A stretch of 64,000 nucleotides of DNA, taken from Marmoricola sp. OAE513 (lineage in GTDB: Bacteria > Actinomycetota > Actinomycetes > Propionibacteriales > Nocardioidaceae). Below the pieces are notes generated by a model. That model was not told the origin of the DNA, searched no databases, and saw nothing but the letters and a program-made list of their open reading frames with translations. The stretch covers positions 620,001 through 684,000 of the forward strand of contig NZ_JBEPOC010000001.1 of assembly GCF_040546585.1 (NCBI RefSeq), in the 5' to 3' direction. Both the position numbers and the translations under genes were made by a program. Shown one piece after another: positions 1 to 64,000 of this stretch (position 1 is its first letter; each line of letters starts with the position of its first letter).

Positions 1-777
1 CCGGCGCAACAGCGGCTTGAACGCGTTGGTCGCGAGAACGACCTGGCGACCGCGCACGGTCCCGTGCGGGGTCCGGACAGCGATCCGGTCACTCCCCCGG
101 CCCGAGCGTTCCCGCCGCAGGCCGAGAGCACGGGTCCCCTCGACGATCCGCACTCCCCTGCGCAGGCACGCCTCGCGCAGACCCCACGCGAGCCGCGCCG
201 GCTCCAGGATCGCCGAATCCGGGTCGTGCACGGCGCCGAGGTACGTCGGCGAGTCCACCCGCGCCCGCACGGCCGCAGCATCGAGCAGCGTGAGCGTCGC
301 GCCGTACGACGAAGCCTCCTCGACCTCGTCCGCGAGCCCGGCAACCTGCTCGGGCTGCGTGGCGACGCTGAGCGCGCCGGCACGGACGAAGTCGCAGTCG
401 ATGCCCTCGGCCTCGATGGTCGTGCCGATCGCGTCCAGGTTCTCCCGCCCGAGCCGCACCAACGTCGCCAGCTCATCGGGCCACCGCGAGATCCCGTTGC
501 CCAGCCCGTGAGTCAGGCTCGCCTCGCAGAACCCGCCGTTGCGTCCGCTCGCCGCGTGCCCGCAGGTCTCGGCCTCGATCACCAGGACGTCGCGCCCGGG
601 CTCGCGGGTCGCCGCCAGCAGCGCGGTCCAGAGCCCGAGGTAACCGCCCCCGACCACGACGAGATCGACCGACGGGGCACCTTCCAAAGGCGCGGCCTCC
701 GCGGGGCGCGCCGGATCATCCAGCCAGTACGGCGTCGGGGCTGCGTCGGCCAAGGACGGGTGCTGCGGAGCGTCCAT
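1..777 (-). CDS. FAD-dependent amine/D-amino-acid oxidase family protein (C-terminus beyond left edge)
   Basis: The 259 visible codons, read from an ATG at 777, are the N-terminal part of a DAO-fold flavoprotein. A Rossmann FAD motif (VVVGGGYLGLW, around residues 43-53) follows a proline-rich leader, and a second conserved stretch ASGRNGGFCEAS matches the gamma-glutamylputrescine oxidase (PuuB)/glycine oxidase group. Such enzymes oxidise an amine to an imine or aldehyde with FAD and release H2O2. The ATG shares one base with the potC stop (TGATG), so translation is coupled to the transporter operon, which supports a role in oxidising the imported amine or polyamine. The substrate cannot be read from sequence. 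A frameshifted relative lies at 5401-6778. Confidence 0.8.
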   Translation of the reverse strand, partial: MDAPQHPSLADAAPTPYWLDDPARPAEAAPLEGAPSVDLVVVGGGYLGLWTALLAATREPGRDVLVIEAETCGHAASGRNGGFCEASLTHGLGNGISRWPDELATLVRLGRENLDAIGTTIEAEGIDCDFVRAGALSVATQPEQVAGLADEVEEASSYGATLTLLDAAAVRARVDSPTYLGAVHDPDSAILEPARLAWGLREACLRRGVRIVEGTRALGLRRERSGRGSDRIAVRTPHGTVRGRQVVLATNAFKPLLRR

Positions 778-1601
778 CAGCCGGCGAGCGCCTTGGCCTT
801 CCGGCGGTTGTTGAGCTCGCCGCCGACGACGATGAAGATCGCGATGAGGAACATGATCGTGCCGACCACGTTGACCTGCATCGGCACGCCGCGCTGAGCA
901 GCGCCGTAGACGAACATCGGGAACGTCGTCGTCTGGCCGGCGTTCAGGTTGGTGATGATGAAGTCGTCGAAGGACAGCGAGAAGCTCAGCAGAGCCGCAC
1001 CCAGGATGCCGGGCAGCACCAGCGGGAACGTCACCCGCCAGAACGTCTGCGCCTCGGTGGCGTAGAGGTCCATCGCGGCCTGCTCGAGGTTGGAGTCCAG
1101 ACCGGTCAACCGGGCCTTGACGGTGACGATCACGAACGACAGGCAGAACATCACGTGCGCGATGAAGATCGCCCGGAAGCCGAGCAGCTCGCTGTTCCCG
1201 GTGGAGATGAACAGCGCGAGCAGCGAGGAGCCCATCACGATCTCGGGCGAGGCCATCGGCAGGAAGATGATGATGTTCGCGGCCTTCTTGCCCTTGAAGT
1301 CGTGGCGCACCATCGCGAACGCCGCAAGCGTGCCGAGGACCACCGCGACCAGGGTCGCGAGCAGTCCGATCTCGACGCTCTTGATGACCGAGGAGCACAT
1401 GCCGTCGGGCTTGCACATTCCCGTCCAGTTGTCCCAGGTGAACGACTGGAACGCGTACAGGTTCCGCGACTTCGAGCTGTCGTTGAAGCTCATCAGGATG
1501 ACGACGGCGATCGGCACGAACATGTAGACCAGCACCAGCAGCCCGAGCGCGAGGATCAGGTGGTCGCTGATCCAGAGCCGGATCTTCCCGAAGGCGCTCA
1601 T
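777..1601 (-). CDS. potC: Spermidine/putrescine-type ABC transporter permease (PotC-like)
   Basis: This 274-residue inner-membrane permease of the BPD (MetI-like) family has about six hydrophobic segments, with the first near residues 13-35. The EAA-type cytoplasmic loop EQAAMDLYATEAQTFWRVTFP lies near residues 172-192. Length and order are typical of PotC/YdcV, the second permease of polyamine importers. The ATG at 1601 overlaps the potB stop by 4 nt (ATGA), and its own stop overlaps the start of the downstream oxidase. Family assignment is firm. The polyamine substrate is inferred from the four-gene organisation and the adjoining amine oxidases, and other opines or amino-acid derivatives remain possible. 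Confidence 0.88.
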   Translation of the reverse strand: MSAFGKIRLWISDHLILALGLLVLVYMFVPIAVVILMSFNDSSKSRNLYAFQSFTWDNWTGMCKPDGMCSSVIKSVEIGLLATLVAVVLGTLAAFAMVRHDFKGKKAANIIIFLPMASPEIVMGSSLLALFISTGNSELLGFRAIFIAHVMFCLSFVIVTVKARLTGLDSNLEQAAMDLYATEAQTFWRVTFPLVLPGILGAALLSFSLSFDDFIITNLNAGQTTTFPMFVYGAAQRGVPMQVNVVGTIMFLIAIFIVVGGELNNRRKAKALAG

Positions 1602-2500
1602 ACGAGGTCCTCCGTCCCGGCCTTGCGGACGTAGACCATCACCAGCACCACGATGATGAGCATCAGGATCACCGAGAGCGCACCGGCAGCGGCGTAGTCG
1701 CCGGTGCTGGTGAAGAGGTTCTGGATCACGTTGCCGGCCATCCGGGTGTTCGGGTTACCGAGAAGCTGGGCGTTGATGTAGTCGCCTGCTGCCGGGATGA
1801 ACGTCAGCAGGGTGCCCGCCACGACACCCGGCAGCGACAGCGGCCAGGTCACCTTGAAGAACGCCTTGAACGGTGAGGCGTACAGGTCGCCGGCCGCCTC
1901 GATCAGTCGACCGTCGATCTTCTCGAGGCTGGCGTAGAGCGGCAGCACCATGAACGGCAGGAAGTTGTAGGTCAGGCCGGCGATCACCGCCACCGGCGTG
2001 GCCAGCAGCCGCTGGTCGTCGCCCATCAGGTGCAGCGTCTGCAGCGTGTTCACGATGAACCCGTCATCGGCCAGGATCAGCTTCCACGACAGGGTGCGGA
2101 GCAGGAAGCTGGTGAAGAACGGCGCGATCACCAGGACCAGCAGCAGGTTGCGCCACTTCCCCGCCTTGAAGGCGATGGCGTACGCCAGCACGTAGCCGAG
2201 CACCAGGCAGAAGAAGGTGGCCACACCGGCGTACCAGAGCGAGCGGACCAGCGGTCCGCCGAAGTCGCTCAGCGCGTCGGTGAAGTTCGCGAAGTGGAAG
2301 GTGACCTCGTAGCCACCGAGCACCGACCCGTCCGGGTCGTAGAGGCTGGTGGCCACCAGCGAGTAGAACGGGATCACGAAGAAGAGACCGAGCCAGAGGG
2401 CACCGGGAAGAATCAGCCAGTACCCGGTCTTCTTCGACCTCGTCTTCGGCGCAGGCGGCGGCGCTGCCACCGCCTCGGCGTCTCCGATCGCCTGGGTCAT
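1598..2500 (-). CDS. potB: Spermidine/putrescine-type ABC transporter permease (PotB-like)
   Basis: This is the 300-residue partner permease. After an Ala/Pro-rich cytoplasmic N-terminus, the first membrane segment begins near residue 27 (YWLILPGALWLGLFF), as is usual for PotB. The EAA loop EAAGDLYASPFKAFFKVTWP is near residues 210-229. I place the start at the ATG at 2500 because it shares one base with the potA stop (TGATG). A 23-residue upstream extension is open but would lie entirely inside potA and looks like shadow sequence. With PotC it forms the translocation pore energised by PotA. Confidence 0.88.
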   Translation of the reverse strand: MTQAIGDAEAVAAPPPAPKTRSKKTGYWLILPGALWLGLFFVIPFYSLVATSLYDPDGSVLGGYEVTFHFANFTDALSDFGGPLVRSLWYAGVATFFCLVLGYVLAYAIAFKAGKWRNLLLVLVIAPFFTSFLLRTLSWKLILADDGFIVNTLQTLHLMGDDQRLLATPVAVIAGLTYNFLPFMVLPLYASLEKIDGRLIEAAGDLYASPFKAFFKVTWPLSLPGVVAGTLLTFIPAAGDYINAQLLGNPNTRMAGNVIQNLFTSTGDYAAAGALSVILMLIIVVLVMVYVRKAGTEDLV

Positions 2501-3624
2501 CAGGCCTCCTCGATGCCGGCGTTGACGTCCTGACTCGCGTCGAGGAGGAAGGCGAACTCGGGCTTCCACGATACGTCGACCTGGGTCCCGACCGGGATGA
2601 TCCCGCGGACGCCCGTGTTCTGCTCGAAGGCCATCAGCTCCTGTCCCCAGGCCATCCGCACCTGGTACTGCGTGCTGACGCCGACGAAGCTGACGTCGGT
2701 GACGTAGGCGCCGGTCATGTGGTTGCCGGGAGCGTCGATCGGCTCACCTGCCGGCGCGATGAGGACCTTCTCCGGCCGGATACCGACCCAGCCCGCACCA
2801 TGGTCGGCGTGGGCCCGCTCAGCGGGGATGGAGACCACAGTGCCCTCCATCTCGACCTTCACCACGTCGCCGTCCTTGCCGATGATCTTCCCGGCGATCA
2901 GGTTCGACTGGCCCAGGAAGTTCGCGACGAACGTCGTGGCGGGGTTCTCGTAGAGCTCTGCCGGACTGCCCATCTGCTCGATGACGCCGCCGTTCATCAC
3001 CGCGATCGTGTCGGCCATCGTCATGGCCTCCTCCTGGTCGTGCGTGACGTGCACGAAGGTGAGGCCGACCTCGGTCTGGATCCGCTTGATCTCCAGCTGC
3101 ATCGAGCGACGGAGCTTGAGGTCGAGCGCGCCGAGCGGCTCGTCGAGCAGCAGCACCTCGGGACGGTTGATCAGCGCTCGGGCCAGCGCCACGCGCTGCT
3201 GCTGCCCTCCGGACATCTGCGGCGGCTTCTTGCGCGCCTGGCTGGTCAGCTCGACCAGCTCGAGCATCTCGTCGACCTGCTTGGCGACGTCCTTCGACTT
3301 GCGACGACGCAGGCCGAACGCGACGTTCTCGTAGATGTCCAGGTGCGGGAACAGTGCGTAGTTCTGGAAGACCGTGTTCACCGGACGCCGGTAGGGCTTC
3401 TCGTAGGTGATGTCGAGGTCGCCGAGGTGGATCGACCCCGACGTCGGGGTGTCCAGTCCCGCCACCATGCGCAGCGTCGTCGTCTTGCCGCACCCGGAGG
3501 GCCCGAGCAGTGCGAAGAACGTGCCCTGCGGGACGACCAGGTCCAGCGACTTCACGGCGGTGAAGCTGGCGAACTCCTTGGTGAGGCTGGAGATCCGCAG
3601 GTCGCGGTCAGCTGCTGGTGACAT
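2500..3624 (-). CDS. potA: Spermidine/putrescine-type ABC transporter ATPase (PotA-like)
   Basis: This 374-residue nucleotide-binding subunit has Walker A GPSGCGKTT (about residue 42), the ABC signature MSGGQQQRVALARAL (about 137) and Walker B VLLLDEPLGALD (about 160). The switch histidine is in VTHDQEEA, and a C-terminal TOBE-type regulatory domain runs from about residue 250. The ATG at 3624 is preceded by AAGGAG at 9 nt. An in-frame TTG two codons upstream is too close to that ribosome-binding site, so it is rejected. The start overlaps the end of potD by 17 nt. PotA, PotB, PotC and PotD together make a complete importer. Confidence 0.92.
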   Translation of the reverse strand: MSPAADRDLRISSLTKEFASFTAVKSLDLVVPQGTFFALLGPSGCGKTTTLRMVAGLDTPTSGSIHLGDLDITYEKPYRRPVNTVFQNYALFPHLDIYENVAFGLRRRKSKDVAKQVDEMLELVELTSQARKKPPQMSGGQQQRVALARALINRPEVLLLDEPLGALDLKLRRSMQLEIKRIQTEVGLTFVHVTHDQEEAMTMADTIAVMNGGVIEQMGSPAELYENPATTFVANFLGQSNLIAGKIIGKDGDVVKVEMEGTVVSIPAERAHADHGAGWVGIRPEKVLIAPAGEPIDAPGNHMTGAYVTDVSFVGVSTQYQVRMAWGQELMAFEQNTGVRGIIPVGTQVDVSWKPEFAFLLDASQDVNAGIEEA

Positions 3625-4780
3625 CGGCAAAGTCTCCTTCGTAGCGACGGATGAGCGCCTCGTCGAGGGCCATGAATCCGTTGGTCTTCGCGAGCGTCTC
3701 CTCGTCGGGGAAGATCAGGTTCTTCAGCGTCTTGTTCTTCAGCAGGTCCGGATCGATCTTCTCCATCTCCTGCTCCGCACCCTTGACCGGGCAGATGTAG
3801 TAGACGTAGTCCGCGAGCCGGGCGGCGATCTCCGGCTCGTAGTAGTAGTTGATCCACTGCTCGGCGTTGCTCTGGTGTGTCGCCAGGTTCGGGATCAGCA
3901 TGTTGTCGGCCCAGATCATCAGGCCCTCCTCGGGAGTGACGAAGACGAGGTCCTCGTTCTCCGCGGCGGCCACGTCGCCGGACCACGCCTCGCACGCGAG
4001 GATGTTCCCGGCCGCCAGGTCCTGGATGTACTCGTTGCCGGTGAACGCCCGGATCTGTCCGCCGCGCCGGGCCTTCTTCAAGGTCTCGAGACCCCGCTCC
4101 CACTCGGCCTGGCTGAAGTCCGCCGGGTCGGCCCCGTTGATGAGGAGCATGAATCCCATCGTGTCGCGCATCTCGCTGAGCAGCGAGATGCGGCCCTTCA
4201 GGTCGGGCCGGGTCAGCAGGTCGGAGAACGACTTGACCTCCTTGACCTTCTTCTTGTTGTAGGCGATGCCGGTCATGCCGCTCTGCCAGGGCGCGGAGTA
4301 CTCGCGCTTCTCGTCCCAGCCGACCTTCGCCAGCGAGTCGATCAGGTTGGCGTGCAGGTTGGGCACCTTGGCGGCGTCGAGCTTCTGGATCCAGCCGACC
4401 TGGATCATCCGCGCCGCCATCCAGTCGGTCAGCATGAACATGTCGCGCTTGGAGGACTCGCAGTTGCCGAGTTGGTTGCGGACCTTCGCGAAGAACTCGA
4501 GGTTGTCGTTGACGTCGATGTCGTAGCGGACCTTGATCCCGGTGCGCTTCTCGAAGTCCTCGAGCGTGGTCGGACTGTCCTCGTCCATGTAGCCGGGCCA
4601 GTTCGAGATCACCAGCTGCTTCTGGCGGGACGACAGGTCATCGGCGACGCAGTCGGCCGGGTTCTGCTTGCGATCGGGTGTGCCGAACAGCGGAAGCGCC
4701 GCCACGCTGCCGATCCCGAACGCAGCGCCAGCAGCGCCTTTCAGGACCGTCCTACGGCTGAACCGGGAATCTCCAGTCAC
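3608..4780 (-). CDS. potD: Tat-exported spermidine/putrescine-type substrate-binding protein (PotD-like)
   Basis: This 390-residue extracytoplasmic binding protein (SBP_bac family) starts with a twin-arginine signal, FSRRTVLKGAAGAAFG, then a hydrophobic stretch ending near ALPLFG. The mature part contains the PotD-like segments VISNWPGYMDE, FEKRTGIKVRYD and EYIQDLAAGNILACEAWSGD. No lipobox is evident, so Tat export rather than lipoprotein anchoring is suggested. I choose the GTG at 4780, with GGGAGG just upstream. A GTG at 4792 would swallow that site. It is the first gene of the operon, divergent from the Lrp/AsnC regulator. Confidence 0.87.
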   Translation of the reverse strand: MTGDSRFSRRTVLKGAAGAAFGIGSVAALPLFGTPDRKQNPADCVADDLSSRQKQLVISNWPGYMDEDSPTTLEDFEKRTGIKVRYDIDVNDNLEFFAKVRNQLGNCESSKRDMFMLTDWMAARMIQVGWIQKLDAAKVPNLHANLIDSLAKVGWDEKREYSAPWQSGMTGIAYNKKKVKEVKSFSDLLTRPDLKGRISLLSEMRDTMGFMLLINGADPADFSQAEWERGLETLKKARRGGQIRAFTGNEYIQDLAAGNILACEAWSGDVAAAENEDLVFVTPEEGLMIWADNMLIPNLATHQSNAEQWINYYYEPEIAARLADYVYYICPVKGAEQEMEKIDPDLLKNKTLKNLIFPDEETLAKTNGFMALDEALIRRYEGDFADVTSS

Positions 4781-4857
4781 GAAACCTCCCACTCTCGGTC
4801 AGCGCATCGTGACACGACTCACTGACCGGAACAATAGATTCCGTTGTGAAGATCTTG

Positions 4858-4870
4858 TTTCGCAACGAAA
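4858..4870. promoter_or_regulatory. Candidate Lrp/AsnC operator in the potD/Lrp divergent region
   Basis: A perfect inverted repeat TTTCG-CAA-CGAAA sits midway between the divergent potD and Lrp/AsnC starts. A second, weaker dyad (ACAA and TTGT, 4831-4847) lies nearer potD. The position suits an autoregulated Lrp-type regulator that also controls the transporter operon. This is inferred from symmetry and location only. Confidence 0.35.
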
Positions 4871-4912
4871 ACCGCGCCATGAACTTGCTTGAGCTCTGCT
4901 CGGGGCGACACC

Positions 4913-5404
4913 ATGGGTCCCATGGGTGACTCCGAGACTCAGCACGTACGCCGCAGCGCACCACTCGACGACGTCTCCAAGGCGATCATCGAGCAACTCC
5001 AGCAGGACGGCCGACGCGCCTACGCCCGCATCGGCGAAGCGGTAGGACTTTCCGAGGCGGCCGTGCGCCAGCGGGTGCAGCGGCTGATCGAGAACGGCGT
5101 CATGCAGATCGTCGCGGTCACCGATCCCCTCGAGCTCGGCTTCGCCCGCCAGGCGATGATCGGCGTGCACGTCGACGGGCCGATCGAGCCGGTCGCCGAC
5201 GCGCTCTCCTCCATGGACGAGATCGAGTACGTCGTCATCACCGCCGGCGGGTTCGACATCCTTGCCGAAGTGGTCTGCGAGAGCGACGAGAAGCTCCTCG
5301 ACGTCGTCTCCGGCAGGATGCGCGCCATCGAGGGTGTCCGCAGCACCGAGACCTTCGTGTACCTCAAGCTCCGCAAGCAGACCTACTCCTGGGGCGTGCG
5401 CTGA
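4913..5404 (+). CDS. Lrp/AsnC-family transcriptional regulator
   Basis: This 163-residue regulator has an N-terminal winged helix-turn-helix (DDVSKAIIEQLQQDGRRAYARIGEAVGLSEAAVRQRVQRL, around residues 14-55) and a C-terminal RAM ligand-binding domain (around residues 70-150, with the conserved VVITAGGFDILAEV). Lrp/AsnC proteins form octamers that sense amino acids or related amines. The ATG at 4913 has a GGGG-containing Shine-Dalgarno. An ATG three codons later is also possible, and a TTG at 4889 is less likely. It is divergent from potD and overlaps the next oxidase by 4 nt, so it probably regulates both flanking amine-uptake and oxidation genes. Confidence 0.88.
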   Translation: MGPMGDSETQHVRRSAPLDDVSKAIIEQLQQDGRRAYARIGEAVGLSEAAVRQRVQRLIENGVMQIVAVTDPLELGFARQAMIGVHVDGPIEPVADALSSMDEIEYVVITAGGFDILAEVVCESDEKLLDVVSGRMRAIEGVRSTETFVYLKLRKQTYSWGVR

Positions 5405-6778
5405 GCCCCCAGCAGAGCCCCAGCCTGTGGGCGGACACCGCCCGCGAACCGCTGCCGGAGCGGAGCCCGCTGCCGGGCCCCGCGGCGTACGACGTCGTGA
5501 TCGTCGGTGCCGGGTTCACCGGCCTGTGGACGGCGTACTACCTCAGCCGCGCTGATCCGTCCCTGCGGATCGTCGTGCTCGAGGCTGAGCACGTCGGATT
5601 CGGAGCGTCGGGGCGCAACGGTGGTTGGTGCAGCGCGCTGTTCCCGACGCCGTGGTCCAAGCTCGTCGCCTCCTCGAGCGCGGCGGATGCACTTCGGCTG
5701 CACCGCGCGATGAGCGACACCGTCCGCGAGGTCGGTCGGGTCTGCGACAGCGAGGGCATCGACGCCGGGTTCCAGCGCGGTGGGACCGTCACCCTGGCGC
5801 GCAGCCGACCGCAGCTCGAACGAGCGCGTGCCGAGGTGGCCGAAGCACGCGCGCGCGGCCTGGACGAGGACGACCTGCGACTGCTCGATGCCGGTGAAGC
5901 GTCCGCGCACCTGGCGGCGACCGACGTGCTCGGCGGTACCTTCACGGCGCACTGCGCCGCGGTGCAGCCGGCCGACCTGGTCCGCGGTCTCGCCCGCGCC
6001 GTCGAGGACCCGCGGGGTACGGATCCACGAGCGCACGCCGGTCACCGCGATCGAGGCCGGTGCCGCGCGAACCGCCGTCGGCTCCGTGACGGCCGACGTC
6101 GTCGTCCGGGCGACGGAGGCGTGGACCGCGCGCCTGCCGGGCACTCGTCGTCGGATCGCGCCGGTGTACTCCCTGATGGTCGCGACCGAGCCTCTCGACG
6201 AGGCCACCTGGGCCGAGGTCGGTCTGGCCGACCGCCCCACCTTCAGCGACGGACGGCACGTGATCATCTACGGCCAGCGCACCGCCGATGGGCGCCTGGC
6301 CTTCGGCGGCCGCGGCGCGCCGTACCACCTCGGCTCACGGATCCAGCCGGGCTTCGACAACGAGCCGCGCGTCTTCGGCAAGCTCCTCACCACCCTGACC
6401 GAGCTGCTCCCCCAGCTGGGCGGCGTCAGGTTCACGCACGCCTGGGGCGGTCCGCTCGGGATCGCTCGCGACTGGGCGGCATCGGTCGGCCTGGACCGCG
6501 GCACCGGGCAGGCATGGGCGGGCGGGTACGTCGGCGACGGTGTCGGGACGACCAACCTGGCCGGGCGCACGCTTGCCGACCTGATCACCTGGACCGACTC
6601 CGACCTCGTCACGCTGCCGTGGGTGCAGCACAGCAGCCCGTCGTGGGAGCCCGAGCCGCTCCGCTGGCTCGGCATCAACGCGGGCCTCCAGGCGATGCGC
6701 GCCGCGGACGCCGAGGAGCGCCTCACCGGCCACGAGAGCAGGATCGCCCGCCTGATGTCACCGCTGATCCACGGGTAG
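5401..6778 (+). pseudogene. Frameshifted FAD-dependent amine oxidase (PuuB/DAO family)
   Basis: The N-terminal half reads in the frame of VVIVGAGFTGLWTAYYL (FAD Rossmann motif) and ASGRNGGWCSALFP up to LARAVED near 6009. The homologous continuation RGVRIHERTPVTAIEAG, through GQAWAGGYVGDGVGTTNLAGR to the stop at 6778, is one base out of phase. Removing one C from the CCC at 6009-6011 restores a continuous protein of about 458 residues. It is either a natural frameshift or a sequence error. Similarity begins upstream of the GTG at 5497 (SLWADTAREPLPE), so translation probably starts near 5401 (CTG overlapping the regulator's TGA), an unusual start I cannot confirm. It is related to the oxidase at 1-777. 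Confidence 0.75.
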
Positions 6779-6809
6779 GTCGGCCACGGACTGCACGTTC
6801 CTGACAGAC

Positions 6810-6829
6810 CAGCACGTCGCAACGTGCTG
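6810..6829 (+). terminator. Hairpin downstream of the frameshifted oxidase
   Basis: An 8-bp perfect stem (CAGCACGT / ACGTGCTG) with a CGCA loop begins 32 nt after the oxidase stop. There is no T-tract, so it may be a weak terminator or an mRNA 3' stabiliser. Confidence 0.4.
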
Positions 6830-6835
6830 ATCTGC

Positions 6836-6863
6836 CGGTTTCACACCAGCTGGTGTGAAACCG
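6836..6863. promoter_or_regulatory. 28-bp perfect palindrome upstream of phoD
   Basis: The sequence CGGTTTCACACCAG is followed immediately by its exact reverse complement, giving 28 bp of uninterrupted dyad symmetry about 100 nt upstream of phoD. The lack of a central loop suits a dimeric repressor operator (for example TetR type) better than an RNA hairpin, though a terminator role for the upstream gene cannot be excluded. No cognate regulator is adjacent. Confidence 0.5.
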
Positions 6864-6960
6864 ACACGACCGACACGAGCGGCAACCAACGGGCGCCCGT
6901 GACCGCCGTCACACTCACTCGTTGAAGCCCCGACGGCCCTCACCGACGCCAGGAGTCCCC

Positions 6961-8628
6961 ATGCCCGAACTGTCCCGCCGCGCCCTGATCGCCACCGGAG
7001 TGGGCGGCAGCGCCGTCCTGGCGATGAGCCAGTGGAACGAGGCCGTCGCGGCCGAAGGTCCGTTTGTGCACGGCGTCGCCTCGGGCGATCCGCTGCCGAA
7101 CGCGATCATTCTGTGGACGCGGGTGACTCCCTCCGCGGCAGCCAAGCCCGGCTCCGGGGTCGGCCCCGACGTGTCCGTCGAGTGGGAGGTCGCGACGTCT
7201 GCGGCCTTCACGACGATCGTCGCGAGCGGGACCACCGTCGCGGGCGCAGGCACCGACCACACGGTGCACGTCGACGCCGCCGGACTGACGCCGGCGACGG
7301 CGTACTGGTACCGCTTCCGCGCGCTGGGCGTCACCTCCCCGGTCGGCCGGACGAAGACCGCCGCCCTGGCGTCGGCCAGCGTGCCGGTCCGGTTCGGCGT
7401 GACGTCGTGCGCCAACTTCAACTGGGGCTACTTCACGGGCTACAAGTACCTCGCCCAGCAGGACAACCTCGACGCCGTCCTGCACCTCGGCGACTACATC
7501 TACGAGTACGCGCCGGGCGGCGTGCTGACCGACGACATCCCCAAGGTCGTCCGGACAGCGGAGCCGCAGCGCGAGTGCCTGACGCTGACCGACTACCGGA
7601 TCCGGCACGGCCACTACAAGCTCGAGCCGAACCTGCAGCTGCTGCACGCCCGGCACCCGATGGTCGCCGTCTGGGACGACCACGAGATCGCCAACGACAC
7701 CTGGAAGAACGGCGCCGAGAACCACGACCCGGCCACCGAGGGCGACTGGGCCACCCGCGCGAGCGCCGGTCGTCGGGCGTGGCTGGAGTGGCTGCCGGTC
7801 CGGCACACCGACCCCGACGACTGGTACCGGATCAACCGGCGCCTGCGCTTCGGCAAGCTCGTCGACCTCTGGATGCTCGACGAGCGCCGGTTTCGCGACC
7901 AGCCGCCCAAGAGCCTCTTCTTCGGCTACGGCTCTGCCGGCGGTACGTCGAGCGCCCCGGGTCGCGGCATGATCGGCGAGGAGCAGACGCACTGGCTCGT
8001 CGACGGCCTTGCCGGCAGCAGCGCCACCTGGAAGGTGGTCGGCAACCAGGTCCCGTTCTACCCGACCACGCTGCTGGCCAACGTCCCCGGCCAGCTGACC
8101 GACCTGCTCGGTCCGCAGCTCTCCAAGACCTTCGAGCAGCCGCTCCTGCAGCTGCAGGTGGAGGACTGGAACGGGTTCATCGACGAGCGCCAGCGGATCG
8201 TCGACGGCATGGCAACGGTCGACAACGTCGTCATCCTCACCGGCGACGTGCACCAGTCCTACGCCAGCGAAATCCCGGTGAAGCCGAACAAGTACCTGCT
8301 GGACCGCAAGTCCGCGGCCGTCGAGTTCATCACCCCCGGGCTGGCCAGCCCCTCGCTGCCGACCCAGATCAACCAGGTCGCCCCGGGCGTCGGCACGCTC
8401 TTCGATGCGGTGCTGACCACCAACGACCGGCTCGCGAACCCGTGGGTGAAGTACTCCGAGGGCCTCAAGGCCGGCTTCATGGTCGTCGACTTCAGCGCCT
8501 CCCGGGTCCAGGCCGACTGGCACCACCTCGACAGCACCAAGCCGGACGGCGCGGAGAAGATCGCCGCGTCGTACCAGACGGCGAGCGGCTCGAAGAAGAT
8601 CACCAAGGCGGCCGGCCCGCTGAGCTGA
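6961..8628 (+). CDS. phoD: Tat-exported PhoD-family alkaline phosphatase/phosphodiesterase
   Basis: This 555-residue protein begins with a twin-arginine signal (LSRRALIATG) ending near AVAAEG. An N-terminal beta-sandwich PhoD_N domain (about residues 32-130, GVASGDPLPNAIILWTRV) precedes the metallophosphatase domain. Metal-binding signatures are LHLGDYIYEYAPGG, AVWDDHEIANDTW and ILTGDVHQSYASEI. PhoD enzymes release phosphate from phosphomono- and diesters outside the cell with Ca/Fe. The ATG at 6961 has AGGAG at 6 nt. It is monocistronic, with 182 nt of upstream dyad-rich DNA. No convincing Pho box was recognised. Confidence 0.93.
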   Translation: MPELSRRALIATGVGGSAVLAMSQWNEAVAAEGPFVHGVASGDPLPNAIILWTRVTPSAAAKPGSGVGPDVSVEWEVATSAAFTTIVASGTTVAGAGTDHTVHVDAAGLTPATAYWYRFRALGVTSPVGRTKTAALASASVPVRFGVTSCANFNWGYFTGYKYLAQQDNLDAVLHLGDYIYEYAPGGVLTDDIPKVVRTAEPQRECLTLTDYRIRHGHYKLEPNLQLLHARHPMVAVWDDHEIANDTWKNGAENHDPATEGDWATRASAGRRAWLEWLPVRHTDPDDWYRINRRLRFGKLVDLWMLDERRFRDQPPKSLFFGYGSAGGTSSAPGRGMIGEEQTHWLVDGLAGSSATWKVVGNQVPFYPTTLLANVPGQLTDLLGPQLSKTFEQPLLQLQVEDWNGFIDERQRIVDGMATVDNVVILTGDVHQSYASEIPVKPNKYLLDRKSAAVEFITPGLASPSLPTQINQVAPGVGTLFDAVLTTNDRLANPWVKYSEGLKAGFMVVDFSASRVQADWHHLDSTKPDGAEKIAASYQTASGSKKITKAAGPLS

Positions 8629-8705
8629 CTTCCGGCGGACTTCTGTCCGACCGAAACCGGCCCGACATCGATTCTGGCCGGATGTTGCAGAAGCATGTTC
8701 TGGCC

Positions 8706-8721
8706 GAAACCAACTGGAAAC
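8706..8721 (+). promoter_or_regulatory. GlnR-like paired half-sites upstream of the nitrilase cluster
   Basis: Two GAAAC pentamers lie with exactly 6 nt between them (GAAAC-CAACTG-GAAAC), 22 nt before the amidohydrolase start. Another GAAAC is at 8653. Actinobacterial GlnR boxes are built from GaAAc and gTnAC half-sites spaced by 6 nt, so nitrogen control by GlnR is plausible. The gTnAC partners are not well matched, so confidence is limited. Confidence 0.35.
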
Positions 8722-8743
8722 GCCCGAAGCCTTCGCTAGAGGC

Positions 8744-9562
8744 ATGCCCATCCTCGACAGCCACCGGCACATCGGGATCCTTCCCGAGTTCCCGTTCTAC
8801 GGCGGGCCGCCCCTCCGAGCGGACCTGACGGCCCGGGCCACCGTCGCCGAGCTGATCGACGACCTCGACGCCGACGGCATCGAACGGGCGCTGGTGCTGC
8901 CCAACTACGGCGTGCCGATCCCCGAGGTCGCCTTCGAGCTGAACGACCTTGCCCTCGAGGCCGCGCAGAAGGACGACCGGATCCGCTGCGGACTCTGGGT
9001 CTCCCCGAAGGCCGCCGACGCCGAGCGCAACCGTGCCGCCCTGGAGCTGGCTTCGGAGTCCGGGGTCGCCGCACTCAAGACCAGCTTCCTGCTCGGCGGC
9101 CACCCCACCGATCCCGACTGCGCCGAGGAGCTGGAGCGGATCTTCACCACCGCCGCCGACCTCGGCCTCGTCGTGCACGTGCACACCTCGCCGGGGGCGG
9201 CCTCGGACATCGACCAGGTCGGCACCCTGGTGGACCGGTACGGCGACGCCACAAAGATCCACCTGGTCCACCTCGGCGGCGGCATGAGCGGCCACATGAA
9301 GCTGATCGGCGGACGCTTCTTCGACTGGATCGAGGCCGGCAAGCAGGTCTACACCGACACCAGCTGGACGATCGGCTTCGCGCCGACCTGGCTGGTCGCG
9401 GAGATCGAGCGCCGCGGCGTCGGCCACGACCGGGTCCTGTTCGCCACAGACGCACCCTGGGGCGACTTCGACGGCGAGTACCACCGGCTCCGCACGGCAG
9501 CCGGTGACGGCGAGCTGGCGGACGCCTTCTTCACGCGCAACTTCGAGTCCCTCTACGGCTGA
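8744..9562 (+). CDS. Amidohydrolase-2 family metal-dependent hydrolase
   Basis: This 272-residue TIM-barrel hydrolase of the amidohydrolase_2 type has the N-terminal metal motif DSHRHIG (HxH, residues 5-11), a conserved lysine region GVAALKTSF, histidines in LVVHVHTSPG and HLVHLGGG, and the catalytic-aspartate motif LFATDAPWGDF. Family members hydrolyse or decarboxylate small cyclic or carboxylated substrates. It is the first gene of the Nit1C-type operon, 64 nt before nitB, and preceded by the GlnR-like sites. It is not one of the seven canonical Nit1C genes, so it may process the product or precursor of that pathway. The substrate is unknown. Confidence 0.82.
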   Translation: MPILDSHRHIGILPEFPFYGGPPLRADLTARATVAELIDDLDADGIERALVLPNYGVPIPEVAFELNDLALEAAQKDDRIRCGLWVSPKAADAERNRAALELASESGVAALKTSFLLGGHPTDPDCAEELERIFTTAADLGLVVHVHTSPGAASDIDQVGTLVDRYGDATKIHLVHLGGGMSGHMKLIGGRFFDWIEAGKQVYTDTSWTIGFAPTWLVAEIERRGVGHDRVLFATDAPWGDFDGEYHRLRTAAGDGELADAFFTRNFESLYG

Positions 9563-9626
9563 ACCGCAGCACCACGAGCTCTCACCACGGCACCACCACA
9601 TCCAGCACCCATAACAAGGAGTTCCC

Positions 9627-10151
9627 ATGGCAGTGTTCGACGACGAGATCCTGGCCAACATCGCCAAGTCGCTCGGTGAGGTCCCGCACCCGAGCCTGGA
9701 GAAGGGCAGCAACCTCTACGGCTCCACCAAGATCTTCCCGGACTACCAGGCCAGCGAGGGGCAGTCCTACCTGACGTTGGTCCACGGCATCCCGCACGAG
9801 AGCTCGGTGACCTTCGTCGCTGTGCTGCAGGCGACCCGCGCTCTCCGCAAGGGCTTCGAGTCGGCGGTCTACTTCTACGGACCCGGCGCACTGGCGTGCA
9901 TGGACACCCGCGGGTTCCCCACGACCGGCGACGTCGCCTTCCCGGGCAACCAGAACCTGAACGACTCGATCAAGACGTTCATCAGCGAGGGCGGCACCGT
10001 CTTCTGCTGCCGGTTCGGCATGGCCCTGCACGGCCTGCGCGAGGAGGACCTGATCGCGGGTGTGATCCCGTCGCACCCCCTGGACGTCCAGGACGCGGTC
10101 ATCCACTTCGCCAACAAGGGCGCCATCATCAACTCCGTCTACAACCTCTGA
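9627..10151 (+). CDS. nitB: MSMEG_0572/Sll0783 family nitrogen-starvation protein (NitB)
   Basis: This 174-residue protein (ATG with AAGGAG at about 6 nt) matches the small family that heads Nit1C clusters; the Synechocystis homologue Sll0783 is known for its nitrogen-starvation response. The sequence has a DsrE-like alpha/beta character (SYLTLVHGIPHESSVTFVAVLQATRALRKGFESAVYFYGPGAL). It carries two adjacent cysteines (TVFCCRFGMALHG) that could bind metal or be catalytic. The biochemical role is not established. It is followed 10 nt later by the radical SAM gene, in the usual cluster context. Recognition rests on cluster synteny plus remembered family sequence. Confidence 0.8.
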   Translation: MAVFDDEILANIAKSLGEVPHPSLEKGSNLYGSTKIFPDYQASEGQSYLTLVHGIPHESSVTFVAVLQATRALRKGFESAVYFYGPGALACMDTRGFPTTGDVAFPGNQNLNDSIKTFISEGGTVFCCRFGMALHGLREEDLIAGVIPSHPLDVQDAVIHFANKGAIINSVYNL

Positions 10152-10161
10152 GGGCCGTGCC

Positions 10162-11241
10162 GTGACCGCTCAGCCCCTCGACCGCGCGACCTCGACCCGG
10201 GTCGACGTCGCCATCCAGGGCATCCGTCTGCTCGACGCCCCGGTCTCGCGCCGCTCCGGCGCGGGGCCGAGCGACGACGGCCACGTGCTGCTCGACGGTG
10301 TCGGTGCTGCGATCCCCCTCAACCCGCGCAGCCCGTACTCGGTGCGCGGTGGGAAGCTCCTGCTCGACGGTGCCGACACCGGGATGGGCGTCGAGGCGGT
10401 GGCCCGCCCCCGGTTCTACGACCTGACCACGGCAGACGGCGTCTCCTACGAGAAGATCGCGCGGCTGCACTCCAGCCACGTGCTGGCCACCACGGTGGTG
10501 CAGACCTGCGTGCGCTACGAGGAGTCGGAGCGCTGCCGGTTCTGCGCGATCGAGGAGTCCCTGAACGCGGGCTCGACGATCGCGGTCAAGTCACCGGCGC
10601 AGATCGCCGAGGTGGCGAAGGCGGCCGCCGAGCTCGACGGCGTCACCCAGATGGTGATGACCACCGGGACCTCGAACGGCCGGGACCGCGGCGCGGTGCA
10701 CCTGGCCCGCTGCGTCAGTGCGGTGCGCGAGGTGCTGCCCGACCTGCCGATCCAGGTGCAGTGCGAACCGCCCGGCGACCTCGCGGTGATCGGTGACCTG
10801 TACGACGCGGGTGCCCGGTCGATCGGCATCCACGTCGAGTCGCTCGACGACGAGGTACGACGTACCTGGATGCCCGGCAAGGGTTCGGTGCCGATGGACG
10901 AGTACCGCGCCGCGTGGCGCGAGGCCGTCCGGGTCTTCGGCCACAACCAGGTGTCGACGTACATCCTGGTCGGGCTCGGCGAGGACCCCGACGAGCTGGT
11001 CTCCGGGGTGGAGGAGCTCGTCGAGATGGGCGTCTACCCGTTCGTCGTCCCGTTCCGCCCGCTGGCGGGCACCTTGGCCACCGACGTCGACGGCGCCACC
11101 GCGCCCGACCCGGCCGTGGTCAGCGACATCACCTTCCGGGTCGCCCGGCTGCTGCGCGCAGCCGGGATGGCCGGGTCCGACCAGAAGGCCGGCTGCGCCG
11201 CGTGCGGCGCCTGCTCCGGCCTGTCGTGCGAAGGAGCCTGA
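10162..11241 (+). CDS. nitD: MSMEG_0568 family radical SAM protein (NitD)
   Basis: This 359-residue radical SAM enzyme has non-canonical cluster cysteines C116-x8-C125-x2-C128 (CVRYEESERCRFC), a variant typical of the Nit1C radical SAM family. The TIM-barrel continues with MVMTTGTSNGRDRGAVHL and IQVQCEPPGDLAVIGDLYDAG. The protein ends with a Cys-rich tail, GCAACGACSGLSCEGA (C-x2-C-x2-C-x4-C), which could hold an auxiliary Fe-S cluster. It starts at a GTG 10 nt after nitB and ends one nucleotide before the next ATG, so the genes are translationally linked. The reaction it performs is unknown; radical chemistry to build or cleave a nitrile-containing metabolite is inference. Confidence 0.85.
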   Translation: MTAQPLDRATSTRVDVAIQGIRLLDAPVSRRSGAGPSDDGHVLLDGVGAAIPLNPRSPYSVRGGKLLLDGADTGMGVEAVARPRFYDLTTADGVSYEKIARLHSSHVLATTVVQTCVRYEESERCRFCAIEESLNAGSTIAVKSPAQIAEVAKAAAELDGVTQMVMTTGTSNGRDRGAVHLARCVSAVREVLPDLPIQVQCEPPGDLAVIGDLYDAGARSIGIHVESLDDEVRRTWMPGKGSVPMDEYRAAWREAVRVFGHNQVSTYILVGLGEDPDELVSGVEELVEMGVYPFVVPFRPLAGTLATDVDGATAPDPAVVSDITFRVARLLRAAGMAGSDQKAGCAACGACSGLSCEGA

Positions 11242-11242
11242 G

Positions 11243-12673
11243 ATGTCCGTAGGACTGAGGGACAGCGACGTCGACGCCGTCGTCCTGCTCGGCCACCGGC
11301 CAGCCCCGGTGATCGTCGAGACCGACGACCACAGGGACCTGGCGGCGTACCGGGCGTTGCGCCGGCGCGTCTTCGTCCAGGAGCAGGGTCTCTTCCACCG
11401 CAGTGATGCCGACGACGTCGACAGCGACCCACGGACCCGGGTGCTGGTCGTGCGGGCTCCGGACGGCACCGTTCTCGGGGGCGTCCGGATCCACCCCACC
11501 ACCGGTGGCGCCGAGATCGGTCGGGACATCGGGTGGTGGCGGGGCAGCCGGCTCGTCGTCGCGCCCGGGGCGGCGCGGGGCACCGGGTCGATGCTGGTCC
11601 GCGCCGCCTGCGCGCTGGCCGAGACCGCCGGCGCGCTCCGCTTCGACGCGACCGTGCAGGAGCAGAACGAGGTCCTCTTCACCCGCCTGGGCTGGGTGCG
11701 TCGGGGCACCAACCTGGTCCAAGGGGTGCCTCATGCACTGATGGACTACCCGATCGCTCGGGTCCAGCGGCTGGCGGACGCCACCAAGGCGCCTCTGGGG
11801 GGCTTGCTTGCCGCGATCACCGCGACGCCGTACGGCGGGGGCGGACCCGGGTTCGTCGGTGACGACGCGGCTCCGGTCCCCACCGCCGAGGGCTACAGCG
11901 GACTGGTCGCCGCGTGCGACGCGATCCTGCCGTCCATGGTGGAGCGCGACCCCGAGTGGGCCGGCTGGTGCGCCGTCCTGGTCAACGTCAACGATCTCTT
12001 CGCGATGGGCGCAAGCCCGGTCGGCCTGCTCGACGCCGTCGGCGCCCGGGACGCCAGCTTCGCCCGCCGGGTGCTCGCCGGACTGACTGCCGCGGCCGAG
12101 GCCTGGGGCGTCCCGGTGCTCGGCGGGCACACGCAGCTCGGGGTCCCCGGCTCCCTGTCGGTGACGGCGCTGGGTCGCACAGACTCCCCCGTCCCCGGCG
12201 GGGGCGGTCAGGCAGGCCAGCGCCTCCGCGTCACCGCCGACCTCGGGGGTGCCTGGCGACCGGGCTACGGCGGCTCCCAGTGGGACTCCTCGAGCACCCG
12301 GACGCCGGCCGAGATGCGCGCGCTGGCCGGGGTCGTGCCCGCACTGCACCCGACAGCGGCCAAGGACGTGAGCATGTCCGGCCTCGTCGGCACGACCGGC
12401 ATGCTCGCCGAGGCGAGCGGCTGCGGTGCCGTCCTGGACGTCGCCGACGTCCCGGCACCGAGTGCGGCAGCGCCTGGGGACTGGCTGACCTGCTTCCCCG
12501 GTTTCGCGGTGGTCACCGCCGAGACGAGCGAGTCGGTCGACGCGCTCCCCGACTTCGTGACGACGGCCGTGTGCGGCGAGCTCGTCGAGGGCACCGGCGT
12601 CGGTCTTCGCTGGCCCGACGGCATCGTCACCGAAGCCGTCTCCTCCACCGTGACCGGGATGGGGGCGGCATGA
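11243..12673 (+). CDS. Fused GNAT acetyltransferase and AIR-synthase-like protein (NitE-NitF; MSMEG_0567 type)
   Basis: In this 476-residue two-domain protein, residues 1 to about 165 form a GNAT N-acetyltransferase domain (acetyl-CoA loop around RGTGSMLVRAACALAE). Residues from about 180 to 476 resemble AIR synthase/PurM-type ATP-binding enzymes (GFVGDDAAPV, VLVNVNDLFAMGASPVGLLDAVG, PVLGGHTQ). Cyanobacterial Nit1C clusters keep these as two genes (Sll0786 and Sll0787), while mycobacteria use the fused form seen here. AIR-synthase-like domains activate amides or acyl groups with ATP, so sequential acylation and ATP-dependent activation is a reasonable guess. The ATG at 11243 follows GAAGGAG. 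The stop overlaps the nitrilase start by 4 nt. Confidence 0.85.
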   Translation: MSVGLRDSDVDAVVLLGHRPAPVIVETDDHRDLAAYRALRRRVFVQEQGLFHRSDADDVDSDPRTRVLVVRAPDGTVLGGVRIHPTTGGAEIGRDIGWWRGSRLVVAPGAARGTGSMLVRAACALAETAGALRFDATVQEQNEVLFTRLGWVRRGTNLVQGVPHALMDYPIARVQRLADATKAPLGGLLAAITATPYGGGGPGFVGDDAAPVPTAEGYSGLVAACDAILPSMVERDPEWAGWCAVLVNVNDLFAMGASPVGLLDAVGARDASFARRVLAGLTAAAEAWGVPVLGGHTQLGVPGSLSVTALGRTDSPVPGGGGQAGQRLRVTADLGGAWRPGYGGSQWDSSSTRTPAEMRALAGVVPALHPTAAKDVSMSGLVGTTGMLAEASGCGAVLDVADVPAPSAAAPGDWLTCFPGFAVVTAETSESVDALPDFVTTAVCGELVEGTGVGLRWPDGIVTEAVSSTVTGMGAA

Positions 12674-13548
12674 CCACCGGATTCGCGGCGGCGGCCGGCA
12701 ACTTCGGCCGCGACGTCGAGCAGAACCTGGCCCAGGCCGCCACCTTGGTCGAGGCGGCCAAGGCGCAGGACGTCGGTCTGCTCGCCCTGCCCGAGGCCTG
12801 TCTGGGGGGTTACCTCTCGGTGCTGGGCAGCGGCCGCGACGGAACCCACGACGAGACCCCGGAGTCCCTGCCGCCGGTCCTGGACCTCGACGGGCCCGAG
12901 CTGCGCGCGCTCGCGGCGATGGCCGGTGACCTCACCGTCGTGGTGGGGTTCTGCGAGTCCGACGGCACCCACCGCTACAACACCGCCGCTGCCGTGACCG
13001 GCGACGGCGTGCTCGCGTCGTACCGCAAGGTGCACCAGCCGCTCGGAGAGAGCCTCTACTACGCCGCCGGCGAGGAGCTCCTCGCCTTCGACTCCCCGGT
13101 CGGGCGGATGGGTCTGCTGATCTGCTACGACAAGGCCTTCCCCGAGGCCGCCCGCGCCCTCGCGCTGGACGGCGCCGAGGTGATCGCCTGCATCTCCGCG
13201 TGGCCGGCGTCCCGGACGGCAACGGCCGGCCAGCTGGCGGATGACAGGTGGACGCACCGCTTCAACATCTTCGACCAGGCCCGCGGCCTGGAGAACCAGG
13301 TCGTCTGGCTGGCGGCGAACCAGACCGGCACCTTCGGCTCGCTGCGGTTCGTGGGCAACGCCAAGGTCGTCGGCCCCGGCGGCGACGTGCTCGACACGAC
13401 CGGCGTCGGCGACGGCCTGGCGATCGCCCACGTGGACGTGGCCGAGACGTTGGCGACCGCCAGGCGGGCGATGTTCCACCTCGGCGACCGCCGGCCGGAC
13501 CTGTACGAGCGGGCCGACCAGCAGGCGAGGAGCAGCAGCCGTGCCTGA
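12670..13548 (+). CDS. nitC: Nit1C-type nitrilase (NitC)
   Basis: This 292-residue member of the carbon-nitrogen hydrolase superfamily has an intact catalytic set: Glu42 (LLALPEACLGGY), Lys120 (YRKVHQP), Glu127 (PLGE) and nucleophile Cys152 (GLLICYDKAFPE). It should hydrolyse a nitrile or amide through a thioimidate/acyl-enzyme. Nit1C nitrilases have been linked to cyanide assimilation and nitrogen starvation. The ATG overlaps the previous stop by 4 nt (ATGA), and the 3' end overlaps nitG by 8 nt. It is clearly homologous along its whole length to the second, altered copy at 15131-15985, so this is the copy expected to be active. Confidence 0.9.
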   Translation: MTTGFAAAAGNFGRDVEQNLAQAATLVEAAKAQDVGLLALPEACLGGYLSVLGSGRDGTHDETPESLPPVLDLDGPELRALAAMAGDLTVVVGFCESDGTHRYNTAAAVTGDGVLASYRKVHQPLGESLYYAAGEELLAFDSPVGRMGLLICYDKAFPEAARALALDGAEVIACISAWPASRTATAGQLADDRWTHRFNIFDQARGLENQVVWLAANQTGTFGSLRFVGNAKVVGPGGDVLDTTGVGDGLAIAHVDVAETLATARRAMFHLGDRRPDLYERADQQARSSSRA

Positions 13549-13846
13549 GATGACCTTCACCGTGCGCTGGCCCGACGGGTCGGTCGAGGAGTGCTACTCC
13601 CCGAGCCTGGTGGTGCACGACCACCTCGAGGAGGGAGCGACGTACGCGGTCGAGGACTTCGTGAGCCGGACCGTGACTGCCCTCGACCTGGCCAGTGCGC
13701 GGGTGCGCGAGAAGTTCGGGTTCGCCTGCACCTCGGCCGCCGCGACCAGCGAACAGGTGGTGCGCTCGGCCGCGTTCTTCTCCCCCGACCAACCCGTCCG
13801 GGTGCTGCGGATGCACCCGCCCCTTCCACGCCAGGAGCAGTCATGA
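13541..13846 (+). CDS. nitG: MSMEG_0570 family nitrogen-starvation protein (NitG)
   Basis: This small 101-residue protein beginning (V/M)PEMTFTVRWPDGSVEECYSPS is the hallmark small gene of Nit1C clusters. It has no catalytic motif I recognise; its shape suggests an alpha/beta accessory protein, with a central basic and alanine-rich helix (RTVTALDLASARVREKFG). The GTG start at 13541 overlaps the nitrilase stop by 8 nt, and its stop overlaps the nitH ATG by 4 nt. This tight coupling suggests stoichiometric production with its neighbours. Function is unknown in the family. Confidence 0.8.
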   Translation: MPEMTFTVRWPDGSVEECYSPSLVVHDHLEEGATYAVEDFVSRTVTALDLASARVREKFGFACTSAAATSEQVVRSAAFFSPDQPVRVLRMHPPLPRQEQS

Positions 13847-15126
13847 ACGACCAACCCGAGCACAGCACCGAGGTCGTGGTCGTCGGTGGCGGCCAGGCAG
13901 GCCTCTCCACGAGCTGGTTCCTCACCCGCGACGGGGTCGACCACGTCGTCCTCGAGGCCGGGACGACCGCGCACGAGTGGGCCGACAGCCGGTGGGACAA
14001 CTTCACCCTGGTCACCCCGAACTGGCACTGCGCCCTTCCCGGGTACGCCTACGACGGTCCGGACCCGGACGGGTTCATGACCCGCGACGAGGTGGTCGCC
14101 TGGCTCGGCGGCTACGCCGCGACCTTCGGGCCGCCGGTACGCGAGCACCACACGGTCACCGAACTGGTCCCATCGGCCGACGGGGGCTACCGGCTCACCG
14201 TCACCACCCCGCAAGGCACCGAAACCTGGCACGCCGGCCAGGTGGTGGTCGCGACCGGCGGTTACCACGTACCGATCCTTCCGACCTGGGCGAGCGCGCT
14301 GGACCCGTCGATCACCCAGCTGCAGGCCGGTGAGTACCGCAACAACGACCAGCTCCCCAACGGCGCCGTCCTCGTCGTCGGGTCCGGGCAGTCCGGCGCG
14401 CAGATCGCCGAGGACCTGCACCTCGAGGGCCGCCAGGTGCACCTCGCGCTGGGCGACGCCCCGCGCGTCGCCCGCTTCTACCGTGGCCGGGACTGCATGA
14501 CCTGGCTGGCGGACATGGGGCTCTACGAGACTCCCGTGGCCAGCTACCCGGGCGGACTCGCGGCGCGGGAGAAGACCAACCACTACGTCACCGGACGGGA
14601 CGGCGGTCGCGACATCGACCTGCGCGCGTTCGCCGCCGAAGGGATGCGGCTCTACGGGATGCTCGAGTCCGGCCGCGGCACCGACCTGACCTTCCAGCCC
14701 ACGATGACGGCGGCGCTGGACTCGGCCGACGCGACGTACAACTCGATCTGCCGCGACATCGATCGCTACATCGAGCGCGCCGGGATCGACGCGCCGCCGG
14801 GAGCGGCGTACGAGCCGGTCTGGGTGCCCGAGGCGGACCCGACGTCGCTGGACCTGGTAGCCGAGGGGATCACCAGCATCGTCTGGGCGATCGGGTACCG
14901 CCCGGACTACCGCTGGGTGCGGGTCGGTGTGTTCGACGGCACCGGGCGTCCCACCCACGAACGGGGCGTGACCACGGCGCGCGGCCTGTACTTCCTCGGC
15001 CTGCCGTGGCTGCACACGTGGGGATCGGGACGCTTCCTGGGCATCGCCCGCGACGCCGAGCACGTCGCTGCGACGGCGCTGGGGCGACGGCGCAACGTCC
15101 TGGTCCCGGCTCTGGAGGCGAGCTGA
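13843..15126 (+). CDS. nitH: MSMEG_0569 family flavin-dependent oxidoreductase (NitH)
   Basis: This 427-residue flavoprotein monooxygenase-like enzyme has an N-terminal FAD motif VVVVGGGQAGLSTSWFL (residues 11-27) and a second dinucleotide motif VLVVGSGQSGAQIAEDL near 175-195. WRWxxF-like features appear as ADSRWDNFTLVTPNWHC, and a late conserved block is IVWAIGYRPDY and GLYFLGLPWLHTWGSGRFLGI. This architecture is that of class B or YUC-type N/C-oxygenating flavoenzymes that use NAD(P)H and O2. In Nit1C it would oxidise the pathway substrate, but the compound is unknown. The ATG overlaps the nitG stop (ATGA). Confidence 0.86.
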   Translation: MNDQPEHSTEVVVVGGGQAGLSTSWFLTRDGVDHVVLEAGTTAHEWADSRWDNFTLVTPNWHCALPGYAYDGPDPDGFMTRDEVVAWLGGYAATFGPPVREHHTVTELVPSADGGYRLTVTTPQGTETWHAGQVVVATGGYHVPILPTWASALDPSITQLQAGEYRNNDQLPNGAVLVVGSGQSGAQIAEDLHLEGRQVHLALGDAPRVARFYRGRDCMTWLADMGLYETPVASYPGGLAAREKTNHYVTGRDGGRDIDLRAFAAEGMRLYGMLESGRGTDLTFQPTMTAALDSADATYNSICRDIDRYIERAGIDAPPGAAYEPVWVPEADPTSLDLVAEGITSIVWAIGYRPDYRWVRVGVFDGTGRPTHERGVTTARGLYFLGLPWLHTWGSGRFLGIARDAEHVAATALGRRRNVLVPALEAS

Positions 15127-15130
15127 GCCC

Positions 15131-15985
15131 TTGGCCGCCCTGACCATCGCCGCCGTCGCCGCCAACTTCGGCCGCGACCTGGACCGGTGCGTCAACAAGA
15201 CCACGCGGATCATCTCCGACGCGCGGGACGCCGGGGTGGGCCTGCTGGTGCTCCCTCACGCCGCGCTGGGCGGCTACCTCAGCGACCTCGCGCACCCTGA
15301 TCCGCGTGCCCTGCCACCGCCGCTGTCCGAGGACTCGGCCGAGCTCGCCAAAGTAGTCCAGTGGGCCGGCGACATGGTGGTCTGCCTGGGGTTCACCGAG
15401 GTCGCCGTGACCGGCGGGCAGGCGTACACGTACAACACTGCCGTCTGCTTCAACGGCTCAGGCATCCTCGGCCGCCACCGCAAGGTGCACCAGCCGCTGG
15501 GCGAGCGCGAGGCCACCTGGCCCGGGGACCGCTTCGACGCGTTCGACACACCGGTCGGCCGGATCGGGATGCTCATCGACTACGACAAGACCTTCCCGGA
15601 GGCCGCTCGCGCCCTGGCGCTGGACGGCGCCGAGCTGGTCGCCTGCCTGAGCGCTTGGCCGGCCAGCGTCACCGACCGGGCGGACCGCCTCTCCGCGGAC
15701 CGCCAGTCCCGGTTGTTCGACATCTACGACTCGGCCCGCGCGGCCGAGAACCAGATCGTGTGGGTCTCCTCCAACCAGACGGGCTCGATGGGCGGGCTCC
15801 GGTTCCTCGGGCAGGCCAAGGTCGTGGGCCCCGGCGGTGACATCCTGGCCCGCACCCAGGGCAAGGGCGGGATGGCGGTGACCACCCTCGACGTGGCCGC
15901 CGAGGTCGCGCGGTCGCGGCGCACGCTCAGCCACCTGCGCGAAAGGGTGCCGGAGGCGTACCGAGGCACGAACCCGGTGGTCTGA
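15131..15985 (+). CDS. Nitrilase-fold paralogue lacking catalytic Cys and Glu (probable pseudoenzyme)
   Basis: This 284-residue protein aligns end to end with NitC (13 kb) and keeps the fold signatures ANFGRD, LGGYLSDL, HRKVHQPLGE and FPEAARALALDGAEL. The catalytic Glu is His43 (LPHAALGGY, codon CAC at 15257) and the nucleophilic Cys is Asp150 (LIDYDKTFPE, codon GAC at 15578). The Lys (118) and second Glu (125) remain. It should therefore be unable to form the thioimidate intermediate. The frame is intact and tightly embedded (TTG start 4 nt after nitH, stop 3 nt before the glycosyltransferase), so it is maintained as a gene rather than a decaying one. A regulatory or heteromeric partner of NitC is the simplest idea. 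Confidence 0.85.
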   Translation: MAALTIAAVAANFGRDLDRCVNKTTRIISDARDAGVGLLVLPHAALGGYLSDLAHPDPRALPPPLSEDSAELAKVVQWAGDMVVCLGFTEVAVTGGQAYTYNTAVCFNGSGILGRHRKVHQPLGEREATWPGDRFDAFDTPVGRIGMLIDYDKTFPEAARALALDGAELVACLSAWPASVTDRADRLSADRQSRLFDIYDSARAAENQIVWVSSNQTGSMGGLRFLGQAKVVGPGGDILARTQGKGGMAVTTLDVAAEVARSRRTLSHLRERVPEAYRGTNPVV

Positions 15986-15988
15986 GAC

Positions 15989-17140
15989 GTGCGGATCGCG
16001 CTGCTCACCTACTCGACCAAGCCGCGCGGCGGCGTGGTGCACACGCTCGCGCTGGCCGAGGCACTCGCCGCGCTCGGCGAGGAGGTGCACGTCTGGACCT
16101 TGGCGCGCGGCGGTGACACCACCTTCTTCAGGCCGGTCGCGCCGGCTGTGAGCGTGCACCCCGTGCCGTTCCCCGACGTGGCCGACGAGGACGTCGGTAC
16201 CCGGATCGTCCGCTCGATCGCGGCCCTGCGGACGGCCTTCGAGGCCGCTCGGGACGTCTACGACGTCGTGCACGCCCAGGACTGCATCAGCGCGAACGCC
16301 GCGATGCCGTGCATCCGCACCATCCACCACCTCGACACCTTCACCACCCCGGAGCTCGCGGCCTGCCACGAGCGAGCGGTCGTGGAGCCGACCGATCGGA
16401 TCTGCGTGTCTGCTGCCGTGGCGGCCGAGGTCGAGGCCGGCTGGGGCCTGACCCCCACGGTCATCCCGAACGGCGTCGACGCCCACCGGTTCGTCGCGGG
16501 GGCCCGCGACGTGGCCGGACGCGAGACGTGGCGTCGGCGGCTGGGCACCTACGTCCTGGCGCTGGGAGGCATCGAGCCGCGCAAGGGCAGCATCGACCTG
16601 CTCGAGGCGATGGCCCTGGTCCAGCAGGAACGCCCCGGGACCCGCCTGGTGCTGGCCGGCGGCGAGACGTTGTTCGACTACCGCGACTACCGACGCGCCT
16701 TCGAAAGCCGGGCCGCCGAGCTCGGCGTCGACCTCGAGGTGCTCGGCGGCATCGACGACGCCGCCCTGCCGACTCTCGTCGCCGAGGCGAGCGCGCTCGG
16801 GTTCGTCTCCACCAAGGAGGGGTTTGGGCTGGCCGCGATGGAGGCGCTCGCCGCGGGGGTTCCGGTGGTGGCGCGCGACCTCCCTGTCCTGCGCGAGGTC
16901 TTCGGTTCCACGGTCACCTACGCCCGGGACGTGCCGTCGATCGCGCAGGCGCTCGACGGTGTCCTGGGCGGCACCCACGATCCGGGACCAGGGCGTGCGC
17001 TCGCTGCGACGTACAGCTGGACGGCCGCTGCCACTGCCCACCAGCGGTTCTATGCCGGGCGCCGCGAACGCCTACCCAATTCCCCAGATCCAAACGTCCT
17101 GAGCGGGTTTGATTCCTCCGCGCAGACCCGCAAGGGTTGA
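15989..17140 (+). CDS. MSMEG_0565 family GT4-type glycosyltransferase
   Basis: This 383-residue GT-B retaining glycosyltransferase begins MRIALLTYSTKPRGGVVHTL, the hallmark of the glycosyltransferase found in mycobacterial Nit1C clusters. It has the GT4 nucleotide-sugar motif EGFGLAAMEALAAGVPVVA (E-x7-E) near residues 273-291 and the linker motif VIPNGVDAHRF. It probably transfers a sugar from a nucleotide donor to the product of the nitrilase/radical SAM pathway, or to a carrier. The GTG start lies 3 nt after the altered nitrilase, and glgE begins 3 nt after its stop, so it bridges the Nit1C and GlgE gene sets on what is probably one transcript. Confidence 0.85.
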   Translation: MRIALLTYSTKPRGGVVHTLALAEALAALGEEVHVWTLARGGDTTFFRPVAPAVSVHPVPFPDVADEDVGTRIVRSIAALRTAFEAARDVYDVVHAQDCISANAAMPCIRTIHHLDTFTTPELAACHERAVVEPTDRICVSAAVAAEVEAGWGLTPTVIPNGVDAHRFVAGARDVAGRETWRRRLGTYVLALGGIEPRKGSIDLLEAMALVQQERPGTRLVLAGGETLFDYRDYRRAFESRAAELGVDLEVLGGIDDAALPTLVAEASALGFVSTKEGFGLAAMEALAAGVPVVARDLPVLREVFGSTVTYARDVPSIAQALDGVLGGTHDPGPGRALAATYSWTAAATAHQRFYAGRRERLPNSPDPNVLSGFDSSAQTRKG

Positions 17141-17143
17141 GCC

Positions 17144-19126
17144 ATGGTGGGACGGATCCCGGTACTGGACGTGACGCCCGTGGTCGAGCACGGGCGCTAT
17201 CCCGCCAAGTCCGTGGTCGGTGAGTCGTTCCCCGTCACCGCCCTGGTCTTCCGCGAGGGGCACGACCTGCTCGGCGCCGACGTCGTGCTGACCGATCCCG
17301 CCGGGGTGCGGCGGGCACCGGTGCGGCTCACGCCGGTCGCCGGGGACGTCGACCGCTGGGGCGCGGAGGTGAGCGCGGACCAGGTCGGCGCGTGGTCCTT
17401 CACGATCCAGTCCTGGAGCGACCCGTTGTCGACCTGGCTGCACGACGCCGGCATCAAGATCCGCGCCGAGGTCGACGTCGAGCTGATGTTCGCCGAGGGA
17501 GCCGCCCTGCTCGAGCGCTGGGCCCGGGAGGTCGAGGCGCCGAAGGCCGCCCGTACGGTCGCGGCCGACACCCTCAGGGCACTGACCGACACGAGCCGTC
17601 CCGTCGAGGCCCGGCTGGCCGCTGCGGAGAGTCCGGCGGTCGACGAGCTGTTCACGGCGTACCCGCTCCGCGACCTGCTGACCTCCGAGGGCCCCTACCC
17701 GCTCTTCGTGTCCCGCGAACGCGCGCTGAACAGCGCTTGGTACGAGTTCTTCCCGCGCTCAGAGGGGGCCACCGAGGCAGCCGACGGGACCCGCACCAGT
17801 GGCACGTTCAAGACGGCGATCCACCGCCTCGAGGCGGTCGCGGCGATGGGCTTCGACGTGCTCTACCTGCCCCCGATCCACCCGATCGGCGAGGTCAACC
17901 GCAAGGGCCGCAACAACACCCTGACGCCCGGGCCGACCGACGTCGGCTCGCCCTGGGCGATCGGCTCCAAGGCCGGCGGGCACGACAAGATCCACCCCGA
18001 CCTCGGGACGCTCAAGGACTTCGACGCCTTCGTGAAGAAGGCGGGCTCGCTCGGCCTCGAGGTCGCGCTGGACCTCGCGCTCCAGGCTGCTCCCGACCAC
18101 CCCTGGGTCAAGAAGCACCAGGAGTGGTTCACCACCCGCGTCGACGGATCGATCGCGTACGCCGAGAACCCGCCGAAGAAGTACCAGGACATCTACCCGA
18201 TCAACTTCGACAACGACCCCGAGGGCATCTACGCCGAGGTGCTCCGCGTCGTCCGGCACTGGATGAAGCACGGCGTCCGGATCTTCCGCGTCGACAACCC
18301 GCACACGAAGCCGCTCGCGTTCTGGGAGCGCCTGCTCGGAGAGCTGCGCGAGACCGACCCGGACGTGCTGTTCCTCGCCGAGGCGTTCACGAAGCCACCG
18401 ATGATGCAGGCGCTGGCCAAGATCGGCTTCCACCAGAGCTACACCTACTTCACCTGGCGCAACCACAAGGCCGAGATCGAGGACTACCTGCGCGAGGTGT
18501 CCGCCACGTCGGCGCACTACTTCCGACCGAACTTCTGGCCCAACACCCCCGACATCCTGCACGAGTACCTGCAGCACGGCGGGCCGGCCGCGTTCCGGAT
18601 CCGGGCCACGCTCGCCGCCACCGGCTCCCCCAGCTGGGGCGTGTACGCCGGGTTCGAGCTGTGCGAGCGGATGGCGGTCCGGCCCGGGAGCGAGGAGTAC
18701 CTGGACTCGGAGAAGTACGAGATCAAGGTGCGCGACTGGGCGGGCGCCGAGGCCGAGGGGCGGTCGTTGGCCCCTTACCTGACCCGGCTCAACGAGCTGC
18801 GCCGTCACCATCGGGCGCTGCAGCGGCTGCGTGGCCTGACCGTGCACCGCAGCGACAACGAGAACGTCTTGGTCTTCAGCCGGACCGTCCCGGCCGGCTC
18901 GGCGACCGCGAGCGACAGCGTGATCGTGGTGCTGACGCTCGACCCGCACTCCCCGCAGGAGACGATGGTGCACCTCGACCTCGCCGCCCTGGGTGTCCCG
19001 GACGACGCCGTCGTCGAGGTGCACGACGAGCTCACCGGCCAGACCTGGTCGTGGGGCACCGACAACTACGTCCGCCTCGACCCGTCCGTCGAGGTGGCCC
19101 ACATCCTGACCGTGAGGACCGCGTGA
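17144..19126 (+). CDS. glgE: Alpha-1,4-glucan:maltose-1-phosphate maltosyltransferase
   Basis: This 660-residue GH13_3 enzyme elongates alpha-1,4-glucan with maltose-1-phosphate. Catalytic residues are visible as Asp384 ([10 protein letters not shown], nucleophile), Glu413 ([11 protein letters not shown], acid/base) and Asp470 (PNTPDIL, stabiliser). Their spacing equals that reported for Streptomyces GlgE (394/423/480). The N-terminal region ([24 protein letters not shown]) is the usual GlgE beta-sandwich and S-domain. The ATG lies 3 nt after the preceding stop. Together with TreS, Mak and GlgB downstream it forms the complete GlgE pathway converting trehalose to branched alpha-glucan in the cytoplasm. 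Confidence 0.96.
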
Positions 19127-20856
19127 CCGAACCCGCCATCCATGCCACTGCTACCGCCAGCGCGACCGTTCTCGGCGACGAGCCGGAGTGGTTCAAGACA
19201 GCCGTCTTCTACGAGGTGCTGGTGCGCTCGTTCAAGGACTCCGACGGTGACGGCGTCGGCGACTTCCGCGGGCTGACGGAGAAGCTCGACTACTTGCAGT
19301 GGCTCGGTGTCGACTGCCTGTGGGTCCCGCCGTTCTTCACCTCCCCGCTGCGCGACGGCGGGTACGACGTCGCCGACTACACCAACATCCTCCCCGAGTG
19401 CGGCACCGTCGAGGACTTCCACGCGTTCCTCGACGCCGCGCACGCCCGCGGCATCCGCGTGATCATCGACTTCGTCATGAACCACACCTCGGACGCGCAC
19501 CCGTGGTTCCAGGCGAGCCGGTCGGACCCGGACGGCGAGTTCGGCGACTTCTACGTCTGGTCCGACACCGACCAGCTCTACGAGGACGCACGGATCATCT
19601 TCGTCGACACCGAACCGTCGAACTGGACCTGGGACCCGGTCCGCGGCCAGTACTTCTGGCACCGGTTCTTCTCCCACCAGCCCGACCTGAACTTCGACAA
19701 CCCGAAGGTCCTGCAGGCGATGCTCGACGCGATGGCGTTCTGGCTCGACATGGGCCTCGACGGGTTCCGCCTCGACGCCGTGCCGTACCTCTTCGAGCGT
19801 CCCGGGACCAACGGCGAGAACCTGCCCGAGACGCACGAGGCGCTCAAGCAGGTCCGGCGCTTCGTCGACGAGAACTACCCGGGCACGGTGCTGCTGTGCG
19901 AGGCCAATCAGTGGCCGAGCGACGTTGTCGAGTACTTCGGGGACCCAGAGGTGGGTGGCGACGAGTGCCACATGGCGTTCCACTTCCCGGTGATGCCCCG
20001 CATCTTCATGGCGGTGCGACGCGAGTCCCGGTTCCCGATCTCCGAGATCATGGAGCAGACGCCCGCCATCCCGGCCAACTGCCAGTGGGGCATCTTCCTG
20101 CGCAACCACGACGAGCTCACCCTCGAGATGGTGACCGACGAGGACCGCGACTACATGTGGTCGGAGTACGCCCAGGACCCGCGGATGAAGGCGAACATCG
20201 GCATCCGTCGCCGGCTCGCGCCGCTGCTGGACAACGACACCAACCGGATGGAGCTGTTCACGGCTCTCCTGCTCTCCCTGCCCGGGTCCCCCGTCCTGTA
20301 CTACGGGGACGAGATCGGGATGGGCGACAACATCTGGCTCGGTGACCGTGACGGCGTACGCACCCCGATGCAGTGGTCCTCGGACCGCAACGGCGGGTTC
20401 TCCTCGGCCACGCCGGGCAAGCTGCACCTGCCCGCGGTTCAAGATCCCGTTTACGGGTACCAGTCGGTCAACGTGGAAGCCGAACTCGACAACTCCTCCT
20501 CGCTTCTGCACTGGACGCGGAAGATGATCCACACCCGCAAGCAGCACCCCAGCTTCGGGCTGGGCGACTTCAGCGACCTGGGCGGCACCAATCCCTCGGT
20601 GCTCTCCTACGTGCGGGAGCACGCCTGGGTCGACGAGGACGGTCTGTCGCACCGCGACACGGTCCTCTGCGTGAACAACTTGTCCCGCTTCCCCCAACCG
20701 GTCGAGCTCGACCTGCGCCGGTGGGAGGGCGTGACGCCCGTCGAGCTCCTCGGCGGGGTCCGATTCCCCCAGGTCGGGGAGCTCCCCTACCTGCTGACCC
20801 TCGGCGGGTACGGCTTCTACTGGATCCGCCTCCCGGAGGTTGCCGATGACGCCTGA
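19123..20856 (+). CDS. treS: Trehalose synthase (maltose alpha-D-glucosyltransferase)
   Basis: This 577-residue GH13 enzyme interconverts trehalose and maltose. It has the family opening [22 protein letters not shown], the nucleophile region [27 protein letters not shown], the acid/base region [18 protein letters not shown] and the stabilising Asp in [11 protein letters not shown]. The GTG at 19123 overlaps the glgE stop by 4 nt (GTGA). The reading frame stays open far upstream through glgE, but that part has no homology and is a GC-rich shadow. TreS commonly assembles with maltokinase, encoded directly downstream, which channels maltose to maltose-1-phosphate. Confidence 0.96.
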
Positions 20857-22198
20857 CCAGATCGCCGCCTACATCGCCGACGCCCGCTGGTTCGGCGGGA
20901 AGGGGCGCGCCTTCGAGGTCACCGCGGTGACCGAGCTGGTGCTCGCCCCGGGCGTCAGCACGAACCTGGTCCGGCTGTCCTACGCCGATGGTGGCACCGA
21001 CCTCTACCAGATCCCGCTGTCGTCGTACGACGAGCCGCAGGAGCGGTTGGCGCACGCCGCCATCGGGATCTGGGACGACCGCCACCACTACGACGCCGTC
21101 CACGACCGCGACGCCATGCAGGTCTGGCTGGAGGCCTTCGCCGGCGCTCCCAGCGACGAGCTCGACGAGCACGTCTCGTTCACCCGTACCTCCGAGCACG
21201 AGCTCGACCGGGAGACCCACTCGACGCCGTTGTCGGGCGAGCAGTCGAACTCCTCGCTCGCGTTCGGTGACGACGCCCTGCTCAAGGTCTTCCGGCGGCT
21301 CGAACCCGGCACCAACCCGGACATCGAGATCCACGAGGTGCTCACCGCGGCGGAGAGCACCCACATCGCCGCCCTCCACGGGCACGTCGTCGCCGACGTG
21401 CCCGACCTCGGTCGGATCGACCTCGCGATGCTGCAGCAGTTCTTGCGCACCGCCAGCGACGGCTGGGAGCTCGCCCTGGCCAGCGTCCGCAACCTGGTCA
21501 TGGAGACCGACCTGCTGCCCGAGGAGTCCGGCGGCGACTTCGCCGCCGAGGCCCACCGGCTCGGCGCCGGACTGGCCGAGATCCACGACGTCCTCCAGGA
21601 TTCGTTCGGCACCGGCACCGCTGACGGCGCCTACCTCGCGGACCAGATGCAGACCCGGCTCGACGAGGCCGCGCAGGTCGTTCCCGAGCTCGGGGAGATG
21701 CGCTTCGCGTTGACCTCGAGCTTCGACGCGATCCGTGCCCTCGGCGCTCTCGACGTGCAACGGATCCACGGGGACCTCCACCTCGGCCAGACCCTGCGCA
21801 CCTCGCTCGGCTGGAAGTTCGTCGACTTCGAGGGCGAGCCCGCCAAGAGCCTGGAGGAGCGGCGGCTCCCTGACTCGACGTGGCGCGACGTCGCCGGCAT
21901 GGTCCGGTCCTTCGACTACGCCGCATCCACCGTCAGCCGCGACCTCGGCGGAGCCCAGGAGGAGGCTGCCGAGATCACGCACCGCGCCGAGTCCTGGACC
22001 GCGCACACGACAGCCGCCTTCCTCGCCGGGTACGCCGAGCAGCGCGGCGAGCCGATGAGCGACGCCGAGGGGGCGCTGCTGCGCGCGTACATCGCGGACA
22101 AGGCGATCTACGAGGCGGTCTACGAGACGCGCAACCGACCGAGCTGGGTCGGCATCCCGCTGCTGGCGCTCAGCGGCATCGTCGGGAGCGCAGCATGA
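20846..22198 (+). CDS. mak: Maltokinase
   Basis: This 450-residue kinase phosphorylates maltose with ATP to maltose-1-phosphate for GlgE. The N-terminal cap [21 protein letters not shown] is typical of Mak/Pep2. The C-terminal lobe carries the aminoglycoside-phosphotransferase-like catalytic loop [13 protein letters not shown] and the metal-binding [15 protein letters not shown]. The ATG at 20846 follows GGAGG at 6 nt and overlaps treS by 11 nt. In many mycobacteria this domain lies beside or fused to TreS; here it is a separate gene of normal length. Confidence 0.94.
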
Positions 22199-24072
22199 CC
22201 GCGCCGAAGAGCACGCCCGCACAGGCGCCCGAGCTGGGCGACCTGGACCTGTACCTGATCGGCGAGGGCCGTCACCACCGCCTCTGGGAGGCGCTCGGCG
22301 CGCACCCGTACGACGGCGGCACCCGGTTCGCGGTGTGGGCGCCGAACGCCCGCGAGGTCCGCCTCGTCGGCGACTTCAACGGCTGGGACCGGGCCACGAT
22401 GCCGATGGCCCGGCGCGACGGCTCCGGGATCTGGGAGCTCGACGTCACCGGCGCCCGGCCAGGGGCCCGCTACAAGTACGTCGTCGCCGGTGCCGACGGC
22501 GTCTGGACCGACCGCGCCGACCCGATGGCCGTGCACACGGCTGTCCCGCCCGAGACGCACTCGGTCATCTACTCCTCCCGGCACACCTGGTCCGACGACG
22601 CCTGGATGAAGGCGCGCACTGACCGTCCGGACCAGGCTCCGATGTCGGTCTACGAGGTGCACCTCGGGTCCTGGCGCAAGGGCCTGTCCTACGACGACCT
22701 CGCCGAGCAGCTGACGGCGTACGTGGTGGAGACGGGGTTCACCCACGTCGAGCTGCTGCCCGTCATGGAGCACCCCTACGGCGGCTCCTGGGGCTACCAG
22801 GTGACCTCTTACTACGCCCCGACGTCCCGCTTCGGTGACCCCGACGGCCTGCGTCGGTTGATCGACCGGCTGCACCAGGCCGGCATCGGCGTGATCCTGG
22901 ACTGGGTCCCGGCGCACTTCCCGAAGGACGAGTTCGCGCTGGCCCGGTTCGACGGGACGCCGCTCTACGAGGACCCGAACCCGACCCGCGGCGAGCACCC
23001 CGAGTGGGGCACGCTCGTCTTCGACTTCGGGCGTCTCGAGGTCCGCAACTTTCTGATCGCCAACGCGCTGTACTGGCTCGAGGAGTTCCACGTCGACGGT
23101 CTGCGCGTGGACGCGGTCGCCTCGATGCTCTACCTGGACTACTCCCGCCCGGACGGCCAGTGGACCCCCAACGTGCACGGAGGTCGCGAGAACCTCGAGG
23201 CCGTCGCGTTCCTGCAGGAGCTCAACGTCGCCGTCGGCGCCCAGGTGCCCGGCGCGACGGTCATCGCCGAGGAGTCCACCTCGTGGCCGGGCGTCACCGC
23301 GCGCGTCGACGCCGACGGACTCGGCTTCGGCTTCAAGTGGAACATGGGCTGGATGCACGACTCGTTGGCCTACATCTCCCAGGACCCGATGTACCGGTCG
23401 CACCACCACGACCAGCTGACCTTCAGCCTGGCCTACGCGTTCTCCGAGCAGTACGTGCTCCCGATCAGCCACGACGAGGTCGTGCACGGCAAGGGCTCCC
23501 TGCTGCGCAAGATGCCGGGCGACCGCTGGAAGCAGTTCGCCGGCGTACGGTCCTTCCTCGCCTACCAGTGGGCGCACCCGGGCAAGCAGCTGCTCTTCAT
23601 GGGTAGCGAGTTCGCGCAGGACAACGAGTGGGCCGAGGCCGGCGAGCTGGACTGGTGGCTGCTCGACCAGGCCGAGCACCGCGGCGTGCTGGACCTCGTG
23701 GGTGACCTCAACCGCCGGTACGCCGGCACCCCCGCCCTCTGGACCCAGGACGCCGTCGGCCACGGGTTCACCTGGCTGGCGGCGGGCGACGCAAGCAGCA
23801 ACGTGATCGCGTTCGTCCGCTGGGGCACCGGCGGCGAGGCGCTGGTCTGCATCTGCAACTTCTCCGGCCGCCCGCACGAGCAGTACCGCGTGCCGCTCCC
23901 CTTCGCCGGAGTCTGGGACGAGGTGCTCAACACCGACGCCGAGACGTACGGCGGCTCCGGCGTCGGCAACCTCGGCAGCGTCACCGCCGTTGACCAGCCG
24001 TACGGCGACCAGCCCGCGAGCGCGACGCTGCGACTGCCTCCGCTGGGAACGCTCTGGCTCGCACCGCACTAG
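22195..24072 (+). CDS. glgB: 1,4-alpha-glucan branching enzyme
   Basis: This 625-residue GH13/CBM48 enzyme introduces alpha-1,6 branches. The N-terminal CBM48 domain is recognisable from [24 protein letters not shown] (around residues 42-65). The catalytic barrel contains [19 protein letters not shown] (nucleophile Asp), [13 protein letters not shown] (Glu) and [15 protein letters not shown] (Asp). It lacks the extra N-terminal domain found in longer GlgB forms. The ATG overlaps the mak stop by 4 nt, closing the glgE-treS-mak-glgB operon. Confidence 0.95.
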
Positions 24073-24133
24073 ATTTCTCTGACTTTCTTCTCAGATCCCT
24101 TGTTTCTAGGGCAAAACTGTCGGTTCGCCTCCC

Positions 24134-24139
24134 TAGCGT
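24134..24139 (+). promoter_or_regulatory. Leaderless-type -10 element for the HNH gene
   Basis: TAGCGT fits the actinobacterial TANNNT -10 consensus and ends 7 nt before the ATG at 24147. There is no Shine-Dalgarno sequence. This arrangement is typical of transcripts starting at the initiation codon. Confidence 0.45.
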
Positions 24140-24146
24140 TGCTGTC

Positions 24147-25427
24147 ATGACCTCGACGACCGATCTTGCTGCCAGTGCGGTGCTGGTCGCGGTGCAGCGG
24201 AGCAGGGCGGCGGCCAACCAGGCTGATGTCGAAGTGCTGCTCGGTGCGGTCGAGTGGTGCCGGCTCCACGAGGTCAGTGATGCGGCGGAGGCGGCGGGCT
24301 GGCGGGAGGCTCCGGTGCTCCTCGGAGGCGAAGGGTCCCCCTACGTCGCGGAGTTCTGCGTTGCTGAGTTCGGTGCCGCGATCGGCGGCACCACCGACTC
24401 GGGCCGCAGCCTGCTGGCCCAGGCTCTCGAGCTCAAGCACCGACTGCCGTTGACCTGGTCGCGGGTCCTGGACGGCACCCTGCTGGCGTGGAAGGCCCGG
24501 CGGATCGCGGAACAGACCGTCGCGCTCTCCCCTGTGGCAGCCACCTACGTCGACGCGCAGGTCGCCCCGTTCGCCCACAAGATCGGACCAGCCGCCATCG
24601 AGCGTCTGATCGACGAGGCGGTGCTGCGCTTCATGCCGGCGCTCGCCGCCGAGATCGCGGAGCAGGCAGCCGAGGGGCGCCACGTCGAGGTGATCCACGA
24701 CCACCGCACCGGTTCGGGGATGTCCTCAATCCTAGCCACCGTCGACACCGCCGACGCGCTCGACCTCGACAACGCCCTCAGCATCGGCGCTGAAGCGATC
24801 AAGGCTGGTGGGTCCGAGGACAGCCTCAACGTCCGTCGGGCCCAGGCGCTTGGAGAACTCGCCCGCGGCCAACAGGCGCTCGTCCTGGCCGCGGACGGCG
24901 AACCAGTCGCGCCCGCTTGCCCTCGCGACATGACCCTCTACGTCCACCTCCGGCCCGAGGAAGCCCTGGTCCACCTGGAGAACGCCGGCTGCCAGGTCCT
25001 GACCAAGGACCAGCTCACCCGATGGATCAACACCGGCGACGCCAAGGTCGTCATCAAGCCGGTCATCGACCTCAACCAGACCCACAGCACCACCGCCTAC
25101 ACGATCCCCGACAGGATCCGCGAACAGGTGATCCTGCGCGACCGGACCTGCATCTTCCCGCACTGCAACCGGTCCGCCAGACGCTGCGACCTCGACCACA
25201 TCGAGCCCTACGACCAGGGCGGGACCACCTCCACCGGAAACCTCGCACCGCTCTGCCGACGACATCACCGCTACAAGACCCACGGCCGCTGGAGCTACAC
25301 GATGGTCGAACCAGGCGTCTACCTGTGGAGATCACCACTGGGCCGGACCTACCTCCGCGACCGCCACGGCACCGAAGACCTCACGCCCAAAACCGTCGAC
25401 CCACCAGACACCCCACCCGACGACTAG
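24147..25427 (+). CDS. 13E12/DUF222-type protein with C-terminal HNH endonuclease domain
   Basis: This 426-residue protein has a largely helical N-terminal DUF222/REP13E12-like region (residues ~20-300) and a C-terminal HNH nuclease motif, CIFPHCNRSARRCDLDHIEPYDQGG, followed by NLAPLCRRHHRYKTHGRW. The Cys pairs (FPHC and LCRRHH) and the His/Asn/His set are intact. Such genes occur in multiple copies in Nocardioides and mycobacteria, sometimes as mobile repeats. No flanking repeats or attachment sites are visible here. DNA cleavage activity is inferred from the motif only. It appears monocistronic. Confidence 0.85.
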   Translation: MTSTTDLAASAVLVAVQRSRAAANQADVEVLLGAVEWCRLHEVSDAAEAAGWREAPVLLGGEGSPYVAEFCVAEFGAAIGGTTDSGRSLLAQALELKHRLPLTWSRVLDGTLLAWKARRIAEQTVALSPVAATYVDAQVAPFAHKIGPAAIERLIDEAVLRFMPALAAEIAEQAAEGRHVEVIHDHRTGSGMSSILATVDTADALDLDNALSIGAEAIKAGGSEDSLNVRRAQALGELARGQQALVLAADGEPVAPACPRDMTLYVHLRPEEALVHLENAGCQVLTKDQLTRWINTGDAKVVIKPVIDLNQTHSTTAYTIPDRIREQVILRDRTCIFPHCNRSARRCDLDHIEPYDQGGTTSTGNLAPLCRRHHRYKTHGRWSYTMVEPGVYLWRSPLGRTYLRDRHGTEDLTPKTVDPPDTPPDD

Positions 25428-25498
25428 CCCGAACCGGACACCCCCCCCAGGTGCCCGGCCACCGGTGCGTGCCGGCGGCCGACCTTCGAGACAATCGC

Positions 25499-25981
25499 CT
25501 AACTGGCGATCCCTTGGGCGACGTGCCATCGCCACAGTTTCTCCAGATCGTCGACCCACGCTCCAGGCGCTCCCTCGTGCACGACGTGAACCCGTGAACG
25601 CGTCTCGGCGTCGACCTGCCCGGACTTGGTGATCGTCAGGGTGACGACTCCCTCCTGATCGAGCAACAGCGGCAGCACGTCGATCGTGCCGTCCCCTGGG
25701 AGGACCCAGTTCCAGCGCTTCACGATGCGACGAGGCTTGTCGGCCGCGACCAGGCTGGTTCGAACCCAGCCCGCCACCTCGTACGTCGTCGGGTCGCCGG
25801 GAATGGTGGCATCGCTGTAGTCGAACTCGGAGTCATCTCCCATTCCTCCCGTGCACGGCGGCCAACCGTGGACGTAGCGCAACGCGTTGAACACCTTCGT
25901 AGGGGTTCCAGGCACTTCGAGCTCGAACTCGATCCTGCCGGCCCCGCCTGGGATCTCACGACTGCCCGGCTCGCCGCGCAC
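25499..25981 (-). CDS. SRPBCC/AHSA1-like small protein
   Basis: This 160-residue reading frame from a GTG at 25981 shows an SRPBCC-like pattern: IEFELEVPGTPTKVFNALRYV at the start, ADKPRRIVKRWNWVLPGDGT in the middle, and SRVHVVHEGAPGAWVDDLEKLWRWHVAQG at the end, resembling the TRVTVVHEG..W motif of AHSA1-type proteins. These helix-grip proteins bind hydrophobic ligands or act in stress pathways; no specific role can be given. The start is uncertain. The 222 nt between its start and the Nudix gene contain no further gene that I can support. Confidence 0.55.
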   Translation of the reverse strand: MRGEPGSREIPGGAGRIEFELEVPGTPTKVFNALRYVHGWPPCTGGMGDDSEFDYSDATIPGDPTTYEVAGWVRTSLVAADKPRRIVKRWNWVLPGDGTIDVLPLLLDQEGVVTLTITKSGQVDAETRSRVHVVHEGAPGAWVDDLEKLWRWHVAQGIAS

Positions 25982-26191
25982 GTCCCGAATGATCGCCCAC
26001 GCTGCCGCGAGCCCTGCTTCCTCCTCCGGAAGAACGTCGATCAGCGGTGGCGAGACAATCTCCCGGGCGTGCTGGCTGGTCTCGCGAAACGAAACGACGG
26101 GGTCGCCCCCTCGATCGCGAACCCGTGGTGGTCAGACCCGAGCTCGCATGACATCTCTCGCAGCACCATGCCGGCGAATATAGGCTCCGAC

Positions 26192-26197
26192 TAGGCT
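26192..26197 (+). promoter_or_regulatory. Leaderless-type -10 element for the Nudix gene
   Basis: TAGGCT (TANNNT) ends 6 nt before the GTG at 26204. No ribosome-binding site is present, so initiation at the transcript's 5' end is likely. Confidence 0.45.
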
Positions 26198-26203
26198 GAC
26201 CGC

Positions 26204-26974
26204 GTGTCCGCTGAACTCACTCCCGTCTCCCCCGGGGTCGTCCGCCTGAGCTGGAGTGCCGAGCTCCAGGCCCAGGGCCTCGGACCGTCGGTCGAGGCCG
26301 TGCGCGTGGCGCTGGTCGACGGGTTCACCTCGGGCAACCACCGCATCGAGACGCACGTCGACCCCGAGGACGAGGACGCCCAGCGGATCGCGACCTTCTC
26401 CGGCCTGATGCGCGAGGGCGTGGCCCGCAGCGTCGTCGACGGTGCTGACCGGATCGTCTACGCCCGTCTGGCCGACGACACCCCGGTCGACGACCCGGCC
26501 GGCTTCCGACGCCTTCTGAACTCGTTCCTGCCGCGCAAGCGGGCGATCAGCCAGATGCTCATCCGCGCCTCGGGCGACCGGGTGCTGCTGTGCCAGCTCA
26601 CCTACAAGAAGGACTGGGACCTGCCCGGCGGCGTCGTCGAGGTCGGTGAGTCCCCGATGCTCGCCGTCGGTCGCGAGGTCGAGGAGGAGCTCGCGCTCAC
26701 CATCCCCCCGGGTCGCCTGGTGCTCACCGACTGGTTGCCCGCCTGGGGCGGCTGGGACGACGCTGTCTGCCTGGTCTTCGACGGCGGCGTGCACGAGGAC
26801 ACGATCGTCGAGCAGATCGTCCGCCAGAAGCGCGAGATCAGGTCAGCGAAGTTCTGCACGATCGAGGAGGTTCACGAGCTCTGCGCCGACTTCACCGCGC
26901 GCCGCGTTGTCTCCGCGATGATCAACGTCTCCGACTCCCCCGGTGCGCCGTACACCGAGAGCGGTCGCTCCTGA
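26204..26974 (+). CDS. Nudix hydrolase with N-terminal extension
   Basis: This 256-residue protein has its Nudix domain in the second half: GGVVEVGESPMLAVGREVEEEL matches G-x5-E-x7-REU-x-EE, with the later Gly of the box replaced by Ala. The first ~110 residues are a separate alpha/beta region (LSWSAELQAQGLGPSVEAVRVALVDGF) with no identified family. Nudix enzymes hydrolyse nucleoside diphosphate derivatives; the substrate is not predictable. The last 132 nt overlap the convergent EamA gene on the other strand. Confidence 0.82.
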   Translation: MSAELTPVSPGVVRLSWSAELQAQGLGPSVEAVRVALVDGFTSGNHRIETHVDPEDEDAQRIATFSGLMREGVARSVVDGADRIVYARLADDTPVDDPAGFRRLLNSFLPRKRAISQMLIRASGDRVLLCQLTYKKDWDLPGGVVEVGESPMLAVGREVEEELALTIPPGRLVLTDWLPAWGGWDDAVCLVFDGGVHEDTIVEQIVRQKREIRSAKFCTIEEVHELCADFTARRVVSAMINVSDSPGAPYTESGRS

Positions 26975-27835
26975 GCGAGCCGCCGAGGCTCTCGTCGTCA
27001 CCAGCACACCGACCAGCACGACGAGCCCACCGACCAGCTCAGCCGCGTTGGGGACCTGGTCCAGCAGCACCCAGGCGCTGACCATCGCGACGGGCGGGGC
27101 GATCAGCACGAACGGCACGACCGAGTGCGCCGGGTACTGGGCGAGCAGCCCGTTGAAGATCGAGTAGCCGACCAGCGAGGCCAGCCCGGCGGTGTAGAGC
27201 GTGGACAGGACCGCGTGGGCGCTCAGCCCCGTCAGCGCACTACCGACCGTGGACGGGCCGTCCACGACCAGGCTCACCAGCGCCAGCGGGACCGGCACGA
27301 CCAGCGATGACCAGACCGCCATCGAGAGGCCGGACTTCACGCCCGAGCGCCGCGACACCACGTTCCCGAAGCCCCAGCTCAGCGCACCGGCCAAGCAGAG
27401 CAGCAACGCGAACGCCGGGATGTGACCACCGCGGCCGACACCGACGACGACCAAGCCCGCCGCGCCGACCAGCACGCCGAGCAGCTGGCGCGAGGACGGG
27501 CGCTCTCCGATCCAGACAGCGGCGATCAGCACGGTGAACAGCACCTGGGCCTGGAGTACGAGCGCGGCGAGCCCGGGAGGCATGCCCGCATCCATCGACG
27601 AGTACAGGAGCCCGAACTGACCCAACGACATGAACAGCCCGACACCGAGGATCGTGTGCCACGGTGCGTCCGGCTTCGGGACGAAGAAGACGGCAGGAAC
27701 GATGACGGCCGCGAAGCGCAGCGCCACGAACAGCAGCGGCGGCATGCCGTCGTCCATCCCCCACGCGATCACCACGAAGTTGAAGCCCCAGATGGTCGCG
27801 ACCAGGACGGCGAGGGCGGCGTGACGAGGTCTCAT
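26843..27835 (-). CDS. EamA/DMT-family transporter
   Basis: This 330-residue integral membrane protein has ten predicted segments in two EamA repeats, starting MRPRHAALAVLVATIWGFNFVVIAWGM. WGFNFVVI and ALRFAAVIVPAVFF are typical of the drug/metabolite (RhtA/YedA-like) exporters. It is divergent from the LysR regulator at 27909, a common regulator-exporter pair. The hydrophobic part ends near GVLVTTRASAARSG; the final ~45 residues are hydrophilic and antisense to the Nudix gene, probably accidental read-through to the first in-frame stop. An upstream extension to 27895 would cover the promoter region and is rejected. Confidence 0.83.
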   Translation of the reverse strand: MRPRHAALAVLVATIWGFNFVVIAWGMDDGMPPLLFVALRFAAVIVPAVFFVPKPDAPWHTILGVGLFMSLGQFGLLYSSMDAGMPPGLAALVLQAQVLFTVLIAAVWIGERPSSRQLLGVLVGAAGLVVVGVGRGGHIPAFALLLCLAGALSWGFGNVVSRRSGVKSGLSMAVWSSLVVPVPLALVSLVVDGPSTVGSALTGLSAHAVLSTLYTAGLASLVGYSIFNGLLAQYPAHSVVPFVLIAPPVAMVSAWVLLDQVPNAAELVGGLVVLVGVLVTTRASAARSGATALGVRRTGGVGDVDHRGDNAARGEVGAELVNLLDRAELR

Positions 27836-27896
27836 GGGTTCCAGTCTGGGCGCCAGATCGATGAAGCACCAGCGAATACAAATCGATGGTTTCATG

Positions 27897-27902
27897 TAAT
27901 CT
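27897..27902 (+). promoter_or_regulatory. Leaderless-type -10 element for the LysR gene
   Basis: TAATCT ends 6 nt before the ATG at 27909. Two TTCATG direct repeats flank it (27891 and 27906) inside the 73-nt divergent space, so LysR autoregulation could act here. Confidence 0.45.
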
Positions 27903-27908
27903 CACTTC

Positions 27909-28826
27909 ATGATTGATCTGAGCACCCTACGCGCGCTCGAGGCCGTCGACCAGTTCGGGTCCGTGGTCGCCGCCGCCGACGAGCTCGGCTTCACCCCCTC
28001 GGCGATCTCCCAGCAGATCAAGCGTCTCGAGCGGCAGACGGGCGTCGAGCTGCTCGAGCGCGTCGGTCGCGGCGTGGTGCTCAGCGGCCCCGGACGACTC
28101 CTCGTCGCTGAGGGCGCCGTCATCGCCGCACAGCTCGAACGACTGGAGAGCGACCTGCACGCGCACGCCGGGGAGGCGGTCGGCGAGTTCGACCTGCTCG
28201 GGTTCTCCACCGCCATGCGCGGCCTGATCGGCCCGGTCGTCGCCGACCTGACGACCAAGCACCCGGACCTGCGAATCCAGCTCACCGAGCTCGAGCCGTG
28301 GGATGCCGTCGAACGGGTGGCCACCGGCCAGGGCGACGTCGCACTCGTGCACCGCTGGGGCGACGTGGTGCTGCAGATCCCGGACCACCTCGAACGCCGG
28401 GTGGTGCACCACGACGAGGCCGAGGTGATCCTGCCCGCAGGCCACCGCCTGATCGGGCGCAAACACGTCACGCCCGCTGACCTGGTCGAGGAACGGTGGA
28501 TCGCCACCCCCGAAGGCACCATCTGCCGGCAGTGGCTGTCCCGCATGTACGCCGGCACCGGAGGCCTCCCGCGGATCGAGCACGTCTCGATGGAGTTCGA
28601 GTCGCACCTCGCCCTGGTCGCCGCCGGACTCGGGATCGCGCTGATCCCGCGTCTCGGCCGCGGCCCATTGCCCGAGGGCACGAGCGCGGTCCGGGTGCGC
28701 GAGCCCGTGCCGTCGCGGCAGACCATCGCGATCTGGCGCCGCAGCCAGGACTCCTCCCCCGCCGTACGGGCGGTCGTGGAGGCGCTGGTCGCGGCGGGTC
28801 AGGTGAGCGTGAAGGTCCGCCCCTAG
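27909..28826 (+). CDS. LysR-family transcriptional regulator
   Basis: This 305-residue regulator has an N-terminal winged helix-turn-helix (LRALEAVDQFGSVVAAADELGFTPSAISQQIKRLERQTG, residues 5-43) and a two-subdomain effector domain from about residue 90 (VGEFDLLGFSTAMRGLIGPVVADL). The divergent EamA exporter is the obvious target. The 3' end overlaps the convergent nnaR gene by 4 nt. The ligand is not predictable. Confidence 0.9.
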   Translation: MIDLSTLRALEAVDQFGSVVAAADELGFTPSAISQQIKRLERQTGVELLERVGRGVVLSGPGRLLVAEGAVIAAQLERLESDLHAHAGEAVGEFDLLGFSTAMRGLIGPVVADLTTKHPDLRIQLTELEPWDAVERVATGQGDVALVHRWGDVVLQIPDHLERRVVHHDEAEVILPAGHRLIGRKHVTPADLVEERWIATPEGTICRQWLSRMYAGTGGLPRIEHVSMEFESHLALVAAGLGIALIPRLGRGPLPEGTSAVRVREPVPSRQTIAIWRRSQDSSPAVRAVVEALVAAGQVSVKVRP

Positions 28827-29932
28827 GACACCTTCAGCACGTACCCGCGCTTGATCACGGTCTTCACCAGCGGGTGCGGGGCCAGCGCCTCCCGCAGCCG
28901 CGCCACCGCGACCTCGGCCGTGTGCGGGTCCGCGGACTCCCCCGGCAGCGCGTCGAGCAACCGGTCGCGGCTGACCACCTCGCCCGGGTGCACCGCCAGC
29001 TCGCGCAGGATCGCCAGACCGTTCGGCGAGAGCGGCAGGACGGCGTGGTCCAGCGTGGCCGCGGACGCGCGCACGTGCAGCACTCCTGACGGCGTCGAGA
29101 CGCTGTGCGCCTCGTCGCCCAGGGTCAGGATGACCAGCCGGACCAGGGCACCCATCCGGGAGCGGTCGGGGTGGACCGGGTGCAGGCCGGCGTTGACCAG
29201 CGGATCAGCGGTCACCGGCCCGACCGCGGCGATCAGCAACCGGTCGGCGAGCACGAGATCGCGGACGACCTGGGTGATGCCCTGACGCTCGAGCTCCGCG
29301 ATCCAAGCGATCGCTGCCGGCGCGCTGGTGAACATCACCGCGTCGTACGACGCAGCCGCCACCTGCAACGCGGTCTCGCTGACCGCCTCGGGATCGCCAG
29401 GTGGCCCCCAGCGGTAGACCTCCAACGGCACGATGGACGCTCCCCCGCCGGTCAGCATCGTCTCGAGGTGCGGGTCGCCGGCCCCGTGGTGCTGGACCGC
29501 GATCCGGGTGCCGTCGACGCCCTCGGCGAGCAGGAACTCCACGATCTCGGCCGACGTCTCCGACTCCGCGACCCAGTCCGCCTTGAGGCCGACCGCCTGG
29601 AGGGCGCCGCGCGCCTTCGGGCCGCGGGCCACCAGTCGGGTGTTCTCCAGGTTGGCGACCAGGTCGTCGTACAGACCTGCGGCCTCGGCGGTGTCCATCC
29701 AGCCGCGGAACCCGATGCCGGTCGTGACCACCAGGGTGTCGACCGGCGTCGCGAGGATCTCCCGGGTACGGCGCAGCAGCTCGGGTTCGTCGATGTGCGG
29801 GACCACCCCGAGCGCCGGTGCCACCGTCACCTCGGCGCCGCGCCTGCTCAGCGCGGCCGCCAGCTCGTCGGAGCGGCGCTGGGCCGTGACGAGGATGCGG
29901 GTTCCGGCGAGGACCGGGGTGAGTTCGGTCAT
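28823..29932 (-). CDS. nnaR: HemD-like nitrate/nitrite assimilation regulator (NnaR type)
   Basis: This 369-residue protein is composed of a uroporphyrinogen-III-synthase-like domain (residues ~5-255, TRILVTAQRRSDELAAALSRRGAEV) and a C-terminal OmpR-type winged helix (residues ~275-368, LSPNGLAILRELAVHPGEVVSRDRLLDALPGE, TAEVAVARLREALAPHPLVKTVIKRGYVLKV). This fusion is the architecture of NnaR, which works with GlnR to activate nitrate/nitrite genes in Streptomyces and Mycobacterium. Its position 14 nt after nirD, last in the assimilation operon, supports that. It may alternatively retain a sirohaem-biosynthetic role. The ATG at 29932 is used. Confidence 0.83.
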   Translation of the reverse strand: MTELTPVLAGTRILVTAQRRSDELAAALSRRGAEVTVAPALGVVPHIDEPELLRRTREILATPVDTLVVTTGIGFRGWMDTAEAAGLYDDLVANLENTRLVARGPKARGALQAVGLKADWVAESETSAEIVEFLLAEGVDGTRIAVQHHGAGDPHLETMLTGGGASIVPLEVYRWGPPGDPEAVSETALQVAAASYDAVMFTSAPAAIAWIAELERQGITQVVRDLVLADRLLIAAVGPVTADPLVNAGLHPVHPDRSRMGALVRLVILTLGDEAHSVSTPSGVLHVRASAATLDHAVLPLSPNGLAILRELAVHPGEVVSRDRLLDALPGESADPHTAEVAVARLREALAPHPLVKTVIKRGYVLKVS

Positions 29933-29946
29933 GGGGTCACTGTTCC

Positions 29947-30369
29947 TTAGGTGCTCACGAGGTCGGCCGTCGGGGCGGGGTGCGCGACGGGCAGCGGGAC
30001 GGCCAACGGGACCGGGTGGACGTAGACCACGCCGCCGGCGATCCAGGTCCGGTAGACCGGGAGCGAGCGCGACGGATCGGTCAGGCACTCCCCGGTGGCG
30101 AGGACGAAGACGTGCTTGTACATCGGCGACGCCACGGTGTCGCGCTGGTCCGCGCCGCGACCGACCGAACCGACGATGCCGCGCGCGATCACGTTGGCGT
30201 CCGCGAACGGGTCGCGGTGCCCGACGGCGTAGACGAAGTCGGCCGCCTCCCCCGCCTCGTCGGTCCCGGTCACCCGGAACAATGCGACCTGCTGGTCCTT
30301 GACCAGCACGGCGACGCCACGCTCGGGGATGAGCTGACCCTTGGTGCAGACACCGACCCACTCGCTCAT
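29947..30369 (-). CDS. nirD: Nitrite reductase small subunit
   Basis: This 140-residue Rieske-fold subunit of the assimilatory NAD(P)H nitrite reductase begins WVGVCTKGQLIPERGVAVLVKDQQVALFRV. As usual for NirD it lacks the cysteine/histidine ligands of true Rieske proteins. Characteristic blocks are VYAVGHRDPFADANVIARGIVG and TVASPMYKHVFVLATGECL. The ATG overlaps the nirB stop by 4 nt (ATGA). It pairs with NirB to reduce nitrite to ammonium. A hydrophobic, proline-rich C-terminal tail (about 20 residues) extends beyond the core. Confidence 0.94.
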   Translation of the reverse strand: MSEWVGVCTKGQLIPERGVAVLVKDQQVALFRVTGTDEAGEAADFVYAVGHRDPFADANVIARGIVGSVGRGADQRDTVASPMYKHVFVLATGECLTDPSRSLPVYRTWIAGGVVYVHPVPLAVPLPVAHPAPTADLVST

Positions 30370-32990
30370 GACCGCACCTCCAGCGTCGTACCGGCGATGA
30401 CCACGGACTCACGTTCCTCCGGGGTCGCCGGCCTGCGCTGCCCTCGTTCGGTGACGTAGGTCAGGTCCGGGTCACCGGCCTCGGGCGCGTTGATGAAGGA
30501 CACGAACTGGGACAGCTTGTCCGGGTCGGCGAGGGTCGCGGCCCACTCGTCGCGGTAGCTCTCGACGTGCGCAGCCATGGCGGCGTCCAGGTCGGCGCAG
30601 ATCCCCAACGAGTCCTCCATGACGACCTCCCGGATCGCCTCGATGCCGCCCTCGTGGGCCTCGACCCACGGGGCCGTCCGCTGCAGCCGGTCGGCGGTGC
30701 GCACGTAGTACATGAGGAACCGGTCGATGGTGCGGACCAGGGTCTCGGTGTCGAGGTCCTCGGCGAACAGCTGCGCGTGGCGCGGGGTGAAGCCACCGTT
30801 GCCGCCGACGTACACGTTCCAGCCGTTGTCGGTCGCGATCACCCCGACGTCCTTGCCGCGCGCCTCGGCGCACTCACGGGCGCAGCCCGAGACGCCGAGC
30901 TTGATCTTGTGCGGCGAGCGCAGCCCTCGGTAGCGCAGCTCCAGCTCGACGGCGAGGCCGACGCTGTCCTGGACGCCGTACCGGCACCAGGTCGAGCCGA
31001 CGCAGGACTTCACCGTCCGCAGCGACTTGCCGTACGCGTGCCCGGACTCGAAGCCCGCGTCCACGAGGCGCCGCCAGATCTGCGGGAGCTGCTCGATCCG
31101 GGCACCGAACAGGTCGATCCGCTGGCCGCCGGTGATCTTCGTGTAGAGCCCGAAGTCCTCCGCCACCTGACCGATCGTGATTAGTCCAGCGGGGGTGATC
31201 TCGCCGGCGGGCACCCGCGGTACGACGGAGTAGGTGCCGTCCTTCTGCAGGTTCGCCATCACGTGGTCGTTGGTGTCCTGGAGCCGCGCGAGGTCCTTGT
31301 CCATCACGTGTCCGGTGCCCAGCGAGGACAGGATCGAGGCGACCACCGGCCGGCAGATGTCGCAGCCGCGACCGGTGCCGTGGGAGCCGATGATCTCGCT
31401 GAACGTGCGCAGGCCGGTGACCGAGATGATGTCGAAGAGCTGGGCGCGGCTGAACTCGAAGTGCTCGCAGAGCGCGTTGCTGACCGTGACACCAGTCTTC
31501 TCCAGCTCGGTGGTGACGAGCTTCTTGACCAGCGGGAGGCAGGAGCCGCAGCTGGTGCCGGCTTTCGTGCACGCCTTGACCGCACCCAGGTCGGTGCAGC
31601 CACCCGAGCAGACCGCGTCGCGGATCGTGCCCGCGGTGACGTTGTTGCACGAGCAGACGTTGGCCGCGTCCGGCAGGTCGCCGCCGACCGGAGCACCCGT
31701 ACCCTGCAACAATTCAGGGGGCAGCAGCCACGCGTTCGGGTCGGACCCGAGCTCGGCACCCAGCATCGGACGCAGTGACGCGTACGCGCTCGCGTCGCCC
31801 ACCAGGACACCCCCCAGCAGGGTCTTGGCGTCGTCCGACATCACGAGCTTCTTGTAGACCCCGGCGACCGGGTCCGCGTAGACGACCTCGAGGCTGCCGG
31901 GGGCCTCGGCGAACGCGTCGCCGAAGGAGGCGACGTCGACGCCGAGGAGCTTGAGCTTGGTGGAGGTGTCGGCGCCCGGGAAGGTGGCTTCCCCGCCGAG
32001 CAGCCGGTCCACGACGACCTCGGCCATCGTGTAGCCGGGACCGACGAGACCCCAGGTGCGGCCCTGGATGCAGGCGACCTCCCCGATCGCGTAGACGTCG
32101 GAGAGCCTCCCGGTCGTCGAGCTTGCCGAGACGCAGAAGTCGTCGACGACGACGCCACCGCGCTCGCCGATGACCAGCCCCGCCTCGCGGGCCAGCTCGT
32201 CGCGCGGGCGGACGCCGGTCGCGAAGACGACGACGTCGGCCTCCACCCGGCTGCCGTCCCCGAACTCCATGGCGGCGACCCGGCCGTCAGCACCGGCGTG
32301 CAGCGCCGCGCTCGCGGTCGAGGTCATCACCGCGACACCCAGCCCCTCGACGATCCGGCGCAGGGCCGCGCCGCCACCCTCGTCGACCTGGAGCGGCATC
32401 AGCCGGTCGGCGAACTCGACGACCGTCGTGGCCACACCGAGACCGTGCAGTGCGCCAGCCGCCTCGAGGCCCAGGAGGCCACCCCCGACGACCACGCCCT
32501 TGCTGCCCTCGGGGAGGCCCTGCACCCAGGCCTCCATCGTCTGGACGTCGTCGATCGTGCGGTAGACGAAGGCGCCCGGCAGGTCCGCACCGGTGACCGG
32601 CGGCACGAACGCCGACGATCCCGTCGCGAGGACGAGCGCGTCCCAGCCGCTCTCGCCGTCGTCGGTCCGCAGGGTGCGTGCAACCGGGTCGATGGCGGTC
32701 ACCCCGGTGCCGAGGTGCACCGTGACGAGAGGGTCCTCGGCGAGGTCGGTCTCGCCGAGGACGAGGTCGGCGGGGCTCCTGCCCGAGAAGTACGACGTCA
32801 ACGCCACCCTGTCGTACGGCGGGTGGATCTCCTCGCAGTACAGGTCGACGGCCCAGGTGCCGTCCGGGTCGCGGTCGCGCAGGGCTTCGACGAGACGGTG
32901 CGCGACCATCCCGCCACCGATCACGCTCAGCCGCTTGGAGCCGGGCGCACGGTCGTTGGAGGTAGCCAGTTCGGGGTGAGTACTGGACAT
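30366..32990 (-). CDS. nirB: Nitrite reductase [NAD(P)H] large subunit
   Basis: This 874-residue enzyme reduces nitrite to ammonium in six electrons. Its N-terminal FAD/NAD(P)-binding reductase module contains SVIGGGMVAHRLVEAL and a second GGGLLGLEAAGAL motif. A Bfd-like [2Fe-2S] region follows (VCSCNNVTAGTIRDAV, CTKAGTSCGSCLPLV). The C-terminal sirohaem/[4Fe-4S] sulfite-nitrite reductase domains carry cluster cysteines in KSCVGSTWCRYG (about residue 660) and GVSGCARECAEARG (about 700). I choose the ATG at 32990, preceded by AAGGTG. A TTG nine codons upstream would overlap nasB. Confidence 0.95.
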   Translation of the reverse strand: MSSTHPELATSNDRAPGSKRLSVIGGGMVAHRLVEALRDRDPDGTWAVDLYCEEIHPPYDRVALTSYFSGRSPADLVLGETDLAEDPLVTVHLGTGVTAIDPVARTLRTDDGESGWDALVLATGSSAFVPPVTGADLPGAFVYRTIDDVQTMEAWVQGLPEGSKGVVVGGGLLGLEAAGALHGLGVATTVVEFADRLMPLQVDEGGGAALRRIVEGLGVAVMTSTASAALHAGADGRVAAMEFGDGSRVEADVVVFATGVRPRDELAREAGLVIGERGGVVVDDFCVSASSTTGRLSDVYAIGEVACIQGRTWGLVGPGYTMAEVVVDRLLGGEATFPGADTSTKLKLLGVDVASFGDAFAEAPGSLEVVYADPVAGVYKKLVMSDDAKTLLGGVLVGDASAYASLRPMLGAELGSDPNAWLLPPELLQGTGAPVGGDLPDAANVCSCNNVTAGTIRDAVCSGGCTDLGAVKACTKAGTSCGSCLPLVKKLVTTELEKTGVTVSNALCEHFEFSRAQLFDIISVTGLRTFSEIIGSHGTGRGCDICRPVVASILSSLGTGHVMDKDLARLQDTNDHVMANLQKDGTYSVVPRVPAGEITPAGLITIGQVAEDFGLYTKITGGQRIDLFGARIEQLPQIWRRLVDAGFESGHAYGKSLRTVKSCVGSTWCRYGVQDSVGLAVELELRYRGLRSPHKIKLGVSGCARECAEARGKDVGVIATDNGWNVYVGGNGGFTPRHAQLFAEDLDTETLVRTIDRFLMYYVRTADRLQRTAPWVEAHEGGIEAIREVVMEDSLGICADLDAAMAAHVESYRDEWAATLADPDKLSQFVSFINAPEAGDPDLTYVTERGQRRPATPEERESVVIAGTTLEVRS

Positions 32991-33000
32991 GTCAGGCACC

Positions 33001-34536
33001 TTAGGTAGTCGATTCAACGGGCGTGTTTCGTGGTGTTACGGGCGTGCTACGGCGTACGGAGGGGGCCTCCGCCACGCCTTGCTCCTCGGTGTTCGGGTCA
33101 CTCGCGTTCAGCCAGTCGACGAGCCCGCAGACGACGTCCTTGCAACCACCGCACCCGGTGCTCGCACGGGTGCTGGCAGCGACCGCGTCCGCCGTCCGGG
33201 CGCCGCCCTCCCAGGCGGTGACGATGTCCTTCTTGGTGACGTTGCTGCACCGGCAGACGGTGGTGGCGCCGGGCATCAGCACCGGAGAGGTCGGTTCCTC
33301 AGCACGGGCCTCCGGCACCAGCAGGAGAAGCGGGTCGACCGGGAGCGGCGTCTGTCGGTCGTAGGCGAGCGTCAGGGCCGCGGAGACCTCCGGCGCACCG
33401 GTGCAGGTGACCCCGACGAGAGCACCTTCGCGGAGCACCAGGTCGACGTGCCGTCGGCCGCCGGGGTCGCTGACCGTGAGCACGCGGTCGTCGTCGAGGG
33501 CGGCCGACGCGCGCACGCCCATGGTGACCAGGTCGACGCCGGCAGCCTTGAGCTTCACGGTCGGCGAAGCGAGTGGGACAGCGGATTCGCGTCGTACCGG
33601 CGAGCCCGGCACGGAGGTGAGCTCGCCGACCAGCCGGTCCGCCTGAGCCCAACCCGGTGCCAGCAGACCGGTCATCCCGTCCGGCGACTGCGCGCAGTCA
33701 CCGATCGCGTGGATGCGCGGGTCGTCGGTCGTCAGGCTCTCGTCGACCACCACCCCGCGCTCGACCACCAGGCCGGCCTGCGCGGCGAGGTCGGTGTTCG
33801 CGCGCACCCCGCAGGACACCAGCACCAGGTCGGCTGCCAGCACGGTGTCGTCGGTGAGCCGTACGGCTACCACCTCGCCGTACGCGCTGATCACCTCGGT
33901 GACGCTGGTGCGGGTGCGCACGTCGATGCCGAGATCGCGCAACCGGCCAGCCATCGCCCGCGCCGGGCCCTGGTCGAGCTGGGTCGCCATCAGGTGCCCG
34001 TCGAGGTCGACGACGGTGACCGGGACGCCGCGCCGACGCAGCCCGCACGCCGTCTCCAGACCGAGGATGCCGCCGCCGAGGACCACGGCGTGCTTGGCGT
34101 TCATCGCACGGGCGGCGACGTTGCGGCAGTCGTCGAGCGTGCGCAGCACGTGCACGTGCCTCGGGTCCGACTCGAGCCCGGCGATCGGGGGGACGAAGGC
34201 GCGGGCGCCGGTGGCCAGCACCAGGCGGTCGAAGGTGCGGCGGCTGCCGTCGGCGAGCAGCACCTCGCCGGCCTCGCGGTCGATCGCGGTCGCGCTGAGG
34301 CCACGCCAGAACGCCACCCGATCGGTGCCGGGGAGCGGCAGGCTCAGGGCCTTGAGGTCGGACCGCCCCGCCAGGACGTCGGAGAGCAGGATCCGGTTGT
34401 AGGGCTCGTACTCCTCCGCGCCGACCAGCTCGACGGCGTACCGGCCGGTGCGGTCGGCGCGGACCAGCTCGTCGACGAACCGGTGGCCGACCATGCCGGC
34501 CCCGACGACGACGATCCGCTCCTGTCGAGACGTCAT
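33001..34536 (-). CDS. nasB: Assimilatory nitrate reductase electron-transfer subunit (FAD/NAD(P), Bfd-like domain)
   Basis: This 511-residue flavoprotein resembles the reductase half of NirB: RIVVVGAGMVGHRFVDELVRAD at the N-terminus, a second NAD(P) motif AVVLGGGILGLETACGL, and IHAIGDCAQSPDG. Its C-terminus is a Bfd-like [2Fe-2S] domain (TVCRCSNVTKKDIV, STGCGGCKDVVCGLVDWL). It lacks sirohaem domains, so it is the NAD(P)H-to-nitrate-reductase electron carrier, named here by the Bacillus convention. The ATG at 34536 overlaps the nasC stop by 4 nt. nirB begins 10 nt after its stop. Confidence 0.88.
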   Translation of the reverse strand: MTSRQERIVVVGAGMVGHRFVDELVRADRTGRYAVELVGAEEYEPYNRILLSDVLAGRSDLKALSLPLPGTDRVAFWRGLSATAIDREAGEVLLADGSRRTFDRLVLATGARAFVPPIAGLESDPRHVHVLRTLDDCRNVAARAMNAKHAVVLGGGILGLETACGLRRRGVPVTVVDLDGHLMATQLDQGPARAMAGRLRDLGIDVRTRTSVTEVISAYGEVVAVRLTDDTVLAADLVLVSCGVRANTDLAAQAGLVVERGVVVDESLTTDDPRIHAIGDCAQSPDGMTGLLAPGWAQADRLVGELTSVPGSPVRRESAVPLASPTVKLKAAGVDLVTMGVRASAALDDDRVLTVSDPGGRRHVDLVLREGALVGVTCTGAPEVSAALTLAYDRQTPLPVDPLLLLVPEARAEEPTSPVLMPGATTVCRCSNVTKKDIVTAWEGGARTADAVAASTRASTGCGGCKDVVCGLVDWLNASDPNTEEQGVAEAPSVRRSTPVTPRNTPVESTT

Positions 34537-36668
34537 ACGAGTGCCCCTTCCACGTTCGACGGACCTGCCGCGACATCGATCGCCCGAGCGATCTGGACGG
34601 CACACACCTTGAACTCCGGCATCCCGGAGATCGGGTCGACCGCGTCGTTCGTCACGGCGTTCGCCATCCCGTCCCCGGGCCAGTGGAACGGCATGAAGAC
34701 GGTGTCGGGACGGATCGACGTCACGATCCGGGCCGCCGCGGTCGCCGTCCCGCGGACCGAGGCGACCGTGACCTCGTCACCCTCCTCGATCCCGTAGCGC
34801 GCCGCCAGGTTCGGGTGCAGCTCGACGAACGGGGCAGGCGCGGAGCGAGCGAGCGCGGCGACGCGGCGGGTCTGCGCCCCGGACTGGTACTGCGCGAGCA
34901 CCCGGCCCGTCACCAGGTAGACGGGAGCCTCGGGCCGCAGGTCGTCCTCGGGCGCCCCCGGAGTCACCGGGACCATCCGGGCCCGCCCGTCGACGTGGCC
35001 GAAACGCTCACCGAAGACGCGCGGCGTCCCCGTCGACCCGGCCGGCACCGGCCAGTGGTGGGCCGTGGTCTCCGCGTCGAGCACGGCGTGCGAGAGACCC
35101 GAGTAGTCCGCGGTCCCACCGGCACTCGCGCGGGCGAGCTCGTCGAAGACGACGGACGGCTCGGTGTCGAACGCGACCTCCGACCCCAGGGCCACGGCCA
35201 GGTCGGCCAGGATCTGCAGCTCGCTGCGCGCCGACCCCGGGGCGTCGAGCGCCTTGCGCCGGCGCAGCACACGGCCCTCCAGCGACGTCATGGTGCCCTC
35301 CTCCTCGGCCCACTGGGTGACCGGGAGGACGACGTCGGCGAGCAGGGCGGTTTCGCTCGGCACGAAGTCGCACACCACCAGCAGGTCGAGAGACTCCAGG
35401 CGACGACGTACGGCGAGCGCGTCGGGCGCGCTGACCACGACGTTGGAGCCGTGCACGAGCAAGCCGCGCACCTCGGTCCCCAGCTTGCCGAGCAGCTCGA
35501 CGGCCGCGACGCCCTTGCCCGGCAGCGTCGCCGGGTCGACTCCCCAGACCTCTGCCACGTGCTCGCGGGCTGCACCGTCCTCGATCGAGCGGTAGCCGGG
35601 GAGCTGGTCGGCCTTCTGCCCGTGCTCGCGACCGCCCTGCCCGTTGCCCTGGCCGGTCAGGCACCCGTACCCGCTGGCGGGACGCCCGGGCAGGCCGAGC
35701 GCGAGCGCGAGGTTGATCGCGGCGGTGACCGTGTCGGTGCCGTCGGTGTGCTGCTCCGCACCCCGGCCGGTGATGATCATCGCGCCACGACCGCCCCGCG
35801 ACGGCGACGCGGCAGCCAGGATCCGTACGGCGGTCCGCAACGTCTCCTCGGGCACCCCCGTCGTCGCCGCCACCCGTTCGGGCCACCAGAGCGCGACCGA
35901 GCGCCGGACCTCGTCCCAGCCGGAGGTCCGCGCGGCCAGGTAGTCCTCGTCGGCGACTCCCTCCGCGACGACCAGGTGCAGCAGGCCCAGCAGCAGTGCC
36001 TGGTCCGTTCCCGGCAGCGCCGCGAGGTGCAGGCCGGCACCGTCGCCGGTGAGGGCTGCCGTCGCCGAGCGGCGCGGGTCGACGACGAGCAGGCCACCGC
36101 GGTCGCGGACCCCGCGGAGGTGCTGGACCAGCGGGGGCATCGTGTCGGCCACGTTGCTGCCGAGAAGCAGGAGGGCGTCCGCGTCCGTGACGTCGGTCAG
36201 CGGGAACGGCAGGCCCCGGTCGATCCCGAAGGCGCGGTTGCCGGCCGCCGCGGCCGAGGACATGCAGAACCGGCCGTTGTAGTCGATGTGCCTGCTGCGC
36301 AGCACCGTGCGGGTGAACTTGCCCAGCTGGTAGGCCTTCTCGTTGGTCAGTCCACCCCCACCGAAGACCCCGATCGCGTCGCGCCCGTGCTCGGACTGCA
36401 GCGCGTCGATCCGGTCCGCGACGTACCGCAGCGCCGCCTGCCAGGTGACCGGCACCAGGACGCCGTCGGCGTTGCGCAGCAGCGGCTCGGTGATCCGGTC
36501 GGGCAGCGTGAGCACCTCTGCGCTCGTCCAGCCCTTCTGGCACAACCCGCCCTGGTTCGTCGCGAAGTCTCGCGGGGTGACGCTGACTCCCTCCGCGGAG
36601 GGAGTCAGCGTCATCGCGCACTGCAGCGCGCAGTAGGGGCAGTGCGTGTCGGTCACGGTCCGGGTCAC
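34533..36668 (-). CDS. nasC: Assimilatory nitrate reductase catalytic (molybdopterin) subunit
   Basis: This 711-residue molybdopterin oxidoreductase starts with the [4Fe-4S] motif CPYCALQC, plus CQKGWTSAEVL (residues ~10-50). The Mo-bisMGD domains include NGRFCMSSAAAAGNRAFGIDRGLPFPLTDV, LLLLGSNVADTMPPLV and the C-terminal molydopterin-binding barrel (YLVTGRVLAQYQSGAQTRRV). This matches Nas-type cytoplasmic nitrate reductases, which convert nitrate to nitrite. The GTG at 36668, with GAAGG upstream, lies 2 nt after the narK stop. No C-terminal Bfd-type domain is fused, consistent with a separate NasB. Confidence 0.92.
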   Translation of the reverse strand: MTRTVTDTHCPYCALQCAMTLTPSAEGVSVTPRDFATNQGGLCQKGWTSAEVLTLPDRITEPLLRNADGVLVPVTWQAALRYVADRIDALQSEHGRDAIGVFGGGGLTNEKAYQLGKFTRTVLRSRHIDYNGRFCMSSAAAAGNRAFGIDRGLPFPLTDVTDADALLLLGSNVADTMPPLVQHLRGVRDRGGLLVVDPRRSATAALTGDGAGLHLAALPGTDQALLLGLLHLVVAEGVADEDYLAARTSGWDEVRRSVALWWPERVAATTGVPEETLRTAVRILAAASPSRGGRGAMIITGRGAEQHTDGTDTVTAAINLALALGLPGRPASGYGCLTGQGNGQGGREHGQKADQLPGYRSIEDGAAREHVAEVWGVDPATLPGKGVAAVELLGKLGTEVRGLLVHGSNVVVSAPDALAVRRRLESLDLLVVCDFVPSETALLADVVLPVTQWAEEEGTMTSLEGRVLRRRKALDAPGSARSELQILADLAVALGSEVAFDTEPSVVFDELARASAGGTADYSGLSHAVLDAETTAHHWPVPAGSTGTPRVFGERFGHVDGRARMVPVTPGAPEDDLRPEAPVYLVTGRVLAQYQSGAQTRRVAALARSAPAPFVELHPNLAARYGIEEGDEVTVASVRGTATAAARIVTSIRPDTVFMPFHWPGDGMANAVTNDAVDPISGMPEFKVCAVQIARAIDVAAGPSNVEGALV

Positions 36669-36670
36669 GC

Positions 36671-38224
36671 TCAGACCTTCGCCTTGGCCATCTCCGAGGA
36701 CGGCTTGAGGTAGAACGCCCAGGTGACGGCGAGGCAGACCAGGTAGAAGCACGCGAACACCACGAACGCGCTCTTGGTCGCGGCCACCGGGTCGGTGACC
36801 CACGGCGAGTTGAACGTGATCGGGATCAGGAACCCGCCCAGCGCGCCGACAGCACCCACGATGCCGAGCACCGCCGAGGACTCCTTGGTGGCCTTCGCGT
36901 CCGCGTCGACCCGGGGCTGGCTGCCCTCGGGACCGGCCGACCTCGCGTAGGTCTTCCAGATGGCCGGGATCATCCGGTACGCCGACCCGTTGCCGATACC
37001 GGTCGCCGCGAAGATGAACAGGAACGCGACCAGGAAGAACGGGAAGATCGCCGAGTTGTGGTCGACCGCCTCGACCACCGCCGGCGGGAAGCCCGGGAAG
37101 CTGGACGGGTCCTTGGTCCAGGCCGCGATCTTGGCCGGGTCGGGCGCCGGGACGGTGTCGAGCCGGGTGAGGCTGACGTAGACGGCGATGGTGCCGAGGA
37201 TCATCGCGACGAACGCTCCGAAGGTGACCCGGGCGCCGCCGTACTTGTCGGCGAGCCAGCCACCGAACGGCCGCGCGATCGATCCGACCAGAGCTCCGAG
37301 GAACGCGTAGTAGGCGAAGTTGATCCCGATCGACTCGGTCGGGATCGGCGAGCGGAAGAAGTTGATCTTGATCAGCAGGGGCATCGCCGCGGAGTAGCCG
37401 ATGAAGGAGCCGAACGTGCCGATGTAGAGGAACGCCATGATCCAGGTGTGCTTGTACCGGACCACCGCGAGCTGCTCACGGGGGCGGGAGTAGGCCGCCG
37501 AGAGGTTGTTCATGAACTTGTAGGCGCACGCCGCCGCCAGCAGGGCGAGCGCGGCGTACAGGTAGCCGGCGCGCTCGAGGACCAGCCCGCTCTGACTCGC
37601 CTTGACCAACCCGAAGGCGCCCGCGCCACCGACGATGATCGGCAGGAAGAACTGGATCACCGCGACGCCGGCGTTGCCGCCCGCCGCGTTCAGACCCAGC
37701 GCCGCACCCTTCTTCGCGGTCGGGTAGAAGAAGTTGATGCTCGCCATCGAGGAGGCGAAGTTCCCACCGCCGACGCCGGCGGTCATCGAGATCAGCAGGA
37801 ACACCCAGAACGGGGTGTCGGGCCGCTGCACGAAGAAGGCGAAGAGCCCGGTCGGGATCACCAGCAGGAGCGCCGAGACGATCGTCCAGTTGCGGCCACC
37901 GAACCTGGGCACCGCGAAGGTGTACGGGAGCCGCAGCAGCGAGCCGACCAGGTTGGGCATCGCCACCAGCCAGAACAGCTGCTCCGGGGTGAACACGAAC
38001 CCGGCCTTGCTCAGCAACGCCGCGCTCACGCTCCACAGCAGCCAGACGGAGAAGCCGAGGTGCTCGGCGAAGATCGAGAAGAGCAGGTTGCGCTGGGCGA
38101 TCGGCTTGCCGGTCGTCTCCCAGAACTCCGGATCCTCCGGCTCCCAGTGGTCGATCCAGGACGTGCCCCGCGACGGCGCCGCAGGGGCGGTCGCGGCGGC
38201 GGCCGGCTTGTCGGTGACGGACAT
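36671..38224 (-). CDS. narK: Nitrate/nitrite transporter, MFS family
   Basis: This 517-residue polytopic protein has 12 membrane segments and a long soluble N-terminus ending WIDHWEPEDPEFWETTGKPIAQRNL, typical of actinobacterial NarK/NasA. The nitrate signatures GGGNFASSMASINFFYP and GLNAAGGNAGVAVIQFFLP are both present. It is the first gene of the assimilation operon (narK-nasC-nasB-nirB-nirD-nnaR) and imports nitrate and possibly exports nitrite. The ATG at 38224 has GAGGAG upstream. Confidence 0.94.
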   Translation of the reverse strand: MSVTDKPAAAATAPAAPSRGTSWIDHWEPEDPEFWETTGKPIAQRNLLFSIFAEHLGFSVWLLWSVSAALLSKAGFVFTPEQLFWLVAMPNLVGSLLRLPYTFAVPRFGGRNWTIVSALLLVIPTGLFAFFVQRPDTPFWVFLLISMTAGVGGGNFASSMASINFFYPTAKKGAALGLNAAGGNAGVAVIQFFLPIIVGGAGAFGLVKASQSGLVLERAGYLYAALALLAAACAYKFMNNLSAAYSRPREQLAVVRYKHTWIMAFLYIGTFGSFIGYSAAMPLLIKINFFRSPIPTESIGINFAYYAFLGALVGSIARPFGGWLADKYGGARVTFGAFVAMILGTIAVYVSLTRLDTVPAPDPAKIAAWTKDPSSFPGFPPAVVEAVDHNSAIFPFFLVAFLFIFAATGIGNGSAYRMIPAIWKTYARSAGPEGSQPRVDADAKATKESSAVLGIVGAVGALGGFLIPITFNSPWVTDPVAATKSAFVVFACFYLVCLAVTWAFYLKPSSEMAKAKV

Positions 38225-38309
38225 CGGTACTCCTCACGATCCCGGACCCGGAGGTGGATCCTGGAACCTGAGGTTCGCAGCGCGATGTTTCGGACCGAGG
38301 TCGCGATCG

Positions 38310-38332
38310 GTGTCTCGGATGTAAACCGTTTC
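38310..38332 (-). promoter_or_regulatory. Weak GlnR-like sites upstream of narK
   Basis: On the minus strand the order is GAAAC, then TTTAC, six bases, GACAC. This is a degenerate match to the gTnAC-n6-GaAAc GlnR pattern, about 90-110 nt before the narK ATG. Nitrogen control is expected for such an operon, but the match is imperfect and position-only evidence. Confidence 0.25.
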
Positions 38333-38366
38333 TCGCAGCACCCTCCGGGGCGGTGTGAGAACTACG

Positions 38367-38404
38367 GACGCCTCACACGGGCCTTCCCGTCACGGTGAGG
38401 CGTC
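38367..38404 (-). terminator. Strong nested hairpin between the thioredoxin-like gene and narK
   Basis: A perfect 10-bp outer stem (GACGCCTCAC / GTGAGGCGTC) encloses a 5-bp inner stem (ACGGG / CCCGT). It begins 17 nt after the thioredoxin-like gene stop, so it probably terminates that transcript. A flanking GTGTGAG (38353-38359) could pair alternatively with CTCACAC inside the hairpin, an arrangement that would also allow attenuation. Confidence 0.55.
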
Positions 38405-38420
38405 GGTAACACAGCCAGGC

Positions 38421-39350
38421 TCAGAACAGCGCGGAGGCCAGGTCGCGACGCGCCTTGATCACCCGCGGGTCGTCCCCGCCGACCGCACCGAAGAGACCGA
38501 TCAGGTGCGTGCGCGCCTTGTCCCGGTCCGCGTCGGAGGTGCGCGCCACCAGGTTGATCAGGCGGACGAACGCGTCGTCCACGTGCCCGCCGAGCAGGTC
38601 GAGATCGGCGACCATCGTCTGCGCGTCCACGTCATCAGGGTTCTGCGCCGCAGCGGCCCGGGCGGCGTTCAGGTCGGCACCCTCCGTCCGCAGCAGCAGC
38701 TGGGCCATCGCCAGGCCGGCGGCGGCCTCGGCGTCGGCCGGGTTGGACGCGAGCAGCTTCTGGTACTCCGCGACCGCACCGGCGGCGTCGCCGCGCTCGA
38801 GCGCGTCCTGGGCCGGTGCGTACCGCGGGTCCAGCGTCTCCTCGCCGGTCTCGGCGTCCACCTCGCCGGAACGCGGCTGGTGCCGTCCGGCGAAACCGCT
38901 CGCCGTCAGCTGCTGGAGCACCTGGGTGATCGCGGTGCGCAGGTCCTCGACCGGGACGGCCCGGTCCACCAGCGGCACCGGGCGGCCCTGCGCGACCAGG
39001 ACGACCAGCGGAACCGAGGGCACCTGCATCGCCTGGGCGATCTGCGGGGTGGCGTCGACGTCGATGCGCCCGAGCAGGAACCGCCCGTCGAACTCGTTGG
39101 AGAGCGCTTGGAGGTCATCGGCGAGCTGGACGCTCTCTGGGGAACGCGACGCCGCGTAGAACGCCAGGATGACCGGAGCGCTCATCGAGCTCTCCAGGAC
39201 GGTCTGGAAGTTGGCCTCGTCGATCGCGAGCGTGTACGCCCCGCTGACGCCTGCTGAACCGGCCGGTGCACCCGGCGCGCCGGTCGGTGCCGAGGCGCCG
39301 AGGCCTGCGAGGTCGAAAGCACCGGGACGGGAGAACGGCTGCTGAGTCAT
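38421..39350 (-). CDS. Thioredoxin-fold/TPR co-chaperone, CnoX (YbbN)-like
   Basis: This 309-residue protein has a disordered Ala/Gly/Pro-rich N-terminus, a thioredoxin-like domain (residues ~38-140, PVILAFYAASRSPESVQLADDLQAL) and C-terminal TPR-like repeats (PADAEAAAGLAMAQLLL and NPDDVDAQTMVADLDLLGG). The active-site CxxC is replaced by S-x-S-P, so it cannot act as a disulfide reductase. This is the pattern of the holdase YbbN/CnoX family. It is divergent from the histidine kinase gene at 39467. Confidence 0.85.
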   Translation of the reverse strand: MTQQPFSRPGAFDLAGLGASAPTGAPGAPAGSAGVSGAYTLAIDEANFQTVLESSMSAPVILAFYAASRSPESVQLADDLQALSNEFDGRFLLGRIDVDATPQIAQAMQVPSVPLVVLVAQGRPVPLVDRAVPVEDLRTAITQVLQQLTASGFAGRHQPRSGEVDAETGEETLDPRYAPAQDALERGDAAGAVAEYQKLLASNPADAEAAAGLAMAQLLLRTEGADLNAARAAAAQNPDDVDAQTMVADLDLLGGHVDDAFVRLINLVARTSDADRDKARTHLIGLFGAVGGDDPRVIKARRDLASALF

Positions 39351-39466
39351 ACCCCTATTGTGCCGAACGGGCCATGTCGGCAGGGCGCGGGCCCGCCTGA
39401 GGAAAAACCGGTGGTTGAATCGCGAACTTTGCTCAGGTCCCCTCCCCGGCAGCCGATGAGAGTGAC

Positions 39467-41596
39467 ATGGCGGGGGCCAACGAGGGTGCGACGACGCCGA
39501 CGGAGCGACGTCGGCGCCACGGGAGCGCCCGTGACCTGGGGTTCCGGTTGGCGTTCTGGAGCATCTCGTTCCTGGTCGCCGGGTACATCGGACGCGCGAC
39601 CGTCATCGACGGACGCGGCCTGAGCCTGATCTGGCCCGCGATCGGCATCGCCGCGATGTGGCTCGGCACCGCCGAGCGCCGTACGCTGCCGGTCGACCTG
39701 GTCGTCCTCTCGGCCTGCATGATGCTGGTGAACCTGACCACCGGCGCCCCGCTCGTACCGGCAGCGCTCTTCCTGCTCACGAACCTGCTCCAGGTCGCCG
39801 TGTTCGTGGCCCTGGTCCGGCGCTGGATCCCGGACCTGTGGGGCTTCGGCGGCACAGGCCAGCTGCACCGGATCGTCGACCTCGCGAGGATCGCCGTCGC
39901 CGCCGCGATCTCGGGTGCGGCCAGCACGGCGTTCGCCATCCCTGCCATCAGTGTCGCGCTCGGTGCTCCCCATCCCGTTTCCGTCGCCGTCTGGTGGGGG
40001 CGCAACACGGTGGCGCTGGTCGTGATCTCGACGCTGATGATGCTGACCTGCCAGCCACTCGTCGCCAGCGGCAGCATCCGAGCAGCCGCCGAGGCGGTGC
40101 GCGAGGCGCTGTCCCCGCAGTCACCGGGCCGGCTCGCCGAGGTGTGCGGGCTGATCGGAGCCTCGGTGGCACTCTCGCTGCTGATCTTCGCCGACCGGAC
40201 CGCCGAGCCGCTCGCGTTCCTGCTCCTGGTGACGTCGGTCTGGGCCGGGCTGCGGTTCGCCTCGCTGGCGGTGACCGTGCACGGCGTCGCCATGGGCGCG
40301 GTCGGGATGTTCTTCACGCTCGCCGACCGGGGCCCGTTCGCCGCCATCGACGATCTGCACTACCGCGCCCTGGTCGCCCAGGGCTTCGTGCTGATGACCG
40401 TCCTGACCGGCCTCGCGCTCGCGTTCAGCCGCGCGGAGCGTGACGCCGCCGCCCGCGAGCTGGTTCGTGCCCGGCGGGCGGCCGACGAGCGTGCCCAGCT
40501 GTTGAACGCGGTGCTCGAGTCGCTCAAGGAGGGCGTCGTCGTCGTGGAGAGCGACGGGCACGTGCTGGTGCACAACTCCGCGAGCCGCGACCTGGCCGGG
40601 CTCGTCGGTAGCGCGTCCGAGCAGGTGCGCCCGGCTTCGGAGTACGGGCTGTTCCACCCCAACGGACTGCCCCTGCGCGAGGACGAGATGGCGAACGCAC
40701 GCGCTCTGGCCGGCGAGGTGGTCGAGCCCTTCGACCTGCACGTGCGGACCCCGTCCGTGCCGCAGGGAAGGATCCTCGAGGTCAGTGGCCGGCCGCTGCT
40801 CTCCGAGCCGGGCGCACCGCGCCGCGCGATGGTGAACCTGCGTGACGTCACCGTGGACCGTCAGCACCGCGACGCGCTCTCCTCGTTCGCCGGCGTCGTG
40901 GCCCACGACCTGGTCAACCCGCTGTCCATCGTGGACGGATGGACCGAAGCCCTGGCCGACGAGTTCCGGACCGGCTCGGTGTCCCCTGCCGTGGGGGCGC
41001 TGATGGTGGAGCGGATCCAGGACTCGACCCGGCACATGCGCGAGTTCATCGCCGACCTGATGTCGTACACGATCGCCCGCGACCAGTCCCTGCGCTCCGG
41101 GCCGGTGGACCTCACCGCGACGGTGCGCTCGCTGGCCGACCTGCGCACCTCCTCTCCCGCAGCGCCGGTGATCGCGGTGGCCGACGGACTGCAGGTCTGG
41201 GCCGACGCCGGTCTGGTGCGCCAGCTGCTCGACAACCTGATCGGCAACGCGGTCAAGTACGTCGCCCCGGGCGTCCGCCCCGTCGTCGAGGTGAGCGGTC
41301 AGACCGTCGGCGACTGGCTCGAGGTGCGCGTCGCCGACAACGGCATCGGCATCCCCGAGGCGCAGCGCGAAGCCGTCTTCGAGACCTTCCACCGAGCGCA
41401 CGGCGAGGGCTACCACGGCACGGGGCTGGGTCTGGCGATCTGCCGGCGGATCGTGGACCGGCACGGCGGCAGCATCCACGTCGCCCCGGGAGCGCGTGGC
41501 ACCGGGACGACGATCGTCTTCCGGCTGCCCCTGGTCGCCGCGGTCGAGGAGCAGCCGTTCGTGGGGAGCCAGGCGGCTCCGCCCGCCGACAGCTAG
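39467..41596 (+). CDS. MASE1-type membrane sensor histidine kinase (orphan)
   Basis: In this 709-residue protein, residues ~25-320 form a MASE1-like integral membrane sensor (GYIGRATVIDGRGLSLIWPAIGIAAMWLG). A coiled linker and PAS-like domain follow (LNAVLESLKEGVVVVESDGHVLVHN). The HisKA domain carries His480 (GVVAHDLVNPLSIVDG), and the HATPase domain has the N box LLDNLIGNAVKYV and G boxes VADNGIGIPEAQ and GTGLGLAICRRIV. No response regulator is adjacent, so its partner lies elsewhere. Its 3' end overlaps the convergent mutase gene by 4 nt. The signal sensed is unknown. Confidence 0.88.
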   Translation: MAGANEGATTPTERRRRHGSARDLGFRLAFWSISFLVAGYIGRATVIDGRGLSLIWPAIGIAAMWLGTAERRTLPVDLVVLSACMMLVNLTTGAPLVPAALFLLTNLLQVAVFVALVRRWIPDLWGFGGTGQLHRIVDLARIAVAAAISGAASTAFAIPAISVALGAPHPVSVAVWWGRNTVALVVISTLMMLTCQPLVASGSIRAAAEAVREALSPQSPGRLAEVCGLIGASVALSLLIFADRTAEPLAFLLLVTSVWAGLRFASLAVTVHGVAMGAVGMFFTLADRGPFAAIDDLHYRALVAQGFVLMTVLTGLALAFSRAERDAAARELVRARRAADERAQLLNAVLESLKEGVVVVESDGHVLVHNSASRDLAGLVGSASEQVRPASEYGLFHPNGLPLREDEMANARALAGEVVEPFDLHVRTPSVPQGRILEVSGRPLLSEPGAPRRAMVNLRDVTVDRQHRDALSSFAGVVAHDLVNPLSIVDGWTEALADEFRTGSVSPAVGALMVERIQDSTRHMREFIADLMSYTIARDQSLRSGPVDLTATVRSLADLRTSSPAAPVIAVADGLQVWADAGLVRQLLDNLIGNAVKYVAPGVRPVVEVSGQTVGDWLEVRVADNGIGIPEAQREAVFETFHRAHGEGYHGTGLGLAICRRIVDRHGGSIHVAPGARGTGTTIVFRLPLVAAVEEQPFVGSQAAPPADS

Positions 41597-43287
41597 AAGC
41601 GGGCCGGCTCCCGGTACTCGCCCCACTCAGCGCGCAGCGCATCGCAGATCTCGCTGAGCGAGGCCTCGACGCGGCAGGCCTGCAGCATCGCCGGGATCAT
41701 GTTCTCCCCGGTGCGCCCGACGGCGACCATCTCGGCGATGGCCGCGTCGACGACCGCCTGGTCGCGACCTGCCTTGCGGGCGCCCAGCTCGCGCACCTGC
41801 TCGACCTCGACCTCGTGGGAGACCCGGAGGATCTCGAGGTCGTGGGTGACCGAGTCGAGGTGCACGTTGACCCCGACGACCTTCTTGTCGCCCTTCTCCA
41901 GTGCCTTCTGGTACTGGAACGCCGCCTCGGCGATCTCGGAGGAGAACCACCCGTCCTCGATGCCGCGGAGCAGGCCCTTGGTGATCGGGTTCTCCCCCGC
42001 CGCGGTCGCCGCAGCCAGCCCGGCGTGGTCGGCCGCAGTCAGGTTCGAGCCGCCGAGCGACAGGATCTTGGTGAAGATCGCGTTCGCCTCGGCCTCGATC
42101 TTGTCGGTGAGCGCCTCGACGTACCAGGAGCCGCCGAGCGGGTCGGCGACATTGATGACCCCGGTCTCCTCCATGATCACCTGCTGGGTGCGCAGGGCGA
42201 TCTCGGCGGCCTGCTCGGACGGGAGCGCCAGGGTCTCGTCGAGGGCGTTGGTGTGCAGCGAGTTGGTGCCGCCGAGGACGCCGGCAAGGGCCTCCACGGC
42301 GGTGCGGACCACGTTGTTGTACGGCTGCTGCGCGGTCAGCGAGACGCCCGCCGTCTGGGTGTGGAAGCGCATCCACTGCGCCTTGTCGGTCTTGGCGCCG
42401 TACACGTCGCGCATCCAGGTCGCCCAGATCCGACGGGCCGCGCGGAACTTGGCGATCTCCTCGAAGAAGTCGAGGTGGGAGTCGAAGAAGAAGCTCAGAC
42501 CCGGACCGAACACGTCGACGTCGAGGCCGCGGGACAGACCGAGCTCGACGTACCCGAAACCGTCGGCGAGGGTGAACGCGAGCTCCTGCGCGGCCGTCGA
42601 GCCGGCCTCGCGGATGTGGTACCCGGAGACCGAGAGCGGCTTGTACGCAGGGATGTTCTCCGCGCAGTACTCCATCAGGTCGCCGATCAGGCGCAGGTGC
42701 GGCTCGGGGCCGAAGATCCACTCCTTCTGGGCGATGTACTCCTTGAAGATGTCGGTCTGCAGCGTGCCGTTGAGCTTACCGGTGTCGACACCCGCGCGCT
42801 CCGCGGCGACGAGCATCATGCAGAAGATCGGGACGGCCGGCCCGCTGATCGTCATCGAGGTGGTGACGTCGCCGAGGTTGATCCCGTCGAAGAGGACGTC
42901 CATGTCCGCGGCCGAGTCGATGGCCACGCCGCAATGCCCGACCTCGCCGAGCGAGCGCGGGTCGTCGGAGTCGCGGCCCATCAGGGTCGGCATGTCGAAC
43001 GCGACGGAGAGGCCGCCGCCGCCGCGGCCGAGGATCATCTTGTAGCGCTCGTTGGTCTGCTTGGCGTTGCCGAAGCCGGCGAACTGCCGAATGGTCCAGG
43101 TGCGTCCGCGCTGCCCCGCCGCGTACAGACCACGGGTGAACGGGAACTCACCGGGCCACTCGGAGTCCTCGGTGCCGTACGCCGCCTCGACCTCCATGCC
43201 GGAGAGCGTGGTGAAGTCGGCCTCGCGCAGCCGGGACGCGGCGTACCGGTCCTGCCAGCGCTGCCGTGCGGACTTCTCGGTGCTCAC
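41593..43287 (-). CDS. AdoCbl-dependent acyl-CoA mutase large subunit (isobutyryl-CoA-mutase-like)
   Basis: This 564-residue catalytic subunit matches the length of IcmA/HcmA and lacks the C-terminal B12-binding domain of full-length methylmalonyl-CoA mutase. Family blocks are GRTWTIRQFAGFGNAKQTNERYK, LSVAFDMPTLMGRDSDDP and GTLQTDIFKEYIAQKEWIF. Gln187 of the last block stands where methylmalonyl-CoA mutase has Arg207, which holds the substrate carboxylate; isobutyryl- and hydroxyisobutyryl-CoA mutases have Gln. So a monocarboxylic acyl-CoA substrate is likely. No small cobalamin subunit lies in the window; a MeaB chaperone does (47247). I choose the GTG at 43287 (GGAGG at 5 nt). An ATG at 43299 sits 6 nt after TACTAT and could be a leaderless start. 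Confidence 0.85.
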   Translation of the reverse strand: MSTEKSARQRWQDRYAASRLREADFTTLSGMEVEAAYGTEDSEWPGEFPFTRGLYAAGQRGRTWTIRQFAGFGNAKQTNERYKMILGRGGGGLSVAFDMPTLMGRDSDDPRSLGEVGHCGVAIDSAADMDVLFDGINLGDVTTSMTISGPAVPIFCMMLVAAERAGVDTGKLNGTLQTDIFKEYIAQKEWIFGPEPHLRLIGDLMEYCAENIPAYKPLSVSGYHIREAGSTAAQELAFTLADGFGYVELGLSRGLDVDVFGPGLSFFFDSHLDFFEEIAKFRAARRIWATWMRDVYGAKTDKAQWMRFHTQTAGVSLTAQQPYNNVVRTAVEALAGVLGGTNSLHTNALDETLALPSEQAAEIALRTQQVIMEETGVINVADPLGGSWYVEALTDKIEAEANAIFTKILSLGGSNLTAADHAGLAAATAAGENPITKGLLRGIEDGWFSSEIAEAAFQYQKALEKGDKKVVGVNVHLDSVTHDLEILRVSHEVEVEQVRELGARKAGRDQAVVDAAIAEMVAVGRTGENMIPAMLQACRVEASLSEICDALRAEWGEYREPARF

Positions 43288-43384
43288 AGAATCCTCCATG
43301 CCAAGATAGTAGGACACCCGACTAGTTTCGGGAAGCCGGCTGTCGGCAGCGTAGGGCCCAGTCCTTCACCGGGTCGGCGATTCG

Positions 43385-45235
43385 TCAGCGCAGGTCGCGG
43401 TAGACGACGTCCTCGGCGCTGCTGGTGTCGCCAGCGGCGACGTTCGTCGCCTCGGATGTCCACGCGACCAGACGCGCGTTGTCGGAGAACGTGGCGTCCT
43501 GGTTGTCGCCGTTCGACGACAACCCTTCGAAGGTGTCCCTGCGGCGGCTGACCAGCACGTTGCTGTTCGTGGCCGCCGTCCAGAGGAAGATGTCCTGGTC
43601 GCCATTGCCGTCGATCTGGGTCAGGTTCTCCGAGCGGGACGCGAAGACCATGTGGCTGCCGTCGGGAGCGAGGTCCGCCGGCCCGAAGGCACTGCTGTCA
43701 CCCGCCTCCGTCTTGTCGTTCCACTGATGGCTGACGAGCGCGAACGCGCCGTTGCTCGTCTTCCGGACGAACATGTCCCAGGTCCCGTTGGCGTCGCCCG
43801 CACCGACGATGTCCGCGCAAGTCGAGTAGAAGGCCACCAGGGTGCCGCCGTTGGTGACGCCGACCGGGAACGACTGACCGCCCGTGCAGGTCGTCGTGCT
43901 GACCCGCTGCGTCGTCGCGGCCTGCACGTTGCGCAGGAACGCACTGTTCGTCTGGCCGGAAGCCCCGTCGATGACGTCGGAGGACGATGTGAACGCGACC
44001 CACTTCCCATCGGCGGAGATCCGCGGGTTGCTGCCGCCTCCGGCGTTGGTGGCGTTGTTCGACGGCTTCGAGAGCCGGCTCGCCGAGTCGGTCGCCTCGG
44101 TCCACAGAAAGATGTCAGCAGCGGAGTTGTCGTCGGTCTCCGAGGTCAGATCGGTCGCGGCACTGCTGTAGGCGATCCGCCTTCCGTCGGCGGACATCGA
44201 TGGGCGAATGCTGTCGTTGTTGGACCCCGTCCCGCTGCTGTCGTGGCTGACCAGCCTCATCGCGCCTGTCACCCGGTCCCAGCGGAAGATGTCGCGGAAC
44301 CCCGCGTTGAAGTCATTCGGGACGAGGTTGCTCGCGAACGAGGAAAACGCGACGAAGCGGCCGTCGGCGGAGATCGTCGGGTCGGCGCTCCCTCCGTTCG
44401 CCGTCGCCCCCGCGTGCCCACGGCTCACCAGGACCGTCTTCCGGGTGACCAGGTCGCGCAGGTAGATGTCGTCCCCGACGTGCGCGTCCGCAGGACCGAG
44501 GTTGCTCGCACTGGACACGAACGCCACGTAGCGTCCGTTGCCCGACATTGCGGAGTTCGCGCTCGGCTCGTTCCCGGCCACCCCCGCGGGCGTGGCACTG
44601 ACCAGCCGCGTCCGGTCGCCCGGCTTCACGACCACGCCCGGACTGGTGAACTTCTTCTTCGACTTCTTCTTCGGCGCGTGCAGCCGGTAGACCGCCGTGC
44701 CGACGAAGCCGGCGCGCGCGAACGCCACCGACCCCGAGCCCGTCGAGTTCTTCGTCGCCACCGTGGTCCAGGCGCTGCCGTTCCTGCGCTGCAGCTGGAC
44801 CGACCGTTTGCCGGTCGTCGGCAGCTTGCCGCTGATCGTGAACGACTCGTCGACGTACGGCGCCGGGCTGACTCGCGGCAGCGGCGTGACCGTGACCTTG
44901 CGGACCTTCGCCTTGTTCGAGCCCTTGGCGAACACGTGCACCCGGAACTTGGTCCTGCCCAGCTTGAGGGCCGAGGCGACGTTGACCTGCCGGGAGGCAC
45001 CGAGCTTCTTCTTCGAGACCACCTTCCAGCGCGACCCGACCTTGCGCTCGAGCCAGATCTTCTGACCCTTCTTCCCGTTGCTGACCTTGACCGTCAGCAC
45101 CAGGTTCACGCCAGAGGTCGGGACGCCCGAGATGCGTGTCACCTCGACCTTGCTGGCCGCAGCCTGGGCCGGAGCGAGCAGTCCGGAGACCGCCAGCAGG
45201 AGAGACAGAGCACCCACGAGAATTGCTCGACGCAT
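43385..45235 (-). CDS. Secreted TolB/WD40-like beta-propeller protein
   Basis: This 616-residue protein has a Sec signal peptide (MRRAILVGALSLLLAVSG, cleavage near AQAAA). A lysine-rich region of about 200 residues has Ig-like or SH3-like repeats (KIWLERKVGSRWKVVSKKKLG, SVQLQRRNGSAWTTVATKN). A propeller follows, made of about six repeats of the type S-x-DGR-x-(V/I)A(F/Y)-x-S...D(I/V)(F/Y)LWD (SADGRFVAFSSFASNLVP, SADGRRIAYSSAATDLT, SADGKWVAFTSSSDVI). Such WD40-like proteins bind partners or polysaccharides outside the membrane. No enzymatic motif is seen, and the role is unknown. Confidence 0.82.
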   Translation of the reverse strand: MRRAILVGALSLLLAVSGLLAPAQAAASKVEVTRISGVPTSGVNLVLTVKVSNGKKGQKIWLERKVGSRWKVVSKKKLGASRQVNVASALKLGRTKFRVHVFAKGSNKAKVRKVTVTPLPRVSPAPYVDESFTISGKLPTTGKRSVQLQRRNGSAWTTVATKNSTGSGSVAFARAGFVGTAVYRLHAPKKKSKKKFTSPGVVVKPGDRTRLVSATPAGVAGNEPSANSAMSGNGRYVAFVSSASNLGPADAHVGDDIYLRDLVTRKTVLVSRGHAGATANGGSADPTISADGRFVAFSSFASNLVPNDFNAGFRDIFRWDRVTGAMRLVSHDSSGTGSNNDSIRPSMSADGRRIAYSSAATDLTSETDDNSAADIFLWTEATDSASRLSKPSNNATNAGGGSNPRISADGKWVAFTSSSDVIDGASGQTNSAFLRNVQAATTQRVSTTTCTGGQSFPVGVTNGGTLVAFYSTCADIVGAGDANGTWDMFVRKTSNGAFALVSHQWNDKTEAGDSSAFGPADLAPDGSHMVFASRSENLTQIDGNGDQDIFLWTAATNSNVLVSRRRDTFEGLSSNGDNQDATFSDNARLVAWTSEATNVAAGDTSSAEDVVYRDLR

Positions 45236-45352
45236 CGCACCACCAGAGAACGGGGGTCGACCCCACAGCCGACCTCCCGGCCGAGGCTACGGCGGCGCTC
45301 GCGCGACTCGCTATGGACCGCGCGTCCAGACCGCCGGTCCAACCAAGACGTC

Positions 45353-45841
45353 CTAGAAGTCGCCTGCTGCTTCCCGCACCGGCCGCAGCAGCTCCGACAT
45401 CCCGGTCAAGCTCGTGTCGTCCAGCGCCGCGAGACCGAAGCCGGCAGCGAGCAGGTCAGCCGTGGCGACCTCGACGAGCGCGCGACCGGCGTCGGTGATC
45501 TCGGCCAGGATCGCGCGCCGGTCCTCGGGGTGCGGGACCCGCCGTACCAGGCCGGCGGACTCGAGGCGGTCGACGATCGGGGTGACCGACGTCGGGTGCA
45601 CCTGGAGGCGCTCCCCCATCTTGCCCAGCGGCAGCGAGCCCCGACGGGTGAAGGAGAGCAGCACCAGCGCCTCGTACCGGGCGAAGGTCAGGTCGTGCGG
45701 CTTGAGGATCGCGTCCAGGCGGGAGAGCACGAGCTGGTGCACGCGCATCAGCGAGGTGACCGCGTGCATCTGCGGTACGCCGTCCCAGCGAAGCCCCCAC
45801 TGCCGGGCGGCTTCGTCGATCGGGTCGAAGTCGAGGCCCAT
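45353..45841 (-). CDS. MarR-family transcriptional regulator
   Basis: This 162-residue winged-helix regulator has its recognition region at LGKMGERLQVHPTSVTPIVDRLESAGLVRRVPHPEDRRAILAEITDAGRAL (residues ~72-122), including the wing's DRR signature. It lies 4 nt downstream of the VOC/epimerase-like gene, so it is likely in the same operon and may control the surrounding acyl-CoA genes. The ligand is unknown. Confidence 0.9.
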   Translation of the reverse strand: MGLDFDPIDEAARQWGLRWDGVPQMHAVTSLMRVHQLVLSRLDAILKPHDLTFARYEALVLLSFTRRGSLPLGKMGERLQVHPTSVTPIVDRLESAGLVRRVPHPEDRRAILAEITDAGRALVEVATADLLAAGFGLAALDDTSLTGMSELLRPVREAAGDF

Positions 45842-45845
45842 GGAC

Positions 45846-46376
45846 TTAGCCGGCCACCTTGCTGCTGTTCTCCTTGATGCTCGCGAAGATCGCCTTCATG
45901 TCGTCACCGATCCGGGCGAGCTCGATGTACGGCGCGCCTGCCGAGGTGCCGTCGACGTACGCGAAGTCCATCGCACCGCCCATCATGCTGCCCTGCTGGT
46001 GCACGCTCAGGCCGAGCTCGGCGACGCCGGCCAGAGCCGCGTCCATGTCCTCGACGTCGAAGCAGACGTGGTGCAGGCCGGGACCGTTCTTCTCCAGGAA
46101 CTCGGAGTAGATCGACGTGCCCGTGACCGGCTGGATGACCTCGAGCTGCATGTCGCCGACGTAGACGATCGAGACGTGGATGGTGAAATCGGCGGGCTCG
46201 CCGCGCAGGGTGACCGCGTCGGGCGCGAAGTGGATGTCGTTCATCCGGGTCCAGCTCCCGGCACCAAAGCCGGTGGACAAGTACTTCTCGGTGGCGTCGA
46301 TGTCCGCAGTGACCCAGGCGATCTGGGTGACCGGTCCCGACGCGATGCTTCCCGCAGCGCTGCCAACAGAGGTCAT
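45846..46376 (-). CDS. VOC-superfamily protein, methylmalonyl-CoA epimerase-like
   Basis: This 176-residue glyoxalase-fold protein has two beta-alpha-beta-beta-beta modules: TQIAWVTADIDATEKYLSTGFG at the start and GLHHVCFDVEDMDAALAGVAELG in the second. Potential metal ligands are Gln in QIAWV, Glu in MQLEVIQP, His in LHHVCFD and Glu in YIELARI, the H/Q-E-H-E pattern of this fold. It is less similar to canonical methylmalonyl-CoA epimerase than the gene at 49616, so it may act on another acyl-CoA or a different substrate. I use the ATG at 46376; a TTG four codons upstream is possible. Confidence 0.72.
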   Translation of the reverse strand: MTSVGSAAGSIASGPVTQIAWVTADIDATEKYLSTGFGAGSWTRMNDIHFAPDAVTLRGEPADFTIHVSIVYVGDMQLEVIQPVTGTSIYSEFLEKNGPGLHHVCFDVEDMDAALAGVAELGLSVHQQGSMMGGAMDFAYVDGTSAGAPYIELARIGDDMKAIFASIKENSSKVAG

Positions 46377-46409
46377 GGCGTCATCCAACCACGACGGGCA
46401 CCGGTGTCC

Positions 46410-47237
46410 TCAGGAGCGCAGCCAGGCCTCGGTCTGCTCCCACAGCTGCTCCTCCACCGAGGCGTCCTGTGCGTCGGAGGAGGGCAGCGTGGGCGCGGAC
46501 TTCTCGTAGTAGCCACCTCCGACCAGGTCGTCGGTGGTCACGACGTGCACGTTGGTCTGCGCACCCTGCTCGGGGGTGAGCAGGATCAGCTTCTCGATCG
46601 GGCGCGCGTACGAGCGCAGCTTCGCCAGGACCGGGCTGTTCGCCAGGCCGCCGTCGGCGATCTTGGTGAGCACCTTGCCCGGGTGCGCCGAGACGGCGCG
46701 CAGGCCTCGGTCGGCGTACGTGCGGTTCAGGCGGGCCGCGTCGTGGACCAGCGCCAGCTTGGTGGTGCCGTACGCCTTCCACGAGCTGTACGGCGTCACG
46801 CCGTCGAACAGGTAGGCGTTGGTGCCGCGCGCGTGCAGCTGCGAGACGACGTGCACGATGCGCGCGTCACCGGTCACCGACGCCTGCTCGAGCAGCGCCG
46901 GGAGCAGCAGGTCGGTGAGCTGCATGGTGCCGAGGTAGTTGGTGCGCCAGTGGATCTCGTAACCGTCGACCAGCTGTGGCTCGGTCCACTTCGCCCGCAG
47001 GTCGAGGTGGATGCCGGCGTTGTTGACGAGTACGTCCAGGCCCCCGTCGGTGCCCCGCACCCAGTCCGCGAACGCGCCGACCGAGCTGCGGTCCGACAGG
47101 TCCAACGGGTGCCAGGCGAACCCGTCGACCGGGGTCGAGCGGGTCGAGACCAGGACGTCGTGGCCGAGGTCGCGCAGGGCGACGGCGGTAGCGAGTCCGA
47201 TCGAGTCAGGGCCGGCGCCGGTGACGACGACCTTCAT
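46410..47237 (-). CDS. Short-chain dehydrogenase/reductase
   Basis: This 275-residue SDR carries a slightly modified cofactor motif VVVTGAGPDSIGLATAVAL (TGxxxxxGxA), the NNAG motif (DVLVNNAGIHLD), an active-site serine region (VHVVSQLHARG) and catalytic YGTTK (Y-x3-K). The long insertion before the tyrosine resembles the retinol-dehydrogenase/oxidoreductase branch. It sits 9 nt after meaB in the same direction, so it is probably co-transcribed with the acyl-CoA genes. Substrate unknown. Confidence 0.85.
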   Translation of the reverse strand: MKVVVTGAGPDSIGLATAVALRDLGHDVLVSTRSTPVDGFAWHPLDLSDRSSVGAFADWVRGTDGGLDVLVNNAGIHLDLRAKWTEPQLVDGYEIHWRTNYLGTMQLTDLLLPALLEQASVTGDARIVHVVSQLHARGTNAYLFDGVTPYSSWKAYGTTKLALVHDAARLNRTYADRGLRAVSAHPGKVLTKIADGGLANSPVLAKLRSYARPIEKLILLTPEQGAQTNVHVVTTDDLVGGGYYEKSAPTLPSSDAQDASVEEQLWEQTEAWLRS

Positions 47238-47246
47238 CGGAGGGCG

Positions 47247-48230
47247 TCAGTCGGTGTAGAACGCGAGCAGCTCATCTGCCGCAGCGTAGGGGTCCGACGT
47301 ACCTGCGACCACCTTCTCGGCCAGCGCGTCCAGCTCGGTGTGCGCGTGCACGTCGCCCCAGCGCTCGCGGAGCCGGGTCACGGCGATCGCCTCGATCTCC
47401 TCGCGCGCCCGACGGGTGCGTCGCGCGGCGAGCTCGCCGGAGGTGGTGAGGTGCTCGAGGTGCTTGTCGATCGCGACGACCACGTCGTCGACACCCTCGC
47501 CGGTCATCGCGACGGTCTTGAGGATCTCCGGGACCCACGCACCTTCGGGCCGCTGGGCCAGGCCGAGCATCCCGCGGAGCTCGCGGGCGACCGTGTTCGC
47601 GCCGTCGCGGTCGGCCTTGTTGATCACGTACAGGTCGCCGATCTCCAGGATGCCGGCCTTCGCCGCTTGGATGCCGTCACCCATCCCCGGCGCGAGCAGG
47701 ACCAGGGTGGTGTCGGCCATCGAGGCGATCTCGACCTCGCTCTGGCCGACGCCGACGGTCTCCACGAGGATCACGTCGCACCCTGCGGCGTCCAGGACGC
47801 GCAACGCCTGGGGCGCTGCCCAGGACAGGCCGCCGAGGTGGCCGCGCGAGGCCATCGAGCGGATGTAGACCTCCGGGTCGAGCGCGTGGTCCTGCATCCG
47901 GATCCGGTCACCCAGGAGGGCTCCACCGGAGAACGGCGAGGACGGGTCGACCGCCAGGACGCCGACGCGCTTGCCGGCCTTGCGCAGGGCACCGACCAGG
48001 GCGCTGGTCGAGGTGGACTTGCCGACACCCGGGGAACCGGTGATGCCGATGATGTGGCCGCCGCCGTCGGATCGCGCTGCGCCTGCGTACGGAGCCAGTG
48101 CAGCCATCACCTCGCGCAGGGCGGGCGAGGCGTCCTCGACCAGGGAGATCAACCGGGCCACAGAACGAGCGTCCCCGGCCCTGGCCTTCTCGACCAGTCC
48201 GGGGACGTCGTTCGTACTTCTACGGCTCAC
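47247..48230 (-). CDS. meaB: MeaB-type GTPase chaperone of acyl-CoA mutases
   Basis: This 327-residue G3E-family GTPase has Walker A GSPGVGKST (residues ~64-72), the switch/Walker B region VILVETVGVGQSEVEI and base-specificity motif NKAD. The MeaB/ArgK pattern VLAVDPSSPFSGGALLGDRIRM is clear. MeaB loads and protects AdoCbl in methylmalonyl-CoA and isobutyryl-CoA mutases. Its presence 4 kb from the IcmA-like subunit, with a thiolase and epimerase next to it, supports a B12-dependent acyl-CoA pathway. The GTG start is 30 nt after the thiolase stop. Confidence 0.92.
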   Translation of the reverse strand: MSRRSTNDVPGLVEKARAGDARSVARLISLVEDASPALREVMAALAPYAGAARSDGGGHIIGITGSPGVGKSTSTSALVGALRKAGKRVGVLAVDPSSPFSGGALLGDRIRMQDHALDPEVYIRSMASRGHLGGLSWAAPQALRVLDAAGCDVILVETVGVGQSEVEIASMADTTLVLLAPGMGDGIQAAKAGILEIGDLYVINKADRDGANTVARELRGMLGLAQRPEGAWVPEILKTVAMTGEGVDDVVVAIDKHLEHLTTSGELAARRTRRAREEIEAIAVTRLRERWGDVHAHTELDALAEKVVAGTSDPYAAADELLAFYTD

Positions 48231-48260
48231 GCGTCTCGACTCAGCTCGACGACCGGAGCG

Positions 48261-49445
48261 TCAGTTCTTCGGAACGCGCACGATCAGGGCGTCGCCCTGA
48301 CCACCGCCACCACAGAGCGCGGCAGCACCGACGCCGCCGCCGCGACGCTTGAGCTCGAGCGCGAGGTGCAGGACCACGCGGGTACCGGACATGCCGACCG
48401 GGTGACCGAGCGCGATCGCGCCACCGTTGACGTTGACGATGTCCTCGGACAGACCGAGCTCGCGGGCCGAGGCGATCCCGACCGCGGCGAAGGCCTCGTT
48501 GAACTCGACGAGGTCGAGGTCGGCAGCCGTGATGCCTTCCTTGGCCAACGCCTTGGCCGTCGAGGCGGCCGGCTGCAGCTGCAGGCTCGAGTCCGGGCCG
48601 GCGGTCTGGCCGTGGGCGCCGATCTCGGCGAGCCACTCCAGCCCGAGCTCCTCGGCCTTGGCCTTGCTCATCACGACGACAGCGGCCGCACCGTCGGAGA
48701 TCTGCGAGGCCGAACCGGCGGTGATCGTGCCTTCCTTGCTCACCGGACGCAGACCGGCGAGCGTCTCGGCGGTCGTGTCGCCGCGGACACCCTCGTCCTC
48801 GCTGATCACGACGTCGCCGCGACGCGAGGAGATGGTGACGGGAACGATCTCGTCGTCGAAGATGCCGTTCTTCTGCGCGGCAGCGGCACGCTGGTGCGAC
48901 TGGGCGGCGAAAGCGTCCTGCTCCTCGCGGGTGAACTTGTCCTTCGCCGCGTTGCAGGAGTCGGTGAGGTTGATCATCGCCTGCTTGGTGAACTGGTCGA
49001 AGAGGGCGTCGTAGGCCATCGAGTCGACCAGCGTGGTGTCACCGAACTTGAAGCCCGCGCGCGAGTTGGGCAGCAGGTGCGGGGCCTGGGTCATCGACTC
49101 CATGCCGCCGGCCACGACGATCTCCGCCTCACCGGCAGTGATCAGCGCGGACGCCTGGGCGATGGAGTTGAGGCCCGAGAGGCAGACCTTGTTGATGGTG
49201 ATGGTGGGAACGCTCATCGGGATACCGGCACCGACGCTCGCCAGTCGCGCCGGGTTCTGACCCGCACCGGCCAGGATGACCTGACCCATGATCACGTAGT
49301 CGACCTGCTCGCCGGCGACGCCGGACTTCTCCAGCGCACCCTTGATGGCGATCGCGCCGAGCTCAGCGGCGGAGAGCGAGGCGAGCCCGCCCTGCAGGCG
49401 ACCGATCGGCGTACGGGCGCCGGCGACGATGACGTTTACGGACAT
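48261..49445 (-). CDS. Acetyl-CoA C-acetyltransferase (thiolase)
   Basis: This 394-residue thiolase has the nucleophilic Cys in [15 protein letters not shown] (about residue 88), His in [16 protein letters not shown] and the second Cys in [15 protein letters not shown]. It condenses two acetyl-CoA to acetoacetyl-CoA, feeding 3-hydroxybutyryl- and crotonyl-CoA formation, or runs in the degradative direction. The ATG at 49445 has AGGAGG at about 6 nt. It is divergent from the methylmalonyl-CoA epimerase gene and followed by meaB. Confidence 0.93.
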
Positions 49446-49615
49446 GAGTGGTCCTCCTGGGACGGAACTGCGTCTGGGGTCAAGATGCGTACCGCCCGAC
49501 ACTACCCATCGGTACCGGTTCGCGGGAGGTGTCTCACCGCACCCGGCAGTGTCGGGGTCGTCACACCCGGTGCGGTTCGGTTGTGACCCGTTGCGGGTTG
49601 GTCGAAGATGGCGGC

Positions 49616-50080
49616 ATGACCACTCCCCTGGACCTCCCTGAAGAGCTGTTCGTCTGCATCGACCACGTCGGCGTGGCCGTTCCCGACCTGGACGCGGCGA
49701 TCGAGCTCTACACGACCAAGTTCGGCATGACCGTCGCCCACCGCGAGGTCAACGAGGAGCAGAAGGTCGAGGAGGCGATGGTCCAGATCAACTCCGTCGG
49801 CGGGGACAGCACGACGCAGCGGATCCAGCTCCTGGCCCCGCTCAACGACGAGTCGACCATCGCGAAGTTCCTGGACCGTTCCGGCCCGGGCCTGCAGCAG
49901 CTCGCCTACCGCGTCACCGACGTCGAGAAGGTTTCCGCGATCCTGCGCGAGCGCGGTCTGCGCCTGCTGTACGACGTCCCGAAGCGGGGAACCGCGAACT
50001 CCCGGATCAACTTCATCCACCCCAAGGACGCCGGCGGCGTCCTGGTCGAGCTCGTCGAGCCGGCCGCGAACGGTCACTGA
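49616..50080 (+). CDS. mce: Methylmalonyl-CoA epimerase
   Basis: This 154-residue VOC enzyme starts [27 protein letters not shown]. Metal ligands fit the family: His in IDHVGV, Gln/Glu in QRIQLLAP, and Glu in VLVELVEP, with the second module [27 protein letters not shown]. Note that the usual LHHIAF histidine position reads LQQLAY here, where Gln replaces His; this is seen in some actinobacterial epimerases but deserves a check. It interconverts R- and S-methylmalonyl-CoA. The 170-nt divergent region to the thiolase holds an inverted repeat GTCACA/TGTGAC (49560-49587). Confidence 0.85.
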
Positions 50081-50094
50081 GCCCGTTCTGAGAC

Positions 50095-50112
50095 GTCCGG
50101 CACACACCGGAC
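50095..50112 (+). terminator. Short hairpin after the epimerase gene
   Basis: GTCCGG-CACACA-CCGGAC forms a perfect 6-bp stem 14 nt after the epimerase stop. There is no T-tract. A TAACAT -10-like element follows at 50133-50138, suggesting separate transcription of ccr. Confidence 0.35.
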
Positions 50113-50182
50113 CGCACGACCCAACTCGCCGGTAACATACGCCGCGCAACCCACGCACCCCAGAAGATCAGGAGCACCTGAC

Positions 50183-51520
50183 GTGCAGCACATTCTCGAC
50201 GCGATCAACGCCGAGGCCTCGGCCGAGGACTTCGCGAACCTCGCCCTGCCGGAGTCCTACCGGGCCGTGACCGTCCACAAGGACGAGGTCGCCATGTTCG
50301 AGGGCCAGGAGTCCTGGGACAAGGATCCCCGCAAGTCGCTCCACCTCGACGAGGTGCCGCTGCCCGAGCTCGGCCCGGGCGAGGCGATCGTCGCCGTGAT
50401 GGCGTCGGCCATCAACTACAACACCGTCTGGACCTCGATCTTCGAGCCGGTCTCCACCTTCGGGTTCCTGGAGCGCTACGGCCGCGAGTCCGAGCTGGCC
50501 AAGCGTCACGACCTGCCGTACCACATCGTCGGCTCGGACCTGTCCGGCGTCGTGCTCGCCGTCGGCGCGGGCGTGACCCGCTGGAAGGCCGGCGACCGCG
50601 TCGTCGCGCACTGCCTCTCGGTCGAGCTCGAGGCCCCCGACGGCCACAACGACACCATGCTCGACACCTCCCAGCGCATCTGGGGCTTCGAGACCAACTT
50701 CGGTGGTCTCGCCGACGTCGCCATGGTCAAGGCGAACCAGCTCATGCCCAAGCCCGAGCACCTCACCTGGGAAGAGGCTGCTTCGCCCGGCCTGGTGAAC
50801 TGCACGGCGTACCGGCAGCTGGTCTCCGCCAACGGCGGCAACATGAAGCAGGGCGACAACGTGCTGATCTGGGGTGCCTCCGGCGGCCTCGGCGGCTTCG
50901 CCACCCAGTACGCCCTCAACGGTGGCGCCAACCCGATCTGCGTGGTCTCGAACGAGGAGAAGGCCCAGATCGTGCGCAACATGGGTGCGGAGATGGTGAT
51001 CAACCGCTCCGAGCTCGCGCCGAAGTTCTGGAACGAGGACGGCACCAAGCAGAACCCGAAGGAGTGGCAGCGCTTCGGCAAGGCCATCCGCGAGCTCACC
51101 GGCGGCGAGGACATCGACATCGTCTTCGAGCACCCGGGCCGCGAGACCTTCGGTGCGTCGGTCTACGTCACCCGCAAGGGCGGCACCATCACCACCTGCG
51201 CCTCGACCACGGGCTACATGCACGAGTACGACAACCGCTACCTGTGGATGAACCTGAAGAAGATCATCTCCAGCCACTTCGCCAACTACCGCGAGTCGTG
51301 GGAGGCCAACCGCCTCATCGCGCAGGCCAAGATCCACCCGACCCTGTCGCGCACCTACAAGCTCGAGGACACCGGCCAGGCCGCCCTCGACGTGCACCAC
51401 AACAAGCACCAGGGGAAGGTCGGCGTGCTCTGCCTCGCGCCCGAGGAGGGCATGGGCGTCAAGAACGAGGAGCTCCGCGCGCAGCACCTCGACAAGATCA
51501 ACCTGTTCCGGGGTATCTGA
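50183..51520 (+). CDS. ccr: Crotonyl-CoA carboxylase/reductase
   Basis: This 445-residue medium-chain reductase carboxylates crotonyl-CoA with NADPH to ethylmalonyl-CoA. The four residues that hold CO2 in the Kitasatospora enzyme (Asn81, Phe170, Glu171, His365) have counterparts here: Asn80 in INYNTVW, Phe169-Glu170 in WGFETNFGG and His365 in ISSHFANY, so carboxylating activity is expected rather than plain reduction. The cofactor motif is LIWGASGGLGGFA. The GTG at 50183 has AGGAG at 8 nt. It supplies ethylmalonyl-CoA for acetate assimilation or for polyketide extender units. Confidence 0.95.
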   Translation: MQHILDAINAEASAEDFANLALPESYRAVTVHKDEVAMFEGQESWDKDPRKSLHLDEVPLPELGPGEAIVAVMASAINYNTVWTSIFEPVSTFGFLERYGRESELAKRHDLPYHIVGSDLSGVVLAVGAGVTRWKAGDRVVAHCLSVELEAPDGHNDTMLDTSQRIWGFETNFGGLADVAMVKANQLMPKPEHLTWEEAASPGLVNCTAYRQLVSANGGNMKQGDNVLIWGASGGLGGFATQYALNGGANPICVVSNEEKAQIVRNMGAEMVINRSELAPKFWNEDGTKQNPKEWQRFGKAIRELTGGEDIDIVFEHPGRETFGASVYVTRKGGTITTCASTTGYMHEYDNRYLWMNLKKIISSHFANYRESWEANRLIAQAKIHPTLSRTYKLEDTGQAALDVHHNKHQGKVGVLCLAPEEGMGVKNEELRAQHLDKINLFRGI

Positions 51521-51536
51521 ACCACGAACAGCCGAC

Positions 51537-51576
51537 CGGGGCCGATTCTCCCTCCGCAGAGGGCGGATCGGCCCCG
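51537..51576 (+). terminator. Intrinsic-type terminator after ccr
   Basis: A 10-bp perfect stem (CGGGGCCGAT / ATCGGCCCCG) encloses a second stem (CCCTC / GAGGG) and is followed by TT. It lies 17 nt after the ccr stop. Confidence 0.65.
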
Positions 51577-51673
51577 TTCGCGTATCCGGATGATGAGCCG
51601 CTTGGTCTTCGGTTGAGTCATCGGCGAGGATGGGTCGCGGGGAACAGCAGGACCGCCAACTGTGAGGGAACAC

Positions 51674-52945
51674 ATGAGTGAGGACGAGAGCTTGACGATC
51701 TTCGAGGGCGACGCCGAGGGCGTTGCGGACAACGAGGCCACGACCGTGATCCCTCGGGTCGAGGCCCCGGTCGCAGACCCGCCGGCTCCCGCAGCCGCCC
51801 CGCAGCACGCGGCTGCTCCCGTCCCGGTGCCGCAGACGGGCATCCCGCGCTCCGCCAACGCTCCGCTGGTCCCGCCGAAGGCCGCCACCAGCAACGCCGC
51901 CGCCGCAGCGCTCCCGCTGGTCCGCAAGGGTGGTTACGACAAGGACGCCGTCGACCGGCACCTGCGCACCACCTCGGCCGAGAAGGCGGGGCTGATCGCC
52001 AGCCTCAACGAGTCCCAGGACAAGCTCCGCGCCCTGCACGCCGAGAACGCCCAGCTCAAGGAGCGGCTCACCGAGAACGAGACGCCGTCGTACGCCGGCC
52101 TCGGCGGTCGGGCCAGCGAGATGCTACGCCTGGCCGAGGAGCAGGCCGATGACGTGCTCACCACCGCGAACAACCAGGCGGCTGCGATCCTGGCCCAGGC
52201 CGAGCGTGACGCCGCTGCCATCCTGGCGAAGGCGGAGAGCGACGCCGACGACATCCGCGTGGTCCAGCTCGGTGAGCTCGACGACCAGCGGGTGCGGACG
52301 ATGTCCGAGATCGAGGCCGAGCGCCGTCGCCTCAAGGCCGACGCCGACGACCACCTCGCCGCCGCCCAGCGCGAGGCCGACCAGCTCAGGCTCACGGCCC
52401 AGGCCGAGACCAGCGCGCTGCGCACCGCCACCGAGCGCGAGACGGAGCAGGCTCGCGCCGCTGCGGACCGCGAGGTCACCGAGGCACGCCGGGTGCTCGC
52501 CGTCGAGCGCGAGCGCCTCGCGCGCGAGTCCGCGGAGTTCCACGAGAGCGCCAAGGCCGAGACGGCTCGCATGGTCGCCGAGGCCGAGGCCCGGGCGAAC
52601 GCCGCCGAGGACCGATCGCGCGAAGCGATCAACGCCGCGAACGTCCACCGCGACCAGACCAGTGCTGACGCCGAGGCGCTGATGGCCAAGGCACGCCGCG
52701 AGTCCGAGCAGCTCCTCCACGCCGCCAAGAAGCAGGCGGAGAGCCTGCTGGTGACCGGCCACGCCGAGTCCGAGCGGGCGCTGGCCGCGATCAAGGCGGA
52801 GGTCGACCGGGTCTCCAAGCGCCGCGACGCGATCGTGGCCCAGCTCGGCGCCCTCAAGGACGTCGTGTCCGGCTTCGGCAACGACGAGGACGACGCACCT
52901 GCCCAGGACCGGGCCCAGGATCGGGACGAGCACACCGAGGACTGA
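51674..52945 (+). CDS. Scy/FilP-like coiled-coil cytoskeletal protein
   Basis: This 423-residue acidic protein has a disordered Ala/Pro-rich N-terminus (residues ~25-85) and a DivIVA-like opening segment (GGYDKDAVDRHLRTTSAEKAGL, ~90-110). A nearly continuous Ala/Glu/Arg-rich coiled coil runs to about residue 400. The repeating pattern AxxxAxxIxxxAExxAxxI resembles the hendecad or 51-mer coils of Streptomyces Scy and FilP. In S. coelicolor, scy and filP lie next to methylmalonyl-CoA epimerase and thiolase genes, which matches the order here. It probably scaffolds the cell pole with DivIVA. The ATG at 51674 has GAGGG upstream. Confidence 0.75.
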   Translation: MSEDESLTIFEGDAEGVADNEATTVIPRVEAPVADPPAPAAAPQHAAAPVPVPQTGIPRSANAPLVPPKAATSNAAAAALPLVRKGGYDKDAVDRHLRTTSAEKAGLIASLNESQDKLRALHAENAQLKERLTENETPSYAGLGGRASEMLRLAEEQADDVLTTANNQAAAILAQAERDAAAILAKAESDADDIRVVQLGELDDQRVRTMSEIEAERRRLKADADDHLAAAQREADQLRLTAQAETSALRTATERETEQARAAADREVTEARRVLAVERERLARESAEFHESAKAETARMVAEAEARANAAEDRSREAINAANVHRDQTSADAEALMAKARRESEQLLHAAKKQAESLLVTGHAESERALAAIKAEVDRVSKRRDAIVAQLGALKDVVSGFGNDEDDAPAQDRAQDRDEHTED

Positions 52946-52964
52946 CCTCGAACGATAGGCAGAC

Positions 52965-52990
52965 CGCCCCGGCTCAGACGAGCTGGGGCG
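52965..52990. terminator. Bidirectional terminator between the coiled-coil gene and EamA gene
   Basis: An 11-bp stem with one G-T pair (CGCCCCGGCTC / GAGCTGGGGCG) and an AGAC loop is followed by TTTCTG. It lies between convergent genes and overlaps the last codons of the EamA gene. Confidence 0.7.
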
Positions 52991-53948
52991 TTTCTGTTCC
53001 CGCTGCCACGTCACCCTCGACCAGCACAGGAACGCTCCGCTCCCCCAGCTTCACGACGACGACACCCGCGAGGACCAGCGCCGCGCCGGCGAACTGGACG
53101 GCCCCGGGCAGCTCGCGCAGCAACAGCCACGCGAAGACGAGCGCGAAGACGACCTCGAGCAGGGCGACGAACGACGCCAGCCGCGACCCGAGCCGGCGCG
53201 AGGCAGCGATCCCGGCGACGTAGGCGACAGCCGCCGACACGATGCCGAGGACCACCAGCGGCAACCAGAACGGGACCACGGCGCCGGCGTAGTCGACGTC
53301 GCGCGAGGTCGCGGAGAAGTCGAGCACGCCGAGCAGCCCGGCGACGGCCAGCGCCACCGCGCCGACGACCAGGCCTCCGGCCGCGAGGACCAGCGGGGGC
53401 AGCTCGCTCTCCCCGGCGGAGAGGATGAAGTAGACCGCGGCGCCGACCATCGCTCCGAGCGACCAGAGCACTCCGGTCGGGCTGACGTCCGCTCCCCCGA
53501 CCAGGTCGAGGACGAGGACCAGGCCGGCAGCAGCGAGCACCGAGCCGGCCACGGTCAACCAACCTGGCCGCTGCCCGTGGCGAACCCACGCCCAGAGCAG
53601 GACAGCCACCGGCGCGGTGTACTCGATGAGCAGGGCCGGCCCGACCTCCATGTGCCGGACAGCGTTGAAGTACGCGAGCTGGCAGCCCGCGACCGCGACG
53701 AGCCCGTAGGCGACGACCGTGCGCCACTCCTCGCGCAGGAGCAACCAGCGACCGTCGAGCACGGACAGCGCCGGGACGAGCAGCACGAGGGCGGCCAGCG
53801 AGACCCGGACGGCGACCGCAGCCGCGGCGCTCCAGCCGGCGTCCATGAGGCCGGCCGCGAGTGCGCCCGAGGTGCCGAACGACGCAGCCGAGAGGACCGC
53901 GAAGCCCAGACCACCGATCGACCGCCTGTCATGAGTCATCTGCTCCAT
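52974..53948 (-). CDS. EamA/DMT-family transporter
   Basis: This 324-residue membrane protein has ten segments in two EamA domains, beginning GGLGFAVLSAASFGTSGALAAGLMDAGW, with ACQLAYFNAVRHMEVGPALLIEYTAPV typical of the YdcZ/RhaT-like exporters. The start is the ATG at 53948; an ATG three codons later is possible. TAACGT lies 8 nt upstream. It is divergent from the CGNR gene with only 39 nt between the starts, so the CGNR protein is a plausible regulator. Substrate unknown. Confidence 0.83.
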   Translation of the reverse strand: MEQMTHDRRSIGGLGFAVLSAASFGTSGALAAGLMDAGWSAAAAVAVRVSLAALVLLVPALSVLDGRWLLLREEWRTVVAYGLVAVAGCQLAYFNAVRHMEVGPALLIEYTAPVAVLLWAWVRHGQRPGWLTVAGSVLAAAGLVLVLDLVGGADVSPTGVLWSLGAMVGAAVYFILSAGESELPPLVLAAGGLVVGAVALAVAGLLGVLDFSATSRDVDYAGAVVPFWLPLVVLGIVSAAVAYVAGIAASRRLGSRLASFVALLEVVFALVFAWLLLRELPGAVQFAGAALVLAGVVVVKLGERSVPVLVEGDVAAGTETPQLV

Positions 53949-53975
53949 GACCGATGACGTTAGAGAACCTGGTGG

Positions 53976-53981
53976 TAATGT
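53976..53981 (+). promoter_or_regulatory. Leaderless-type -10 element for the CGNR gene
   Basis: TAATGT ends 6 nt before the GTG at 53988, and there is no ribosome-binding site. The facing EamA promoter shares the same 39-nt gap. Confidence 0.45.
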
Positions 53982-53987
53982 GTCAAA

Positions 53988-54518
53988 GTGATTTTCGCTC
54001 ATGACACCGAGGCGTCCCTGCTGGCCGCCGTGGAGCTGGCGAACTCCGAGCTCGAGCCCGACACCCTCACGTCCGTCGACGAGCTCGAGACGTTCTACGC
54101 GCGCCACGGCTACACCGGCTCCCTGCGCCGCGACCAGGCCGAGCTCGACGAGGTCCGGGCGATCCGCTCCCCTCTGCGCCGGCTGCTGACCAGTGACCGC
54201 GACGACGCCGTCACCCTGGTGAACGAGATGCTCGCGACCGCAGGGGCGGTCCCGCAGCTGGTGCGGCACGGCGACCTGGACTGGCACATCCACGCCGTCG
54301 ACGACAGCACGGCGCTCCAGACCCGGATCAACGTCGAGACCGCGATGGCGATGGTCGACGTGATCCGCGCCGACGAGATGTCACGCCTCGCGGTCTGCGC
54401 CGACGACGACTGCGGCGGCGTCGTCCTGGACCTCTCCCGCAACCGGTCGCGCAAGTTCTGCTCGACCACCTGCGGCAACCGGAACGCCGTCGCGGCGTAC
54501 CGAGCCCGCCGCGCCTGA
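53988..54518 (+). CDS. CGNR zinc-finger protein (ABATE-domain regulator)
   Basis: This 176-residue protein has an N-terminal helical ABATE-type domain and a C-terminal zinc ribbon, CADDDCGGVVLDLSRNRSRKFCSTTCGNRNAVAAYRARR, whose four cysteines and CGNR tetrad define the family. CGNR proteins are stress-linked predicted transcription factors. The GTG start is assigned from the TANNNT promoter just upstream. The stop codon touches the ACATGT repeat array. Confidence 0.88.
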   Translation: MIFAHDTEASLLAAVELANSELEPDTLTSVDELETFYARHGYTGSLRRDQAELDEVRAIRSPLRRLLTSDRDDAVTLVNEMLATAGAVPQLVRHGDLDWHIHAVDDSTALQTRINVETAMAMVDVIRADEMSRLAVCADDDCGGVVLDLSRNRSRKFCSTTCGNRNAVAAYRARRA

Positions 54519-54780
54519 CGCCGACCGGGCTCACATGTCCCACCCCAGGACGCCCACCGGGCTCACATGTCCCACCCCAGGACGCCCACCGGGCTGACAT
54601 GTCCCAGACCAAGCATGACCGCCGTGACATGTGTGCCCGCTCGGCGTGCTCCGGCGTGACATGTATGCCCGCTCGGCGTGCGCTCGCGTGACATGTGTGC
54701 CCGCTCGGCGTGCTCTGGCGTGACATGTGCGCCCGCTCGGCGTGTGCTCGCGGGACATGTGTGCCCGCTCGGCGGTCCGG
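54515..54780. repeat. Array of eight ACATGT-centred repeats at 32-bp period with inverted arms
   Basis: ACATGT occurs at 54533, 54565, 54597, 54627, 54659, 54691, 54723 and 54755: every spacing is 32 bp except one of 30. The five right-hand copies carry GTGACATGTGTGCCCG followed by CTCGGCGTGCTC. The three left-hand copies are the same unit inverted (GGGACATGTGAGCCCG on the minus strand). The arms point outward from a spacer near 54603-54623. The array fills the whole space between the convergent CGNR and hydrolase stops. The period is not a multiple of 3, so it is not coding. Function unknown; a multi-site protein target on one helical face is possible. Confidence 0.85.
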
Positions 54781-55563
54781 CTAGGCGAGGAAGCGCCGGA
54801 TGATCTCGGCGAAGACCTCGGGTTGCTCGGAGTGCACCCAGTGGCCGGCATTCTTCACGATGACCCGGCGGTTGTGCGGGAACCAGCGGTCCATCGCGGG
54901 CGCGTAGTCGTCGGTGACGTACGCCGAGTTCGCGCCGCCAATCCAGACGACCGGCCCCGGGTACGGCGGCGTACCGGCCAGGCGGTCCTCCGGCCACGAG
55001 CCGATACCGGGCAGTGATCGCTTGAGCCCCTCGAGGTTCGGCTGCCAGCGCCAGGAGTCCCCGTCGCGTCGCAGGTTCTGCAGCAGGAACGAGCGCACGG
55101 TCGTGTTCGGCACTGACGGCGCGAGCGCGGCGTCGGCGTCGGAGCGCTGCGTGAAGGACGCCAGGTCCAGCCCGCAGAGCGCGTCGATGTAGCCCGAGAA
55201 CTCGCTGAGCTTCTGGTAGGCCACCGGGGAGATGTCGACCACGCAGAGCCGCTCGACGAGGTCGGGGTGCCGCAGCGCGACGAGCATCGCGACCTTGCCG
55301 CCGAGCGAGTGCCCGACCAGCGCGACCGGCTCGGGGTCGCGGCGGAGCTCGGCCGCCACGGTGTCGGCCACCTCGACCATGTCGAAGCCCTCGGTCCACG
55401 CCGAACGCCCGTGGTCAGGCAGGTCGACCAGCAGGACCCGGTGGTCGGCGGCGAGAGCCTTCGCCAGGCCGGTCCAGTTGCGACCCTGCCCGAAGAGACC
55501 GTGCAGGAAGACGACGCGGCTGCCGTGCTCGCCGTACGGGGTGGTGTGCAGGGCGGAGGTCAC
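54781..55563 (-). CDS. Alpha/beta-fold hydrolase (YbfF-like esterase)
   Basis: This 260-residue hydrolase has the oxyanion motif VVFLHGLFGQGRNW, the nucleophile elbow VGHSLGGKVAM (Ser about residue 102), the characteristic DISPVAYQKL and the catalytic His in AGHWVHSEQPEVF. This combination resembles the acyl-CoA/ester hydrolase YbfF. The stop codon abuts the repeat array. Natural substrate unknown. Confidence 0.87.
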   Translation of the reverse strand: MTSALHTTPYGEHGSRVVFLHGLFGQGRNWTGLAKALAADHRVLLVDLPDHGRSAWTEGFDMVEVADTVAAELRRDPEPVALVGHSLGGKVAMLVALRHPDLVERLCVVDISPVAYQKLSEFSGYIDALCGLDLASFTQRSDADAALAPSVPNTTVRSFLLQNLRRDGDSWRWQPNLEGLKRSLPGIGSWPEDRLAGTPPYPGPVVWIGGANSAYVTDDYAPAMDRWFPHNRRVIVKNAGHWVHSEQPEVFAEIIRRFLA

Positions 55564-55587
55564 GCGCCCAGTCTCTCAGCCCATCGC

Positions 55588-56352
55588 TCAGCAGAACTCG
55601 CGCAGTCCCGTCGCAGTCAGGTCACGGTCTCGCAGGACGACCGGCAGCCGGGCTCCCCACGCCTTGCAGGTGGCGTCGAAGTCGACGCGCCGGTACTCGA
55701 TCACCAGCACCCGGTTGCCGTAGTGGCGCACGTAGGAGCCGCACTCCTCGTACCGGCCGCACTCCTCGGAGACAGCGAAGTCGAAGCCCACCTTGCGTCC
55801 GTTCCAGTCCGCCCAGTTCTTCTGGCCGGCAGCCAGCCCGGCCCGGTGAGCCCGCGCGACGAGCAGCCGTGCCATCGCCTTGTTCTCCTTGGCGGTGATC
55901 AGTCCACGACTGCGTGAGAACGAGTCGAGGTTGTCGAACTCGACCGCGTCGAACCCGGACCTGGCGCACCCGGCGATCCACCGACCGACGATCTTCGCGA
56001 TCTTCTTGCGCTTGGCCTTGGTGCGGGTGTCCAGGAGCTTCTCACCCCAGGCCTCGTCGACGACCGGCTTCCCCTTCTTCCGCAGGATCAGCTTCGGGTG
56101 CTTCTTCCACAGCTTCTTCTCGTTCGGCTGCGTCTGGAAGCCGTTGACGTAGCAGACGTTGTACGCACCGGCGAGCGGCTTCTCGGTGCGGTCGCGCGCG
56201 ACGATGCCGACACTGCCCGGGACCGACCGCGACCCGCCGAGCTGGTAGTCGACATCGGTGCCCGTCGGCAGCGGCTTCACGGCGGCGGCCGCAGGCGGGA
56301 CGGCGAGCGCCAGCACCAGGAGGACGAGGAGGAGCGCCCGCTTTGTCATCAT
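55588..56352 (-). CDS. Secreted GH114/endo-alpha-1,4-polygalactosaminidase-like protein
   Basis: This 254-residue protein has a Sec signal peptide (MMTKRALLLVLLVLALAV, cleavage near AAAAV) and a TIM-barrel of the GH114/TM1410 type: DVDYQLGG, NVCYVNGFQTQPNE, DAVEFDNLDSFSRS and FDFAVSEECGRYEEC. The acidic residues in VEFDNLD and AVSEECG fit the presumed catalytic positions. It would cleave galactosamine-containing polysaccharide outside the cell. It is placed immediately (0 nt) after the WYL regulator stop and may be co-transcribed with it. Confidence 0.78.
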   Translation of the reverse strand: MMTKRALLLVLLVLALAVPPAAAAVKPLPTGTDVDYQLGGSRSVPGSVGIVARDRTEKPLAGAYNVCYVNGFQTQPNEKKLWKKHPKLILRKKGKPVVDEAWGEKLLDTRTKAKRKKIAKIVGRWIAGCARSGFDAVEFDNLDSFSRSRGLITAKENKAMARLLVARAHRAGLAAGQKNWADWNGRKVGFDFAVSEECGRYEECGSYVRHYGNRVLVIEYRRVDFDATCKAWGARLPVVLRDRDLTATGLREFC

Positions 56353-57336
56353 TCAGCCAGCGTACGGCGTGCCCGCACCTGCCGCCCGGGTCATCCGGGA
56401 TCCCAGGGTCGCCAGCGTCTCGACGAGCTCGGCCGGCTCGCTGACCTCGAGGTCGAACCCGAGCCAGCTGAGGTGGAACGCCATCCAGTGCAGGTTGTCC
56501 CCCACCAGCTCGAGACGGGTCGTGCCGGCGTCCAGCGCCGTCAGCGTCACCTCGCGCGTGCCGAGCCGCTCGCGCAGCGCGTCCAACGGCGCTCGCACGA
56601 CGATCACCGCCTCGTGACGGTGCGGGGAGGAGATCGACTCACCGACGTAGGTCACCGGGTCGGGGTGCTCGCGGAAGGGGAACTGCCACGTCGTGCCGGC
56701 GACCCCGTCCATCCGGTCGAGGCGGAAGGTGCGCCAGTCCTCGCGGTCGAGGTCCCAGGCCATCAGGTACCAGCGCCGCCCGGTCGCGACCAACCGCACC
56801 GGTTCCACCCGGCGTTCGGTCGCGGCGCCCTCCCGAGCCACGTACCCGAACGTCGCCCGGCGGCGGTCGCGACAGCACTTGGCGAGCTGGAGCAGCGCCT
56901 CGCCGTCGATCTGCTCCGCAGCGCCAGCACCGCGCCCGGCCAGCATGTCGGTGGAGGCCAGGATCGCGGTGATCTCCGAACGCAGCCGCGCAGGCAGCAC
57001 CTGGTCGAGCTTGGTGAGAGCGCGCAGCGCGGCGTCGCTGGCTCCGGCGACCGTGCCGCCGGCCGCGAGCCGGAGCGAGACCGCAACGGCCACGGCCTCC
57101 TCGTCATCCAGCAGCAACGGCGGCAGCGCGCGTCCGGCGCCCAGCTGGTAGCCGCCTCCGGAGCCCTGCGCGGCGTTCACCGGATAGCCCAGTGCACGCA
57201 GCCGGTCGACGTCACGTCGGACGCTCCGCGTGGTCACCCCGAGCCGATCAGCGAGCTCAGGCCCGGTCCACACGGGACGGGACTGCAGCAGGTTCAGCAG
57301 CTGGAGCGCGCGGGCTGTGGGGTCGAGGTCGGCCAT
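56353..57336 (-). CDS. WYL-domain transcriptional regulator (YafY/YobV-like)
   Basis: This 327-residue regulator has an N-terminal HTH_11 winged helix (ARALQLLNLLQSRPVWTGPELADRLGVTTRSVRRDVDRLRALGYPV, residues ~8-52), a WYL domain around residues 140-220 (GRRWYLMAWDLDREDWRTFRLDRM) and a C-terminal WCX extension (VIVVRAPLDALRERLG, HWMAFHLSWLGFDLEV). It is divergent from the DinB gene, a frequent pairing. The operator-like repeat at 57360-57374 lies between them. The ATG at 57336 has GGAG close upstream. Confidence 0.9.
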   Translation of the reverse strand: MADLDPTARALQLLNLLQSRPVWTGPELADRLGVTTRSVRRDVDRLRALGYPVNAAQGSGGGYQLGAGRALPPLLLDDEEAVAVAVSLRLAAGGTVAGASDAALRALTKLDQVLPARLRSEITAILASTDMLAGRGAGAAEQIDGEALLQLAKCCRDRRRATFGYVAREGAATERRVEPVRLVATGRRWYLMAWDLDREDWRTFRLDRMDGVAGTTWQFPFREHPDPVTYVGESISSPHRHEAVIVVRAPLDALRERLGTREVTLTALDAGTTRLELVGDNLHWMAFHLSWLGFDLEVSEPAELVETLATLGSRMTRAAGAGTPYAG

Positions 57337-57359
57337 GGCTCCATCGTGCCTCAACTAGC

Positions 57360-57374
57360 GGACAGGATCTGTCC
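57360..57374. promoter_or_regulatory. Inverted repeat, candidate WYL-regulator operator
   Basis: GGACAG-GAT-CTGTCC is a perfect 6-3-6 dyad located 24 nt upstream of the WYL regulator and 49 nt upstream of the divergent DinB gene. It is positioned to control both. Confidence 0.5.
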
Positions 57375-57423
57375 TATTGCTCCGAGACGATCGTTCTATC
57401 CACCCCCGAACGAAGGACATCCG

Positions 57424-58020
57424 ATGGCAGCGAACGTCGCACCCGTGAAGAACGAGACCGAGGCCCTGGTCGGCTTCCTGGCCCAGCAGCAGGACGCCTT
57501 CCGCACGGTCCTGTTCGGCCTGACCGACGCGCAGGCGGGTCTGGCGAACACCGTCAGCACCCTCACGCTCGGCGGACTGGTCAAGCACGTGACCGAGACC
57601 CAGGAGCACTGGCTCGCGATGGCGGCCGCCGCGCCCGGGCGCCCTGCGCCGTACGCCCCGGACGCGGAGGCAGGCTACGGCGACGGCTTCCGGTACGACG
57701 CCGAGGCCGGGCTGGCTCCGCTGCTGGCCGCGTTCGACGAGACCTGCGCCCGAGTCCTCGCCGCAGTCGGCAGCCTCGACCTCGACGCCGCCGTACCGGT
57801 GCCGGACGCGCCGTGGTTCCCCCAGGACATCGGCGCCTGGTCGGTGCGCTGGGTCTGGTTCCACCTCATCGAGGAGCTCGCCCGCCACGCGGGGCACGCC
57901 GACATCATCCGAGAAGCGGTCGACGGCGCCACGATGTACGAGCTCGTGGCCGGCCGCGAGGGCTGGCCGGAGACCGAGTGGCTCAAGCCGTGGAAGCCCG
58001 CAGAGCCCCTGGCCGGATAA
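57424..58020 (+). CDS. DinB-family (DUF664-like) protein
   Basis: This 198-residue four-helix-bundle protein of the DinB/mycothiol-dependent enzyme superfamily has VKNETEALVGFLAQQQDAFRTVLFGLTDAQ at the start. Likely metal-site histidines lie in LVKHVTETQEHWL and HLIEELARHAGHADIIREAVDG, the hallmark C-terminal histidine motif. Such proteins are often mycothiol-S-transferases or maleylpyruvate-isomerase-like detoxification enzymes. The ATG at 57424 has AAGGA upstream. Control by the divergent WYL protein is likely. Confidence 0.85.
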   Translation: MAANVAPVKNETEALVGFLAQQQDAFRTVLFGLTDAQAGLANTVSTLTLGGLVKHVTETQEHWLAMAAAAPGRPAPYAPDAEAGYGDGFRYDAEAGLAPLLAAFDETCARVLAAVGSLDLDAAVPVPDAPWFPQDIGAWSVRWVWFHLIEELARHAGHADIIREAVDGATMYELVAGREGWPETEWLKPWKPAEPLAG

Positions 58021-58115
58021 GTGCCCGGGTAGTCGGGACGCGCAGCCCTACCGGTCGGGACGCCGGGCGCACCAACCTCGGTCAGGTCAACCACCTGATC
58101 GAAAGGAAACCCGCC

Positions 58116-58814
58116 ATGTCCACGGCGACCACCACCCCCACCCGGGCTGACGCCCGCACCTCCATCCCGAGCCGCCGCTGGGCCCATGCCGGGATCCTCG
58201 CCGGTGCGGCCGGCGTCGCTGCGATCGTCGCGTCGCTCGGCGTCTCGGCCGTGTACGACGAGAAGACCGCCGGCAACGCCGAGAAGATCGTCGAGTCCCT
58301 CAAGGACTCCACCCCCAACCTGCTCGTGTTCCACACGCTCACGATGATCGCCACCGTGACGCTGCTCGTCTTCGCCGCCGGCCTGCGCCGTCGCCTGGCC
58401 GGCCAGGTCCAGGCCGGCAGCATCCTTCCCGACGTCGCGGCCTTCGGCCTGCTGCTGGCCTCGGTGGCCGGCCTGATGGGCTCCGCCCTGGACACCGAGT
58501 TCATCTTCGGCGTCAACGCCTCGAGCGACCAGCCGCAGCTGGTCCCCGAGACCGCGGCAATGTTCGGCCACTGGGTCGGCACCGTCCCGTGGCTGTGGGT
58601 CGGCGCCGGGTTGACCGGCGTGGCCGTGGCCGTCGCTGCCTTGAAGCAGGCCGCGGCGCCGCGCTGGATCGGCTGGGTCAGCGCGGTCCTGGGTGGCCTG
58701 ACCCTGCTGGTCGGCATGTCCCCGCTGCAGTACATGGCCGGGTTCACCGGCCCGCTGCTGGTGCTGGTCATCTCGCTCGGCTTCGCCTTCGGCGACCGCG
58801 ACGAGCTGTCCTGA
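58116..58814 (+). CDS. Small integral membrane protein of unknown function
   Basis: This 232-residue protein has about six hydrophobic segments: residues ~26-48 (ILAGAAGVAAIVASLGVSAV), ~72-92, ~106-126, ~150-170, ~178-196 and ~205-225. The loop between the first two is polar (YDEKTAGNAEKIVESLKDS). I recognise no enzymatic motif. The ATG at 58116 has AAGGA at 8 nt. It lies upstream of the histidine kinase with about 60 nt between, so it may be co-transcribed with the two-component pair and be its target or sensor partner. Confidence 0.75.
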   Translation: MSTATTTPTRADARTSIPSRRWAHAGILAGAAGVAAIVASLGVSAVYDEKTAGNAEKIVESLKDSTPNLLVFHTLTMIATVTLLVFAAGLRRRLAGQVQAGSILPDVAAFGLLLASVAGLMGSALDTEFIFGVNASSDQPQLVPETAAMFGHWVGTVPWLWVGAGLTGVAVAVAALKQAAAPRWIGWVSAVLGGLTLLVGMSPLQYMAGFTGPLLVLVISLGFAFGDRDELS

Positions 58815-58873
58815 ACTCGGCAGTGACGAATCCGGGGGCGAGGACCGTGATCCAGAACTACGCTGCGGCCACG

Positions 58874-60874
58874 ATGGCCTCGACACCTCCCTCCCCCGGA
58901 CTGCCCCGGGTGGCGACCGCGATCGCGGTTGCCGCCTGGGGCATCGCCCTGCTCGCCGTCGGTTTCGTCACGGTCTCCCGGCCACCGGTCGATACCGATT
59001 TCTGGTTCTTCGCGGTCGACGCGATGGTCGCCGTCGTCTACGGAACCGCAGGAGCGGTGACCCTCTCGCGGCGGGTCCACCCGGTTCCGCTGATCCTTGC
59101 GGTCACGGCGGTCGGCGGCGGACTGGCCTCGCTGGGCTACGCGTGGAAGGTGCTGGAGCTGAAGTACGGCGGTCTCCCCGAGCTCGCCGGCGTGCTCAAG
59201 CTGAGCAACACCGCATGGGTGCCCGGTACCTTGGCGCTCTTCCTGGTCATTCCCTGGCTGATCCGCGACCACCGTCTCGGTCTCGAGTGGATCGGCGTGC
59301 TCGGCGGCTCGGCGATCGCGCTGTACATGACGTGGGAGCGGATCTTCCTGGACGGGCGTGACGACCACCTGATGTTTCAGCTGACCGTGGTCTACGGCAT
59401 CGTCACCGCTCTCGTCGTCGCGGCACGTTGGGTGGCCGGGCCTGTGGAGGAACGTCGGGGGCTCGGGTGGCTGACACTCGGAACCCTGGTCATGGCGTTG
59501 TCCTTCGTCCCCCTGGTCCTTGCGGTGGGCGCCGAGTACGACGCGGTGAAGAAGATCGTCACGGTCGACGTGCTCGGGCTCACCCTGAATTTCGAGCACG
59601 TCATCAACGGGACGCCGGCCCTGCACCTGGCCGCCCAGGCCCTCTTCCCCGCTGCGATCCTGGTCGCGGTCCTGCGCGGCCGAATGTGGGGGCTCGACCT
59701 GGCCATCAGTCGCACCACGTTGGCCGGGCTGCTGACCCTGGTTCTGGTGATCCTCTACCTGCTGGTCTCCCTGCTCGTCGAGAAGATCATCCCGGGCGAG
59801 GGTTTCGCCCACCTGGTCGCCGCCGGCACGGTCGCCGTCGCGGTCCAGCCCGCACGCCTCTGGTTCTCCGTCCGCGTCAACAAGCTCGTGTACGGCGACG
59901 CCGCCACCGACCCCGCCCACCTGGTCCGCACCCTCGGCAGCCGCCTCGGCGTGGTCGCCGACACCGACGAGCTCTTCGCCGGCCTGGCCCGTGACCTCGG
60001 CCGGTCGATGCGGCTGGAGTCGGTGGCCGTCCGCGCGCCCGGCGTCGACGTGCGCTGGGGCCGACCGACCTCCGAGCCGACCTCCCTCCCGCTGCGGCAC
60101 CAGGGCGAACAGGTCGGCACCGTCGAGGTGACCGCACCTGCCGGGGAGTCCCTCGGCGAGCGCGGTGCCCAGCTGGTCAGCGACTTCGGCTCGGTGGCCG
60201 CGGCGGCGCTCGCGGTGCGACAGCAGGCCGCCGAGGTCGAGGACGCCCGGGCCCGTCTGACCCGAGCACGCCTGGAGGAGCGGCGGGTCATCCGCCGGGA
60301 GATCCACGACGGCCTCGGCCCCTCCCTGGCCGGGCTCCGGTTGGGACTCCAAGGGGCGCGCAACCTGCTCGGGCGGGACGATGCCGCTGCCGCGAAGATC
60401 CTCGAACAGCTGCAGGCCGACCTCGACCAGCGGGTCGACGAGGTCCGAACCCTGTCGCACAGCCTGCTGCCCCCCGTCATCGACGAGCTCGGGCTCGCGC
60501 CGGCTCTTCAGGAGCTGGCTGCCCGCCACGCCGACACCGGTCTGACCGTGCAGGCCCGCGCCGACCTGCCGGCGGGCCTGCCCACGCCGATCGCTGCGGC
60601 GGCGTACGCCATCGCGAGCGAGGCGCTGATCAACACCGCCCGCCACAGCGGCGCCGAGAACGCCGGCGTCGATGCGCGCGTCGAGGCCGACCGGCTGGTG
60701 GTGACCGTTCAGGACGACGGCAGCGGCGTGGCAGCAGACGCCGTGGCCGGGGTCGGCACCCGTTCGATGAGCGAACGTGCCGAGGAGCTCGGCGGCTCGG
60801 TCACGACCGAGGCCCGCCCCGGCGGCGGTACGGTGGTCCGCGCCGAGCTGCCCCTGGAGGTCGACCGTGTCTGA
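58874..60874 (+). CDS. NarL-type membrane sensor histidine kinase (HisKA_3)
   Basis: This protein has about 666 residues. The N-terminal half holds about eight to nine membrane segments (residues ~15-320). A GAF-like region (~345-445, DTDELFAGLARDLGRSMRLESVAVRAPG) precedes a HisKA_3 dimerisation domain with His478 in RREIHDGLGPSLAGLRLGL and a HATPase domain (AYAIASEALINTARHSGAENA, VQDDGSGVA, GVGTRSMSERAEELGG). It overlaps the response regulator gene by 8 nt. The start is uncertain: the ATG at 58874 lacks a ribosome-binding site, and a GTG at 58847 behind GGGGGCGAGG is an alternative. Confidence 0.88.
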   Translation: MASTPPSPGLPRVATAIAVAAWGIALLAVGFVTVSRPPVDTDFWFFAVDAMVAVVYGTAGAVTLSRRVHPVPLILAVTAVGGGLASLGYAWKVLELKYGGLPELAGVLKLSNTAWVPGTLALFLVIPWLIRDHRLGLEWIGVLGGSAIALYMTWERIFLDGRDDHLMFQLTVVYGIVTALVVAARWVAGPVEERRGLGWLTLGTLVMALSFVPLVLAVGAEYDAVKKIVTVDVLGLTLNFEHVINGTPALHLAAQALFPAAILVAVLRGRMWGLDLAISRTTLAGLLTLVLVILYLLVSLLVEKIIPGEGFAHLVAAGTVAVAVQPARLWFSVRVNKLVYGDAATDPAHLVRTLGSRLGVVADTDELFAGLARDLGRSMRLESVAVRAPGVDVRWGRPTSEPTSLPLRHQGEQVGTVEVTAPAGESLGERGAQLVSDFGSVAAAALAVRQQAAEVEDARARLTRARLEERRVIRREIHDGLGPSLAGLRLGLQGARNLLGRDDAAAAKILEQLQADLDQRVDEVRTLSHSLLPPVIDELGLAPALQELAARHADTGLTVQARADLPAGLPTPIAAAAYAIASEALINTARHSGAENAGVDARVEADRLVVTVQDDGSGVAADAVAGVGTRSMSERAEELGGSVTTEARPGGGTVVRAELPLEVDRV

Positions 60875-61526
60875 GGCAAGCACCCCGATCCGAGTCGTCG
60901 TGGTCGACGACCACCCGGTGTTCCGGCTCGGGATGGGCGCACTGCTCGCCTCGCTCGACGGGGTCGAGGTCGTCGGCGACGCCGAGGACGCGGCGGCGGC
61001 CCACGAGCTGATCGCAGCGCAGCAGCCCGACGTCGTCCTCATGGACCTGCACCTCGGCGAGGACTCCGGCATCGAGGCGACCCGCGCGGTCGCCCGGACC
61101 CACCCCGACGTCGCGGTCCTCGTGATCACGATGCAGGAGGACGACGAGTCGGTGGTCGCCTCCATCCGCGCCGGCGCCAGCGGCTACCTGCTCAAGGGAG
61201 CCTCTCCCGACGAGGTCGAGCGCGCGGTGCGTGCGGTCGCCAACGGCGAGATGATCCTCGGCCCCAAGGTGGCCGCCCGCGCGATGGCGACCGTCACGTC
61301 CGGGCGGACCGCCGTCCGGGTGCCGTTCCCCGAGCTCACCGACCGCGAGCGCGAGGTGCTCGACCTGGTCGCCCGCGGCTTCGACAACACCACGATCTCG
61401 CGGCGGCTGGTGCTCAGCCCGAAGACGGTTCGCAACCACGTCGCCAACGTGCTCAACAAGATCGGAGCGTCCGACCGCTCAGCGGCGATCGTCGCAGCCC
61501 GCGAGGGCGGGCTGGGAATCGACTAG
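60867..61526 (+). CDS. NarL/LuxR-family response regulator
   Basis: This 219-residue regulator has a receiver domain with acidic pocket VVVDDHPVF, phospho-acceptor Asp60 (VVLMDLHLGED) and Lys110 (GYLLKGA), followed by a LuxR-type HTH (LTDREREVLDLVARGFDNTTISRRLVLSPKTVRNHVANVLNKIG, residues ~150-195). The GTG at 60867 overlaps the kinase gene, so the two form a cognate pair. Target genes are unknown; the membrane protein at 58116 is a candidate. Confidence 0.93.
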   Translation: MSEASTPIRVVVVDDHPVFRLGMGALLASLDGVEVVGDAEDAAAAHELIAAQQPDVVLMDLHLGEDSGIEATRAVARTHPDVAVLVITMQEDDESVVASIRAGASGYLLKGASPDEVERAVRAVANGEMILGPKVAARAMATVTSGRTAVRVPFPELTDREREVLDLVARGFDNTTISRRLVLSPKTVRNHVANVLNKIGASDRSAAIVAAREGGLGID

Positions 61527-61531
61527 ACGCG

Positions 61532-61565
61532 ACGGAGCCGCCGACCCGAAAGTCGACGGCTCCGT
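61532..61565. terminator. Bidirectional hairpin terminator between response regulator and dehydrogenase genes
   Basis: A 9-bp stem (ACGGAGCCG / CGGCTCCGT), one mismatch and an inner 4-bp stem (CGAC / GTCG) enclose a CCGAAA loop. It sits between convergent genes, 6 nt after the regulator's stop. Confidence 0.7.
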
Positions 61566-61608
61566 GGTGAGCGCATCCCCGCGCCGGGAGGGGCCGGGGA
61601 GGTCTGGT

Positions 61609-62829
61609 TCAGCTGTAGTCGTGGAACCCACGCTTGGTCTTGCGACCGAGGTGACCGTCGGCGACGACCTTCTCCAGGGTGGCGGCCGGCGCGAAGCCGG
61701 GCTCCTTGAACTCGGCGTACAGCTCCTTCTGGATCGCCAGCGACACGTCGTTGCCGACGACGTCGAGCAGCTGGAACGGACCCATCGGGAACCCCGCCTC
61801 GGCCTTGATCGCGTCGTTGATGACGTCGAGCTCGACACCGGTCTCCGAGAGCAGCACCGCGTCGTTGAGGTACGGGAACAGCAGGCAGTTCACGATGAAG
61901 CCGGAGCGGTCGGCGCACGACACCGCCACCTTGCCGACCTTGGCGCACAGCGCCAGCGTGGTCTCGTTGACCTCGGCCGAGGTCGACGGGCCGGTGACGA
62001 CCTCGACGAGCTTCATCACGGTGGCCGGGTTGAAGAAGTGCATGCCGATGACCGACTCCGGACGAGAGGTGGCGTCGGCCAGCTGGGTGATCGGGAGCGA
62101 CGAGGTGGTCGTCGCCAGGATCGCGCCCTGCTTGATGATCCGGTCGAAGTCGCGGAACAGCTCGAGCTTGAGGTCGAGGTCCTCGGCGATCGCCTCGACG
62201 ACGATGTCGACGTCGGCCAGCGCCTCGCGCGAGGTCGCACCGGTCAGGCGACCCAGAACGGCGGCCTTGGTCTCCTCGTCGGACTTGCCGCGCTCGATCA
62301 GCTTGTCGAGGCCCTTGGTGATGCCGGCGGTGACGCCCGCGATCTTGTCCTCGCCGCGACCGACGAACACGACGTCGTAGCCGGCCTGGGCGAAGACCTG
62401 GACGATGCCCGAAGCCATCGTGCCGGTGCCGACGACGCCGACCTTGGCGATCTCGTGCTTGAGCTGCGGCTGGTCGTCGGCCGACGGGGTCTCGTCGTCC
62501 GCGACGACCGCGTCGCCCTCGTAGGTGTAGAAGCCACGGCCCGCGGCCTTACCGGTCCGACCCTCGGCGACGAGCTTCTCCAGCAGGTCGGCGGGCTTGT
62601 GCAGGTTGTCGCCGGTCTCGGCGTACCGGGCCGCGAGGCCGTCGCGGACGACGTCGAGACCGATCTCGTCGAGCGTGGTCAGCGGGCCGCGCGGGTAGCC
62701 GCAACCGAAGCGCATCGCGTTGTCGATGTCACCACGCGAGGCGTAGGACTGCTCGAACATGCGGACCGCGTGGTTGAGGTACGGGAGCACCAGCGTGTCG
62801 TGGATCTGGGTGGCTGAGGTGTCAGTCAT
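61609..62829 (-). CDS. 3-hydroxyacyl-CoA dehydrogenase with reordered domains
   Basis: This 406-residue protein opens with a 3HCDH C-terminal-type helical domain (residues ~8-103, LVLPYLNHAVRMFEQSYASRGDIDNAMRFGCGYPRGP, ending AAGRGFYTYEG). A Rossmann domain follows (~127-300, VGVVGTGTMASGIVQVFAQAGYDVVFV) with catalytic His in GMHFFNPATVMKLVEVV. A second 3HCDH C-terminal domain (~305-406) ends RKTKRGFHDYS. The order C-N-C differs from the usual N-C or N-C-C form. It oxidises 3-hydroxyacyl-CoA with NAD and links to the thiolase/ccr pathway. The ATG at 62829 is used. A dyad lies at 62853-62864. Confidence 0.88.
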   Translation of the reverse strand: MTDTSATQIHDTLVLPYLNHAVRMFEQSYASRGDIDNAMRFGCGYPRGPLTTLDEIGLDVVRDGLAARYAETGDNLHKPADLLEKLVAEGRTGKAAGRGFYTYEGDAVVADDETPSADDQPQLKHEIAKVGVVGTGTMASGIVQVFAQAGYDVVFVGRGEDKIAGVTAGITKGLDKLIERGKSDEETKAAVLGRLTGATSREALADVDIVVEAIAEDLDLKLELFRDFDRIIKQGAILATTTSSLPITQLADATSRPESVIGMHFFNPATVMKLVEVVTGPSTSAEVNETTLALCAKVGKVAVSCADRSGFIVNCLLFPYLNDAVLLSETGVELDVINDAIKAEAGFPMGPFQLLDVVGNDVSLAIQKELYAEFKEPGFAPAATLEKVVADGHLGRKTKRGFHDYS

Positions 62830-62852
62830 GGCGGCGATCTTGCCACGCAACC

Positions 62853-62864
62853 TACTCGCGAGTA
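62853..62864. promoter_or_regulatory. Palindrome TACTCGCGAGTA upstream of the hydroxyacyl-CoA dehydrogenase
   Basis: This is a perfect 12-bp dyad 24 nt before the ATG. Similar TACTnnnnAGTA dyads are reasonable TetR-family operators for acyl-CoA genes, but no regulator gene is nearby and the assignment is inference. Confidence 0.4.
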
Positions 62865-62902
62865 AGGGTTCTCCCACCCTTCGATATGCCAGACCGGTCA
62901 CA

Positions 62903-63717
62903 TCAGCTGCCGAAGACGTGCTCCCCCGCAGCGACGCGGGCCCGGATGTGGGCGATCGAACGGGTGAACGGCCAGGCGCGACGCGACGCCGGCAGCCGTC
63001 GTACGACGGCTCCGACGACCTTGTTGAACCGCACGAACCTGCGCTGCTGGGCCGGCGTCCAGATCAGCCCGAGCTTCGGCCGCAGCTCGGCGGGCAGGTA
63101 GCCGGTGACCAGCCAGGTGCGCAGCCGCAGCACCGGCGCCGGGATCCGGCGCCCCAGGTACTCCAGCCGGATCACCCGGTGCAGGTACTCCCCCACGTTC
63201 GCATCGATCTCGGCCGCGGCCAGGCCCTCGCGCCAGTAGACCTCGAAGGCGTCCCGGTCGACCGGCCACAGCGCGAGCGGCATCTGCAACATGCCGCCGA
63301 AGATCGCGCCCTGGCGGTAGAACTCCTCGCGCTCGGCGCCCGTCAGCGGCCCGTAGGTGTACTCGCGCGCCTCCTCGAAACCCCGGTAGATGCAGGCGCC
63401 GACCCAACGCTGCAGCTCGGGGTCGAAAGCCCCCGGTACCCGGGCGTGGGAGCCGTTGACCGCGTTCCGGTACGCCGCCCGCTCCTCGGGCGTCCCCAGC
63501 ACCGCGCGACAGCGAGCAGACCCACGGTTGTGCGCTGCCGGCGACGCGGGTTGCCGAACAGGCTGCCCTCGGTCACCGCGCTGTCCTTCACGCCGTACCC
63601 GATCTCCGGCCGGCTGAGCTGCATGACCACGTTCGCCGTCCCGGACAGCGCGGTGAAGATCGACGCCCCCTGCGCGAGCAGCGAGGTGTCGAGGTGGTCC
63701 AGATCACCGACGGCCAT
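62903..63717 (-). pseudogene. Frameshifted MpaB/DUF2236-type oxygenase-like protein
   Basis: Read from the ATG at 63717, one frame gives VGDLDHLDTSLLAQGASIFTALSGTANVVMQLSRPEIGYGV and RRQRTTVGLLAVA. Homology then continues in another frame with VLGTPEERAAYRNAVNGSHARVPGAFDPELQRWVG to the stop at 62903. Joining them needs one extra base in the GCGCG run near 63503-63508. The combined protein (about 271 residues) resembles the haem-binding MpaB/DUF2236 family of oxygenases and latex-clearing-like proteins, with the TVxHL-type block RTTVG and His in NGSHARV. It is either a broken gene or a sequencing deletion. Confidence 0.72.
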
Positions 63718-63802
63718 GGCGTGAGGTTACTGGTCCGCTGTGAGCACAATGAGGGCTTCGTGGACCTGAAGAAGCCGGGTCCCTCCCCTCCCAGGAGCAC
63801 GA

Positions 63803-64000
63803 ATGACCGTCTCGGAACCTCCCCGCCCCGAACGCGGACGCACGGCGGACGAGCGTCCCCGCGACGTCAGCGCCGCCCAGCTCGCGGTCGAGGCGGACCC
63901 GACCTGGACCGGGAAGATCCTGGCGCTGGCGCACCCGCGCTTCTGGTTCTCGATGGCCGAGGGTTACCCCGTCGGCCTCAAGCAGTTCCTGCAGCTCGGG
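63803..64000 (+). CDS. N-terminal fragment of an unidentified protein (cut by right edge)
   Basis: Sixty-six codons are visible from an ATG with AGGAG at 5 nt. The first ~35 residues are polar (MTVSEPPRPERGRTADERP); the next stretch, KILALAHPRFWFSMAEGYPVGLKQF, looks like an amphipathic entry to a membrane segment. The PRFWF element is loosely reminiscent of UbiA-type prenyltransferases, but too little is visible to assign it. Confidence 0.55.
   Translation, partial: MTVSEPPRPERGRTADERPRDVSAAQLAVEADPTWTGKILALAHPRFWFSMAEGYPVGLKQFLQLG

Follow-up and report, generated by a model that had tools for sequence, protein, structure and literature searches.

What does a protein with a nitrilase fold do when it carries Asp and His at the sites of the nucleophilic Cys and the catalytic Glu? 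The question is raised by the gene at 15131–15985 of a 64,000-nucleotide stretch of Marmoricola sp. OAE513 (the window hereafter), which shares its cluster with a paralogue that keeps the usual residues. The two proteins are called NitX and NitC. A first-pass annotation of the same DNA had described NitX as a selected pseudoenzyme inside an intact Nit1C cluster. The elements of the locus, with the evidence for each in parentheses, are the following.

8706–8721, plus strand: GlnR-box-like GAAAC-N6-GAAAC upstream of the cluster (pattern match)
8744–9562, plus strand: amidohydrolase, part of the cluster in many relatives (Amidohydro_2)
9627–10151, plus strand: MSMEG_0572/Sll0783 family protein (TIGR04044)
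10162–11241, plus strand: MSMEG_0568 family radical SAM protein (TIGR04043)
11243–12673, plus strand: MSMEG_0567 family fusion of GNAT and AIR-synthase-like parts (TIGR04045, TIGR04050)
12670–13548, plus strand: NitC, intact nitrilase-superfamily paralogue with Glu42, Lys120 and Cys152 (alignments, family models)
13556–13846, plus strand: MSMEG_0570 family protein (TIGR04042)
13849–15126, plus strand: MSMEG_0569 family flavoprotein (NitH), 4 nt upstream of NitX (TIGR04046)
15131–15985, plus strand: NitX, nitrilase-fold protein with Asp150 and His43 at the Cys and Glu sites (Pfam, AlphaFold, orthologue alignment)
15257–15259, plus strand: His43 codon at the catalytic-Glu site; orthologues carry Asp, His, Gly or Tyr here and none carries Glu (orthologue and 1j31 alignments)
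15482–15484, plus strand: Lys118 codon, catalytic Lys, kept in 127/127 (orthologue and 1j31 alignments)
15503–15505, plus strand: Glu125 codon, second active-site Glu, kept in 126/127 (orthologue alignment)
15578–15580, plus strand: Asp150 codon at the nucleophilic-Cys site, Asp in 127/127 (codon rows, orthologue alignment)
15701–15751, plus strand: helix 191–207, likely α6 of the dimer (A) surface, with four of the nine positions fixed differently in NitX and NitC (predicted structure; A surface according to the available part of PMC4981594)
15989–17140, plus strand: MSMEG_0565 family glycosyltransferase, 3 nt downstream of NitX (TIGR04047)

The NitX gene is an open frame of 284 amino acids with a TTG start. 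The flavoprotein frame runs to 15126 and that of the glycosyltransferase begins at 15989, and these coordinates confirm the unfragmented frame and the 4-nt and 3-nt spacings noted earlier. NitX matches the Pfam domain CN_hydrolase (PF00795, 1.4e-30), scores under the cut-off of every NCBIfam model that it matches, and is 50% identical to NitC over 280 columns. Its AlphaFold prediction (pLDDT 92.4) superimposes best on 6ypa_D (Z 35.1, rmsd 1.6, 255 residues aligned; by its title, 6ypa is a C146A variant) and on 1j31_A (Z 34.8); across 6ypa, 1j31, 6lei and 5h8i, Z lies between 33.6 and 35.1 over 253–278 residues. With a CN_hydrolase domain and a predicted α-β-β-α fold, NitX belongs by homology and modelled fold to the nitrilase superfamily.

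In the pairwise alignment, His43 of NitX is opposite Glu42 of NitC and Asp150 is opposite Cys152, with Lys118 and Glu125 kept. His43, Lys118 and Asp150 align also with a Glu, a Lys and a Cys in the solved structure of the amidase PH0642 (1j31), three residues that we take to be the catalytic triad of that enzyme, and Glu125 pairs with a Glu in the 1j31/NitC alignment as well. The four residue assignments made from the window are thereby upheld. Residue 150 is Asp in all 127 distinct NitX sequences (139 loci), a count in which the class-sample NitX rows were chosen by the Asp motif itself and in which the 80 contig loci (the best 80 of 522 relatives from a scan of genome contigs, all with actinobacterial titles) are biased towards Asp, since the scan ran on two peptide patterns, one including the Asp. 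Residue 150 could be read for 31 of the 33 NitX of the class sample (NitC in genomes with two matches being mostly assigned by score); for the genus sample, 20/20 genomes yielded NitX residues and 10/20 those of NitC. Lys118 is retained throughout the 127 sequences and Glu125 in 126, the remaining one having Asp. Position 43 never has Glu: 109 of the sequences carry Asp there, 9 His, 7 Gly and 2 Tyr. Because position 43 varies and position 150 is invariant, the conserved trait of NitX is Asp150 alone, with His43 as a minority variant.

The first-pass annotation had asked whether a His/Asp pair is conserved and under purifying selection. The invariance of Asp150 and the selection (see below) agree with it; the pair as a unit has to be given up, with His43 in only 9/127. 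It had also named what would speak against it, namely relatives with Cys and Glu at these sites and OAE513 alone altered; the sequences turned out the opposite way. The NitC rows of the same clusters have Glu/Lys/Cys in 79/79, as do the NitC of 16/16 clusters without NitX and 6/6 deep rows.

An E-K-C-E site is stated to be common to all nitrilase-superfamily members (PMC4700190, in the part available). In NitX, the Cys and the first Glu of that site are gone in 127/127, so that NitX lacks the site of a catalytic member of the superfamily. NitX resembles the E-K-C-E amidases (NitC, N-carbamoylputrescine amidase, the PH0642 amidase and D-carbamoylase) in fold, CN_hydrolase domain, Lys and second Glu; it differs from them in the replacement of the nucleophilic Cys by Asp in all orthologues read and in the loss of the first Glu. 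NitX stands for a widespread clade that breaks the E-K-C-E rule and is retained under selection.

The Asp150 codon is GAC or GAT in 97/97 NitX codon rows and the NitC Cys codon is TGC or TGT in 87/87 NitC rows (both counts exclude one sequence, the NitX of L007 and the NitC of L094, with a stop within the tblastn-extended stretch). Therefore at least two base changes separate the two residues, as had been remarked from the window. When columns 43 and 150 are taken out, a quick tree of 276 rows (139 Asp, 137 Cys) has a branch (SH-aLRT 97) that separates all Asp rows from all others, and a single Cys/Asp change suffices. This tree took in all NitX, NitC, deep and outgroup rows, 96 of them from genome searches (50 Asp, 46 Cys), and the trait columns were dropped against the circularity of selecting by Asp. 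A mixture-model tree of 70 rows, with the same two columns removed, gives 97/97 for 32 NitX rows and one change, and a quick tree of 194 rows, in which all columns are kept, gives a support of 96; outgroup branches in the trees are long and the position of the root is uncertain. The deep Cys rows L116, L118, L121 and L126 slightly favour NitX over NitC as a tblastn query, yet they lie outside the Asp clade.

In the 70-row tree, the proteins closest to NitX that keep Glu/Lys/Cys belong to other lineages of the phylum (L116, L117, L119, L126), and the two with surroundings examined (L198, L197) sit outside any cluster. This suggests that the thiol was lost from a NitX line that had until then been an intact enzyme. 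In some ancestor belonging to the Actinomycetota, a single replacement of Cys by Asp would have deprived a duplicated enzyme of the nitrilase superfamily of its thiol nucleophile, and the protein would since have been kept as part of a nitrogen-starvation cluster.

Nei–Gojobori dN/dS for the 40 closest pairs is 0.05–0.26 in NitX and 0.02–0.22 in NitC; the two proteins have medians of 0.34 and 0.41 and maxima of 0.62 and 0.80, respectively, over all 3491 pairs, which are non-independent and in many cases high in dS. NitX is thus under purifying selection. Positions conserved at 95% or above number 113 in NitX and 98 in NitC (plus 4 shared gap columns), a count done on NitX columns and therefore leaning towards NitX. 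NitX is a conserved homologue under selection with catalytic residues missing, as the term pseudoenzyme implies. The selected pseudoenzyme of the first-pass annotation is well supported by the clade-wide Asp150, the single change in the tree, the purifying selection and the conserved linkage described below. NitX has probably lost normal nitrilase chemistry and would still be needed for something. In a literature search of partial coverage, nothing was found that describes a pseudoenzyme (a dead nitrilase) in the nitrilase superfamily.

Seven models score over their cut-offs in the window (TIGR04042, TIGR04043, TIGR04044, TIGR04045, TIGR04046, TIGR04047 and TIGR04050), all in accessory genes. 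Against TIGR04048 (cut-off 502.6 bits), the model of the Nit6803/Nit1C nitrilase, NitC reaches 36.0 bits and NitX 26.1, which rules out the canonical Nit1C nitrilase as an identity for either; NitC comes near the models for N-carbamoylputrescine amidase and archaeal nitrilase without reaching their cut-offs. In a phylum sample of 396 genomes, 29 have a TIGR04048 match at 1e-60 or better (the OAE513 genome is not among them) and none passes the cut-off, the best scoring 484.3 bits (G218). The intact Nit1C cluster claimed earlier is therefore right for its accessory genes, which match the MSMEG_0565–0572 families and are those expected of Nit1C, and wrong for its nitrilase, which is not of subfamily 1 (the Nit6803 type). 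Because the accessory genes pass their models and both nitrilases fail TIGR04048, the OAE513 cluster is best read as an actinobacterial Nit1C-like variant with a different hydrolase.

A GAAAC-N6-GAAAC sequence, presumably a GlnR box by its consensus, lies at 8706–8721, 22 nt before the first cluster gene. The looser pattern G[AT]NAC-N6-G[AT]NAC is matched in 23/62 orthologous upstream regions versus about 1% of letter-shuffled ones. The Amidohydro_2 protein (8744–9562) precedes the cluster in many actinobacterial loci and was not found at L071, L089, L102 and L105.

As far as the available part of Podar et al. (2005) (PMC1199592) describes it, Nit1C likewise has the radical SAM, GNAT, AIR-synthase-like, small-protein, flavoprotein and Sll0783-type genes together. 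OAE513 differs from it in having no nitrilase over the TIGR04048 cut-off and in having two CN-hydrolase paralogues and a glycosyltransferase, with an amidohydrolase often present in such clusters. A second comparison is with the gpr operon (MSMEG_0565–0572) of Mycobacterium smegmatis, described in PMC6039565 (available in part). Read from MSMEG_0572 to MSMEG_0565, its order is that of genome G131, where the genes, pieced together, run nitA, nitC, nitH, radical SAM, GNAT-AIR, nitX, glycosyltransferase; the order in OAE513 is different. In other genomes of the genus of G131, nitG lies between nitC and nitH, and 19 further members show GNAT-AIR, NitX and the glycosyltransferase in that order. The protein of G131 in the slot of MSMEG_0566 is an Asp150 NitX. 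By gene order alone, via this genus, MSMEG_0566 matches what would be the NitX counterpart.

According to the same paper (PMC6039565, available part), the gpr operon is GlnR-dependent and needed for peroxide resistance under nitrogen starvation, the individual genes behind this resistance could not be identified, and MSMEG_0566 is called a putative aliphatic amidase with a possible role in nitrogen assimilation. Two transcriptome papers, seen in part (PMC4222082, PMC4617892), likewise name MSMEG_0566 an aliphatic amidase and list it as induced by nitrogen starvation or limitation. The residues found at this slot in related genomes argue against aliphatic-amidase chemistry, and NitX would offer a testable lead into an operon of peroxide resistance and nitrogen starvation.

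Among 58 genomes searched (that of the window and relatives), 8 besides that of the window have a close orthologue at 61–84% identity together with a second, NitC-like match. A class-wide profile search of 394 genomes gave 49 with a match: 32 with both proteins, one with NitX alone and 16 with NitC alone, 15 of these 16 belonging to one family. Hence NitC occurs in 32/33 NitX genomes and NitX is missing from 16/48 NitC genomes, so that the two are not inseparable. An orphan Asp-form NitX at L180 (9842–10702) has no cluster genes in 18 kb, and its genome gives no NitC match at 1e-60; it adjoins an aldose-1-epimerase-like frame (named by eye). Matches were found in 20 of the 148 genomes of the G131 genus, each time two. 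In the phylum sample, the radical SAM gene (TIGR04043) is present in 28/396 genomes; a match like NitC or NitX occurs in only 8 of these and the Asp form in 5. NitX thus belongs to only some of the actinobacterial clusters and is no general component of Nit1C-like clusters.

The linkage of nitX was read in the best 80 of the 522 relatives, with ten window genes searched. A NitC match of at least 250 aa is present at 76/80 of these loci; the other four are short contigs or contig ends (L059, L065, L077) and a locus with NitC in three pieces (L110). L001–L006 and L009 show no NitC because these loci span only about 3.8 kb. The next gene upstream of nitX is nitH at 42/80 loci and nitC at 32/80, and the next downstream is the glycosyltransferase gene at 75/80, the most constant neighbour. 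Of the 31 junctions measured with nitC directly upstream of nitX, 15 show the two genes overlapping by 4 nt.

Nine positions are fixed differently between NitX and NitC. Helices α5 and α6, located by predicted secondary structure and by their place after the nucleophile, hold six of these nine (150, 154, 192, 195, 199, 205) versus 14/66 of the shared fixed ones (Fisher p 0.009, falling to 0.023 in significance when position 150 is left out, in a test framed after the positions were known). In the available parts of PMC4700190 and PMC4981594, superfamily dimers form across the A surface, made of α5 and α6. In NitC, α6 position 199 is Tyr in 10/16 NitX-less rows versus 2/97 paired ones and position 192 is Ser in 4/16 versus 0/97, differences confounded by ancestry (15 of the 16 are from one family), with one out-of-cluster row (L197) counted among the 97 paired.

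The reading that we put first, and hold with about even confidence, is that NitX is a retained pseudo-nitrilase whose pocket has been rebuilt and which probably serves NitC as a structural or regulatory partner. Thiol-based hydrolysis of amides or nitriles would be impossible for it, its rebuilt Asp/Lys/Glu pocket may still bind a ligand, and it would act as a non-classical subunit that pairs with NitC, or regulates it, through the α5/α6 dimer surface, thereby tuning the output of the cluster when nitrogen is short. Linkage, gene overlap and the divergence of α5/α6 make NitC a plausible partner. A plasmid-borne module with both paralogues, described below, also speaks for this reading. The partnership is weakened because NitC manages without NitX in 16/48 genomes and because nitC is not the most constant neighbour of nitX.

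Because Asp150, Lys118 and Glu125 are near-invariant, the pocket itself would matter, and the main rival is thus a reaction based on Asp: NitX would be an active enzyme with the carboxylate of Asp150 as nucleophile or general base and a substrate beyond a simple amide, Lys118 holding the oxyanion and Glu125 handling water and protons. An Asp nucleophile needs no Glu, so that position 43 would be free to vary. We regard this as possible though unlikely. Such conservation goes beyond the needs of a purely structural pseudoenzyme, and further residues, such as Arg183, are fixed in NitX and unfixed in NitC or, such as Thr154, fixed differently; yet position 43 varies as far as Gly and Tyr, NitX is absent from a third of the NitC genomes, and an Asp nucleophile is not known in the nitrilase superfamily, nor did a literature search of partial coverage find a paper on one. 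That NitX founds a class of nitrilase-fold enzymes, with an Asp/Lys/Glu site and a different reaction on a metabolite of the nitrogen-starvation cluster, is a proposal that we view with real doubt.

NitX could also be a homodimeric ligand sensor or scaffold for the glycosyltransferase or the flavoprotein, without NitC, which we consider improbable. The two genes are its commonest direct neighbours downstream and upstream in the 80 loci, and in 14 of the 16 NitX-less NitC loci the MSMEG_0569-type flavoprotein was not found either (L188 and L192 among these being incomplete). However, the glycosyltransferase gene is kept in all 16, and the flavoprotein occurs without Asp-type NitX at L181 and L190 and in the deep clusters L118 and L121. 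A decaying duplicate or a sequencing artefact, to which the loss of two of three triad residues and the absence of the gene from some lineages could point, has a negligible chance, since independent genomes agree on Asp (127/127) in open frames, with dN/dS well below 1 and fixed sites about as many as in NitC or more, and both a sequencing error and a pseudogene are ruled out.

Several observations on the surroundings may be added. In clusters that lack NitX, the nitH/nitX slot between nitC and the glycosyltransferase gene can hold a different protein, FAD-binding and about 530 aa long, as at L183 (9018–10613); a frame similar to it, by eye, starts at about 9480 of L184. Next to the out-of-cluster sister enzymes with Glu/Lys/Cys (L197, L198), genes match asparagine synthase, transglutaminase and phosphoribulokinase/uridine kinase, with no clear function. 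In the window, the glycosyltransferase gene is directly followed (17144–24072) by GlgE-like, TreS-like, maltokinase-like and branching-enzyme-like genes, named by eye, with the look of glucan metabolism. On plasmid pLP1 of Rhodococcus qingshengii (L200, 1–11404), two copies of one IS3 transposase flank a NitC and NitX module, in which the Asp-form protein is annotated only as a carbon-nitrogen hydrolase family protein; the arrangement resembles a composite transposon and the plasmid is typed as mobilizable.
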